Shown here: positions 1-42,850 of the stretch, piece by piece | Layout: every line of letters begins with the position of its first letter | Position numbering within the stretch: the first letter of the stretch is position 1 | Assembly: GCA_025454925.1 (NCBI GenBank) | Contig: JALONM010000053.1 | Location: 1 to 42,850 of the forward strand | Direction of reading: 5' to 3' | DNA length: 42,850 bases | DNA from: Cytophagaceae bacterium | GTDB taxonomy: Bacteria; Bacteroidota; Bacteroidia; Cytophagales; Cytophagaceae | Made by a program: the position numbers and the translations under genes | Notes under the pieces: generated by a model | Seen by the model: the letters and a program-made list of their open reading frames with translations, nothing else | Told to the model about the DNA's origin: nothing | Databases searched by the model: none

Positions 1-302
1 AAGGGAACGGCATACCTGCTTTTGATTTTTACTAGTATCAACGATGCGAAGGCCAGCATACTGGAAAGAAAATCTCCGTGGGCTACCATGCCTTTGATGT
101 GAAGAGGAAAGTCTTCATCCACCTGGCCGGGCATATACAAGGATAACGGCAAATAGCGAAACACATGGATGATGAGTAAAACCGCCAGGATCGGAAATTT
201 TGATTGCTTGCTAAGGCGAGGTGTTACATACCAATGCGCCAGTAGGAAAAAAATGATACCGCTAAAGGTGCATTGAAGGGCAAGTACTACGAGTGGATCC
301 AT
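1..302 (-). CDS. Membrane protein of unknown function, 3' part outside window
   Basis: An open minus-strand frame starts with ATG at 302 and runs off the window edge, giving 100 visible residues. It begins MDPLVVLALQ and has about three hydrophobic segments (roughly residues 5-23, 38-58 and 78-92), separated by short charged loops such as TPRLSKQSK and PGQVDED. This is the pattern of a small polytopic inner-membrane protein. I do not recognise the family. The absence of stops over 100 codons and the membrane-like segments support it as real. It is divergent from the GH16 gene, with a 540-base gene-free stretch between them. Confidence 0.6.
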   Translation of the reverse strand, partial: MDPLVVLALQCTFSGIIFFLLAHWYVTPRLSKQSKFPILAVLLIIHVFRYLPLSLYMPGQVDEDFPLHIKGMVAHGDFLSSMLAFASLILVKIKSRYAVP

Positions 303-844
303 AATTAAAAGGAATGTTTAGAAAGTGAGCTGTGGTATTTAGGATTCAATGTTGTTTTCATGATGATGGATCAAAATTAGCCAGGCATCCCCCCTTTCTT
401 CGGAACATCCGGTTCAAAAACAAGGATATTTGGTTCATGGAAATCGACCTTGGAGGTTGACGAAAAAAATTCCAGCCCGGATAGAGCGAAAAGCCCACGG
501 CACGCCAATAATACTATGGCTATGCCTTTGGCGTGGCCTTGCAGCGATAGCCGGATTAGCTGGCCAAAACATTTTACCCATCGAGAAAAAGCGACTCGGG
601 CATAACATGGCTCTCACTGCACCCTTTCCTTTGAAGTCAATATTTCTTTCTTGAAGCCGCGCTTAAATTGTTTCTTAAACAGTAAATCGAACCTTCAAAA
701 ACAGTTAAAACGATTACAGTCAATAACTTGTACGTGTCTCACAAGAGTAATAAACCACCTCACTAAAAGAGTCTATGGCATAATTAAAAGAAAAAGATAC
801 TATAAATATTTGTTTAAATAATTTCACTTTAATACCATACCTGT
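303..844. other. Gene-free stretch holding a dispersed repeat
   Basis: No convincing gene lies here. Short open frames on both strands around 430-654 overlap a hairpin repeat and look accidental. The part from about 660 to 844 is AT-rich and should hold the promoter of the GH16 gene. I could not find a clean TTTG / TAnnTTTG promoter in it. Confidence 0.6.
479..552 (-). repeat. Dispersed hairpin repeat, family 1, copy a
   Basis: Read on the minus strand, this has box A GGCTATCGCTGCAAG (plus positions 538-552), a hairpin whose arms are CACGCCAA (501-508) and TTGGCGTG (528-535), then box B GGGCTTTTCGCTCTATCC (479-496). The same order, with nearly identical boxes but a different hairpin, recurs at 8753-8812 and 21732-21796. 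It lies between divergent genes. Confidence 0.8.
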
Positions 845-2506
845 ATGAGGAATGGTTGGGGAATTGCAGCAATGATTATTGGATGCCTGGGCGGGGCTTG
901 GGCACAATGCGGTGGCACGTTGATATGGTCTGACGAGTTTAACGGCACCAGTTTGAATACCTCCAACTGGACGTACGACAATCTGACTATAGAGGTACGG
1001 GCCGAAAATATGGGGGGGCGTAGTTTTACCTCCGGAAAAATTCATACCAATGGAAAATTCAGCCAAACCTATGGCCGCTTCGAAGCCAGTGTTCGCTTAT
1101 CCAATGGTGCTGGCCTTTGGCCTGCTTTCTGGATGCTTCCTACGGTAAATAACTGGCCTACTACCGGAGAAATAGACATTCTGGAGTTTAGAGGAGATAT
1201 GTTGAACAGGGTTTCGGGCACCTTGCATTACGGCAATCCCTGGCCTCAAAATCAAAACGATGGTTCCGACTATTACCACCCTGTGAATGATTTACATACA
1301 ACGTTCCATACCTACGCGGTGGAATGGGAGCCAGGCGAGATACGCTGGTATTTCGATAACATTCGTTACAAAACAGAAACACAAACTCCCAATACGCTAA
1401 ATCCACCAAGTAACAATGCCAACACCTGGCCATGGACTACCCCCTATTACATCATTTTAAACCAAGCGGTAGGTGGATGGTTTACCGGTGTTACCGTACC
1501 TGCCAATGTCATCATTAATAAAGGTACTATTGAATTTGATTATGTGCGTGTGTACGACATGACGCCTTCGGCAGGTACCCAGGCACCTTACTTCGGAACA
1601 CCTTCGACCCTACCGGGTACCATACAGGCGGAAAACTTTGACCGCGGCTGTGCCGATGCGGCTTACGCAGACCAGGAACTTGCCAATCAGGGAGGACAAT
1701 ACCGGCAGGAAGAGGTAGATATTGAAACGTGCAGCGATGCCGGTGGAGGTTACAATGTTGGGTACATCAATGCCAACGAATGGTTGGAATATACGGTGAA
1801 TGCCACTTCGGGAGGTTTATACAACATCGATTTCAGGGTTGCGGCCCAAACGGCAGGTGGAAGAATTCGAATGGAAATAGATGGAATTAGCATGGGAACG
1901 GTAAATATACCTGCCACGGGTGGCTGGCAAAACTGGCAAACCGTAACCTTGAGCAGTGTTTCCATAGGGGCAGGAAACCACTTAGTCCGGATGTTTTTTG
2001 AAGCCGGCAATTTTAACTTCAATTCTTTTGGCACCAGTCTGGTGACGCTAAGCAACGATTGGTTGATAGCGGAGCTCCATGCACAAACGCTTACCTGGAT
2101 GAGCAGCGAAACCGGACTTTTTCAATTGCAAATGCTGGAGCATGGCTCCTGGAAAACCGTTGCCACTGTCGAGGCTCAAGATCAACATCAACAAGTGTAC
2201 TATTGGGAACAGCAACCTTCGCTGCCTATCCGCATTGTTCAAATAATGGCAGAAGGCAACACCATATTTTCCAACATTCTTTTACCCGCCGAAAAGCAGT
2301 GGTATGCCAGCCCTAATCCTTGCCGGGATATACTCGTCGTACAAGGAGCAGAACAGGAGCTGGAATGGACCACCCTGCTGGGTGTGAGCGTGGAAGTACC
2401 CTACATCCAACAGGGGGAAGTACGCAGCTACACCACCAGCAAATTGGCTCCCGGGGTGTATATACTAAGCTCGGCCGATCACACCATGCGCGTACTTAAA
2501 GAATGA
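845..2506 (+). CDS. Secreted GH16 beta-glucanase (laminarinase-like) with CBM6 and T9SS tail
   Basis: This is probably an extracellular endo-beta-1,3-glucanase. Residues 1-20 form a signal peptide. The GH16 domain spans about 23-240 and carries the catalytic signature GEIDILEF: E109 nucleophile, D111, E114 acid/base. A CBM6 carbohydrate-binding module spans about 258-395 (start IQAENFD), followed by a beta-rich Fn3-like segment (about 405-480). A T9SS type A sorting domain spans 484-553, with YASPNP and PGVYIL motifs. The module order is typical of Bacteroidota laminarinases. Oddity: after NWTYD the sequence jumps straight to NLTIEVRAENMGG. The usual GH16 segment of about 25-30 residues in between (with its W-G-N-N-E-L-Q type motif) is missing, so activity is uncertain. 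The ATG start is chosen because it opens the signal peptide. Confidence 0.93.
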   Translation: MRNGWGIAAMIIGCLGGAWAQCGGTLIWSDEFNGTSLNTSNWTYDNLTIEVRAENMGGRSFTSGKIHTNGKFSQTYGRFEASVRLSNGAGLWPAFWMLPTVNNWPTTGEIDILEFRGDMLNRVSGTLHYGNPWPQNQNDGSDYYHPVNDLHTTFHTYAVEWEPGEIRWYFDNIRYKTETQTPNTLNPPSNNANTWPWTTPYYIILNQAVGGWFTGVTVPANVIINKGTIEFDYVRVYDMTPSAGTQAPYFGTPSTLPGTIQAENFDRGCADAAYADQELANQGGQYRQEEVDIETCSDAGGGYNVGYINANEWLEYTVNATSGGLYNIDFRVAAQTAGGRIRMEIDGISMGTVNIPATGGWQNWQTVTLSSVSIGAGNHLVRMFFEAGNFNFNSFGTSLVTLSNDWLIAELHAQTLTWMSSETGLFQLQMLEHGSWKTVATVEAQDQHQQVYYWEQQPSLPIRIVQIMAEGNTIFSNILLPAEKQWYASPNPCRDILVVQGAEQELEWTTLLGVSVEVPYIQQGEVRSYTTSKLAPGVYILSSADHTMRVLKE

Positions 2507-2574
2507 GGCTGGGCTAAGAAAGATTCCGATGGAAGCTTACCGGAGAGACGATGTAAGCAAAGAGCAGGATATTT

Positions 2575-2937
2575 TTATATTCCGCTCATTTGAAAATATG
2601 GGATCCCCTTTTGAATCTTGTGTTGCGTTTGAATATTCGAAATGGCTTGTTGTAATTCTTGAATTTTTTTATCCTTTTCAGCCAACGCATTTATCAAGGA
2701 TTTAATTTCCTGCATGCGGCTTGTTTCTTCGTTGCTTTCGGTGCCGAGCAGCAGGTAGTTAACACTTACCTCAAAATAAGCGGCCATGCGAACTATGCTT
2801 TCAATCGGAGGAACTCGTTTTCCGCTCTCGTAATTGGCAATATTACTGCGATCCATATGCAAAACGAGCGAGAGCTCTTTTTGAGTGATGCCTCTTTTCT
2901 TTCTTAAAAATTTGATACGACTATGTAGCGTTTTCAT
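2575..2937 (-). CDS. XRE-family transcriptional regulator (paralogue 1)
   Basis: A 120-residue DNA-binding protein. The helix-turn-helix covers about residues 8-62 with the XRE signature TQKEL...MDRSNIANYESGKRVP. A charged, probably coiled-coil tail follows (about 72-108, including EKDKKIQEL), likely for dimerisation. The frame extends further upstream, but the ATG at 2937 gives the normal XRE N-terminus (MKTLHSRIKFLRKKRG), and the upstream codons do not look like protein. It is clearly paralogous to the gene at 15775, including the shared EKDKKIQEL tail. A palindrome at 2991-3007, just upstream, could be its own operator. The regulated genes are unknown. Confidence 0.88.
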   Translation of the reverse strand: MKTLHSRIKFLRKKRGITQKELSLVLHMDRSNIANYESGKRVPPIESIVRMAAYFEVSVNYLLLGTESNEETSRMQEIKSLINALAEKDKKIQELQQAISNIQTQHKIQKGIPYFQMSGI

Positions 2938-2990
2938 AAGTAAAGCTTTTACTATATAATACCAGCGAAGCTGTGGTGTGTGACAGAAAA

Positions 2991-3007
2991 TGTGACGCAG
3001 CCTCACA
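2991..3007. promoter_or_regulatory. Palindrome, possible autoregulatory operator
   Basis: The sequence is TGTGA, seven bases (CGCAGCC), then TCACA. With the inner G/C pair the arms reach seven bases with one mismatch. It lies 54 bases upstream of the XRE start codon on the minus strand, where a repressor operator would be expected. The seven-base spacer differs from the six-base spacer of the classical CRP site, so a CRP site is less likely. This is inference from position and symmetry. Confidence 0.35.
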
Positions 3008-3181
3008 TTTTTTTCCGGATAATGAAATAAACTACTAAAAATCAAAAACTTAAAACTGAGCTTCTGTTGGGAATGAGCTCTTGCCTAATGCGTCGAACAA
3101 AAAGATAGAAGACCGAAGGGTTGTAATAAAAGTTTGAAAGCAGAAAACCTTCTATGCCAACCTTCAGTCTGCATCCAAAGC

Positions 3182-3246
3182 CCATGGAACTTCGATCCAA
3201 GCGCTTTCTAAACAGTACATATGGTTTCTATGGAAAAGCCGGTTGG
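3182..3246 (+). repeat. Dispersed multi-hairpin repeat, family 2, copy D (partial)
   Basis: Contains CCATGGAACTTCGATCCA, then GCGCTTTCT, then TTTCTATGGAAAAGCCGG. These align in order with the 3' half of the longer copy at 34719-34893 (CCATGGATCTACGATCCA, GCGCTTTCTC, TTTTATGGAGAAACGCCGG). The first segment can form a short hairpin. Only the 3' half is recognisable here. Confidence 0.65.
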
Positions 3247-3306
3247 GGGTGACGAATTTGTAGAGTAGCCCTTTTTTTTTGTAATTTCAATACTGAAAAC
3301 TAAGGC

Positions 3307-3882
3307 TTGAATTCACTAGAGGATATAGTAGCAAGATGTCGTAAAGGCGAACGTAACGCACAAAAAGAATTGTACGCTTTGTTTGCTGGCAAAATGAAAG
3401 CCATTTGCTACCGGTATTTGAATAGTTATGAAGAAGCCAAAGACATCACGCAAGATGGCTTTTTGAAAGTATTTGATAACCTGCACCGGTTTGACGCTCA
3501 AAAAGGGAACCTTCATAATTGGATTAAGACCATTATGATCAATACCACCCTCAATTACCTCAAGAAGAAAAAAAGGTTACCCATAGACACACTGGAAGAA
3601 CACCACGACGTAGGTGCGTTGGATGCTGAGGCAATGAATGATTCCTCGCGAGACTTTACTGCTGAAGAGCTTGAGGAAGCCATCCAATCACTGTCGCTAT
3701 CCTATCGAATCGTTTTCCAGATGTATGTGTTGGACGATTTGTCGCACAAGGAAATAGCGGAAGCCTTACAAATTTCCGAAGAGAGCTCAAGAACACGATT
3801 AAAACGGTCACGAATTCGATTAAAAGAGTACTTACATAAGCTGAGACTTTCTAAAATTAAGTCAGGGAAAATGGTTGAATGA
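3307..3882 (+). CDS. RNA polymerase ECF sigma-70 factor
   Basis: A 191-residue ECF sigma factor. Region 2 covers about residues 18-90 (ELYALFAGKMKAICYRYL, then DITQDGFLKVF, with the linker helix NWIKTIMINTTLNYLKKKKR). Region 4 covers about 125-185 (LSLSYRIVFQMYVLDDLSHKEIA, then a helix-turn-helix ending SRTRLKRSR). The start is probably TTG at 3307. The first in-frame ATG is M30, which would remove the start of region 2. The stop codon overlaps the start of the next gene (ATGA), so the two are translationally coupled. The order sigma, one-TM protein, barrel-like protein is a common Bacteroidota ECF operon. The target promoters are not visible. Confidence 0.93.
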   Translation: MNSLEDIVARCRKGERNAQKELYALFAGKMKAICYRYLNSYEEAKDITQDGFLKVFDNLHRFDAQKGNLHNWIKTIMINTTLNYLKKKKRLPIDTLEEHHDVGALDAEAMNDSSRDFTAEELEEAIQSLSLSYRIVFQMYVLDDLSHKEIAEALQISEESSRTRLKRSRIRLKEYLHKLRLSKIKSGKMVE

Positions 3883-4427
3883 AAAACGATCAGGACGATA
3901 TAGATCATCTTTTTAAACAAGGTCTTCCAGAGAAAGAATTCCCGGAGGATGATTGGGCCGATATGGAACATCGGTTAAATCGTCATGAGTTTTTTAAATT
4001 TAAACCGAATACCTTCCATCTATACTACGGCATAGGCTTGGCCATACTTGTCACAGCAGCAGCCATTATCTGGTGGAGTTCATTGAACGAACCCAATACT
4101 CCCGTGACTCCATTATCTGTGCCGGATTCTATACCTGTTCTGGATAGCAACCGGGATGTATCTCGTACTATTTCAAAAACTATTTCAGGCACTACCGTCC
4201 TGAATAAAAAATCAAATTCTGCGGCGAACACCAAGCCTGCAAAAGCTGAAGATACGAGTGTGAAAATTCCGCAACACGACACCCTGCTGCATCAAGCCAT
4301 TGATTCGGTGCAGGCCGAAACCAAAACCATCAGGAAAAAGAAAATCAATCACGTTATTCTTCAAGATACCATACCTCAAAACGACACAGTGTGGGTACAG
4401 AAAAAAAGAAAACGGAATAAGCAATAA
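3879..4427 (+). CDS. Single-TM protein in ECF operon, probable anti-sigma partner
   Basis: A 182-residue protein with a cytoplasmic N-terminus of about 45 residues, one membrane helix (about 49-66, GIGLAILVTAAAIIWW), and a long low-complexity Ser/Thr/Lys/Asp-rich periplasmic tail ending in basic residues (KKRKRNKQ). The N-terminal pattern D-x-x-D-x-L-F-K-x-G-L...W-x-x-M-E-x-R-L is the short motif often found in proteins encoded right after ECF sigma genes in Bacteroidota. An anti-sigma or sigma-tethering role is inferred from that and from the 4-base overlap with the sigma gene. No FecR or zinc-binding ZAS motif is visible. Confidence 0.75.
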   Translation: MKNDQDDIDHLFKQGLPEKEFPEDDWADMEHRLNRHEFFKFKPNTFHLYYGIGLAILVTAAAIIWWSSLNEPNTPVTPLSVPDSIPVLDSNRDVSRTISKTISGTTVLNKKSNSAANTKPAKAEDTSVKIPQHDTLLHQAIDSVQAETKTIRKKKINHVILQDTIPQNDTVWVQKKRKRNKQ

Positions 4428-4432
4428 AGCGC

Positions 4433-5236
4433 ATGCATCGTTTCTTTTGGCAACTCATTATTTTAGCTACAAGCCTACCGCTGGCACATGCGCAACTTAC
4501 TCCGGAAGCTGCACAAGTGGGCGATACCATTGGAGTAATAGAAACCGACACGTCCATCACTTACATCATAAAAAAACCCGACCTGATCGTAAAAAATAAA
4601 ATTGAGTTACTCAAAGAACGCATCAAAGCCAACAAGCACGTATATTCTCAATATGGTTTTGGGATGATTGCCTTTCGAAGCTGGTATTTCGAAACATCCA
4701 CCGATTATCTCAACGAGTTGCAATCCACCCGCAGCGAGCGGCTTTCACTTGCGTTTCAGTCTTCGTTCATCATCGAAAAAAAGAAATGGTGGTACGAAGT
4801 AGGCATCCAATTTTCCAAATACCGGTTTTTGTATTCGTTCACTTACAACGATGAAAGAGAAACTTCTGAGCAACGGTTCGACTATGCAGGCGCCTACTTT
4901 TCGCTGAGCAGAAAAGTAGTAAACCGTCGACGTTGCTGGAATTTTGTGAGAATAAAACTAAGCCCCAATGTTTTACTTTCGTACGGTGGCTCTTTCGATT
5001 CGGATTTAGGGAGTCCACTTGTGCCTCAATATCTTCAGTTCATAATCCCTTACCGCACCTTTGTCATGCGGCCTGCCCTGGAGTATCCGGTATGGATACG
5101 CTTTAACAAATTCTATTTTCAAATTTCACCGGGTCTTCAATTCCCCATAGGAAAATTAAATAAAAGCAATCCCTATTTTCGTGAACGCTGGATCGAAGCT
5201 GGTTTAACATTTTCACTAATACATTCCTTGTTCTAG
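4433..5236 (+). CDS. Secreted, probable outer-membrane beta-barrel protein of ECF operon
   Basis: A 267-residue exported protein. The signal peptide is residues 1-20 (ending LAHA, then Q). After a region of about 60 residues it consists of alternating aromatic/polar strands such as YSQYGFGMIAFRSWYFET, YEVGIQFSKYRFLYSFTY and FNKFYFQISPGLQFPIG, ending in F-S-L-I-H-S-L-F. Together these suggest a small outer-membrane barrel. It starts 5 bases after the preceding stop, so it belongs to the sigma operon. I do not recognise a named family. It may be the envelope output or sensor of the sigma circuit (inference). Confidence 0.7.
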   Translation: MHRFFWQLIILATSLPLAHAQLTPEAAQVGDTIGVIETDTSITYIIKKPDLIVKNKIELLKERIKANKHVYSQYGFGMIAFRSWYFETSTDYLNELQSTRSERLSLAFQSSFIIEKKKWWYEVGIQFSKYRFLYSFTYNDERETSEQRFDYAGAYFSLSRKVVNRRRCWNFVRIKLSPNVLLSYGGSFDSDLGSPLVPQYLQFIIPYRTFVMRPALEYPVWIRFNKFYFQISPGLQFPIGKLNKSNPYFRERWIEAGLTFSLIHSLF

Positions 5237-5321
5237 CTCCACGTTGGCACTCAACACTGTCCATCTTGGTCGACCTACGAAAGACTTACCCTGCAAACTG
5301 GCAGTCAAAATGTAATTTCTG

Positions 5322-6104
5322 TTAATTCAGTTCAAACGTAAGTCCTATCAAACCCAGGCCTATGGAGCGCAGCAGAGTGGGTCCGCGGTTTGACTCGTAA
5401 AAAAAATATCCCAGTTCATCTCCCAAAAATTCTTTTGATTCCACTCGTTGTACATTGCGCATCTTTTTATTCTCGATATCCCAAAAACTGTTGGACCAAC
5501 GTAAGGCCTGATGATAATATACTTTTTTAAAAATTCGTAGTTGCCAACCCAGCATGGCAGTAGCTTCCAATCCCAACAGCCGGTAGGCCCCCGTAACGGG
5601 TGCCGGATCAAAGCCTACAACATCAAAAGTACCCGTACCCCCATTATCCCAAAGCGGATAGGCTCCACGCTCGCGCAGCAACAAAGCTGGCTGTATGCCT
5701 GCACCGGTAAATAACTCCAGCCCTGATCTTCTTAAAAAAGAATATTGCAACATTACAGGAAAGCGACCATACATCAGGCGAATTGCCCCTTGGTAATATT
5801 CGCCAATGGAATGTATGTACAATCGATATCGACAACGATCCTGGAGAATGTGAAATCCATAGGTAAGCCTGAGGTTTTTATGCAATACATTAGAAAACAA
5901 AAAGCCCGAAGCCCAGGTAAAACTAGGAATCAGTTCGAATTGAGCGCCCTGATAGCGCTCCGATTTAAAAATTTTATTCCTGAAGGAGCCTTTGCACAAC
6001 ATATTGTAAAAGGTAAACTGTGTTTGTTGGCCGCACAAAGGCAGTTCTCCCCAAAAAAAGAAGAACATCATCAATACTGTATAGTTACGCAAACATTTCA
6101 CCAT
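5322..6104 (-). CDS. Exported protein, probable outer-membrane beta-barrel
   Basis: A 260-residue protein with a hydrophobic signal sequence (about residues 9-25, MLMMFFFFW-like core, then LCGQQ). The mature part is rich in amphipathic strands (FLFSNVLHKNLRLTYGF, MLQYSFLRRSGLELFTGAG, LGLEATAMLGWQLRIF) and ends GLGLIGLTFELN, with a near-terminal Phe as in barrel proteins. No named family is recognised. It converges on the ECF operon and is transcribed alone. Function unknown. Confidence 0.72.
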   Translation of the reverse strand: MVKCLRNYTVLMMFFFFWGELPLCGQQTQFTFYNMLCKGSFRNKIFKSERYQGAQFELIPSFTWASGFLFSNVLHKNLRLTYGFHILQDRCRYRLYIHSIGEYYQGAIRLMYGRFPVMLQYSFLRRSGLELFTGAGIQPALLLRERGAYPLWDNGGTGTFDVVGFDPAPVTGAYRLLGLEATAMLGWQLRIFKKVYYHQALRWSNSFWDIENKKMRNVQRVESKEFLGDELGYFFYESNRGPTLLRSIGLGLIGLTFELN

Positions 6105-6281
6105 TCAACGAGTTCAAGGAAGTTACAGGATTCCACTTGGTTTTCGAAATAGAATTGCCTCAAATTACCAGTACCGGACGTTGGCGCCATTCACATCTCG
6201 CGGGTAATCTACCGCCCAGGTATGACGCATACCAAATTCAAAGGTAATCCGAAATACCAAAATCATATAAATTTTAACTAG

Positions 6282-6305
6282 GTATATTGATATTCATCAA
6301 TATAC
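6282..6305. promoter_or_regulatory. Perfect FNR-type box (TTGAT-N4-ATCAA) in a 10-bp-arm palindrome
   Basis: Arms GTATATTGAT (6282-6291) and ATCAATATAC (6296-6305) flank ATTC. The inner part, TTGAT-ATTC-ATCAA (6287-6300), equals the classical FNR consensus. It lies about 95-100 bases upstream of the predicted start of transcription of the Crp/Fnr gene at 6437. Binding by that gene's product is inferred. No downstream T-run is present, so a terminator is less likely. Confidence 0.6.
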
Positions 6306-6318
6306 ATTACGTATTAAC

Positions 6319-6345
6319 ACGTACAAACACCCATATAGTGTACGT
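6319..6345. promoter_or_regulatory. Second palindrome, ACGTACA-N13-TGTACGT
   Basis: Seven-base perfect arms (6319-6325 and 6339-6345) are followed by TTTTT. It could be an operator centred about 60 bases upstream of the predicted transcription start, or a weak terminator for leftward or rightward read-through. The sequence alone does not decide. Confidence 0.35.
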
Positions 6346-6354
6346 TTTTTCACC

Positions 6355-6385
6355 TTGTCGCCCTTCTAAGAATGTTTTACTTTTG
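6355..6385 (+). promoter_or_regulatory. Predicted Bacteroidota housekeeping promoter of the Crp/Fnr gene
   Basis: A -33 TTG (6355-6357) and a -7 box TACTTTTG (6378-6385) fit TTTG-N19-TAnnTTTG, with the correct 23-base offset. The gene starts at 6437. Confidence 0.5.
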
Positions 6386-6436
6386 ACCTTTCTGGTCCGC
6401 TTAAGTAATTGCATTTCAGGCAACAAATAAAAAGTA

Positions 6437-7135
6437 ATGAGTTCCTCCTTTCCGTATCATTTATTCCAATTACACTCGAGCCAGCTTATCAACCAATCCT
6501 ATCAGTTCCGGAAGTTCATTGAGGAGAAAGGGGTAATACGTCTGTTTAAACGCAAGCAAGTATTGTACGAAGAAGGTACGGCTTGCCAAGGCATACATTT
6601 TGTAAAATCAGGACTCGTCAAAAAAAGTAAGCTCATCCATCAACGCGAGCATGTATTGTTCATAGGAACCAAAGGCGACTTACTAGGCTATCACGCGCTT
6701 ATTGGTAACCATCAGCATTACGAATCAGTGCTTGCCCTCGAGACAACACAAACAATGTTTGTGTCGAACGAACAATTTATGGAATGCATGAAGAAAGACA
6801 TCAGCATTCATAAATTACTTACACAAACCGTTTGTCAGGATTTTCAGGTAAGCATCAACTTTCTTATTTATCACAATCAATGGAATGCCAAGCAGCGTCT
6901 GGCATTTTATCTGCTTTTGCTGGAGCGCAAATTCCAAAACGAGGCGCAAGCCGAAACCGCCATCACCCTTACGCGCAGCGACCTTAGCTCTATGATCGGA
7001 GTTGCGACCGAAAGCCTGGTGCGCTTGCTGCAAGAGTTTAAAGCCTTAAATGTGATCGAAATTGATGGAAGAATTATCTGGATTAAAAACAAAGATTATT
7101 TACTCGAACAACTATTCAAGCTAACACACCCCTAA
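6437..7135 (+). CDS. Crp/Fnr-family transcriptional regulator (1)
   Basis: A 232-residue regulator with an N-terminal cyclic-nucleotide-binding-like beta-roll (about residues 32-115), a dimer helix (about 125-160), and a C-terminal winged helix-turn-helix (about 165-218). The recognition helix aligns with FNR: GVATESLVRLL has Glu192 and Arg196 at the positions of FNR Glu209 and Arg213, residues that read TTGAT. A perfect TTGAT-N4-ATCAA lies upstream, which suggests autoregulation. No N-terminal cysteine cluster is present (only Cys50 in the beta-roll and scattered others), so it is not an iron-sulfur oxygen sensor of the E. coli FNR type. The effector is unknown. Confidence 0.9.
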   Translation: MSSSFPYHLFQLHSSQLINQSYQFRKFIEEKGVIRLFKRKQVLYEEGTACQGIHFVKSGLVKKSKLIHQREHVLFIGTKGDLLGYHALIGNHQHYESVLALETTQTMFVSNEQFMECMKKDISIHKLLTQTVCQDFQVSINFLIYHNQWNAKQRLAFYLLLLERKFQNEAQAETAITLTRSDLSSMIGVATESLVRLLQEFKALNVIEIDGRIIWIKNKDYLLEQLFKLTHP

Positions 7136-7278
7136 GGATACGAATTACCTGCTTCACTCCATTCATTTTCACTTAGCCTCCACCTCATTTTCCTTCTACC
7201 GCGCTGCCCCCGACTTGAATACGCTCTACTGTTTGAGGAATACGTATATTGCAGCATGGTACAAATTTTTCGTCAGCA

Positions 7279-7923
7279 ATGAGTAAGACAAATTCCGAAT
7301 TACATACATTTAAATCTTCCGAATTCTTTCATCAACTGCAATCCTCAGGAAGTACCAAAGAATTCAAGGAGGGCAGTATCCTGCTGGATGAAAGCGCCAA
7401 CATTCACCTTTTACCTATAGTATTGAAAGGACTGATCAAAGTTTTGCGCACCGATGAAGACGGACGCGAAATTTTACTCTACTACATTCAACCGGGAGAA
7501 AGCTGCATCATGTCTTTCCTGGGCGGCATACATCAGGAAAAAAGTAAAATTCGGGCAGTCGCCGAAGAATCCTGCGAACTGCTGCTAATCCACATAGATA
7601 GAGTAAAAGAGCTCCTTAAAGAACATCCTCAATGGTTGGATTATATTTTCCGTTTATACCACAAGCGCTTTGAAGAATTACTGGAAGTGGTAAATGCAGT
7701 AGCATTTAAAAAAATGGATGAACGATTGCTCGAAACCATACGAAAAAAATGCCGCATGAATCAAATTCATACCATATATATGACCCATGAGCAATTGGCC
7801 AGCGAAATGGGGACCTCCCGAGTGGTGGTTTCCAGACTGCTTAAACAGCTCGAAGACAGCGGCTACCTCCAACTGGCACGCAACAAAATCAGCTTGATCA
7901 ACAATGATATAAATCATCTTTAA
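7279..7923 (+). CDS. Crp/Fnr-family transcriptional regulator (2)
   Basis: A 214-residue regulator with a beta-roll sensor domain (about residues 25-110, including DEDGREILLYYIQPGE), a dimer helix, and a winged helix-turn-helix (about 165-207, MTHEQLASEMGTSRVVVSRLLKQL with a natural break). The recognition helix has Arg181 and Arg186 but Val where FNR has Glu209, so it should read a different site from the regulator at 6437. The ATG at 7279 is preferred over the in-frame TTG at 7249. It sits directly before the DUF2892-rhodanese pair, a frequent Bacteroidota arrangement, and a Crp/Fnr-type operator lies just after its stop codon. A redox or sulfur/nitrosative stress role is inferred from context. 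Confidence 0.9.
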   Translation: MSKTNSELHTFKSSEFFHQLQSSGSTKEFKEGSILLDESANIHLLPIVLKGLIKVLRTDEDGREILLYYIQPGESCIMSFLGGIHQEKSKIRAVAEESCELLLIHIDRVKELLKEHPQWLDYIFRLYHKRFEELLEVVNAVAFKKMDERLLETIRKKCRMNQIHTIYMTHEQLASEMGTSRVVVSRLLKQLEDSGYLQLARNKISLINNDINHL

Positions 7924-7930
7924 CGCCTGT

Positions 7931-7944
7931 GTAACGTATGTTAC
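7931..7944 (+). promoter_or_regulatory. Crp/Fnr-like operator GTAAC-N4-GTTAC
   Basis: A perfect five-base inverted repeat with a four-base spacer, the half-site geometry of Crp/Fnr proteins. Its centre (7937.5) is about 41-44 bases upstream of the start of transcription predicted from the -7 box at 7967-7974, the position used by class II activators. The neighbouring regulator at 7279 is the natural candidate to bind it. Confidence 0.6.
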
Positions 7945-7966
7945 CAAAACTTTTTATTGCATAGCT

Positions 7967-7974
7967 TACCTTTG
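7967..7974 (+). promoter_or_regulatory. -7 promoter box TACCTTTG of DUF2892-rhodanese operon
   Basis: An exact match to TAnnTTTG, 31 bases before the ATG at 8005. The -33 position (about 7944-7947) lacks TTTG and abuts the GTAAC/GTTAC operator, which suits an activator-dependent promoter. Confidence 0.55.
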
Positions 7975-8004
7975 GTTAAAACAATAACTAAACGATTCAT
8001 CGCT

Positions 8005-8220
8005 ATGAAAAAGAATATGGGAACCTTAGACCGCAGCCTTCGCGTATTAATCGCGATCGCACTGGGCATTGCGTATTTTACCAATACCATTAGCGGCACA
8101 CTAGGATTGGTGTTACTGATACTGGCCGTTGTATTCGTACTCACCAGTTTCCTCAGCTTCTGTCCTTTATATTTGCCATTTGGCATTTCAACTTGTACTG
8201 TTAAAGAAAAAAATACATGA
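8005..8220 (+). CDS. DUF2892 (YgaP-type transmembrane) protein
   Basis: A 71-residue inner-membrane protein that begins MKKNMGTLDRSLRVLIAIAL. It has two hydrophobic helices (about residues 11-27 and 31-50) and the family's end motif FCPLYLPFGISTC. DUF2892 corresponds to the membrane part of the rhodanese YgaP. Here it overlaps the separate rhodanese gene by 4 bases (ATGA), so the two products may work together at the membrane. An in-frame TTG at 7957 would put the promoter inside the gene, so the ATG at 8005 is chosen. Confidence 0.9.
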   Translation: MKKNMGTLDRSLRVLIAIALGIAYFTNTISGTLGLVLLILAVVFVLTSFLSFCPLYLPFGISTCTVKEKNT

Positions 8221-8618
8221 AAAATCGTATACTTCCCTGGCTATTAATCAGCCTTGCTATGCTAAGTCTTGCCGCTTGTACCGCTACCAGCCAGGCGCAA
8301 TCGGTAGTTTCGCCCATTCAGGCAAACGAGCTAAAACCAATGCTTCAGGACTCCAGCATCACCGTGATAGATGTTCGTACTCCCGAAGAAATTTCGGAAG
8401 GGTACATGGAAGGCGCCGATCTCTTTTTGAATTATAACGATGCTAATTTTGAGCAGCAATTGGCGGCCCTTAACAAAAGCAAAACCTATGTGGTGTATTG
8501 CCGCAGCGGAGGCCGCAGCTCCAGTGCGGCTGCAATGATGGAAAAAACTGGATTTACAAAAGTATACAACCTCCAAGGTGGCATTTCCGGCTGGGATGGA
8601 AAAATACTTCGTAAGTAA
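8217..8618 (+). CDS. Rhodanese-like lipoprotein
   Basis: A 133-residue sulfurtransferase-like protein. It has a lipoprotein signal with lipobox LAAC (Cys21), and a single rhodanese domain at about 33-130. The domain contains VIDVRTPEEISEGYMEGA and the active-site loop CRSGGRSSSAA with catalytic Cys95. It should be anchored outside the inner membrane. It is translationally coupled to the DUF2892 gene and lies downstream of the Crp/Fnr gene, so its role probably lies in persulfide or thiol chemistry under redox stress (inference). Confidence 0.92.
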   Translation: MKNRILPWLLISLAMLSLAACTATSQAQSVVSPIQANELKPMLQDSSITVIDVRTPEEISEGYMEGADLFLNYNDANFEQQLAALNKSKTYVVYCRSGGRSSSAAAMMEKTGFTKVYNLQGGISGWDGKILRK

Positions 8619-8661
8619 AGGCTGAGACACAACGCTGTTCCCCTTCCGGCAAGCGGTTTTA

Positions 8662-8697
8662 AGAATGGTGTAGTCGACAATTTCACTACACCATTCT
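8662..8697. terminator. Perfect 13-bp hairpin after rhodanese gene
   Basis: Arms AGAATGGTGTAGT (8662-8674) and ACTACACCATTCT (8685-8697) enclose a 10-base loop. No clear T-run follows on either strand, so it is only a possible terminator between convergent operons. It may instead be part of a repeat. Confidence 0.4.
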
Positions 8698-8752
8698 AAT
8701 ATCGAGCAGAAGGTTCAGCAATAGTAACCCTTCTTTTTTGGGCGGAATTCCC

Positions 8753-8812
8753 GGCTATCGCTGCAAGTCCTCGTGGCGCCTTTGCCGCCACTGCGGGCTT
8801 TCCGCTCTATCC
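8753..8812 (+). repeat. Dispersed hairpin repeat, family 1, copy b
   Basis: Box A GGCTATCGCTGCAAG (8753-8767), hairpin GTGGCG (8773-8778) / CGCCAC (8786-8791), box B GGGCTTTCCGCTCTATCC (8795-8812). It is preceded by TTGGGCG, as in copy c. It lies between convergent operons. Confidence 0.8.
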
Positions 8813-8874
8813 GGTCCGCAAGTGCACTGCCTTGCCTTTAACCCTAGCGCATGACTCCGGCAGAGGGAAGTCGA

Positions 8875-9378
8875 TTAGCGGATATAAACACCCGTTTCCG
8901 GCTCACCAACCACCACTTCAATATGTTCCTTCAGCGTGGTCGCCAGGGAATATCCGATGTAATCGGCAGATACCGGAAATGTATTGTGGCTTCGGTTCAC
9001 CACCACCGCAATTTGAATCTTCTTTAAAGGAATACTTAAAAAAGGCTGTAGACTGTAAGACAAGGTGCGTCCTGTATTCAATACATCGTCTGTAATAATT
9101 ACAACCTTGTTTTCCAGGTCAGTGAGCGGAACATCCAATTGCACCGGGCATTGTAACTTCGCATATTTATCCAACGACACCTTTACCAATTTTACGCTCA
9201 AAGGAGAAATGGCTTCCAGCTCATGGGCAAGCAAAGCACCAAACAAATATCCGTTATCATCAATTCCTGCAATCACAACCTCTTTCTCCTGATAATTTTG
9301 CTCAAAAATTTCAAAAGCCATACGCTTAATTTTTTGAAGCGTTTGTCTTTTATCTAACAGCAACGTTCTTTCTGCCAT
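8875..9378 (-). CDS. Phosphoribosyltransferase, PyrR-like
   Basis: A 167-residue type I phosphoribosyltransferase. The PRPP-binding signature is VVIITDDVLNTGRTL (about residues 92-106), and the N-terminal hood is short. The layout resembles the bifunctional PyrR regulator/uracil phosphoribosyltransferase: AGIDDNGYLFGALLA for the flexible start and VVVNRSHNTFPVSADYIG near the end. Whether it acts as an RNA-binding attenuator or only as an enzyme cannot be told. It is the last gene of the operon with the IMPase-like gene 37 bases upstream. Confidence 0.85.
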   Translation of the reverse strand: MAERTLLLDKRQTLQKIKRMAFEIFEQNYQEKEVVIAGIDDNGYLFGALLAHELEAISPLSVKLVKVSLDKYAKLQCPVQLDVPLTDLENKVVIITDDVLNTGRTLSYSLQPFLSIPLKKIQIAVVVNRSHNTFPVSADYIGYSLATTLKEHIEVVVGEPETGVYIR

Positions 9379-9415
9379 ACCGGATCAATGTTTAGGTAAA
9401 AATACCGAATACGTT

Positions 9416-10216
9416 TTATTTACTAGACTTAATAAGTTCGATTACATGAGCATGTAAATGAGCATTCGCACACACAATGGAATACGTATCCAGGTAGCGC
9501 AAAGGATCCAATATAAACGAAAGTGGATTTCCATGCACATCACTTACCTTCCCCCCAGCTTCCTCAATAATGATGGAAGGAGCGGCAATGTCCCAGATTT
9601 TCGTTGATTGCGTGGCGCAACCGCCCAAACGGCCATCCGCCACATAACCAAAATCCACCACGCAATTGGTACCTCTTAAATTTCGGATATTTCGAACCAG
9701 GTTCCCAATGATGCGAGCTTCGAAATCTGTCTTGCCCGGTTGTTCCGAATAATCGAGACAATACGCAAACAATGTTTTTTTCAAGTCCTGTTCCGAAGTA
9801 ACCTGCACTGGCAAACCGTTGCGCGTTGCCCCATTACCACGGGAGGCAAAATAATATTCCCCCGTTACCGGCAGGCACATGGCACCAGCCTGTACCTCAT
9901 TCCCCTTCATCAAAGCGATAAGAATCCCAAACCAAGGAATAGAGCTTGCAAAATTCGATGTACCATCCAGTGGGTCTACGATCCAGGTATATTCCGATCC
10001 TTTTTGTTTGAATCCCGTTTCCTCGCCGATGATATTATGGGAAGGAAAATCCTTTTCAATTATTTCTACAATTTTCCTTTCGGAATCAAAGTCGGCCTGT
10101 GTCACCACATTGCTTTGGTCTTGTTTCAGATGTATTTCACCAATGCGGCCAAAACTATTCATCAATATGCGGGAAGCTTCGTCCGAAGCCTTTCGAAATG
10201 TGCTTTCTACATGCAT
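9416..10216 (-). CDS. Inositol monophosphatase family protein
   Basis: A 266-residue Mg-dependent sugar-phosphate phosphatase. The motifs are GEETG (Glu65/Glu66), the metal-binding WIVDPLDGTSNF (Asp81, Asp84) and the C-terminal WDIAAPSIIIEEAGG. The substrate may be inositol phosphate, another sugar phosphate or PAP and cannot be fixed. The ATG at 10216 is chosen although the frame stays open upstream, because the upstream codons overlap the hydrolase gene. From this ATG the overlap is 10 bases, consistent with translational coupling. Confidence 0.9.
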   Translation of the reverse strand: MHVESTFRKASDEASRILMNSFGRIGEIHLKQDQSNVVTQADFDSERKIVEIIEKDFPSHNIIGEETGFKQKGSEYTWIVDPLDGTSNFASSIPWFGILIALMKGNEVQAGAMCLPVTGEYYFASRGNGATRNGLPVQVTSEQDLKKTLFAYCLDYSEQPGKTDFEARIIGNLVRNIRNLRGTNCVVDFGYVADGRLGGCATQSTKIWDIAAPSIIIEEAGGKVSDVHGNPLSFILDPLRYLDTYSIVCANAHLHAHVIELIKSSK

Positions 10217-11004
10217 GCATTCAGAAAATTTAAAAGTATCTGTGCAAACTCCTGCGGTTTTTCTGCTTGCACCCAATGTCCAGCCCCAGCCACGGTGGTC
10301 AAGGAGGCCTGAGGAAAAACCTGACGAATGGAATCCCAATCTTCGTTGCGTATATAATCCGAGCGCTCGCCACGCACGAACATTATAGGCAAGGAAATCG
10401 CCGATGGAAATACTTGCGCCTGACCAATTTCTTCGATATGCTTGCTGATTACCGGTAAATTCATTCTCCAGGCAAATGCCCCCGACTCATTCCGGTATAA
10501 GTTTTTCAGCATAAACTGTTTTATGCCTTCGTCGGATATGTGCTGTCCGAGCAATTGTTCTGCTTGTTGCCTGCTTTCAAGTGTTTCGAGAGGCAACGCG
10601 TAAAAACCATTCAATACCGACTGATGATGCGGAGGATAGTAACGCGGAGCAATATCGACCACCATCAGCGATTTTATTCTCTGAGGAAACCTCGACACCA
10701 AATTCATGGCGGTCTTACCTCCCATGGAATGGCCTACCAAATGCACTTTGTCCAGATTCAGCGTGTCCATCAGGCGCAGAACATCCTCGGCCATGCTGGC
10801 ATAATGAAACACATCGCTATGCGGCGACTTGCCATGGTTACGGGCATCCGGCACTACCACAAAATACCGCTCCGACAACTGCTTACTAAGCGTTAGCCAA
10901 TTGTCTCCGGAACCAAAAAGCCCATGCAAAATAAATAAGGGAGGATGCTGAGGCTCCCCCAAAGTTCTGTAAAATACAGATAGACCGGAATTTACTTCGC
11001 TCAT
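10207..11004 (-). CDS. Alpha/beta hydrolase, YbfF-like esterase
   Basis: A 265-residue alpha/beta hydrolase. The oxyanion region is LHGLFGSGDNW (about residues 26-36). The family motif VPDARNHGKSPHS follows strand 4. The nucleophile elbow is GHSMGG with Ser93, and the catalytic His lies in GAGHWVQAEKP near the end. The pattern matches the YbfF-type acyl esterases; the natural substrate is unknown. It starts 2 bases after the pdxJ stop and overlaps the IMPase gene, so it is in the middle of the operon. Confidence 0.9.
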   Translation of the reverse strand: MSEVNSGLSVFYRTLGEPQHPPLFILHGLFGSGDNWLTLSKQLSERYFVVVPDARNHGKSPHSDVFHYASMAEDVLRLMDTLNLDKVHLVGHSMGGKTAMNLVSRFPQRIKSLMVVDIAPRYYPPHHQSVLNGFYALPLETLESRQQAEQLLGQHISDEGIKQFMLKNLYRNESGAFAWRMNLPVISKHIEEIGQAQVFPSAISLPIMFVRGERSDYIRNEDWDSIRQVFPQASLTTVAGAGHWVQAEKPQEFAQILLNFLNACM

Positions 11005-11006
11005 AA

Positions 11007-11720
11007 TTATCGGAGGCAGCGTTTGTACAATTGAATGGTATTTTCAAGGCCCAGATATAACGCATCGCAAATCAGGGCATGTCCAATGGAAACTTCATCC
11101 ATGAACGGAATGGAGGCCTTGAGAAAATTCAGGTTCTCCAAACTTAAATCGTGACCAGCATTGAGACCCAGACCGCAACGTTTGGCTTCTTGAGCGGCAC
11201 GCACATACGAGGCTACGGCCGCATGACGGTCGTTAGCATAAGCAGCGGCATAAGGCTCTGTATACAACTCCACACGATCGGCTCCTGCTTTGGCAGCGCC
11301 TTCTACCATCTTTACATCCGGATCTACAAAAACAGACACACGAATGCCTGCATGTTTAAACTCCGCAATTACCTCTTGCAAAAAATGCTGATGAGTAATC
11401 GTATCCCAACCTTGATTCGAGGTAATGGCGTGCACGGCATCCGGCACCAGCGTTACCTGTGCAGGCTTTACCTCCAGTACCAATCCGGCAAAGGCATCCT
11501 GCGGATTTCCTTCAATATTGAACTCCGTCTGAATAACTTTTTTTAAGGCACGCACATCCTCATAACGAATATGCCGCTGATCTGGTCGGGGATGTACAGT
11601 GATGCCTTCGGCACCAAACTTTTCACAATCCAAGGCAACTTGCACTACATCCGGATTATTGCCTCCACGCGCGTTGCGAAGGGTAGCAACTTTGTTTATG
11701 TTTACACTCAGGCGTGTCAT
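11007..11720 (-). CDS. pdxJ: Pyridoxine 5'-phosphate synthase
   Basis: A 237-residue TIM-barrel enzyme that condenses 1-deoxyxylulose 5-phosphate with 3-amino-2-oxopropyl phosphate in vitamin B6 synthesis. Family signatures include [19 protein letters not shown] at the N-terminus, [13 protein letters not shown] with the catalytic His region, QVTLVPDA, and [13 protein letters not shown] near the end. The ATG at 11720 gives the standard MTRLSVN start; an ATG four codons upstream is also possible. It is the first gene of a minus-strand operon and is divergent from the YqeY gene. Confidence 0.97.
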
Positions 11721-11847
11721 AGACCTCATCAAAATAAGAAAAGCAATTTCAACAATTTTTATTTAAGAAACCATGAATTTGACTACCCATTGCATGCCTC
11801 ATGAAATTTGATTAATATGCCAGCTAATTTCAATCCTACTATTACTT

Positions 11848-12297
11848 ATGAGTCTGAAAGAAAAAATTGATGCAGATATAAAGAAGGCCATGTTGGCCAA
11901 AAACCAAGGTGAATTATTGGCACTTCGCGCTTTAAAATCCATGATCTTACTGGCCGAAACAGAAAAAGGAAACAAGGTAGAACTGGATCAGGATACCGAA
12001 AATAAATTATTGATGAAAGCGGCCAAACAACGCAAGGAGTCGGCTGAAGTATTCGGTCAGCAAGGCCGCCAGGACCTTCAGGAAAAAGAATTACTGGAGT
12101 TGGCAGTCATCGAAAAATATCTTCCCAAACAATTAAACGCCGAAGAATTAAAAGAACGTTTGAAAGCCATCATGGAAAAAGTAGGTGCCAAAACCCCTGC
12201 CGATTTAGGCAAGGTAATGGGTGTCGCTTCCAAAGAACTGGCGGGACTTGCCGACGGCAAGTTAATTTCCGAAACGGTAAAATCATTGCTTTCCTGA
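11848..12297 (+). CDS. GatB/YqeY domain protein
   Basis: A 149-residue helical YqeY-type protein. It begins MSLKEKIDADIKKAMLAKN and contains LRALKSMI, the middle helix AAKQRKESAEVF, EKYLPKQL, and the C-terminal GKVMGVASKELAGLADGK. The fold is related to the tRNA-binding tail domain of GatB. The function of free-standing YqeY is not settled. It starts divergently from pdxJ and is followed 7 bases later by the CvpA gene. Confidence 0.93.
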   Translation: MSLKEKIDADIKKAMLAKNQGELLALRALKSMILLAETEKGNKVELDQDTENKLLMKAAKQRKESAEVFGQQGRQDLQEKELLELAVIEKYLPKQLNAEELKERLKAIMEKVGAKTPADLGKVMGVASKELAGLADGKLISETVKSLLS

Positions 12298-12304
12298 TTG
12301 CATC

Positions 12305-12841
12305 ATGGTGCTGGATATCATACTCCTGGCAGTGCTGGGCTTTGCTGGATTTCGTGGATATAAGGATGGTATCATCATGGAAGTTTTTTCCTTTCTGGCG
12401 GTATTCCTTGGACTTCTTGCTGCCGTAAGGCTGCTTCACCCTGCAATGGAAATAATGGCGCCACACGCGCGCAATGCAGGACCTATGCTGCCTTTCCTAA
12501 CCTTCGCAGTCGTATTTGCGGTAGTATTTGCACTGATTTTTATTCTGGGCAAAGTGGTGAAAAAATCCATGGGACTCACGGTAATGGGCAACGTGGATCA
12601 ATTTGCAGGCGGCCTTCTGGGTATTTTAAAGGCAGGTTTCCTGCTAGGCATCTTATTTTGGATCGGAGAACTTATTAACATTACAAAAGTTTTCCCCAGC
12701 CTAAACGACTCGTACATGGCGTCCATTACCAGCGATTTTGCATCGGGCACCGTTCAATTTATCAATCATGCCTTTCCAATCAAGGAAATCTTTGAAAAAA
12801 TCAAACACATCCTGCATGGCACCAAAAATGGCGGGTTTTAA
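12305..12841 (+). CDS. CvpA family membrane protein
   Basis: A 178-residue inner-membrane protein with four predicted helices (about residues 3-18, 28-44, 62-82 and 100-123) and the family start MVLDIILLAVLGFAGFRGYKDGI. CvpA is named for colicin V production in E. coli and is otherwise linked to envelope stress. Here it probably shares a transcript with the YqeY gene. Confidence 0.88.
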   Translation: MVLDIILLAVLGFAGFRGYKDGIIMEVFSFLAVFLGLLAAVRLLHPAMEIMAPHARNAGPMLPFLTFAVVFAVVFALIFILGKVVKKSMGLTVMGNVDQFAGGLLGILKAGFLLGILFWIGELINITKVFPSLNDSYMASITSDFASGTVQFINHAFPIKEIFEKIKHILHGTKNGGF

Positions 12842-12990
12842 CACAGTAAATCCCTGAAAAAATCATTTTTTATTTTTACCATTTTTTCCGGACAGGCACA
12901 AAGAATCCACAGACTACCAGATAGATGCTTGAAATTTTCAAACTTTATAGTAGTTTGCAACGTTAAGAAAACTAATAGTCTATACTGCTC

Positions 12991-13749
12991 ATGACATTTA
13001 AAGTACAACAAGAAGGAGAATTCAGTTTCATCGACGAAGGAAAAGGTGATACCCTCTTGCTTTTACACGGTTTGTTTGGGGCGTTGAGTAATTGGGAAGG
13101 GGTAATCAAACATTTTTCAAATCAATACCGGGTGGTAATCCCTCTCATGCCGATTTATGAGATGCCAATCAAAGCCGCAGGTATAGAAGGCTTGGTAAGT
13201 TTTATTGACCGATTTGTAAAGCTCAAAGGCCTCGATAAAATGACTTTACTTGGAAATTCCCTGGGAGGTCACATTGCCTTGGTTTATACACTCAATAATA
13301 AAAATAAGGTTAATCGACTGGTGTTAACAGGAAGCTCCGGCTTATTTGAAAACTCCATGGGAAGTTCATACCCAAAGCGCGGTAGCTATGAATATGTGCA
13401 ACAGCGCGTAGGTTACACCTTTTACGACCCCAAGACTGCCACCAAAGATCTGGTGGATGAAGTATTCGGCATCGTTTCTAGCATTCCAAAATGCATGCGC
13501 ATTGTTAGCATTGCCAAATCGGCGCAGCGACACAATATGAGCAGAGATATACCGAATATCAGTGCTCCTACGTTATTGGTATGGGGTTTGAATGATACCA
13601 TTACGCCGCCCATTGTGGGTCATGAATTTAATCGCTTGATCCCCAATTCTAAGCTTCGGTTTATTGATAAATGCGGCCATGCGCCCATGATGGAACACCC
13701 GGAAATATTCAACAAATACGTCGATGACTTTTTAGCATTGACCAAATAA
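12991..13749 (+). CDS. Alpha/beta hydrolase
   Basis: A 252-residue alpha/beta hydrolase. It has an oxyanion loop HGLFGALSNW (about residues 26-35), the nucleophile elbow GNSLGG with Ser90, an acid residue near WGLNDTITPP, and a catalytic His in DKCGHAPMMEHP. The region VVIPLMPIYEMPI is shared with a well conserved Bacteroidota hydrolase group. The substrate is unknown. The CBS protein follows after 7 bases, suggesting an operon. Confidence 0.9.
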   Translation: MTFKVQQEGEFSFIDEGKGDTLLLLHGLFGALSNWEGVIKHFSNQYRVVIPLMPIYEMPIKAAGIEGLVSFIDRFVKLKGLDKMTLLGNSLGGHIALVYTLNNKNKVNRLVLTGSSGLFENSMGSSYPKRGSYEYVQQRVGYTFYDPKTATKDLVDEVFGIVSSIPKCMRIVSIAKSAQRHNMSRDIPNISAPTLLVWGLNDTITPPIVGHEFNRLIPNSKLRFIDKCGHAPMMEHPEIFNKYVDDFLALTK

Positions 13750-13756
13750 ATAAAGA

Positions 13757-14422
13757 ATGATAGCAAAAGACCTGATAAACGAAATGGTTCCACCACTGAA
13801 ACCTTCTGACAGCGGCGAAAAAGCAAAACGCTGGATGGAGGAATTGCGGCTTTCGCAATTGCCAGTAGTGGATAACAATCGTTATGTGGGAATGTTGCTG
13901 GAAGATTCTATATACAATGCCGGTGAATTAAACCGTCCGGTGAGCGAGTACAAACTGGAATACCCGGAACTTTTTGCTACCCCCTCCACGCATTATTACG
14001 ACATCATTAAAATGGCTATGCGAAATAAATTGCATGTATTGCCTGTCATTAATGAAAACAAAGAGTACTTGGGAGTGGTTTCCATCGCCGATACGGCCTC
14101 ATCCATCGCTCAGATGGTTGCCAGCCAGGGCCCGGGAGGAATCATGGTGGTCAGCATGAAAGAACAAGATTATTCCATGGCTCAAATCAGCCGACTCATT
14201 GAGTCTAACGATACCAGAATATTGAGTTCTTTTGCCGTTACCGATGAGAAAAACCCCCAGTATTTGAATTTAACCCTGAAGTTAAACAAAACCGAACTTT
14301 CCAGAGTAGTGGCGACCCTTGAACGCTACGGATATTCTGTGATTGCACAATTCCAGGCTACAGAACTCATCAACAACGACCAGGAGCGACTGGATATGCT
14401 GATGCGATACTTAAGCATCTAA
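13757..14422 (+). CDS. CBS-domain-pair protein (AcuB-like)
   Basis: A 221-residue cytosolic protein. Two CBS motifs fill about residues 1-120 (RLSQLPVVDNNRYVGMLLE and NKLHVLPVINENKEYLGVV). An ACT-like C-terminal part runs from about 125 to 221. CBS pairs bind adenosyl compounds and act as energy-state sensors. In other Bacteroidota a similar gene often precedes NAD kinase (from memory); no NAD kinase follows here. The ligand is unknown. Confidence 0.88.
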   Translation: MIAKDLINEMVPPLKPSDSGEKAKRWMEELRLSQLPVVDNNRYVGMLLEDSIYNAGELNRPVSEYKLEYPELFATPSTHYYDIIKMAMRNKLHVLPVINENKEYLGVVSIADTASSIAQMVASQGPGGIMVVSMKEQDYSMAQISRLIESNDTRILSSFAVTDEKNPQYLNLTLKLNKTELSRVVATLERYGYSVIAQFQATELINNDQERLDMLMRYLSI

Positions 14423-14583
14423 CCTCCACCTGTTTCAGCTTTCTTCAATTCCTTCCATCTGAATGTACTTTGGGTGGCATTTTTTTCTATTTATTCAATT
14501 AAAAGAGCTTGAAAATTAATTTCAAAAAGGTAACCAGCCCTATTCCTTTGCCGTTTAAGAACCTTAGGCTATAAATATTTTTA

Positions 14584-15111
14584 ATGAAATTGAATTCTTA
14601 CATACTGTTGGAATTTAAGGGCAGGTTAAACGGCCCTCTCCTAGACCAATTGTTGGCCTCATTGCAGTGGAATTTGGAAGAGACTGAAACTTCCGTAAGT
14701 CTACGAAAACGAGTTTTTTCTATTGCTATGGAATCCTTTCAGAATGTTTACCGGTATGCACCCCAACTTACCCACTCTCTTAGTGGTGAAGTAAACGATG
14801 ATATGGCTTACAGTGAAGCACATCTAACTGTGGTGTACGAACAAGGAAAATACAAGGTAAAAGCGGGCAATATGCTGTTAAAAGAACAGGAAAATGCGCT
14901 TACCAAGCAATTAGAAGAAGTGAACCATGCAGATTCCGAAAGCTTGAGACAACGGTACAACGAAACCTTGCAAAACTACAGAACCAGCAATAATAAAGGG
15001 GCAGGTCTTGGTTTGATGGATATGAAACGCAAAGCCAACTCTCCTCTTATTTATACGATTCAACCTTACCAGGATCATTTCTGGTTTGACATCGAATTAC
15101 AAATTTGGTAA
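14584..15111 (+). CDS. SiaB-family protein kinase (DUF6272)
   Basis: A 175-residue GHKL-fold protein. The N-box lies in IAMESFQNVYRYA (Glu50, Asn54). The glycine-rich ATP lid NNKGAGLGLMDM lies at about 139-150. This matches SiaB, which in Pseudomonas phosphorylates SiaC on a threonine in a partner-switch controlling biofilm and c-di-GMP. It is followed after 4 bases by the SiaC-like gene. No SiaA-type phosphatase or diguanylate cyclase is in the window, so the remaining parts must be elsewhere or absent. Confidence 0.88.
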   Translation: MKLNSYILLEFKGRLNGPLLDQLLASLQWNLEETETSVSLRKRVFSIAMESFQNVYRYAPQLTHSLSGEVNDDMAYSEAHLTVVYEQGKYKVKAGNMLLKEQENALTKQLEEVNHADSESLRQRYNETLQNYRTSNNKGAGLGLMDMKRKANSPLIYTIQPYQDHFWFDIELQIW

Positions 15112-15115
15112 GCAT

Positions 15116-15478
15116 ATGGATACCTTAGTGATTGAGGGCACACAGAAAACACCCTATATTTATCTCGATGCTAATGGGATGATTGAAATTCGCGGAAGTT
15201 CTTATCCTGAAAATTGCAGGGGCTTCTACAAACCTGTTCTTTCATGGGTTTCTGAGTATTCTCAGTCTCCGGCACAACGCACCCAGGTAAATTTCTATTT
15301 CAAATACTTTAATACCTCCACTTCGGGCATTGTGATGGACATTTTGAGTTCTTTAAAAAAATGTTCTAAGCCGGTACAAGTTACCTGGACTTATGACGAT
15401 GGTGACGAAGAAACGCTGCTCTCCGGTCAAAATTTTTCGGAACTGTTAGAAATGAAATTCGAATACACGGTTAAGTAA
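15116..15478 (+). CDS. SiaC-family regulatory phosphoprotein (DUF1987)
   Basis: A 120-residue protein. It starts MDTLVIEGTQKTPYIYLDAN, with the family segment GSSYPENCRGFYKPVLSWV. The likely phosphorylation loop is YFNTSTSGIV (Thr67/Ser68), at the position of the phospho-threonine of Pseudomonas SiaC. The ATG at 15116 is preferred, because the longer frame would overlap the kinase gene. The two form a kinase-substrate pair. What unphosphorylated SiaC binds in this organism is unknown. Confidence 0.88.
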   Translation: MDTLVIEGTQKTPYIYLDANGMIEIRGSSYPENCRGFYKPVLSWVSEYSQSPAQRTQVNFYFKYFNTSTSGIVMDILSSLKKCSKPVQVTWTYDDGDEETLLSGQNFSELLEMKFEYTVK

Positions 15479-15491
15479 TACTATCCATTCT

Positions 15492-15540
15492 TAACAAAAA
15501 TAAAACCGCTTGTAGTGCACAGGCGGTTTTATTTTTGTTA
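15492..15540. terminator. Strong intrinsic terminator, 18-bp perfect stem
   Basis: Arms TAACAAAAATAAAACCGC (15492-15509) and GCGGTTTTATTTTTGTTA (15523-15540) enclose a 13-base loop. The T-rich 3' arm fits a terminator of the siaBC operon; the symmetry lets it act both ways. Confidence 0.9.
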
Positions 15541-15585
15541 GAGGCTATTCTATCTGAAAATTCTTCTATGGAAAACGAAGGCCAA

Positions 15586-15652
15586 ACCAGCTTTCTCCAT
15601 AGAAGCGAAATGCACGATTGAGAATGCGCTTGGATCGTAGAGCCATGGCAGG
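15586..15652 (-). repeat. Dispersed multi-hairpin repeat, family 2, copy C (partial)
   Basis: On the minus strand this reads CCATGGCTCTACGATCCA, GCGCATTCTCAAT, TTTCGCTTCTATGGAGAAAGC, colinear with the 3' half of the copy at 34719-34893. A nearby plus-strand piece at 15557-15577 (AATTCTTCTATGGAAAACG) resembles that copy's first hairpin, so the element may be rearranged. It lies about 120 bases upstream of the second XRE gene. Confidence 0.7.
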
Positions 15653-15774
15653 CAATCCTACACTTTACAAAACATTGGCAACCAGCATCTTGAGAATAAT
15701 TTAATATTTTTTTCGACGAATTTGTCACGTTTGCCTAAAAAAAGCGTCTAACTGTTGATTCTAACAAATCGTTT

Positions 15775-16113
15775 ATGGAAAACACATTAGCAGACCGGAT
15801 GAAATTGCTGAGAACCAAAAGAGGTTCCACTCAAAAAGAATTGTCCTATTTTCTGAAAATGGACAGAAGCAACGTTGCCAACTATGAAAATGGCAAGCGT
15901 GTACCAACCATCGATACCGTAATCAAAATTGCCAACTTCTATGGTGTAAGTGTAAACTACTTGCTTCTGGGTGAAGAAAGCCAGGAAGCCACACCGTACA
16001 TGCAACAAATCAACTCGTTGCTGCATTCGTTGCTTGAGAAAGATAAAAAAATTCAAGAACTGGCAAATACCTTGAGCCTTCTAAAGCAGGGTGTTTACGC
16101 TCAGGTAAGTTAA
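15775..16113 (+). CDS. XRE-family transcriptional regulator (paralogue 2)
   Basis: A 112-residue XRE helix-turn-helix protein. The DNA-binding part is about residues 8-64 (STQKELSYFLKMDRSNVANY, ENGKRVPTIDTV). A predicted coiled-coil tail follows (about 75-105) with LLEKDKKIQELA. It is paralogous along its whole length to the protein at 2575-2937, with the same NYLLLG hinge and the same tail motif. It lies behind the siaBC terminator on its own transcript, and the targets are unknown. The same repeat family lies upstream of both paralogues. Confidence 0.9.
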   Translation: MENTLADRMKLLRTKRGSTQKELSYFLKMDRSNVANYENGKRVPTIDTVIKIANFYGVSVNYLLLGEESQEATPYMQQINSLLHSLLEKDKKIQELANTLSLLKQGVYAQVS

Positions 16114-16170
16114 TCGAAAGTACAATTCTTGCAGATTGCAAGAGAAACTCAGCATGGACGTTTTGTTATC

Positions 16171-17316
16171 TCAGGAATTTGAAGCACTGCGGAGCTTGAA
16201 GTTTTTGTTCAGAATACTTTTCACTTCATCAAAAGGAACAAAAATTTCTATTTCTCCCAGTGCATCCTGAGCTACTTCTGAAGGGGCATATACAAAACCT
16301 ACTCCACTTGAAGTCAGATAAAAATTGGCACTATAGCTAAGGTACTCCACCAGAAATCCTACGTCTGCCAGCGTTTCATTGGGTTGTACATCGAATTGCT
16401 TGCGCAACCTGAGATTAATTACCTGATTCAACTTTTTCTCAAACCCTTTTGCAAAAATATCCTTTAATTGAATTTGCCTGGCACTGTCTTTGGAAAACAC
16501 CAGGCAGATGGAGGAATAATCGCCATGCGCTCCTCCGGTAAATTCATAATTCGCACTTCGCAGCGATAAGTATCCATTGTCGTTGTACAGCACGGTATTT
16601 ACATTGCTGTAATCCCAACTAAACGAACTGATGCCCAATTCCGGCGAATAATCTTGCTTTAATTCCAGGTAGGAATTTTTGAATTCCAGATGCTCTTCCG
16701 CCAGCAATTCTTCAGGACGCAAGGAAAGGCGCTTGGAACTAAATTGAGCCTTTTTGAAAAGTTGTTGCAATGGAATTGCTGAATCGATGGGTAAGATGAC
16801 CAATTTGGAATAAGTTCCCACCGGTCCATTTGCATCTCCGGTAAGTCGAATAGAATCATGTAAAAAATAAGGCCGCAAAGGCAAGGCCAGCTGATAATCT
16901 TCACGCAGATTGCAAGGCAATTGTTTTTTCTTATCTCTGGAAAACCAAAACCCAATCAAACTATCTCCCGCAATAAGGCCAGACAAAGAACCCACTTTTT
17001 TCTGGTTAACACTTTCAAGCCATTCCATCTTTCCGAGGGAATCTATTTTTCCGGAAATAGCAATCAACTCTCCACTTCCCAAAAAATAGTATGAACCCGA
17101 AAGAGCCTTTCCATCGCTTGTAAGGTCGACAACAACTTGCTGAGGTCCTAAGGTACCTTTGAAATGTTTATAGAATACCGGATTAAACTGAGGTTGCCAA
17201 ACCGCAGTGGTATCGGTGCGCAAGGTGCCATCCTGGTCCTGGCCGGTGCAAGCTTGCATCAAAAGGACCAAGACGATGACAGGCAATACCAGGTACTTTT
17301 TTCCAATAGAATTCAT
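16171..17316 (-). CDS. Lipoprotein with DUF3298-like domain
   Basis: A 381-residue lipoprotein. The signal is residues 1-22, with Cys23 in LMQAC. The C-terminal half (about residues 215-370) shows the DUF3298/PdaC-like pattern: SANYEFTGGAHGDYSS, then LKDIFAKGFEKKLNQVI, and near the end GFVYAPSEVAQDALGEIEIFVP. The N-terminal half (about 45-140) is beta-rich and unassigned. Its cell-envelope function is unknown. It is transcribed alone, convergent with the XRE gene. Confidence 0.82.
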   Translation of the reverse strand: MNSIGKKYLVLPVIVLVLLMQACTGQDQDGTLRTDTTAVWQPQFNPVFYKHFKGTLGPQQVVVDLTSDGKALSGSYYFLGSGELIAISGKIDSLGKMEWLESVNQKKVGSLSGLIAGDSLIGFWFSRDKKKQLPCNLREDYQLALPLRPYFLHDSIRLTGDANGPVGTYSKLVILPIDSAIPLQQLFKKAQFSSKRLSLRPEELLAEEHLEFKNSYLELKQDYSPELGISSFSWDYSNVNTVLYNDNGYLSLRSANYEFTGGAHGDYSSICLVFSKDSARQIQLKDIFAKGFEKKLNQVINLRLRKQFDVQPNETLADVGFLVEYLSYSANFYLTSSGVGFVYAPSEVAQDALGEIEIFVPFDEVKSILNKNFKLRSASNS

Positions 17317-17411
17317 AACACGTAATATGAAGGGTGGAAACTACTAAAAATTTCGCACTGTTAAACTACTTATTTGACTTACCAGATCTGCCTTGCGCAT
17401 GATTGATATCA

Positions 17412-17888
17412 TTATCCGTTCCGGAGTTCACTTTCAAAACCAAAATCGGTTTTCAGATGATCGCCCTTGTAGGCAGCTACTGCCAGTCGATCGCAGCGTT
17501 CATTCTCAGGATGCCCCGCATGACCTTTCAACCAAATAAACTTTACTTTATGTTTGCGATACGTGATGATAAAACGTCGCCAGAGATCTTCGTTTTTTTT
17601 ATCCTTGAAGTGATTCTTCTCCCAATTCCACAACCAGCCTTTTTCCACCGAATCGACTACATACTTGGAATCTGAATATATGATCACCTCGTAACCCGGC
17701 TCTTTGATTGCCTCTAGTCCGGCAATAACAGCCAATAATTCCATTCGATTATTGGTGGTCTTGCGATACCCTTCGCTCATTTCCTTGCGATGCTGTTTCC
17801 ATGTAAGAATCATTCCATAGCCTCCCGGACCAGGGTTTCTGCTACAGGCACCATCGGTATATAATTTTATTGGTTCCCTGTTTTCCAT
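17412..17888 (-). CDS. rnhA: Ribonuclease HI
   Basis: A 158-residue RNase HI that cleaves RNA in RNA-DNA hybrids. The active-site carboxylates are Asp12 (YTDGAC), Glu50 (NNRMELLAV), Asp73 (YSDSKYVVDS) and Asp133 (CDRLAV). The basic handle region WNWEKNHFKDKKNEDLWRR is present, so this is the full E. coli-like form without an N-terminal hybrid-binding domain. Its start overlaps the end of the symporter gene by 22 bases, an operon-like overlap. Confidence 0.97.
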   Translation of the reverse strand: MENREPIKLYTDGACSRNPGPGGYGMILTWKQHRKEMSEGYRKTTNNRMELLAVIAGLEAIKEPGYEVIIYSDSKYVVDSVEKGWLWNWEKNHFKDKKNEDLWRRFIITYRKHKVKFIWLKGHAGHPENERCDRLAVAAYKGDHLKTDFGFESELRNG

Positions 17889-19330
17889 GATTCTTGTTTA
17901 TATGAAATAATATGCAAGCCCAGCAGGTTAATGCAACCATTTAACACAATGGCTTCTGTACTCACGTAATAAGAAAATTCTGTTTTAAGATATTGCACCA
18001 GCAAATACGTAAGCGTAGGGGCAAGCACTGCAACCACCGGCACCCAGGCTTCGCGCAGCTTGCGTTTGGTTAACAGTCCATACGCAAACAAACCCAATAA
18101 TGCTCCGTAGGTATAGGCAGCAAAATCTAACACATAATCAATTAGCGACTTTTGTTTGAAATGAGAAAACACGACAATAATTAAAAAGAACAGCACAGAA
18201 AACCCAACGTGCACCCAATTTTTTTGTTTGTTTTTCAGGCTTTCATTTTTGTTTTTAAAATCGAGGAAGTCGATGCAGAAGGACGTAGTTAAAGCAGCCA
18301 GAGCGCTGTCGGCGCTGGCATAGGAAGAGGCTGTGATTCCCAAAAGAAAAAACAGTCCTGCCACCAAACCAAATTCCTCTAAAGCCAGGGAAGGGAAAAG
18401 ATGGTCGGAATTAGGAGGAATGGCCAGGGCCGTGGATTCAGAATACAAATAGAGCATAGCCCCCAAGGTGAGGAACAATAGATTTACCAGAGCCATAATG
18501 ATGCAGAACCAAAACATATTCTTTTGGGCTTCTCCGATGTTTTTGCAGGTTAAGTTTTTTTGCATCAAATCCTGGTCTAAGCCGGTCATCACAATAGCCA
18601 GAAAAGCGCCCCCAATAAAGTATTTTGGAAAGAACAGTTTACTTTTAAAATCGTCCCAGTAGAACATGTTGGAATACTTACTGGAGCTCACCAAATCCAG
18701 CAAACCTGGAAAGTCGAGGTTCATTTTGCGACTGATCATAATAACAGAAATCAGCACCGCAGATACAAGGAAAAATGTTTGAAAGGTATCTGTCCAAACA
18801 ATGGTCTTAATTCCTCCGCGAAAAGTATAAACCCAAATCAGTACTATCGTAATGCCTACCGTTACTTCAAACGGAACATTCCAACGGCTAAACAGAAAAA
18901 ATTGCAATACATCTGCAGCAATAAATAAACGCAGCGCAGAACCTAAGGTGCGAGATAATAAAAAGAAAAGCGCACCTGTTTTATACGATACCTTTCCGAA
19001 ACGTTGTTCCAGGTAGGTATAAATGGAAATCAGATTCAGACGGTAATACAAAGGCATCAGAATCGTGGCAATGACGAGATACCCTAATAGATAACCCAAT
19101 ACTATCTGATAATAGGCGAAACCGATTTTGCCTACATTGCCTGGAACTGAAATAAACGTTACCCCCGATAAGGAGGCCCCGATCATACCAAATGCCACCA
19201 AATACCAAGGCGACTGTCGGTTGGCACTAAAGAAAGCATCGGTATCGGCGCCACGTGAAGTATACCAGGCGATGAATATTAAAACACAGAAGTAAATCAG
19301 CAGTGTACTGATTATTAGCGTACTGGACAT
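17867..19330 (-). CDS. Sodium:solute symporter family protein
   Basis: A 487-residue inner-membrane carrier of the SSS family with about 13 membrane helices. Family features include SANRQSPWYLVAFGMIGASLSGVTF, split here as the N-terminal motif and the following helix with GASLSGVTFISVPG, and the later SSYASADSALAALTT helix. The substrate cannot be told from sequence alone. It overlaps rnhA by 22 bases and is probably cotranscribed with it. It is divergent from clpS. Confidence 0.92.
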   Translation of the reverse strand: MSSTLIISTLLIYFCVLIFIAWYTSRGADTDAFFSANRQSPWYLVAFGMIGASLSGVTFISVPGNVGKIGFAYYQIVLGYLLGYLVIATILMPLYYRLNLISIYTYLEQRFGKVSYKTGALFFLLSRTLGSALRLFIAADVLQFFLFSRWNVPFEVTVGITIVLIWVYTFRGGIKTIVWTDTFQTFFLVSAVLISVIMISRKMNLDFPGLLDLVSSSKYSNMFYWDDFKSKLFFPKYFIGGAFLAIVMTGLDQDLMQKNLTCKNIGEAQKNMFWFCIIMALVNLLFLTLGAMLYLYSESTALAIPPNSDHLFPSLALEEFGLVAGLFFLLGITASSYASADSALAALTTSFCIDFLDFKNKNESLKNKQKNWVHVGFSVLFFLIIVVFSHFKQKSLIDYVLDFAAYTYGALLGLFAYGLLTKRKLREAWVPVVAVLAPTLTYLLVQYLKTEFSYYVSTEAIVLNGCINLLGLHIISYKQESWKTGNQ

Positions 19331-19497
19331 GCCAGTAAAAATAAGTGGAATTCTTGTGAATAAAAATTACCAGGTCCAAAGTCCTGCTTTCCTGAGGAAA
19401 ATGCGTGTCAATTATTTTATTTAAGTCATGTGAGGCGTAAGTATGGCTTTTCTGGGGTCTTTTCCCTATATTCGCAGAGGATACTATTTAGACCTAT

Positions 19498-19791
19498 ATG
19501 AAGCCATACAGCAGTGCCTTACCATTCGAGCAAGAAGAAGTTGCTCTCGAAGAAGAAGTACAAAGTACGGATCAGTTCGATCTCGTAGTATTTAACGATG
19601 ATTTTAATACGTTCGATCACGTAATCAATACGTTGGTGAATGTTTGCGGTCATGGTCTGGAGCAAGCAGAACAATGTACCCTTATAATCCACTACAAAGG
19701 CAAATGCGCCGTTAAAAAAGGTACCTTTGACGAACTTCGTCCGATGCGCCAAGGCATTTGTGACCGCGGAATTTCTGCGGAAATTATGTAA
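19498..19791 (+). CDS. clpS: ATP-dependent Clp protease adaptor ClpS
   Basis: A 97-residue adaptor that delivers N-degron substrates to ClpAP/ClpCP. The flexible acidic N-terminus (about residues 1-25) is followed by the core motif LVVFNDDFNTFDHVI, with VCGHGLEQAEQCTLIIHYKGKCAV and the terminal ISAEIM. All are typical of ClpS. It lies 42 bases upstream of recR. Confidence 0.93.
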   Translation: MKPYSSALPFEQEEVALEEEVQSTDQFDLVVFNDDFNTFDHVINTLVNVCGHGLEQAEQCTLIIHYKGKCAVKKGTFDELRPMRQGICDRGISAEIM

Positions 19792-19833
19792 TTCCATCTT
19801 CTGCGTATTGCAGATTTTTCACGTTTCGTTTTC

Positions 19834-20439
19834 ATGCAGTTTTCGTCGCGCTTGATTGAAGAGGCCGTTGGAGAAGTGTCTAAGCTGCCCGGTATTGGAA
19901 AAAAGACGGCCTTAAGGCTGGTCCTCCATTTACTTAAAGAATCACCCGACAAAACCTTGAGGCTTTCGGATGCGCTTACCAACCTGCGCACCAACATACG
20001 TTATTGCTCCTGCTGCCATAATATTTCCGATACAGAACTTTGTGACATTTGCTCCTCGCCACGACGTGACAAACAAGTGATTTGCGTTGTAGAAGATACA
20101 CGCGATGTGATGGCCATTGAAAACACCCATCAATATCACGGCTTGTATCACGTATTGGGCGGAGTAATCTCCCCGATCGAACGCATTTCCCCAGCCGACC
20201 TGACCATTGACTCATTGCTGGAGCGAATTCGCAACGAACAGATCTCGGAAGTCATTCTCGCCTTAAGTCCCACCATGGAAGGTGATACCACAGCGTTCTA
20301 CCTGACACGCAAAATGAAAGAATTTCCTATAAAAATAACAACCATCGCACGCGGTATTCCAATGGGGGGCGAACTGGAATATACCGACGAACTTACGCTA
20401 GGACGAAGCATTCAGGCGCGCATACAATACGAATCGTAA
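19834..20439 (+). CDS. recR: Recombination mediator RecR
   Basis: A 201-residue RecR. Its elements are an N-terminal helix-hairpin-helix ([17 protein letters not shown], about residues 17-34), a four-cysteine zinc finger ([16 protein letters not shown], about 57-72), a Toprim domain beginning [14 protein letters not shown], and a Walker-B-like end ([20 protein letters not shown]). It helps load RecA at gaps with RecO/RecF. It is probably cotranscribed with clpS. Confidence 0.97.
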
Positions 20440-20454
20440 TCATCGCATTGCTGC

Positions 20455-21378
20455 CTAATTCTTAGACTTCAAAAAACTGCGAAAGTCCCTTTTCCCTTCT
20501 TCTGTTTTAAAAACATCTTCCAACTTACCGAAATTATTTAAATCGGAGGTACGGTCGTAAGCATTGCGAGCCAGCTTAAGCTTGGTGATATCATGACTAG
20601 TAGCCTGCATCAGTTGGCGCACTTGCCCGGTTTGCAAACAATTCGATTGCACCAATTTATTCGCGGCTTCCAACTTGGCGGTATCTCCTTGCGCCTGTTG
20701 TACCGTTTTCAGGCCTTCATTAAATTCAAGACCAGACATCACATTTTTACAACCTGTTTTAATGGCTTTGTTAATGGTAATATCTTTACCCAACACATGT
20801 ACACTGGTACTGGTTGATTTATTCTGAGGATCCACTTTTACATTTACACCTCGTCCGCTTACCTGCACGCCCTGGTCGCTCACCCCAATGTTTCCATTTT
20901 GGGTTTGAATGGAAATGTTGCCATTATCAGGATTGGAGGTGCGCGTGTCGGGAGCCGGTGCAGAACTGGTACTATTATCGGAACTGGTAGAACGCGTGGA
21001 CTCCGGTACTGGAGCCGGTTCTGGTTGCGTCGGCTCTTCTACTTCAGGTTTTATTTTAGTAGAAGTTAAATAATCCATGCTGTGTTTACGTCCTTTTCTA
21101 TTAAGTGAAAAATGACATTCATTGTTCGTGCCATAAAAAGTAAGGGTAGTATTCAATTGCTTAAGTTCGGGATTTTCGAAGTTGATGGTAACTTTGTATT
21201 GCACCAGGTTTAGATCTACCACCCGCACTTTAGAAACAGGAAAAGGATTTTGCTTTTCTCCATTTAGTATTAATGTAAACTTTTCCCCTTCATTGGAGAA
21301 AACGATCAAATTATTGACAACCTGCGACCAGGCAAATGGAAAGATCAACAGGCAGATGATTAACCAAAAGTTTCTCAT
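20455..21378 (-). CDS. Exported DUF4476 protein
   Basis: A 307-residue secreted protein. The signal peptide is about residues 1-18 (LIICLLIFPFAWSQ). A beta-sandwich-like N-terminal region (20-100) is followed by a Pro/Ser/Thr-rich linker (110-150) and a repeat-like stretch NISIQTQNGNIGVSDQGVQV. The C-terminal DUF4476 helical domain covers about 215-300 (FNEGLKTVQQAQGDTAKLEA, VRQLMQATSHDITKLKLARN, YDR). DUF4476 is common in Bacteroidota but uncharacterised. The ATG at 21378 is preferred to one four codons upstream, since it begins MRNFWLII. Confidence 0.82.
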   Translation of the reverse strand: MRNFWLIICLLIFPFAWSQVVNNLIVFSNEGEKFTLILNGEKQNPFPVSKVRVVDLNLVQYKVTINFENPELKQLNTTLTFYGTNNECHFSLNRKGRKHSMDYLTSTKIKPEVEEPTQPEPAPVPESTRSTSSDNSTSSAPAPDTRTSNPDNGNISIQTQNGNIGVSDQGVQVSGRGVNVKVDPQNKSTSTSVHVLGKDITINKAIKTGCKNVMSGLEFNEGLKTVQQAQGDTAKLEAANKLVQSNCLQTGQVRQLMQATSHDITKLKLARNAYDRTSDLNNFGKLEDVFKTEEGKRDFRSFLKSKN

Positions 21379-21587
21379 AGAGTTATACATTTAAATGGGA
21401 GACTTTCATGAGGCAAAGCAAAAAGAACATCACCAAAAATGTGCCAGGCATTTGGAATACGATCGAGTGTTTCTCCTCTTATTGGAATCCTTCTGTGCGC
21501 ACCAGGAATACTGACCATGGACTTTTCCAATACACATTCTTCGGTAAGCCTTGATCTTCCTGGTAGGAATTGCCAGCCTGACTTCAT
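21375..21587 (-). CDS. Doubtful small ORF coupled to the DUF4476 gene
   Basis: A 70-codon frame whose stop overlaps the DUF4476 start (ATGA). The end, RIPNAWHIFGDVLFALPHESLPF, looks protein-like. No family is recognised, there is no signal peptide, and part of the stretch weakly resembles the family 2 repeat. It may be a decayed gene fragment or chance. Confidence 0.25.
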   Translation of the reverse strand: MKSGWQFLPGRSRLTEECVLEKSMVSIPGAHRRIPIRGETLDRIPNAWHIFGDVLFALPHESLPFKCITL

Positions 21588-21681
21588 AATTTATAAACGT
21601 TTCCCCTGTCATTGGGATGCTTATCGAAAACAGCTCTTTCGTGTATTATACTGATTTGAAATCAACAAGGTTTCCTTGATA

Positions 21682-21796
21682 TTGGGCGTGTCCCGCGTGT
21701 TGGCGCCTAAGGCGCCATGCCACTTGGGCCGGGCTATCGCTGCAAGCCATGGTGTTGGCGCCTTAGGCGCCAACACCATGGCTTTACACTCTATCC
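21682..21796 (+). repeat. Dispersed hairpin repeat, family 1, copy c (long perfect stem)
   Basis: Order: TTGGGCG (21682), a first hairpin TGGCGCC-TAA-GGCGCCA (21701-21717), box A GGCTATCGCTGCAAG (21732-21746), then a 19-bp perfect hairpin with loop TTA (21744-21784, core GGCGCC), then box B as GGCTTTACACTCTATCC (21780-21796). Together with the two other copies it defines the family. It lies in a 700-base gene-free region between the DUF4476 and efflux genes (21379-22088). Confidence 0.88.
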
Positions 21797-21829
21797 CTCA
21801 CGCATAACCAACCATGTGTTTTAAACAGA

Positions 21830-22002
21830 ATTTCTCCAAAGAAAATCTTCTATTGAGAAATCTCAACTAAATCAAGGGCTTGCAAAGAAATCGACCAGAA
21901 GAAATTCTTTTTGAAGCCCATGATTTTAGTAGTAGGGATTCCGAATCTACAATCCCTGAAAATCGCTACCGTGCGGCTTCGCTTTTAGGAGAAAAGCTGT
22001 TT
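21830..22002 (+). repeat. Dispersed multi-hairpin repeat, family 2, copy B
   Basis: Hairpin 1 is 21830-21861 (TTTCTC...GAGAAA arms). Hairpin 2 has AAATCAAGGGCTT (21869-21881) pairing with AAGCCCATGATTT (21914-21926). Hairpin 3 has AGGGATT (21934-21940) pairing with AATCCCT (21951-21957). The tail is CTTCGCTTTTAGGAGAAAAGC. Same order as the copy at 34719-34893, with several arm changes that keep pairing. Confidence 0.72.
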
Positions 22003-22088
22003 AGATGGCTGCCATGCGTGTGAAGTATAGAAGCATTCAGGAGAATGTTACGTTAAATGAGAATCTTTTGGAAGCCTATTATTTTCTA

Positions 22089-23522
22089 TTATCTCCAACC
22101 GCCCCCTAATGCTTTGTAGAGATATACGGTAGCATCAAAACGTTTTTTGCGTGTTTCTACCAATTCAATATTGGCGATTAATGCACTGCGCTGCGACATC
22201 AATACTTCCAGGTAACTTGCTCTACCGGTTTTGAAAAGTTCTGTAGAGGTTTCTATGGCATGGGTGAGCACAGCCACTTCTTTTTCTTTCAACACATAAA
22301 TACTATCCAGATTGCGCATAGAAGCCAATTGATTGCGCACCTCGGCAAAGGAAAGCAACAAGGTTTTCTGATATTGATATAAGGCTTCTACCCGCGCTGC
22401 GTCGGCAGTTCTAAATTCCGCTTTTATGGCATTTCTATTCACCAAAGGCAAAGCCAATCCGCCAAACAATCCATACGCCATGGATTCCGGATGTTGCAGA
22501 AGGAATTTAGTATCGAATGCCTGAAAACCATAACTTCCAGTAATCATGAAAGAGGGATAAAAAGCAGCACGCGCTGCCTTGAGATCTGCCTGATTGGCTT
22601 TTAACTGATACATAGCTTCTCGCACATCGGGCCTGTTTTGCAGCAAGGAGGAAGGAACCCCATGAGACAAGGCATCTGGGATGAGCGTTAAAAAATACTG
22701 ATCGTTCAACGGAATCGGCTGCGAGTATCTGCCAAGCAATAAGTTCAACTGGTTTTCGGTTTCAATAATGCGTTGTTCCAGGTCCATTTCAATCGCTCTT
22801 GAATTAAACACCTGCGCTTCAAATTGTTTTACAGCCAGTTCGTTGGCATGACCGGCGTCCTTCTGGATCTTAACAATAGACAACGCATTTTCCTGAAGCC
22901 GAATGGAACGGAGTACCAAATTTCGCTCACTCTTTAAAGCAAGCAATTCATAATACAAAGTGGAGATATCGGCAATAAGATTGGATAACACCCAGTTTTT
23001 ACCCTCTTCAGAAGCGAGGTATCGGTATTGCGCTGACTTTTTTCTGTTTCGTAGTTTGCCCCATACATCTACCTCCCAGGCGGCCTGAAAGCCTGCATAA
23101 TAATCCGGAAGATCTACGGGCACTATCTGTCCGGGTGTAATTTCGGTAGTGCTGTTTCCTGCACCATCCATCGTATACCGACCAAACTTCCTTCTGGAAG
23201 CTCCTGTAGAAAGTTGTGCCGCTGGCAAATAGGCTCCTTTGGCATAACGAACTTGAGCCTTGGCCATTTGCATACGTTGGATGGCCATGCGCACATCCGG
23301 ATTTTGCTGAATACCGATTTCAATGAGCTGAACCAATACCGAATCTTTGAAATACTGTTTCCAGGGCAATGATCCAATGCTGTTGGTGTCGGCGCTGGAT
23401 TCAAAAGTACTTGGAGCCTTCGGAAACTCAGGAGCCTTGGTCATTACCGGAGTGCATGAAGGCCCATACAAACCAGCGAGAACCAAGCAGATCAACAGAT
23501 GCCTGAGTGTTAGCCTACTCAT
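22089..23522 (-). CDS. Outer-membrane efflux factor (TolC/NodT family) of RND pump
   Basis: A 477-residue outer-membrane factor forming the exit duct of the pump. The N-terminal signal ends near Cys23 (GLYGPSC), probably a lipid-anchored NodT-type protein although the lipobox is not canonical. Two outer-membrane-factor repeats follow, with the typical motifs VDVWGKLRNRKKSAQ, LLQNRPDVREAMYQLKANQADLKAARAAFYPS, and the end repeat LFKTGRASYLEVLMSQRS. ATGs at 23522 and 23540 are both possible; the second overlaps the pump gene's stop. It is the last gene of the adaptor-pump-factor operon. Confidence 0.93.
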   Translation of the reverse strand: MSRLTLRHLLICLVLAGLYGPSCTPVMTKAPEFPKAPSTFESSADTNSIGSLPWKQYFKDSVLVQLIEIGIQQNPDVRMAIQRMQMAKAQVRYAKGAYLPAAQLSTGASRRKFGRYTMDGAGNSTTEITPGQIVPVDLPDYYAGFQAAWEVDVWGKLRNRKKSAQYRYLASEEGKNWVLSNLIADISTLYYELLALKSERNLVLRSIRLQENALSIVKIQKDAGHANELAVKQFEAQVFNSRAIEMDLEQRIIETENQLNLLLGRYSQPIPLNDQYFLTLIPDALSHGVPSSLLQNRPDVREAMYQLKANQADLKAARAAFYPSFMITGSYGFQAFDTKFLLQHPESMAYGLFGGLALPLVNRNAIKAEFRTADAARVEALYQYQKTLLLSFAEVRNQLASMRNLDSIYVLKEKEVAVLTHAIETSTELFKTGRASYLEVLMSQRSALIANIELVETRKKRFDATVYLYKALGGGWR

Positions 23523-23532
23523 TTGATACCTG

Positions 23533-26500
23533 TTATACATGTGATTCATGATTTTGCTCGGGGGAAGATTCGGTAGCATTCTTTTTGGCAAATAAAACAT
23601 ACAATCCTGGTATTAAAATTACACCGAACACCGTACCCAATAGCATTCCACCTGCTGCCGCCGATCCAATGGTGCGATTCCCAATAGCACCAGCCCCACT
23701 GGCAATCATCAGAGGAATAAGTCCGGCAATGAACGCAAAAGAGGTCATCAAAATTGGTCGCAATCGTGAGTTCGCCCCTTCGATGGCTGCCTGTAACGGT
23801 GTTCTTCCTTCTTTTTGTTTTAGAATAGCAAATTCAATGATCAGAATGGCATTTTTTCCTAACAAACCAATCAACATGACCATGGCTACCTGGGCATAAA
23901 TATTGTTCTGCAAGCCCAGCATTAATAGAAATGCAAAGGCTCCAAATATTCCGGTAGGCAAGGACAACAGCACCGGGAGTGGCAAAATAAAACTCTCATA
24001 CTGCGCAGAAAGCAGCAGGTATACGAACACCAAACAGATCATGAAAATGTAAATCGCCTGATCACCCGAAAGTACCTCATCCCTGGTAACCCCCGCCCAA
24101 TCGTATGAGTAGCCTTTTGGTAGTTTTTCGCGGGCTACTTCAGACACAACTTGTATGGCATCCCCACTGCTGTAACCATCTTCCGGCTCACCGTTGATCA
24201 TGGCCGATGTGTACATGTTGTAGCGCGTCAATTGCTCAGGACCATACACACGCTCGATGGTGATAAAGCTTCCAAACGAAACCATTTCTCCAATATTATT
24301 CTTAACATACAATTTCAAAATATCTTCAGGTTGCGCTCTGTAACCGGGAAGCGCCTGCACCATCACCTTATAGAGTTTGCCGAATCGAATAAAATTGGTA
24401 GCATAGTAACTTCCAATTAAGGACTGCAAGGCCTTCATGGCATTATTTACAGCTACTCCCTTTTGTGCCGCCTTATCGTAATCCACCCTTAATAAATATT
24501 GCGGATAACTGGCATCGAAGCTGGTAAAGGTATTTTTTATTTCATCCCGTTGATTTAATGCTTCCACAAACTCTTTGGTTACACGTTGCAATCGCTGCAA
24601 ATCACCGCTTCCTGTTTTATCGAGTAATCGTAATTCAAATCCGCTGGAATTACCATATCCGGGTACTGCCGGTGGCGGGAAGAATTCTATGCGAGCATCT
24701 TTAATATGTTGGGTTTTTTCCTGCAACATGGCGATAACTTCATTCACCGACTCTTTCCTGTCTTCCCATGGCTTTAAGTTGATCATGCACATCCCATAAG
24801 ATGCCCCTACCCCATCGGTAAGCATGCTAAAGCCAGCCAGGGTGGAAGTAGAAGAGACCGCGCTGATTTCGGATGCGGCATTTTGTATTTCATCGGTAAC
24901 AAACGACGTACGCTCGAGCGTGGATCCTGAAGGTGATGTAACGTTTACATAAAACGTTCCCTGGTCTTCACTGGGAATAAATCCGGTAGACAATACTGAA
25001 CCCGAAAGCCAGGTAGCCAAAACAAACACTCCCAACAACCCATACGTAATGATTCGTCTTCCTGCTATGCGTGATATTAAATGACGGTACTTGAGAGAAA
25101 TTCCATCGTAGCGGGAATTGAATTTATCAAAAAATCCTTGCAACAACACCCCGTATACTTTATCTCCACCCGTGTGAGGCTTTAATAGAAGCACACACAA
25201 TGCCGGCGTAAGGGTTAGGGCATTCACCCCGGAGATCACAATAGAAATCGCCATGGTGACTGAAAACTGTCGGTAGAAAACTCCTACGGGACCTGACATG
25301 AAAGCCACCGGAATGAATACTGCGGACATTACCAACGTAATCGCCACAATGGCTCCGCTAATTTCTGCCATTGCTTTTTGCGTCGCTTCCAGCACTGACA
25401 GATGCTCTTCTGCCATTTTCGCGTGTACCGCTTCCACCACTACGATGGCATTGTCGACCACAATACCAATAGCAAGTACAAGGGCGAACAGCGTTAGCAT
25501 GTTAATGGAGAATCCGAAAAGTTGCATGAAGAAAAACGTACCCACCAAAGACACCGGAACTGCCAGGGTAGGAATTAAGGTGGATCGGAAGTCCTGCAAA
25601 AAGACAAACACAACAATGGCCACCAAAATAAATGCTTCGATAAGTGTTTTGATTACCTCATGCATGGAGGCATCGAGAAAATTGGAAACGTCGTAGCTAA
25701 TGGTATATTCCACGCCAGGAGGAAAGGTCGTTTCTTTCAGTTCCTTCATTCGTTTTTTGATATTCTCAATCACAGCGCTGGCATTAGATCCAGGACGTTG
25801 CTTTAAAATGATGGCCGCGGAAGGCTGCCCATTTTCTTTGGATACCACATCGTAATCAAGCGAACCGAATTCAATTTCAGCAATATCTTTCAACCTGAGG
25901 ATTTGCCCTTTTTCATTGGCCTTTACAATCACATTTTCAAATTGCTCCTGGGTATTAAATTTACCCGTGTAGCGCAGTACATATTGGAGAGATTGCGATT
26001 TCTTTCCGGAGCTTTCCCCAATTTTACCGGGCGCAGCTTCCAGGTTTTGCTCACGCAACGACTGTATGACTTCTTCTACCGAAACATTGTAAACGGTCAT
26101 CCGATCGGGCTTCAGCCAAATACGCATAGAATACTCGCGCGATCCCATGATTTTTGCATAGCCAACCCCTTCAATCCGTTTTAACTCAGCAATAAGATTG
26201 ATGTCGCTGAAATTATACAAAAACTTTTCATCAAGCGTCGAATCGGTACTGGTTACGTTCAGGTACATGAGCATACTGTTCACAACCTTTTCTACAATTA
26301 CACCTGATTTGATTACTTCTTCCGGCAATTCATCCAACACGGCTGCCACACGGTTTTGGACGTTTACTGCGGCCACGTCGGGATCGGTACCTACTTTAAA
26401 AACAATCGAAATTACGCTGCTGCCGTCGTTACCCGATACGGAAGACATGTAAGACATGCCTGGAACACCGTTAATGGCACGCTCCAATTGAGTAACCACC

Positions 26501-26679
26501 GCTTTTGTACAAGCCTCCGCGTTGGCACCCGTATATTTGGTAGTTACGGTAACTTCAGGAGGGGCAATATCCGGGAACTGTGTAACGGGAAGCTGCGTAA
26601 TCGCTAATACTCCCAACAGCGTAATAAATAATGATATTACAATGGATAATACCGGACGGCTAATAAATTGAGAAACCAT
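23533..26679 (-). CDS. RND efflux pump, HAE1/AcrB type
   Basis: A 1048-residue inner-membrane proton antiporter, the usual family length, with a short N-terminal cytoplasmic stretch, twelve membrane helices and two large periplasmic loops. The proton-relay helix 4 reads GIVVDNAIVVVEAV. Asp409 aligns with AcrB Asp407, and the second AcrB Asp is Asn410, a variant seen in many HAE1 pumps. Helix 10 has the matching Lys (LLGKNAILIIEFA). Likely substrates are hydrophobic compounds; specificity cannot be read. It lies 49 bases after the adaptor gene and overlaps the outer-membrane-factor gene. Confidence 0.97.
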   Translation of the reverse strand: MVSQFISRPVLSIVISLFITLLGVLAITQLPVTQFPDIAPPEVTVTTKYTGANAEACTKAVVTQLERAINGVPGMSYMSSVSGNDGSSVISIVFKVGTDPDVAAVNVQNRVAAVLDELPEEVIKSGVIVEKVVNSMLMYLNVTSTDSTLDEKFLYNFSDINLIAELKRIEGVGYAKIMGSREYSMRIWLKPDRMTVYNVSVEEVIQSLREQNLEAAPGKIGESSGKKSQSLQYVLRYTGKFNTQEQFENVIVKANEKGQILRLKDIAEIEFGSLDYDVVSKENGQPSAAIILKQRPGSNASAVIENIKKRMKELKETTFPPGVEYTISYDVSNFLDASMHEVIKTLIEAFILVAIVVFVFLQDFRSTLIPTLAVPVSLVGTFFFMQLFGFSINMLTLFALVLAIGIVVDNAIVVVEAVHAKMAEEHLSVLEATQKAMAEISGAIVAITLVMSAVFIPVAFMSGPVGVFYRQFSVTMAISIVISGVNALTLTPALCVLLLKPHTGGDKVYGVLLQGFFDKFNSRYDGISLKYRHLISRIAGRRIITYGLLGVFVLATWLSGSVLSTGFIPSEDQGTFYVNVTSPSGSTLERTSFVTDEIQNAASEISAVSSTSTLAGFSMLTDGVGASYGMCMINLKPWEDRKESVNEVIAMLQEKTQHIKDARIEFFPPPAVPGYGNSSGFELRLLDKTGSGDLQRLQRVTKEFVEALNQRDEIKNTFTSFDASYPQYLLRVDYDKAAQKGVAVNNAMKALQSLIGSYYATNFIRFGKLYKVMVQALPGYRAQPEDILKLYVKNNIGEMVSFGSFITIERVYGPEQLTRYNMYTSAMINGEPEDGYSSGDAIQVVSEVAREKLPKGYSYDWAGVTRDEVLSGDQAIYIFMICLVFVYLLLSAQYESFILPLPVLLSLPTGIFGAFAFLLMLGLQNNIYAQVAMVMLIGLLGKNAILIIEFAILKQKEGRTPLQAAIEGANSRLRPILMTSFAFIAGLIPLMIASGAGAIGNRTIGSAAAGGMLLGTVFGVILIPGLYVLFAKKNATESSPEQNHESHV

Positions 26680-26728
26680 GTGCGCGTAAAACTTTACAAT
26701 TCTTCTACCTCTTTGTTTGTTGACTTTT

Positions 26729-27847
26729 CTAATTCAACATGGCTAGATTATTCATAAGCTTTTCAGATGGGATGGCATCTACTTCAACTTTCATTCCCTC
26801 TCGCACATTCTGAATTCCTTCATACAGAATTCTATCGGTAGATTTCAAGCCGGATTCGATTACAAACAAATGGGGAAGACGAAATTTAGAGACAATGGAA
26901 CGTGTGCGCACGATATTATTTCCATCTACAACAAACACATACATTTTATCTTGTATTTCAAACGTAGCCTTTTGAGGTATTAACATGGCATTGCGAAGAT
27001 CTCTGTTTAGGCGCACCTTTCCGCTGGCTCCCTGCTTCAGCAATTGTTCAGGATTAGGGAAACGAGCCCTGAAAGCAATGCTGCCAGTGGTATGATCAAA
27101 TTCTCCTTCAATGATTTCTATCTTTCCTCTGTGCTTATGAACCTGGTTATTGGCAAGCATCAGCGTAAGCCCCTCTTCAAACGATTGCAAACCATTTGCC
27201 TTTATGTCCAGGTATTCTCGTTCCGAAACATTGAAGTACGCAAACACTTCTGTGTTATCTGAAATCGTTGTCAACAAAGTTCCTTCCTCAATCAGCGAAC
27301 CATGCTTATTGGTGATACGGTCGATTACCCCATCGAAAGGAGCGCGAATTTCGGTAAACGACAACTGAAGATAGGCATTGGATTCATTGGACCTTGCTTC
27401 ATCTATTTTTGCCATCAAAGCATCCAGTTTAGCTTGGGCTATATCTAACTCGGATTTAGAAACTACGTTTTTTTCAACCAGCAATTTAATATTCAACACA
27501 TCGTACTCAGCAGCTTTGGCATCCGCTATGGCACTTTTCAAAAGTGCCTTTGCCCTCAATAATTGCTCCCGATATTCCTGGCTGCTGATACTAAATAACA
27601 ATTGTCCTTTTTTAACCGTACTCCCTTCATCCACATGAATCCGATCTAAATACCCACTTATTCTGGAGCGAAGCTCTACGTTTTGTTTGGAATGAATATT
27701 GGCTACATAATCATTGGAATATACCGTATCTAACACAATTGGAGATACAACAGGGTATTTGTCGGCTTCTTCTTTTTTCGCTACTCGCTGGCAGGCCATT
27801 CCCAACACCATCACCATCACCCCTAAAACATTCTGTATTGCTTTCAT
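26729..27847 (-). CDS. RND efflux membrane-fusion adaptor
   Basis: A 372-residue periplasmic lipoprotein. The signal ends in GMAC with Cys19. The biotinyl-lipoyl halves are about residues 56-90 (VELRSRISGYLDRIHVDEGS and VKKGQLLF) and 165-195 (IRAPFDGVIDRI). Between them is an alpha-hairpin coiled coil (about 92-160). A beta-barrel and a membrane-proximal domain follow to the end. It bridges the pump and the outer-membrane factor. First gene of the operon. A palindrome 200 bases upstream (28051-28072) might regulate it, but no regulator gene is adjacent. Confidence 0.95.
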   Translation of the reverse strand: MKAIQNVLGVMVMVLGMACQRVAKKEEADKYPVVSPIVLDTVYSNDYVANIHSKQNVELRSRISGYLDRIHVDEGSTVKKGQLLFSISSQEYREQLLRAKALLKSAIADAKAAEYDVLNIKLLVEKNVVSKSELDIAQAKLDALMAKIDEARSNESNAYLQLSFTEIRAPFDGVIDRITNKHGSLIEEGTLLTTISDNTEVFAYFNVSEREYLDIKANGLQSFEEGLTLMLANNQVHKHRGKIEIIEGEFDHTTGSIAFRARFPNPEQLLKQGASGKVRLNRDLRNAMLIPQKATFEIQDKMYVFVVDGNNIVRTRSIVSKFRLPHLFVIESGLKSTDRILYEGIQNVREGMKVEVDAIPSEKLMNNLAMLN

Positions 27848-28217
27848 TTTACTTGTCCCGCTTTACTTAATTATTCGATTATTTATACTTATCGGCTTTT
27901 CACAACATTTACAACCAAAGAGATTAAAAACGCAACCAAAGCACTTTATTGACCATAAAAGATACTTTACTTTTCATAAAATTACGATTTTTTCATAAAA
28001 CCACCTAATTTTTTAAGTCTATTTTATAAAATGAATCACAATTTTAAATTTATTGAGTATAAATACTCAATATAAAAGTATCACTATTAGGAATTATACT
28101 TCTTAAAAGAAGACAATTTAATAAAACAAACAGTTAGTGGTCCAAAAGGTTCCCATTATTCGTATTGATAGTTTTTATGGATTACATTAGTTTTTGTATT
28201 AATAGAAAGGAATAATC
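27848..28217. other. AT-rich gene-free region between efflux operon and MOSC gene
   Basis: A divergent control region of 370 bases. The only clear structure is the palindrome at 28051-28072. Promoters for both sides must lie here, but no unambiguous TAnnTTTG box was assigned. Confidence 0.6.
28051..28072. promoter_or_regulatory. Perfect 9-bp-arm palindrome, candidate operator
   Basis: TATTGAGTA (28051-28059), TAAA, TACTCAATA (28064-28072). The length and symmetry suit a dimeric repressor such as TetR or MarR type. It sits between the divergent efflux operon and MOSC gene. No T-run or gene end is near, so a terminator is unlikely. Confidence 0.5.
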
Positions 28218-28649
28218 GTGGGCACATTGACTAAGATTTGGATAAAGCGCATGAAAAGGGGACCTATGGACCCTGTATTGATGGCGCAGGCGATAGAAGG
28301 AAAAGGATTAGCTGGAAATGCCAACCTGGGCGGCAAAAGGCAAATAACTATCTTAGAAGAAGAGGTTTGGAAAGAACTATGCATATCCCTGGATCATACA
28401 TTGGATCCATCAGGAAGAAGAGCCAATTTGATGATCTGTGGTCATTCTTTAAAGGATTCAAGAGGTAAATTTTTACAAATTGGTGAGGTAATTCTAAAAA
28501 TCAATGGAGAAACCAAACCCTGCGAACGTATGGATGAATTTTGCCTGGGTTTAAAAAACCTGATGTATCCCGATTGGAAAGGCGGCGCATACGCAGAAGT
28601 AACCAAAGGTGGCGTGTTAATGCCTGGCCAGGAAATTAAATGGCTTTAA
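28218..28649 (+). CDS. MOSC domain protein
   Basis: A 143-residue MOSC-fold protein, related to the molybdenum-cofactor sulfurase C-terminal domain. Motifs: IWIKRMKRGPMDP, GLAGNANLGGKRQITILEEE, LDPSGRRANLMI, and the conserved ETKPCERMDE with Cys102, the usual MOSC cysteine. The start is a GTG at 28218, giving the normal family N-terminus. These free-standing MOSC proteins are thought to carry sulfur or handle metal-sulfur groups. The exact role is unknown. Confidence 0.92.
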   Translation: MGTLTKIWIKRMKRGPMDPVLMAQAIEGKGLAGNANLGGKRQITILEEEVWKELCISLDHTLDPSGRRANLMICGHSLKDSRGKFLQIGEVILKINGETKPCERMDEFCLGLKNLMYPDWKGGAYAEVTKGGVLMPGQEIKWL

Positions 28650-28715
28650 GCCTCTACTTTGATTAATCAAAAAAATCATCGCCACCTTTACATAGAACGA
28701 CTTCCCAAAAACAAA

Positions 28716-28743
28716 GAGGAAATATTCGGATGAATATTTCCTC
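28716..28743. terminator. 12-bp perfect hairpin between convergent genes
   Basis: GAGGAAATATTC (28716-28727), loop GGAT, GAATATTTCCTC (28732-28743). Followed by CGTTTCTTCTC on the plus strand, a weak T-rich tail, and by TTTGTTTTTGGG on the minus strand. A likely two-way terminator. Confidence 0.7.
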
Positions 28744-28760
28744 TCGTTTCTTCTCCCCTA

Positions 28761-29228
28761 CTAACCAACCACCAATTTCTTTTTCACTTCTTCCTGAGAG
28801 GCATGTATACTCAGCTGCAAGCCTGTAAACATCGACAATAATTTTGCCCCCGCCTTAATTATCATAGAATCTGTAATTAGAAAAATATGCTGAACTGATT
28901 TTTTATTATCTAGTAACATACGCTGAAAAAGGCCACGGGCAAGAGGTTCGTAATTGGTCATCTGTTGACAATCCCATACCATAATCCACTTTTTACCTGG
29001 AAAGGCCTTTACCTGAGACTCCCATTCTTCTGAAACTTTTCTTGCCTGCTCTAATGTAAATACTCCGTCAAACAGCATGTGAGCTACAGGCAATTGCTCA
29101 CCCTGCCAATTGGCAGCATAAACACTATCATCCTCACTTCTCATAGGCTTATTGTTTAAGGATTTTACGCAGTGCAAAACCATCGGTTGAAGTAAATTCA
29201 AACTGAATCTTACACATTTCTCTAGCAT
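28761..29228 (-). CDS. Small protein of unknown function (STAS-like fold suspected)
   Basis: A 155-residue cytosolic protein. I do not recognise a named family. The middle reads like a Rossmann- or STAS-type sheet/helix series: VFTLEQARKVSEEWESQVK, KKWIMVWDCQQM, RGLFQRMLLDNKKSVQHIFLI, and the final LSIHASQEEVKKKL. Conserved-looking is WDCQQMTNYEP. Starts at residues 16 (29183) or 29 (29144) are also possible, and the first 25 residues may not be translated. It is transcribed alone. Confidence 0.6.
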   Translation of the reverse strand: MLEKCVRFSLNLLQPMVLHCVKSLNNKPMRSEDDSVYAANWQGEQLPVAHMLFDGVFTLEQARKVSEEWESQVKAFPGKKWIMVWDCQQMTNYEPLARGLFQRMLLDNKKSVQHIFLITDSMIIKAGAKLLSMFTGLQLSIHASQEEVKKKLVVG

Positions 29229-29254
29229 TCAACGCCTAGTTCTGATTTTAACAA

Positions 29255-29279
29255 AAAAAGCGACTAAACGTCGCTTTTT
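29255..29279 (-). terminator. Intrinsic terminator of the LamG-type gene
   Basis: Arms AAAAAGCGAC (29255-29264) and GTCGCTTTTT (29270-29279), loop TAAAC. On the minus strand the stem runs into seven Ts. It is 28 bases after the stop of the gene at 29307. Confidence 0.85.
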
Positions 29280-29306
29280 ACTTGCTGCTGGAGAGATCTT
29301 GCTAGA

Positions 29307-31886
29307 TTAACGAATAATGATAGGAACTACCCATTGTTTCGTTTCTGAATAAATAGTCATGTAATAAATTCCGGCGGACAAATGATTTACTTGTACTGTT
29401 GGTGACTCATCTCCTTGTATAGTATTTTCAGCTACTTTCATTCCTTGTAAATCAGAAATCACATAGCGACTTGCCTGTGAAGGCAAATTGGTTAAAGTAA
29501 AATCACCCTGGTTAGGATTGGGAAAAACACCGGGAGCACTGCTTTGTTGATGATGCACATTGGCCATAGCCATAATTTCACGATCGCCACTTGCAGAGGC
29601 AGCTACCAATCGATAATAGGTAATGCCTCCCAAGACTCTTTCATCAATAAAACTAATTTCTTGTACATTCACCTGATCGTTCACAGGTTTCTGGTATACT
29701 ACCTCCCATTGATTCGCATCGTAACTGCGTTCAATTTGAATCGTTGCAGAAGTAGCACTTGCATTCAGCAATGCTTCAATTCTATTTCCACGCGATTCCG
29801 AACTGGCATTCATCCACAACAAGGATACCGGTAAAGGAGTAGAAGCAGCATTCACTGTCCCAATAGTGAAATAAAAGCCTGTTCCGGCGGTGAAGTTAAC
29901 ATCAAACTCCGCTATTTTGGTCGTATTATTAAAGGACACTGGAGAAAATGATGTTGCACCGGATGCAAATACACCATCGGCGTCAGTAAGCAATCGGGTA
30001 AAGGAAAGATCCGCATTGCCTGGTACAGAGCTAAGATTCACCTGAATTCGGACTGTACCTACGGTACCTGTCTCGGCGGCACGCCACACACGATGCAGAC
30101 GTGCTTGTATATTATCTCCATTAACGCTTGTTCCAAAATCGGCAGGGCCAGCACTCAAGGATAAATTATTATTACCCCAAACTAAAAAACTAAGATCGTT
30201 ACTAAAAGCACCCGTATTGGCATCGTTCGTGGCAGCAATAGCATTTAAGCCAATGGCCATGATATCATCGGCATTAATACTCTTTGATTGGCGCTGATTT
30301 AAACACGAACCATCATCTCGTCCAATACCTGCAATATCGTCTATAAAACCACTGTGCGTAGTGGTGGCCGGGTATACTACAGTGGTTCCGTTGGAGGCAA
30401 CATAATTTTGCAGGGTTGATTGATCCAGCGAAATCCCATACTTTAAAGCCAGATAGGATTGAATTCGCATGTGTTCAGTATTCGTGAGGCTTTCATTAAA
30501 CACTGCAAACTCTGCAATATCACCGTCGAAGTAACTGCTGAGTGATCCATTATTCATGGCTCCTAATGTAAAGGTACTATTGTTACCAATCAGTGATTCA
30601 GAATCTGTGCGATCGGTTCCAATGCTGATCATTAAGCCATTTCGATAAATAGCCTGACGCTCCCCAGAAGGCGATGTTCCGCCTGTGGTGCTGTTCATCC
30701 CCCATAGGTAATAGGTGCCACCGGTTCCTCCCCAGGCTTGTGAAACTCTTCCTATACCCAAACCATCGCCCACATCGTAGGCTAGCACACCTGTGCCCCA
30801 GGGCAAGTGGGAATTAAATCGCCCATTCGTATTCGCGGAAGTTTCCCAAAATATCGATTGATTTTTTACAGTATGTGTATTGGATACGAAATAAGCATTT
30901 ACATCCGAATAGGTATCTGCATTAAAAATACCACCTGCATGCAGCATTCGATCATCCGTTCCATCAAATCGAATAGCAGGATTATAATTAATATTCCCTG
31001 TTTGAACAACCGGACGATTGGGAGGAGATGAATTTAAGTTATTATAATTACCCGATTGGTCATTCCAAATGGAAACCGGAGATCCACTCACTCCTTGATT
31101 GGCTTTGTACCAGGTGAGCATGGAAGGAATCTTACCTGGCGAACAATACGAAGAACAACTAAAGGGAGGTAAACTGGCAGGAAGCGTCATGGTATTGCCT
31201 ATGGTGGCCGTACCCATCAGCGTTCCATTCCAGGCAGGATTTCCTTGCAAATTAGTAAGACTGTTGAATCGGTAATAGGCTTGCAAACCAGCTTGCGTGG
31301 TAGGATTTGGGAGTGAAGTTCTTTTATACTTCATCAAACTGTCTTGGGGCCGTGCTATATTCCAGATACGAACCTCGTCAATATATCCCCTCCATTGTTC
31401 GACATTGGCTACAAATGTTTTATCCGTTACGTCCAAACATCCAATGAAACCGATTTTTGTAGAAAAATCATTCTGAAAAAGATTCCCTGTAGCAGGCGTG
31501 GAACCTACCAAGCCCCCATTGATGTAGAACCTCAACTCTGAACCATTGTAGGTGAGTGCAACATGATAAAATACATTGAGCGCCGCTCCGGTACACCCAT
31601 TCGCCAAAAAGAATCCATCGGTGGTGGTAATACTGGCCGAACCCAGTCTTAGCAAATAATTGGCATTGGCAGGAGAGCAGTGCTTGGAAACGATATCCGC
31701 TCCACTGGCAGTTCGGTATACAAGCGCCTCAACCGTTAGTTGGTTTCCGGGAATATCCAGATCTCCAATATCAACATACTCAATCGAATCGACAGATCTG
31801 AACCAAGTAGAACTTGTTTGTGAAAATGAATTGCCAGAAATTAAAAACAATCCTACAACTATTAACTGTAATATTCCAACCCTCAT
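29307..31886 (-). CDS. Large secreted LamG/lectin-domain protein with T9SS tail
   Basis: An 859-residue exported protein. The signal peptide is residues 1-22 (ending NSFS, then Q). A first concanavalin-A/LamG domain covers about 25-215 (YHVALTYNGSELRFYINGGLVG, broken by YIDEVRIWN). A second LamG-like domain covers about 265-480, with DGDIAEFAVFNESLT and IQSYLALKYGISL; the latter motif belongs to the Bacteroidota domain DUF8202, which continues to about 690 (GIGRDDGSCLNQRQSKS). An Fn3-like segment follows, then a T9SS sorting domain (about 785-859, VFPNPNQGDFTL and LSAGIYYMT). It is probably a surface adhesin or carbohydrate-binding protein; no catalytic residues are seen. Confidence 0.9.
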   Translation of the reverse strand: MRVGILQLIVVGLFLISGNSFSQTSSTWFRSVDSIEYVDIGDLDIPGNQLTVEALVYRTASGADIVSKHCSPANANYLLRLGSASITTTDGFFLANGCTGAALNVFYHVALTYNGSELRFYINGGLVGSTPATGNLFQNDFSTKIGFIGCLDVTDKTFVANVEQWRGYIDEVRIWNIARPQDSLMKYKRTSLPNPTTQAGLQAYYRFNSLTNLQGNPAWNGTLMGTATIGNTMTLPASLPPFSCSSYCSPGKIPSMLTWYKANQGVSGSPVSIWNDQSGNYNNLNSSPPNRPVVQTGNINYNPAIRFDGTDDRMLHAGGIFNADTYSDVNAYFVSNTHTVKNQSIFWETSANTNGRFNSHLPWGTGVLAYDVGDGLGIGRVSQAWGGTGGTYYLWGMNSTTGGTSPSGERQAIYRNGLMISIGTDRTDSESLIGNNSTFTLGAMNNGSLSSYFDGDIAEFAVFNESLTNTEHMRIQSYLALKYGISLDQSTLQNYVASNGTTVVYPATTTHSGFIDDIAGIGRDDGSCLNQRQSKSINADDIMAIGLNAIAATNDANTGAFSNDLSFLVWGNNNLSLSAGPADFGTSVNGDNIQARLHRVWRAAETGTVGTVRIQVNLSSVPGNADLSFTRLLTDADGVFASGATSFSPVSFNNTTKIAEFDVNFTAGTGFYFTIGTVNAASTPLPVSLLWMNASSESRGNRIEALLNASATSATIQIERSYDANQWEVVYQKPVNDQVNVQEISFIDERVLGGITYYRLVAASASGDREIMAMANVHHQQSSAPGVFPNPNQGDFTLTNLPSQASRYVISDLQGMKVAENTIQGDESPTVQVNHLSAGIYYMTIYSETKQWVVPIIIR

Positions 31887-32259
31887 AATCGACTAATTTG
31901 AATAATGACGTAATGTAGAGGTTGATACGACTATATACCTAAAAGGTTAACACATAAAACACTGAACTAGAGATAAATGCAAAAGTTAAAATCGTAACCC
32001 TATACTATACTAACTTGAAATACAATAATTTAAAAAATAAGATTGAATAGAAGAGAATTAAACAAAATTGAATTTTTCTAATTAAAAAAACATAACTATT
32101 TCAATAACAACTTTTACTTAATTAAAATAACACCATAAAAAATAAAAAAAATAACAATAATGAGATTAAGAACAGATAACCAATAGGATCCTTAAAAAAT
32201 GAAACAAATTTTAAGGACCCCATTATCTATATCAAATTAAATGTCTAGTACGACACCAT
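31887..32259. other. Very AT-rich gene-free region
   Basis: The stretch from about 31975 to 32180 consists almost only of A and T runs with no open frame. It lies upstream of the LamG-type gene and downstream of the Dabb gene. Apart from the hairpin at 32186-32220 no structured element is seen. Confidence 0.7.
32186..32220 (-). terminator. Hairpin after Dabb gene
   Basis: GGATCCTTAAAA (32186-32197) pairs with TTTTAAGGACCC (32209-32220) with one mismatch across an 11-base loop. It lies 40 bases past the stop of the gene at 32260. No long T-run follows, so termination is only probable. Confidence 0.5.
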
Positions 32260-32556
32260 TTATTCAGCGTCGTAAATAACGACCTTTTCAAACAAGGCTC
32301 TGTATGAATCTAAAAATGATTTATGGATAGGATGCACTTGGTAAACATCGTGACCAGCCAAGTCTTCAAATACAATAAGCAAAGAAAATGTATACGTAGT
32401 GTCCACCACAGGTCTGCTTATCGGTGCGGGCACTCCCACATACAAGGCCTTTACCGATTCAACGCCTTGTAGGGATTCTAAGCCTTTTTTAAATGCCGCT
32501 TTTTGCTCTTCGCTGGTCTCTGGCTTTAGCCAAAAAAGTACATGATGTGTTAGCAT
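32260..32556 (-). CDS. Dabb (stress-responsive alpha-beta barrel) protein
   Basis: A 98-residue dimeric alpha-beta barrel protein from the ATG at 32556 (MLTHHVLFWLKPE). Motifs: HHVLFWLK strand 1, EEQKAAFKKGLESLQGVESV helix, DTTYTFSLLIVFEDLAGHDVY, and HPIHKSFLD. The conserved histidine pattern suits the Dabb family. Some relatives are cyclases, most are uncharacterised. The frame could start at 32610, but those extra codons do not match the family. Confidence 0.88.
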   Translation of the reverse strand: MLTHHVLFWLKPETSEEQKAAFKKGLESLQGVESVKALYVGVPAPISRPVVDTTYTFSLLIVFEDLAGHDVYQVHPIHKSFLDSYRALFEKVVIYDAE

Positions 32557-32761
32557 AATTTCAATAAAATAAGAACGGATGCAAAGATAAGGGCTTAGTC
32601 TTTTACTCAAACCAGATTTTAACTTTTAATTCCAAGTCCATTATTTTCGTCTCAGATATTCCAACAAGAAATTTATACAACTCCTCCATTACACAAAGGG
32701 TTTGGCACTCTCTGAATTTTATAGTAAACTAAGGCTTCCATTTACCAAGCTGTTTGCAGGC

Positions 32762-34564
32762 ATGAAAAAATTACTGATTTCCATTCTGGCATTTCTTGTG
32801 TCAGGCATTGCCTTTGCCCAAGGAATTACACCATCCGATGAAAACCAAAGAGCAATTCAATTATTAGATCAATTCTACATGGAATACCTGGAGCGTCATC
32901 CAATGAGCGCTTCGAGCATGGGCATTAAAAAAAATTACGACCAATGGGACGACATCAGCGATAAAGCTGCAGAAGCTGAAATTAAACTCCTTGAAAAAAA
33001 CGTAGACCGTTTGAAAAAAGAAATCGACTACTCTCAACTGAATGAACAAAATTTATTAAGCTGTCAGTTGTATGAATACATGGTAGACATTGAAAAAGAG
33101 GGCCGCCCCTTCCTGATGCATAATTATCCCATTACACAATTATTTGGTTTGCATACGGAAGTTGCTTCTTTCTTATCCTCCATACACGCTATTGATTCTT
33201 TATCCGATGCCGAAGCCTATCTAAAACGATTAAAAAAAATTCCGGCTTTGTTTCATCAACTAATTCAAAATTCTCAGGCGCGTGCTTCCCGCGGCATTAT
33301 TCCACCATCGTTTGTTTTCCCCAAGGTTCTGGCCGATTGTGAAACCATATTGAAAGGATTTCCATTTGATAAAAGCAAAGATTCCTGCACCCTATTCAAG
33401 GATTTTTCTTCCAAACTGAAAAATCTTTCCCTCAGTCCTGCGAAGCAGGCCGGCTTGCTAAGTCAATGCAAAAGCGCCCTGCAAAAGGATGTATATCAAG
33501 CATATCAAATGCTGATCAACCATTTAAAAGAACTGGAAAAAAAATCAGACCGTCGCGATGGAGCCTGGAAATTTCCAGAAGGTGAAGCGTTTTATCAATA
33601 TGTGTTGCGTAAAACAACCACCAGCTCGATAACGCCCGATCAGGTATTTGTGAAAGGCGAACAAGAAGTAGCCAGAATACATCAGGAAATGAAAGTAATT
33701 ATGCTACAGACGGGATTTCAAGGCACCTTGAAGGAGTTCTTTACCAATATGAAAGAGAGTCCTCAATTTTATTTCCCCAATGATGAAAACGGTAAAGCTG
33801 CCTATCTGGCTAAAGCCACCGCCATTATTGACAGCATGCGATCTCAACTGGATATATTTTTTATCAGCAAACCCAAAGCTCCCATTCAAGTGAGAGCGGT
33901 AGAACCTTACCGTGAAAAGACGTCGGCATTTGCCTTTTATCAGGAACCCGCCGCCGATGGCAGCCGACCTGGAATTTACTATGTGAGTACCTTCGACATG
34001 AAATCCATACCAACGTATAAAATGGAAGCTCTGGCGTATCACGAAGGCATACCTGGTCATCACATGCAAATTGCATTGGCGCAGGAAATGAAAGACTTGC
34101 CTTTGTTTCGCAAGAATGGTGCATACCAGTATTTTATGGCTTATGTAGAAGGTTGGGCCCTTTACACTGAATGGCTGCCCAAGCAATACGGTTTTTATAA
34201 AGATCCTTACAGTGATTTTGGAAGGCTTTCTATGGAACTTCTGCGTGCCGTGCGGCTGGTTGTAGACGCCGGAATCCATGCACGTCGCTGGACCCGCGAA
34301 CAAGCCATTCAATATTTTCTTAGCAATACTCCGATGTCGGAATTTGAAGCGACCCGTGAAGTGGAACGTTATATCGTATGGCCCTCTCAAGCCACCGCCT
34401 ATAAAATTGGTATGATAAAAATTCAGGAACTACGTGCGCTATGTCAGCAAAATCTGGGAGCGCGATTTGACCAACGCAAATTCCACGATTTAATTTTACT
34501 CAATGGGGCTTTACCCTTGAACATGCTGGAAAAAACAGTTAGGCAATGGATGGAGAAACAATAA
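32762..34564 (+). CDS. DUF885 zinc-dependent peptidase-like protein, exported
   Basis: A 600-residue protein with a signal peptide (residues 1-20, LVSGIAFAQ) and the DUF885 domain filling the rest. The zinc-site motif HEGIPGHH is at residues 427-434 (His427, Glu428, His433 or His434). Other family pieces are ASSMGIKKNYDQWDD, a helical middle, and AYVEGWALYTEWLPKQYGFYKDP with a likely third ligand in VEGWA. The family resembles M32-like carboxypeptidases; the substrate is unknown. The ATG at 32762 is chosen because it opens the signal peptide; a TTG at 32702 would not. Confidence 0.93.
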   Translation: MKKLLISILAFLVSGIAFAQGITPSDENQRAIQLLDQFYMEYLERHPMSASSMGIKKNYDQWDDISDKAAEAEIKLLEKNVDRLKKEIDYSQLNEQNLLSCQLYEYMVDIEKEGRPFLMHNYPITQLFGLHTEVASFLSSIHAIDSLSDAEAYLKRLKKIPALFHQLIQNSQARASRGIIPPSFVFPKVLADCETILKGFPFDKSKDSCTLFKDFSSKLKNLSLSPAKQAGLLSQCKSALQKDVYQAYQMLINHLKELEKKSDRRDGAWKFPEGEAFYQYVLRKTTTSSITPDQVFVKGEQEVARIHQEMKVIMLQTGFQGTLKEFFTNMKESPQFYFPNDENGKAAYLAKATAIIDSMRSQLDIFFISKPKAPIQVRAVEPYREKTSAFAFYQEPAADGSRPGIYYVSTFDMKSIPTYKMEALAYHEGIPGHHMQIALAQEMKDLPLFRKNGAYQYFMAYVEGWALYTEWLPKQYGFYKDPYSDFGRLSMELLRAVRLVVDAGIHARRWTREQAIQYFLSNTPMSEFEATREVERYIVWPSQATAYKIGMIKIQELRALCQQNLGARFDQRKFHDLILLNGALPLNMLEKTVRQWMEKQ

Positions 34565-34602
34565 ACAGAAGCTCCATTGTCTTCTTTTTCGGAGGATGTT
34601 CC

Positions 34603-34658
34603 GTTTAACCCTATTTCTCTATCGCGCGTTTCGGTTTTATGGTGAAATAGGGTTTAAC
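34603..34658 (+). repeat. Long-stem hairpin, possible variant of family 2 tail
   Basis: GTTTAACCCTATTTC (34603-34617) pairs with GAAATAGGGTTTAAC (34644-34658) with one mismatch. The loop contains CGGTTTTATGGTGAAA, which resembles CGCTTTTATGGAGAAA of the copy beginning at 34719. It lies just after the DUF885 stop. Confidence 0.4.
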
Positions 34659-34674
34659 CGCACAAGAACCTAAC

Positions 34675-34705
34675 AAAAGATCCTGCCTGATGGGCAGGAT
34701 CTTTT
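34675..34705. terminator. Intrinsic terminator, 13-bp perfect stem
   Basis: AAAAGATCCTGCC (34675-34687), loop TGATG, GGCAGGATCTTTT (34693-34705). Ends the DUF885 transcript. Confidence 0.9.
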
Positions 34706-34718
34706 ATGTTAACCCCAA

Positions 34719-34893
34719 TTTTTCAATAGAAATTCTTCTATTGAAAAACGATTAACAAAATCAGGGGCTTCCGAACGAATAGAACAAAAAATTCTTTTCG
34801 AAGCACCTGATTTTCCAATTCGGGATACCGGCCATGGATCTACGATCCATGCGCTTTCTCAATACTTCGCTTTTATGGAGAAACGCCGGTCTA
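34719..34893 (+). repeat. Dispersed multi-hairpin repeat, family 2, copy A (fullest)
   Basis: Four hairpins in a row. H1: TTTTTCAATAGAA-ATTC-TTCTATTGAAAAA (34719-34748, 13-bp perfect). H2: AAAATCAGGGGCTTC (34757-34771) with GAAGCACCTGATTTT (34800-34814), one mismatch. H3: CATGGATC-TAC-GATCCATG (34833-34851). H4: TTTCTC (34855-34860) with GAGAAA (34878-34883). Ends near GCCGGTCT. Used here as the reference for copies at 3182, 15586 and 21830. Confidence 0.8.
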
Positions 34894-34907
34894 AAATCGA
34901 GGTATTT

Positions 34908-35408
34908 TTATTTTGCCGCTTGCAGGGCTGCTTCAAAATTAGGCTCTTGGGTAATTTCAGGCACTTGCTCCGAATAGGTTACTAATCCTTTTTCGTCAAT
35001 CACCACTACCGAGCGCGAGAATAATCCTGCCAACGGACCATCTTGCATGGTAACCTGATAAGACTTTTCAAACGAATCATTACGCAATGATGAAGCTGAA
35101 ACTACGTTGGCAAGCCCTTCTGTTTCACAAAAACGTTTGTGAGCAAAAGGCAGGTCCTTGGAAATGCAAAGCACTACCGTATTATCCAAGGACGAAGCTT
35201 CCTTATTGAATCTGCGGACTGAAGCGGCGCACACTCCAGTATCAAGGCTTGGGAAGATATTAAGGATTACTTTTTTTCCTGCAAATTCCTGCAAACCGAA
35301 ATCAGAGAGGTTGGTTTTTGTTAACAGAAAATCGGGAGCCTTGCTTCCTGCGGCAGGCAAGCTACCTGATGTCTTTACAGGATTGCCTTTAAATGTGATG
35401 GATGCCAT
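34908..35408 (-). CDS. tpx: Thiol peroxidase
   Basis: A 166-residue atypical two-cysteine peroxiredoxin. The peroxidatic Cys60 is in FPSLDTGVCAAS and the resolving Cys94 in RFCETEG, exactly the Tpx spacing. It begins with the normal MASITFKGNPV start and ends NFEAALQAAK. It reduces hydroperoxides using thioredoxin. It is transcribed alone, divergent from the DUF6495 gene. Confidence 0.97.
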   Translation of the reverse strand: MASITFKGNPVKTSGSLPAAGSKAPDFLLTKTNLSDFGLQEFAGKKVILNIFPSLDTGVCAASVRRFNKEASSLDNTVVLCISKDLPFAHKRFCETEGLANVVSASSLRNDSFEKSYQVTMQDGPLAGLFSRSVVVIDEKGLVTYSEQVPEITQEPNFEAALQAAK

Positions 35409-35529
35409 AAAAAATTGTTATGTGGTTAGCGTTTTTAAAAATACAGAAATAATTATCCAATCTTCAAACAATTGCCGCTATTTAAAAGTTCCGGCATCTG
35501 GGTCCCTTTCAATTCGACGCTTCTCTGCG

Positions 35530-35537
35530 TATATTTG
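35530..35537 (+). promoter_or_regulatory. -7 promoter box TATATTTG
   Basis: An exact TAnnTTTG match 15 bases before the DUF6495 ATG, giving a very short leader. A clear -33 TTTG is not present at the expected position. Confidence 0.4.
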
Positions 35538-35552
35538 CCGAAATTTATTGCC

Positions 35553-36026
35553 ATGCCCAAGTACCGCCTTTTAAGCTCCGATGAACTGCAAGCCATGGAA
35601 AAAGAATTCATCGAATTTCTTATCCTGAATGGAATAACAGCTGATGAATGGAAAAAAATCATTGCTGAAGATACCGAAAAAGCAGAGCGGTTTGTAGCAC
35701 TTTTTTCGGATGTAGTTTGGGAAGGTATTTTGAGAAAGATAAAATTTCTGGAAATGAGGGGCAATAACTTTTTGCACATCTACCAGTGTTTAGCCCAGGA
35801 ATTAGTGCTGGTAGCCATGGAATGTGAAGACGAGGGGGTTAATTTCCTTAATCCGGATTTTATTAAAAGTGCTATGCTAACTCCCCCTGAAAAAATCAAT
35901 GTGTATACAAGCACCCGTCAATATAAGGATTCCAGGGAAGTTGAATTGTTTGACTTTTTGCAAAAAGGAGCCATAATAGCGGATGACCGCCTGTTTAAGA
36001 TTTTATGCCTGCAACTACAAAAGTAA
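35553..36026 (+). CDS. DUF6495 family protein
   Basis: A 157-residue cytosolic protein. It starts MPKYRLLSSDELQAMEKEF and has ITADEWKKI, LFSDVVWEGILRKIKFLE and DFLQKGAIIADDRLFK, the pattern of the Bacteroidota family DUF6495, whose function is unknown. The ATG at 35553 is preferred because the in-frame codons before it lie over the promoter and lack the family sequence. It is followed 3 bases later by queA, so it is probably cotranscribed. Confidence 0.85.
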   Translation: MPKYRLLSSDELQAMEKEFIEFLILNGITADEWKKIIAEDTEKAERFVALFSDVVWEGILRKIKFLEMRGNNFLHIYQCLAQELVLVAMECEDEGVNFLNPDFIKSAMLTPPEKINVYTSTRQYKDSREVELFDFLQKGAIIADDRLFKILCLQLQK

Positions 36027-36029
36027 GTG

Positions 36030-37226
36030 ATGCATCCTTCTGAACTTTCTATTCGCGATTATCATTACGAACTTCCTGATGAAAAAATCGCTAAACATCC
36101 CCTACCCAATCGATCCGATTCTAAATTACTGGTTTATAAACAAGGATCCTGGAAAGACCACAATTTTCGAGAACTCCCGGATTTATTGAAAGCAGACGGT
36201 AGTACACTCGTTTTTAATAATACCAGTGTATTACAAGCCCGATTGCTTTTCATCACAAATGATGATGAAGAAATTGAAATTTTTTGTCTGGAACCACATC
36301 AGGAGCTTTACGAAAAGGCACTCAATGCCAGTTCTCCTGCTCGATGGAAATGTTTTGTAGGTAGATTAAAAAAATGGAAAGAAGAATTGCTTAGTCGAAC
36401 TTTCTCTGGCATTACCCTATCTGCGAAACGCATAGAGTCTTTAGGAGATTCTCATCTGATAGAATTTTCATGGAATGCCTCCATAAGCTTTTCGGAAGTA
36501 TTGGCCCTGGCAGGCAAAACTCCTATTCCACCCTATTTGAAGCGCCCTTCCGAAGCAGAAGACACCCAACGTTACCAAACTGTTTTTGCCAAAGAGGAAG
36601 GCTCCGTAGCCGCCCCCACTGCCGCCTTACATTTTACAGATGAACTTCTGGAAACGTTACAGCAACAAAAAAACAAGCTTCTGTTCACTACGCTTCATGT
36701 TGGAGCTGGCACTTTCAAACCTGTTAAATCTGACACCATGAAGGACCACCCCATGCATGCAGAATGGATGGTGATAGAAAAAAACTTTATTGAAGAATTA
36801 CTATCTTCCAGGCATACCATAGCGGTAGGAACTACTTCCCTGAGAACACTGGAAAGTATCTATTGGATGGGTGTAAAAACTAACCTGCATCCGGAATGCC
36901 AGGTGCAGGACTTAGAAATTCAACAATGGGAATGTTATCAGTTGCCTAAACTCCAGCGCAGCATTGCACTGAACTCATTGCTGGATTGGATGCGCCGAAA
37001 TGCCTTGAATTCATTTACCATACGTACGAGTATTTTAATAGCTCCCGGGTATTCCATTCAAATGGTGAATGCACTCATCACTAATTTCCATCAGCCACAA
37101 AGCACTCTCATATTGCTGGTAGCAGCTTGCATTGGTGAAGACTGGAAAAAAATCTATCAGCATGCGCTGGAATCGGAGTATCGCTTTCTTAGTTACGGCG
37201 ATAGTTCTTTACTCTATATCTCGTGA
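36030..37226 (+). CDS. queA: tRNA preQ1(34) ribosyltransferase-isomerase QueA
   Basis: A 398-residue enzyme that transfers and isomerises the ribosyl group of S-adenosylmethionine onto preQ1 in tRNA to make epoxyqueuosine. Motifs: IRDYHYELPDEKIAKHPLPNR split as the N-terminal signature, GKTPIPPYLKRP, the AAPTAALHFT segment, FTTLHVGAGTFKPV, and TNFHQPQSTLI near the end. The ATG at 36030 is preferred to the GTG just before it. Between the DUF6495 gene and the oxidoreductase gene in one operon. Confidence 0.97.
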   Translation: MHPSELSIRDYHYELPDEKIAKHPLPNRSDSKLLVYKQGSWKDHNFRELPDLLKADGSTLVFNNTSVLQARLLFITNDDEEIEIFCLEPHQELYEKALNASSPARWKCFVGRLKKWKEELLSRTFSGITLSAKRIESLGDSHLIEFSWNASISFSEVLALAGKTPIPPYLKRPSEAEDTQRYQTVFAKEEGSVAAPTAALHFTDELLETLQQQKNKLLFTTLHVGAGTFKPVKSDTMKDHPMHAEWMVIEKNFIEELLSSRHTIAVGTTSLRTLESIYWMGVKTNLHPECQVQDLEIQQWECYQLPKLQRSIALNSLLDWMRRNALNSFTIRTSILIAPGYSIQMVNALITNFHQPQSTLILLVAACIGEDWKKIYQHALESEYRFLSYGDSSLLYIS

Positions 37227-37230
37227 TTAT

Positions 37231-38262
37231 ATGAAACCAATCGTCACTGCCTTAAGTTCTTTTGGAATGTCCGGGCAAGTCTTTCATGCTCCTTTTTTAT
37301 ATACCCTGAAAGAATTTGATTGGAAATATGTATGGGAACGCAGCAACAAAAAAGCTCGGGAAAAATATCCGGAAGTACAATCCTTTGATTCCTGGGAACA
37401 ATTGCTGGAAGCTGCCGACCTGGAATTAGTAGTTATAAACACACCCAATGCCTTGCACTTTCCAATGGCTAAACAAGCCCTGGAAAAAGGCAAACATGTA
37501 GTGGTGGAAAAACCATTTACCTTATCGGTATCCGAAGCAGAGGAACTGCTTCTTCTTGCGAAAAGAAAGAATCGTATTATTTCTGTTTTTCATAATAAAC
37601 GATTGGAAGGTGAATTTAAAACCGTGCAGGAATTGCTGAAAAGTGAAAAGCTGGGGAAGCTTCTTTCGTTTGAAACCCGTTTTGACCGCTTTCGACCGGA
37701 GATAGGAAACAAAAAATGGAAAGAAAACGAGGTACCGGGTGCCGGTTTGCTTTACGACCTGGGTCCGCATCTGATCGATCAGGTATTGCAACTGTTTGGA
37801 CTCCCGGAAAAAATTTCGGCTCGATTAGAAAAACAAAGGCCACAAACCCAAGTAATCGATTTTTTTGAAATTCAATTTCACTACGCACACTGCCATGCCA
37901 TTGCTAAAGCGGGTATGCTCGAACAACCTCCTTTTCTTAAATACAAAATAGAAGCTGAAAAAGGATGTTTCCTAAAATCAGGTTCGGATCCTCAGGAAGA
38001 ATTACTAAAACAAGGTATATTGCCTGTAGGACCTGATTGGGGAAAAGAAGATGAACCTCAATGGGGAACCATTCAATGGAAAAATGGACGCCAGGAAAAA
38101 GTACCTACCTTGCAAGGGACTTACTCGGACTTCTATCTGAATGTATTCCAACAAATACGCTTACAAGCTGGATACGACACCAGTCAATCCGGTCTCGATT
38201 GCGTGCGGATTATTGAATGCGCGCTGCAAAGCGAGGCTTCCGGAGCACCGGTACTAGTATAA
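37231..38262 (+). CDS. Gfo/Idh/MocA family oxidoreductase
   Basis: A 343-residue NAD(P)-dependent dehydrogenase. The Rossmann start is ALSSFGMSGQVFHAPFL, with the GxSGxVFHAP pattern of the group. The family catalytic motif is GKHVVVEKPF (Glu-Lys-Pro). The C-terminal half is the beta-sheet substrate domain with GAGLLYDLGPHLIDQVL. The substrate is probably a sugar or inositol-like polyol but is not determined. The ATG at 37231 lies 4 bases after queA; the longer frame overlaps queA and is rejected. Confidence 0.93.
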   Translation: MKPIVTALSSFGMSGQVFHAPFLYTLKEFDWKYVWERSNKKAREKYPEVQSFDSWEQLLEAADLELVVINTPNALHFPMAKQALEKGKHVVVEKPFTLSVSEAEELLLLAKRKNRIISVFHNKRLEGEFKTVQELLKSEKLGKLLSFETRFDRFRPEIGNKKWKENEVPGAGLLYDLGPHLIDQVLQLFGLPEKISARLEKQRPQTQVIDFFEIQFHYAHCHAIAKAGMLEQPPFLKYKIEAEKGCFLKSGSDPQEELLKQGILPVGPDWGKEDEPQWGTIQWKNGRQEKVPTLQGTYSDFYLNVFQQIRLQAGYDTSQSGLDCVRIIECALQSEASGAPVLV

Positions 38263-38295
38263 GCCTACCTTTACAACTAAAAAACCCAACACCCT

Positions 38296-40845
38296 ATGAA
38301 AAAGTTTTTATTGCCTGCTTTTTTTCTCACATGGCTACTCGTCGCCCCCCATGCTCAAGCTCAAACCAATGTAGTAGCCAATCCAGGATTTGAACTGGGA
38401 GAAACCGATTGGAATTTTTGGGGCGGTACCGTGCAATCCGGCATTCGAAGAACAGGTGCTCAGGCACTCCGGGTAAGCCTCAGCAGCCCAACCTGGAGTG
38501 GAGCGGATCAAATCATTGCCCTTCCTCCAGGCACTTTTAAAGCCAAGGTGAGCGGATGGATGAAAACAGAGGCTGTTGTGCAAGGCAACCAAGGCTATGA
38601 AACAGCACGTATTGCGGTAGAATTTCTTGACAACAACAATCAAATGGTAGGCGGATATCCGCCGGTTACCGGACAGCGTGTAGGTACGCAGGACTGGGAA
38701 CTCGTTACCAAAGAATATGTCATTCCAGACCTGGCTACTAAAATCAAAATACAGGCAGTAATAGGGAATTGCGTTGGCACTGCCTGGTTCGATGATCTAT
38801 CTGTGGAACTCAGCGATGCGGATGGTAATGCGCTACAACGCAAATCCATTGCGGGTCCTGAAAGCGAAGGCAAATGGTATGCCCTTTCAGATTTCAACAA
38901 CCTGGCTGGGCATTATGTAGATTGGTCTTCACTATTAGATGCACCTGCCGGTAAACATGGATTTGTTAAAAGTGCAAATGGACATCTGCAATTTGAGAAT
39001 GGTAAACCTGCACGATTTTGGGGCGTGAATATGGTTGCCGCCAATTGTTTTCTTAGTCATGGTGAAGCCGACTCTGTTGCCCTGCGCCTGGCCCGCATGG
39101 GATGCAATCTTGTGCGCTTGCATCACATGGATGCCCCCTGGAGCAAACCCAATATTTTTGGAAACGCTTCCAACACCAGGCAACTTTCTAAAGAATCCTT
39201 AGAAAAACTTGACTACCTGATTGCTGCATTAAAAAAGAAAGGCATTTATATATTCCTGGATTTATTGGTGCATCGCGATTTTATGGTAAGCGATGGAGTC
39301 AGCAATCGGCCGCCAGACCTGGGAGGGAAACAAATTGGCTACTTTGATTCAACCCTCATTCGATTGCAAAAAGAATACATCCAACAATTACTATCGCATA
39401 AAAATACCTATACCAAGCTGGCTTACAAAGATGAGCCTGCCATTATCGCCTCCGAATTCATCAACGAGGCAAGCGCCTTTCTGCATTTTGGTGGCGACAT
39501 TCTTACGCCTGCCTTCCGGCATCAGCTTCAACAAAAATTCCAACAACAATTCCCTGGAAAAAAACTTAGTGTTTTCGATCTTAATTACGAAAAATTCTTT
39601 GCCGCCTGCATGAAAGAGAAGCAAGCGGGGGACCTTCATGAATCCATGCAATTCCTATCCCAAACCGAACGTGAATACTATCGGGAAATGTCGCAATTCA
39701 TGAGGAAGATGGGCGTACAATATCCACTTTCGGGAAGCAATTTCCCTAATCCGATTTTAATTTATCAGTTTGATAATTTAGAAACAGAGTTGATTACAGC
39801 CAATGATTATTGGGATCATCCACAACTTTGGAAAACAGGCAACGACTGGAGCCGGGTTTTGTATGCGCCGCTCAATAACACCAGCATGTATAAAAATCCG
39901 GAACGATCGGTAATCGCCAACATCATGCGGTTTCGATGGAATCATAAACCATTTATAGTAACAGAATTCAATGCCTGTTATCCGAACGAATACCGTCTGG
40001 AAAGCGTTCCATTTATTGCTTCTTACGCTGCCCTCCAGGATGTGGACGGCATGATCCAATTCGATTTTGAAAAACACGCACTGGCGCATGTACCGTTGAC
40101 GAATATTGCCATCTCTAAAATGCCGGAATACATGGCCGCTTGGGTAGTAGCGGCTCCTATTTTTCATAAACAATATGTAAAACCAGCGCCTGGACGGGTG
40201 CATGATCGGGTTACTGAAAAACAAGCCTTGCAACTTCCCTCTTATTCTGATTTCCTGGATAAAAATTTTCACCTGAGTTTCATCACGCGGGTTGGTAAAC
40301 TGCCTGCCGACTCCAGTCAACAGGCTCAACAAGCTTCTGATTTCGATTCCTTCTTTAATAAAGAAACAGGAATTATTACCAGCGAAACAAAAGAACTTAG
40401 CCTGGACACAAAACAAGGAATTTTCCGTATCCAAACAGATTTTGTACAAGGCATTTCGGGTGCCATCAAAGATCAGGAATTTAGCTTTCCCGTATTCAGG
40501 GTACAAGTAAAAAACAGCTGGGCAGCAGTATACTTGATCAGTGCGGATAATTTACCACTAAACCAAAGTAAGAAAATGTACCTGGTTGTATTGTGTCCGG
40601 TGAAAAATACGGCCCAACAATTTAACGAAAGCCGCAATGCTTTGCTGGAACCAGGAACTACCCCCGTCATGGCTCAGGTAGCCGAAGGAGATTTTGTATT
40701 TAAAACTACCGCTAAAAAAATCTCCGTGTTGGAATTGGACCATAGCGGAAACAAAAGAAAAAAATTGAATGTATTATTTAAATCCGACGGTCTAGGCATC
40801 AAACTTCAGGAAGGTAGAAGCTTTGTTTATGAAGTATCGTATTAA
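38296..40845 (+). CDS. Secreted GH5-like (clan GH-A) glycoside hydrolase with N-terminal CBM
   Basis: An 849-residue exported protein. The signal peptide is residues 1-22 (HAQA, then Q). A jelly-roll carbohydrate-binding-like module covers about 25-172 (NPGFELGETDWNFW). A TIM-barrel hydrolase domain covers about 220-600. Its clan GH-A residues are visible: N390-E391 (EFINEAS, acid/base) and E557 (IVTEFNA, nucleophile). A C-terminal beta-domain covers about 690-849. No T9SS sorting domain is present, unlike its neighbours, so it may be periplasmic or leave by another route. Exact GH family and substrate are uncertain; a beta-glucan or mannan is plausible. Confidence 0.85.
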   Translation: MKKFLLPAFFLTWLLVAPHAQAQTNVVANPGFELGETDWNFWGGTVQSGIRRTGAQALRVSLSSPTWSGADQIIALPPGTFKAKVSGWMKTEAVVQGNQGYETARIAVEFLDNNNQMVGGYPPVTGQRVGTQDWELVTKEYVIPDLATKIKIQAVIGNCVGTAWFDDLSVELSDADGNALQRKSIAGPESEGKWYALSDFNNLAGHYVDWSSLLDAPAGKHGFVKSANGHLQFENGKPARFWGVNMVAANCFLSHGEADSVALRLARMGCNLVRLHHMDAPWSKPNIFGNASNTRQLSKESLEKLDYLIAALKKKGIYIFLDLLVHRDFMVSDGVSNRPPDLGGKQIGYFDSTLIRLQKEYIQQLLSHKNTYTKLAYKDEPAIIASEFINEASAFLHFGGDILTPAFRHQLQQKFQQQFPGKKLSVFDLNYEKFFAACMKEKQAGDLHESMQFLSQTEREYYREMSQFMRKMGVQYPLSGSNFPNPILIYQFDNLETELITANDYWDHPQLWKTGNDWSRVLYAPLNNTSMYKNPERSVIANIMRFRWNHKPFIVTEFNACYPNEYRLESVPFIASYAALQDVDGMIQFDFEKHALAHVPLTNIAISKMPEYMAAWVVAAPIFHKQYVKPAPGRVHDRVTEKQALQLPSYSDFLDKNFHLSFITRVGKLPADSSQQAQQASDFDSFFNKETGIITSETKELSLDTKQGIFRIQTDFVQGISGAIKDQEFSFPVFRVQVKNSWAAVYLISADNLPLNQSKKMYLVVLCPVKNTAQQFNESRNALLEPGTTPVMAQVAEGDFVFKTTAKKISVLELDHSGNKRKKLNVLFKSDGLGIKLQEGRSFVYEVSY

Positions 40846-40867
40846 GTAATAGACATTATACATTCAA

Positions 40868-40893
40868 GTGCCGCTGTAAAATTGCAGCGGCAC
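40868..40893. terminator. Hairpin between convergent glycosidase genes
   Basis: GTGCCGCTG (40868-40876), loop TAAAATTG, CAGCGGCAC (40885-40893). Only short T-runs follow. A probable two-way terminator. Confidence 0.65.
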
Positions 40894-40920
40894 CTTTGGT
40901 CCCTCCCATATTAAACCTCA

Positions 40921-42850
40921 TCACTCTTTACTAATCTTGCGAACCCAGGGGATTCCTCCTTCATCATACACCCACACGATGTACATGCCGGAAGCAAAGT
41001 AACGCATGTCCAACTCAACGCTTCCTTCAAAACTGCCCTGCGCCACTTCTATTCCATTCGATTGATACAACCGATACTTACTCCGTCCACTTTTGTTGGA
41101 TAGCAATAAGCAGGTAGATTGTGTTGGATTAGGATACAACTGATACGACTCTTGATTTGACACAGCTCTGATTTCAGAATACAACATCGTTCCTTTGGTC
41201 TCCTGATATATTATCCGGTAATAGACGGTACCTTGCCGTGCACCGGCATCTATATAATAATACTGACTCCCTGCACCTGTTAAGGTATTTTCTTCCAAAG
41301 AATCAAGGGCGTAAAATAAAGTTCCATCATCACTGCGTTGAATGATAAAACGCCCCCTTCCCGATTCGGATGCGAGCGACCAATCCAACCGCACTTGTTC
41401 TCCTTGCGGACGTGCTGTAAAATTCAACAGATGGCTGGGGAGTGCAGTAAAACACCATTTATAGGTGATGGTAGTATCTTCGGGAAGAAACCAGGTTCTA
41501 CCGTCTGTAAATTGTACCATGCGCGCAGGATCACCGGGGGGATTATACAATACATAATGGCGACAATCTTCCTTATCAAATACTCCATACGAAGAATAGT
41601 TGGCCAGGACCGAGCTGTTTACATGCCCCAGGCTGTCGAGCGCATGGATCCAATGATAAAAATGCGCCGGAGGTAAATCGTTGTGCGTATCCAAACCAGG
41701 ATCGTCCCAAACCACACCGGAAACAACGGGGCCATTGTAGGTAAACCGGTAAGGAAAGTTACCAAAACTTTCGTATCGGTTAATCACCTGGTCGGCTTGA
41801 AAGGTAGCGCGCCAGGCAAGGATCACATCCTGCCAGGCTTGTTCTTCCGATACCGCTGGATTGGCGTAATATGCGCGCATATCTTGTTTGAGTTCTTCAT
41901 ACAATTCGTTGGCATACACAGTATCGTGGGCCAGGTACAACAAATGCGCATTCATGAGTGAAATATTGATTCCCAGGCCATGTTCGGGCCTTGTGCCAAA
42001 CCATGTCCACTTTCCATGCGAAGCCCCGTCTACATTCCAGATATGCTTAGCCGTAAAGGAAGGCGGGAAATTGGTATTTTCTACATCGTACCAATACTCT
42101 TTGGTCGTTTCAACTTCTGTAAGAAATAAGTAAACGCCAAGATCTCTGATTTCCGTTTGATGAGTGTTCAGGCCCCATTGAAAAACTGCCGCCGCAAAAT
42201 TAATCGCCTCCGAACTCGACTCCTGGCCTGCTCCGCCCACCCGGGCGGAGGTTCCTCCGGCATGCGAATGTCCTAAAAACGGACTATGAAATCGGAGGAA
42301 TGGAAATTGTGTGTCACTACGATCCCAGTTATTTATTCCCCGGATTAAAAAATTAACCATGCCTCCCCATTGGCCCTGCTGTGCCCATACCGGGTCAAAC
42401 TTTGCAATGGTAGCGGCCCCCCGGAGTATGTAACCAACTGAAAAATGAAAATCATTCAACAATTGCGGACCTAATATTCCGTTGTACGGCGTTAAGGTAT
42501 GCCACTGTGCATTGTAGTACAAATGCCTGCCATTGCTGCCAGCCAATGGATTTTTCAGCCATAAAAATTTATTCTTCGCCAGCGTATGACCTGCGGCATC
42601 CGCAAGTTCTGTGAGCAAAGCCAGTTTGGCGATTTGCTTTCCTCCGATGTAATTATCTCCGGATGTAACATATTTCACTACCTGACGCTGATCCTCCAGG
42701 TACTGGTAAAGCTGCGGAAAATTTCCGGTAAGTGGCAAGGCTGGCAACAACCCTACATGCGGCAATTCTATTTGGAACGAATCAGTATCGGCACATTTTA
42801 AAAGGCCTCTCGGAACATTAAACTGATGTCCATTCAAGGCTTGTGTGCTA
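40921..42850 (-). CDS. GH81 endo-beta-1,3-glucanase with T9SS tail, 5' end outside window
   Basis: At least 642 residues are visible and the frame is still open at the window edge, so the signal peptide is not seen. GH81 signatures: SGDNYIGGKQIAKLALL, FDPVWAQQGQWGGMVNFLIR, the catalytic region GHSHAGGTSARVGGAGQESS followed by SEAINFAAAVFQWG (glutamates of QESSSE), and WTWFGTRPEHGLGI. After the barrel comes an Fn3-like segment and a T9SS sorting domain of about 75 residues (YQLYPNPTQSTCLLL, ASGMYIVWV). It cleaves beta-1,3-glucans such as laminarin. It is convergent with the GH5-like gene and complements the GH16 enzyme at 845. Confidence 0.95.
   Translation of the reverse strand, partial: STQALNGHQFNVPRGLLKCADTDSFQIELPHVGLLPALPLTGNFPQLYQYLEDQRQVVKYVTSGDNYIGGKQIAKLALLTELADAAGHTLAKNKFLWLKNPLAGSNGRHLYYNAQWHTLTPYNGILGPQLLNDFHFSVGYILRGAATIAKFDPVWAQQGQWGGMVNFLIRGINNWDRSDTQFPFLRFHSPFLGHSHAGGTSARVGGAGQESSSEAINFAAAVFQWGLNTHQTEIRDLGVYLFLTEVETTKEYWYDVENTNFPPSFTAKHIWNVDGASHGKWTWFGTRPEHGLGINISLMNAHLLYLAHDTVYANELYEELKQDMRAYYANPAVSEEQAWQDVILAWRATFQADQVINRYESFGNFPYRFTYNGPVVSGVVWDDPGLDTHNDLPPAHFYHWIHALDSLGHVNSSVLANYSSYGVFDKEDCRHYVLYNPPGDPARMVQFTDGRTWFLPEDTTITYKWCFTALPSHLLNFTARPQGEQVRLDWSLASESGRGRFIIQRSDDGTLFYALDSLEENTLTGAGSQYYYIDAGARQGTVYYRIIYQETKGTMLYSEIRAVSNQESYQLYPNPTQSTCLLLSNKSGRSKYRLYQSNGIEVAQGSFEGSVELDMRYFASGMYIVWVYDEGGIPWVRKISKE

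Follow-up and report, generated by a model that had tools for sequence, protein, structure and literature searches.

An apparent in-frame deletion in a GH16 gene is very probably an assembly artefact at the edge of a 99-base node

We examined an apparent in-frame deletion in a GH16 gene near the start of the window, which is the whole 42,850-nucleotide stretch of DNA that was analysed and is one entire contig (C39) of a 4.52-Mb assembly in 135 contigs. We are highly confident that this deletion is an artefact of assembly. Loss of bases during assembly had been one of two explanations raised in a preliminary description of this DNA, and we found strong support for it: contig ends in this assembly overlap by 99 bases, the junction of the apparent deletion coincides with the edge of a 99-base node, and a second gene carries a loss of similar size at a second node.

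A gap in the GH16 domain

The gene and its landmarks are as follows.

845–2506, + strand: GH16 open reading frame (ORF) of 553 amino acids, with a hydrophobic N-terminal stretch, a GH16 domain, a CBM6/CBM35-like domain and a weak sorting-like C-terminal tail
979–980, + strand: junction, placed by alignment with relative ORFs, with a shortfall of about 31–34 codons (99 bp if the loss is exactly one k-mer)
1169–1186, + strand: GH16 motif EIDILE, intact in sequence and translation
1706–2029, + strand: CBM6/CBM35-like module (Pfam, residues 288–395)

Pfam searches placed the ORF within GH16 (PF00722, Glyco_hydro_16, 79.8 bits against a curated cut-off of 22) and also returned PF03422 (89.2 bits) and PF18099 (82 bits), both above cut-off; NCBIfam profiles gave matches below their curated cut-offs only. 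The hydrophobic N-terminal stretch was judged by eye to be a signal peptide. Residues 490–547 (window 2312–2485) showed a weak likeness to the Por secretion sorting domain (Por_Secre_tail, 14.3 bits, below the cut-off of 27). EIDILE fits the pattern E-x-D-x-x-E, which we take to be the GH16 catalytic motif, and both this motif and the reading frame are intact, as first described.

In GH16 structures, a segment with a WGNNEL-type motif lines the substrate cleft. After the N-terminal W-x-Y, the assembled sequence has no such segment before the next strand; instead, the NWTYD codons (965–979) run directly into NLTIE(V) from position 980, and the frame stays open across the junction. We attribute this absence to the assembly. 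A competing explanation is a real deletion of the segment in the organism itself, with the resulting GH16 protein altered or inactive but retaining its catalytic motif. The open frame and the otherwise normal-looking domain, EIDILE included, are compatible with such a deletion, as is the presence in the genome of nine other GH16 domains that pass the Pfam threshold (10 of 11 rows did so, this ORF among them), which could make one copy dispensable.

We compared the ORF with 131 relative ORFs from three sources: 58 related genomes together with its own genome (30 loci kept), its own genome searched by family, and named genome records (the best 80 of 587 loci). Some of these ORFs come from its own genome and a few genes are present twice (for example, L040 is L053). 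Across this set, with the best 80 of 587 loci included, a tryptophan aligned to W42 in 130 of the 131 ORFs, all 130 alignable relatives carried 22–37 extra residues between W42 and L47, and none shared the gap; L051 was the sole ORF that did not align at the gap region. Among the nine closest rows from the same set (best 80 of 587 loci included), seven had 31 extra residues and two had 34 (L040 and L053, one gene). An example from a close relative, L062, is TGDGCPNLCGWGNSELEYYTNSNQNTYLSNG. A limited literature search turned up no GH16 protein described as having such a gap.

These alignments bear out the gap at NWTYD that the preliminary description had noted. Its junction lay at the correct site, although the coordinates given (979–983) were slightly off for NWTYD, and its size of 25–30 residues for the deletion-like gap was a little low against the 31–34 indicated by the closest relatives. 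The altered or inactive enzyme that it had also proposed gained no support, as the same gap occurred in none of the 130 relatives that could be aligned.

The junction coincides with the edge of a 99-base node

We compared 131 of the 270 contig ends (four ends with N were left out of the count) and found 11 end-to-end overlapping pairs, every one of which overlapped by exactly 99 bases:

C1/C111, C3/C85, C3/C71, C10/C94, C15/C48 and C101/C102: 99 bases each
C104/C86, C110/C65, C39/C95, C34/C52 and C50/C67: 99 bases each

Three 400-base 'overlaps' were rejected as runs of N in C12, and the ends of C13, C69, C25 and C118 have 97 bases in common but on the same side, so that they are not overlaps. 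The window contributes three features.

1–880, + strand: diverged version of the end of C102, interpreted, by analogy with contigs C7 and C78 (below), as an allele of this locus
881–979, + strand: assembly-graph node of 99 bases that matches the final 99 bases of C102 (4418–4516) exactly, with the first upstream mismatch at window position 880
42752–42850, + strand: final 99 bases of C39, which match C95:1–99 exactly (end overlap of 99)

Because all 11 overlaps are 99 bases long, positions 881–979 behave as a graph node, at whose edge the gap begins. The identity at the far end of the window indicates that C95 is probably the next contig after C39. C95 bears another GH16 domain at 6916–7434.

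Contig C102 (4,516 bp) terminates on the base equal to window position 979, so the junction falls on the boundary of a node exactly 99 bases long (the k length) that another contig end shares. For a real deletion, this match to the base would be due to chance only; by our rough estimate, a deletion would fall on the node edge about a percent of the time in an ORF this long with a few bases' slack. A search of the window found no direct repeats at least 60 bases long.

Upstream of the junction, the genome has one further copy of residues 1–45 of the ORF, right at the end of C102. Window 1–979 and C102:3555–4516 are 83% identical, rising to 90% over the first 300 bases. An ORF at window 3–302 (− strand) is cut by the contig start and has a longer version of 161 amino acids at C102:3371–3856 (− strand). 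The modest overall identity and the second copy of residues 1–45 could indicate two real paralogues, with the 5′ end of an intact copy on C102, a deleted copy on C39 and positions 881–979 common to both. However, we found no continuation of the C102 gene copy on any other contig of the genome, and a shared run of exactly 99 bases would again be a matter of chance. A parallel pair of contigs, described next, argues in the same direction, and we regard the existence of two such paralogues as extremely improbable.

Similar losses at other nodes

We surveyed 115 of the 270 contig ends (40, 37 and 34, plus both ends of C39 and C102) for nodes in the interior of other contigs. Ends that read as N (C12 at both ends, C22 and C30 at their starts) were excluded, as was the end of C120 except for 9 bases (16S rRNA-like by eye). 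The survey scored 40 of 356, 347 and 328 candidates, so that our count of interior nodes is a minimum. At least four contig ends match the interior of another contig over an exact run of 99 bases, at nodes in C39, C78, C5 and C126. Besides the node in the window, these are:

C78:228–326: node of 99 bases shared with the start of C7, with the junction between 326 and 327
C5:143027–143125: node that also forms the start of C109, within a dispersed repeat
C126:12296–12394: node shared with the end of C115, at the 3′ end of yidC (named by eye)

A loss of about one node length was seen at three of the four interior nodes found (C39, C78 and C5), and thus recurred at two nodes beyond the window, whereas C126 had none. 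Several shorter exact runs were not counted as nodes: C51 in C75 (90 bases, tandem repeats), C38 in C9 (90) and C25 (70), C57 in C79 (78), C109 in C19 (84), the start of C4 in C131 (81), and the end of C4 in C5 (78), C10 (94) and C94 (77). The start of C4 in C5:102949–103014 was also rejected, as it has no exact run from the first base.

The closest parallel lies in a TonB-dependent-receptor-like gene (named by eye), of which C7 holds the N-terminal part and C78 the remainder. C78:1–326 duplicates the end of the gene part on C7 at 94% identity, and the C78 reading frame is open across the junction. The homologue in relatives splits in two matches near residues 108/109, with first pieces that start at residue 2 and stop between 109 and 139 and second pieces that start at 109, 111 or 114. 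In the alignment, 31–36 extra residues fell exactly after the C78 node in all 18 homologue rows (13 genes, from four relative genomes plus one paralogue in the same genome), with 34 in the four closest genes. An unrelated gene thus shows a loss of similar size at a similar place, which counts against a real deletion in the GH16 gene. C7 and C78 seem to make up the two halves of a single receptor gene, so that the repeated head has the look of an allele; this is at odds with real paralogues in the GH16 case. From this reading we infer, by analogy, that the end of C102 and window 1–880 are strain variants or alleles of one locus.

At the C5 node, a copy of the repeat is without its 5′ arm of about 90 bases and is cut exactly at the node edge. 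The arm is present in 14 of 18 repeat rows; the other four are the C5 copy, the start of C109 (which has no upstream sequence), the start of C38 (whose 38 bases are consistent with the 5′ arm) and L008, which lacks the usual arm because of a different arrangement. The truncated C5 repeat could be natural. Copies of this dispersed repeat of about 190 bp (AACCCTAATTTTTCAATAGAAATTCTTCTATTG...GCCGGTT) occur at window 34711–34896 and 21829–22003, at L009:2055–2247 and in many contigs, and several contig ends lie inside it; no Rfam family matched the window at gathering thresholds. At the C126 node, no residues were lost, with the yidC tails of all 29 relative loci falling within −10 to +6 residues.

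We reject a real deletion and an inactive enzyme because the junction coincides with the node edge, a similar loss recurs in C78 and the alignable relatives do not share the gap; we give a deletion in the organism very little credence. It is just as hard to credit that the segment is truly missing and that the GH16 laminarinase fold tolerates a loss of about 33 residues, yielding a binding-only or re-specialised protein.

A proposed origin of the gap

An assembly artefact could have arisen in the following way. The assembly would be of the de Bruijn type, in which adjacent contigs overlap by 99 bases, and two upstream versions of the locus (C102 and window 1–880) would converge on the single node at 881–979. 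The assembler or scaffolder may then have joined this node directly to the downstream piece, dropping about one node length (about k bases). As 99 bp corresponds to 33 codons, the frame would be kept, and a normal GH16 laminarinase-like gene would mimic one with an in-frame deletion. That exactly 99 bases were lost, and which assembler step was responsible, we infer from this pattern. Judged by homology, the GH16 gene is missing 93–102 bp (from the nine closest rows) and the receptor gene 93–108 bp, and both ranges include 99.

Some observations run against the artefact. An intact frame is expected only one-third of the time for a loss of random length, although it is explained if the loss was 99 bases (33 × 3), and the node at the end of yidC in C126 shows no loss. 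In the nearest GH16 relatives, the extra stretch is 31 residues (93 bp) long, not 33, so that a loss of exactly 99 bp requires a length difference of two residues; for the receptor gene, the nearest relatives have 34 extra residues against the 33 that correspond to 99 bp.

We therefore see no good sign of an unusual enzyme, and a false lead is removed. When k is a multiple of three, an assembly that drops one k-mer at a join will show a clean in-frame deletion, k/3 residues long, that resembles the work of evolution. Since two protein genes in this genome (GH16 and receptor) carry such gaps, surveys of draft genomes for deletions or inactive enzymes should check contig-end overlaps first.

Comparison with known systems

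In the relevant passages of Chen et al. (2020; PMC7111523), scaffold ends from IDBA-UD and metaSPAdes are described as often sharing perfect overlaps of n and n−1, where n is the largest k-mer size, and local assembly errors at joins in short-read metagenome assemblies as leading to wrong protein-coding genes. This assembly resembles these cases in its probable errors at joins and its perfect overlaps of about the largest k-mer. It differs in its apparent loss of about one k-mer where variants merge, which does not appear in those passages, and a limited literature search found no report of a k-length loss at joins.

Among the loci compared (best 80 of 587), the closest homologue found was L062 (JAHEZM010000003.1), from the metagenome-assembled genome 'Flavobacteriales bacterium isolate nzgw151'. 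It is 62% identical to the ORF across the core downstream of the gap and has a similar N-terminal CxGxLIWxDEF, but unlike the ORF it has 31 more residues at the junction, CGWGNSELEYY among them. The closest solved structures by sequence are PDB 3atg, 3iln and 2hyk, which are named as a glucanase, a beta-1,3-glucanase and a laminarinase. The ORF resembles GH16 laminarinases and endo-beta-1,3-glucanases in its above-threshold GH16 domain, its intact EIDILE and the CBM6-like module that follows, and departs from GH16 laminarinases in that, as assembled, it is without the segment of about 31–34 residues bearing the WGNNEL-type motif. Judged from its sequence, the underlying gene most likely encodes an ordinary laminarinase-like enzyme of GH16 that carries a CBM6-like module.
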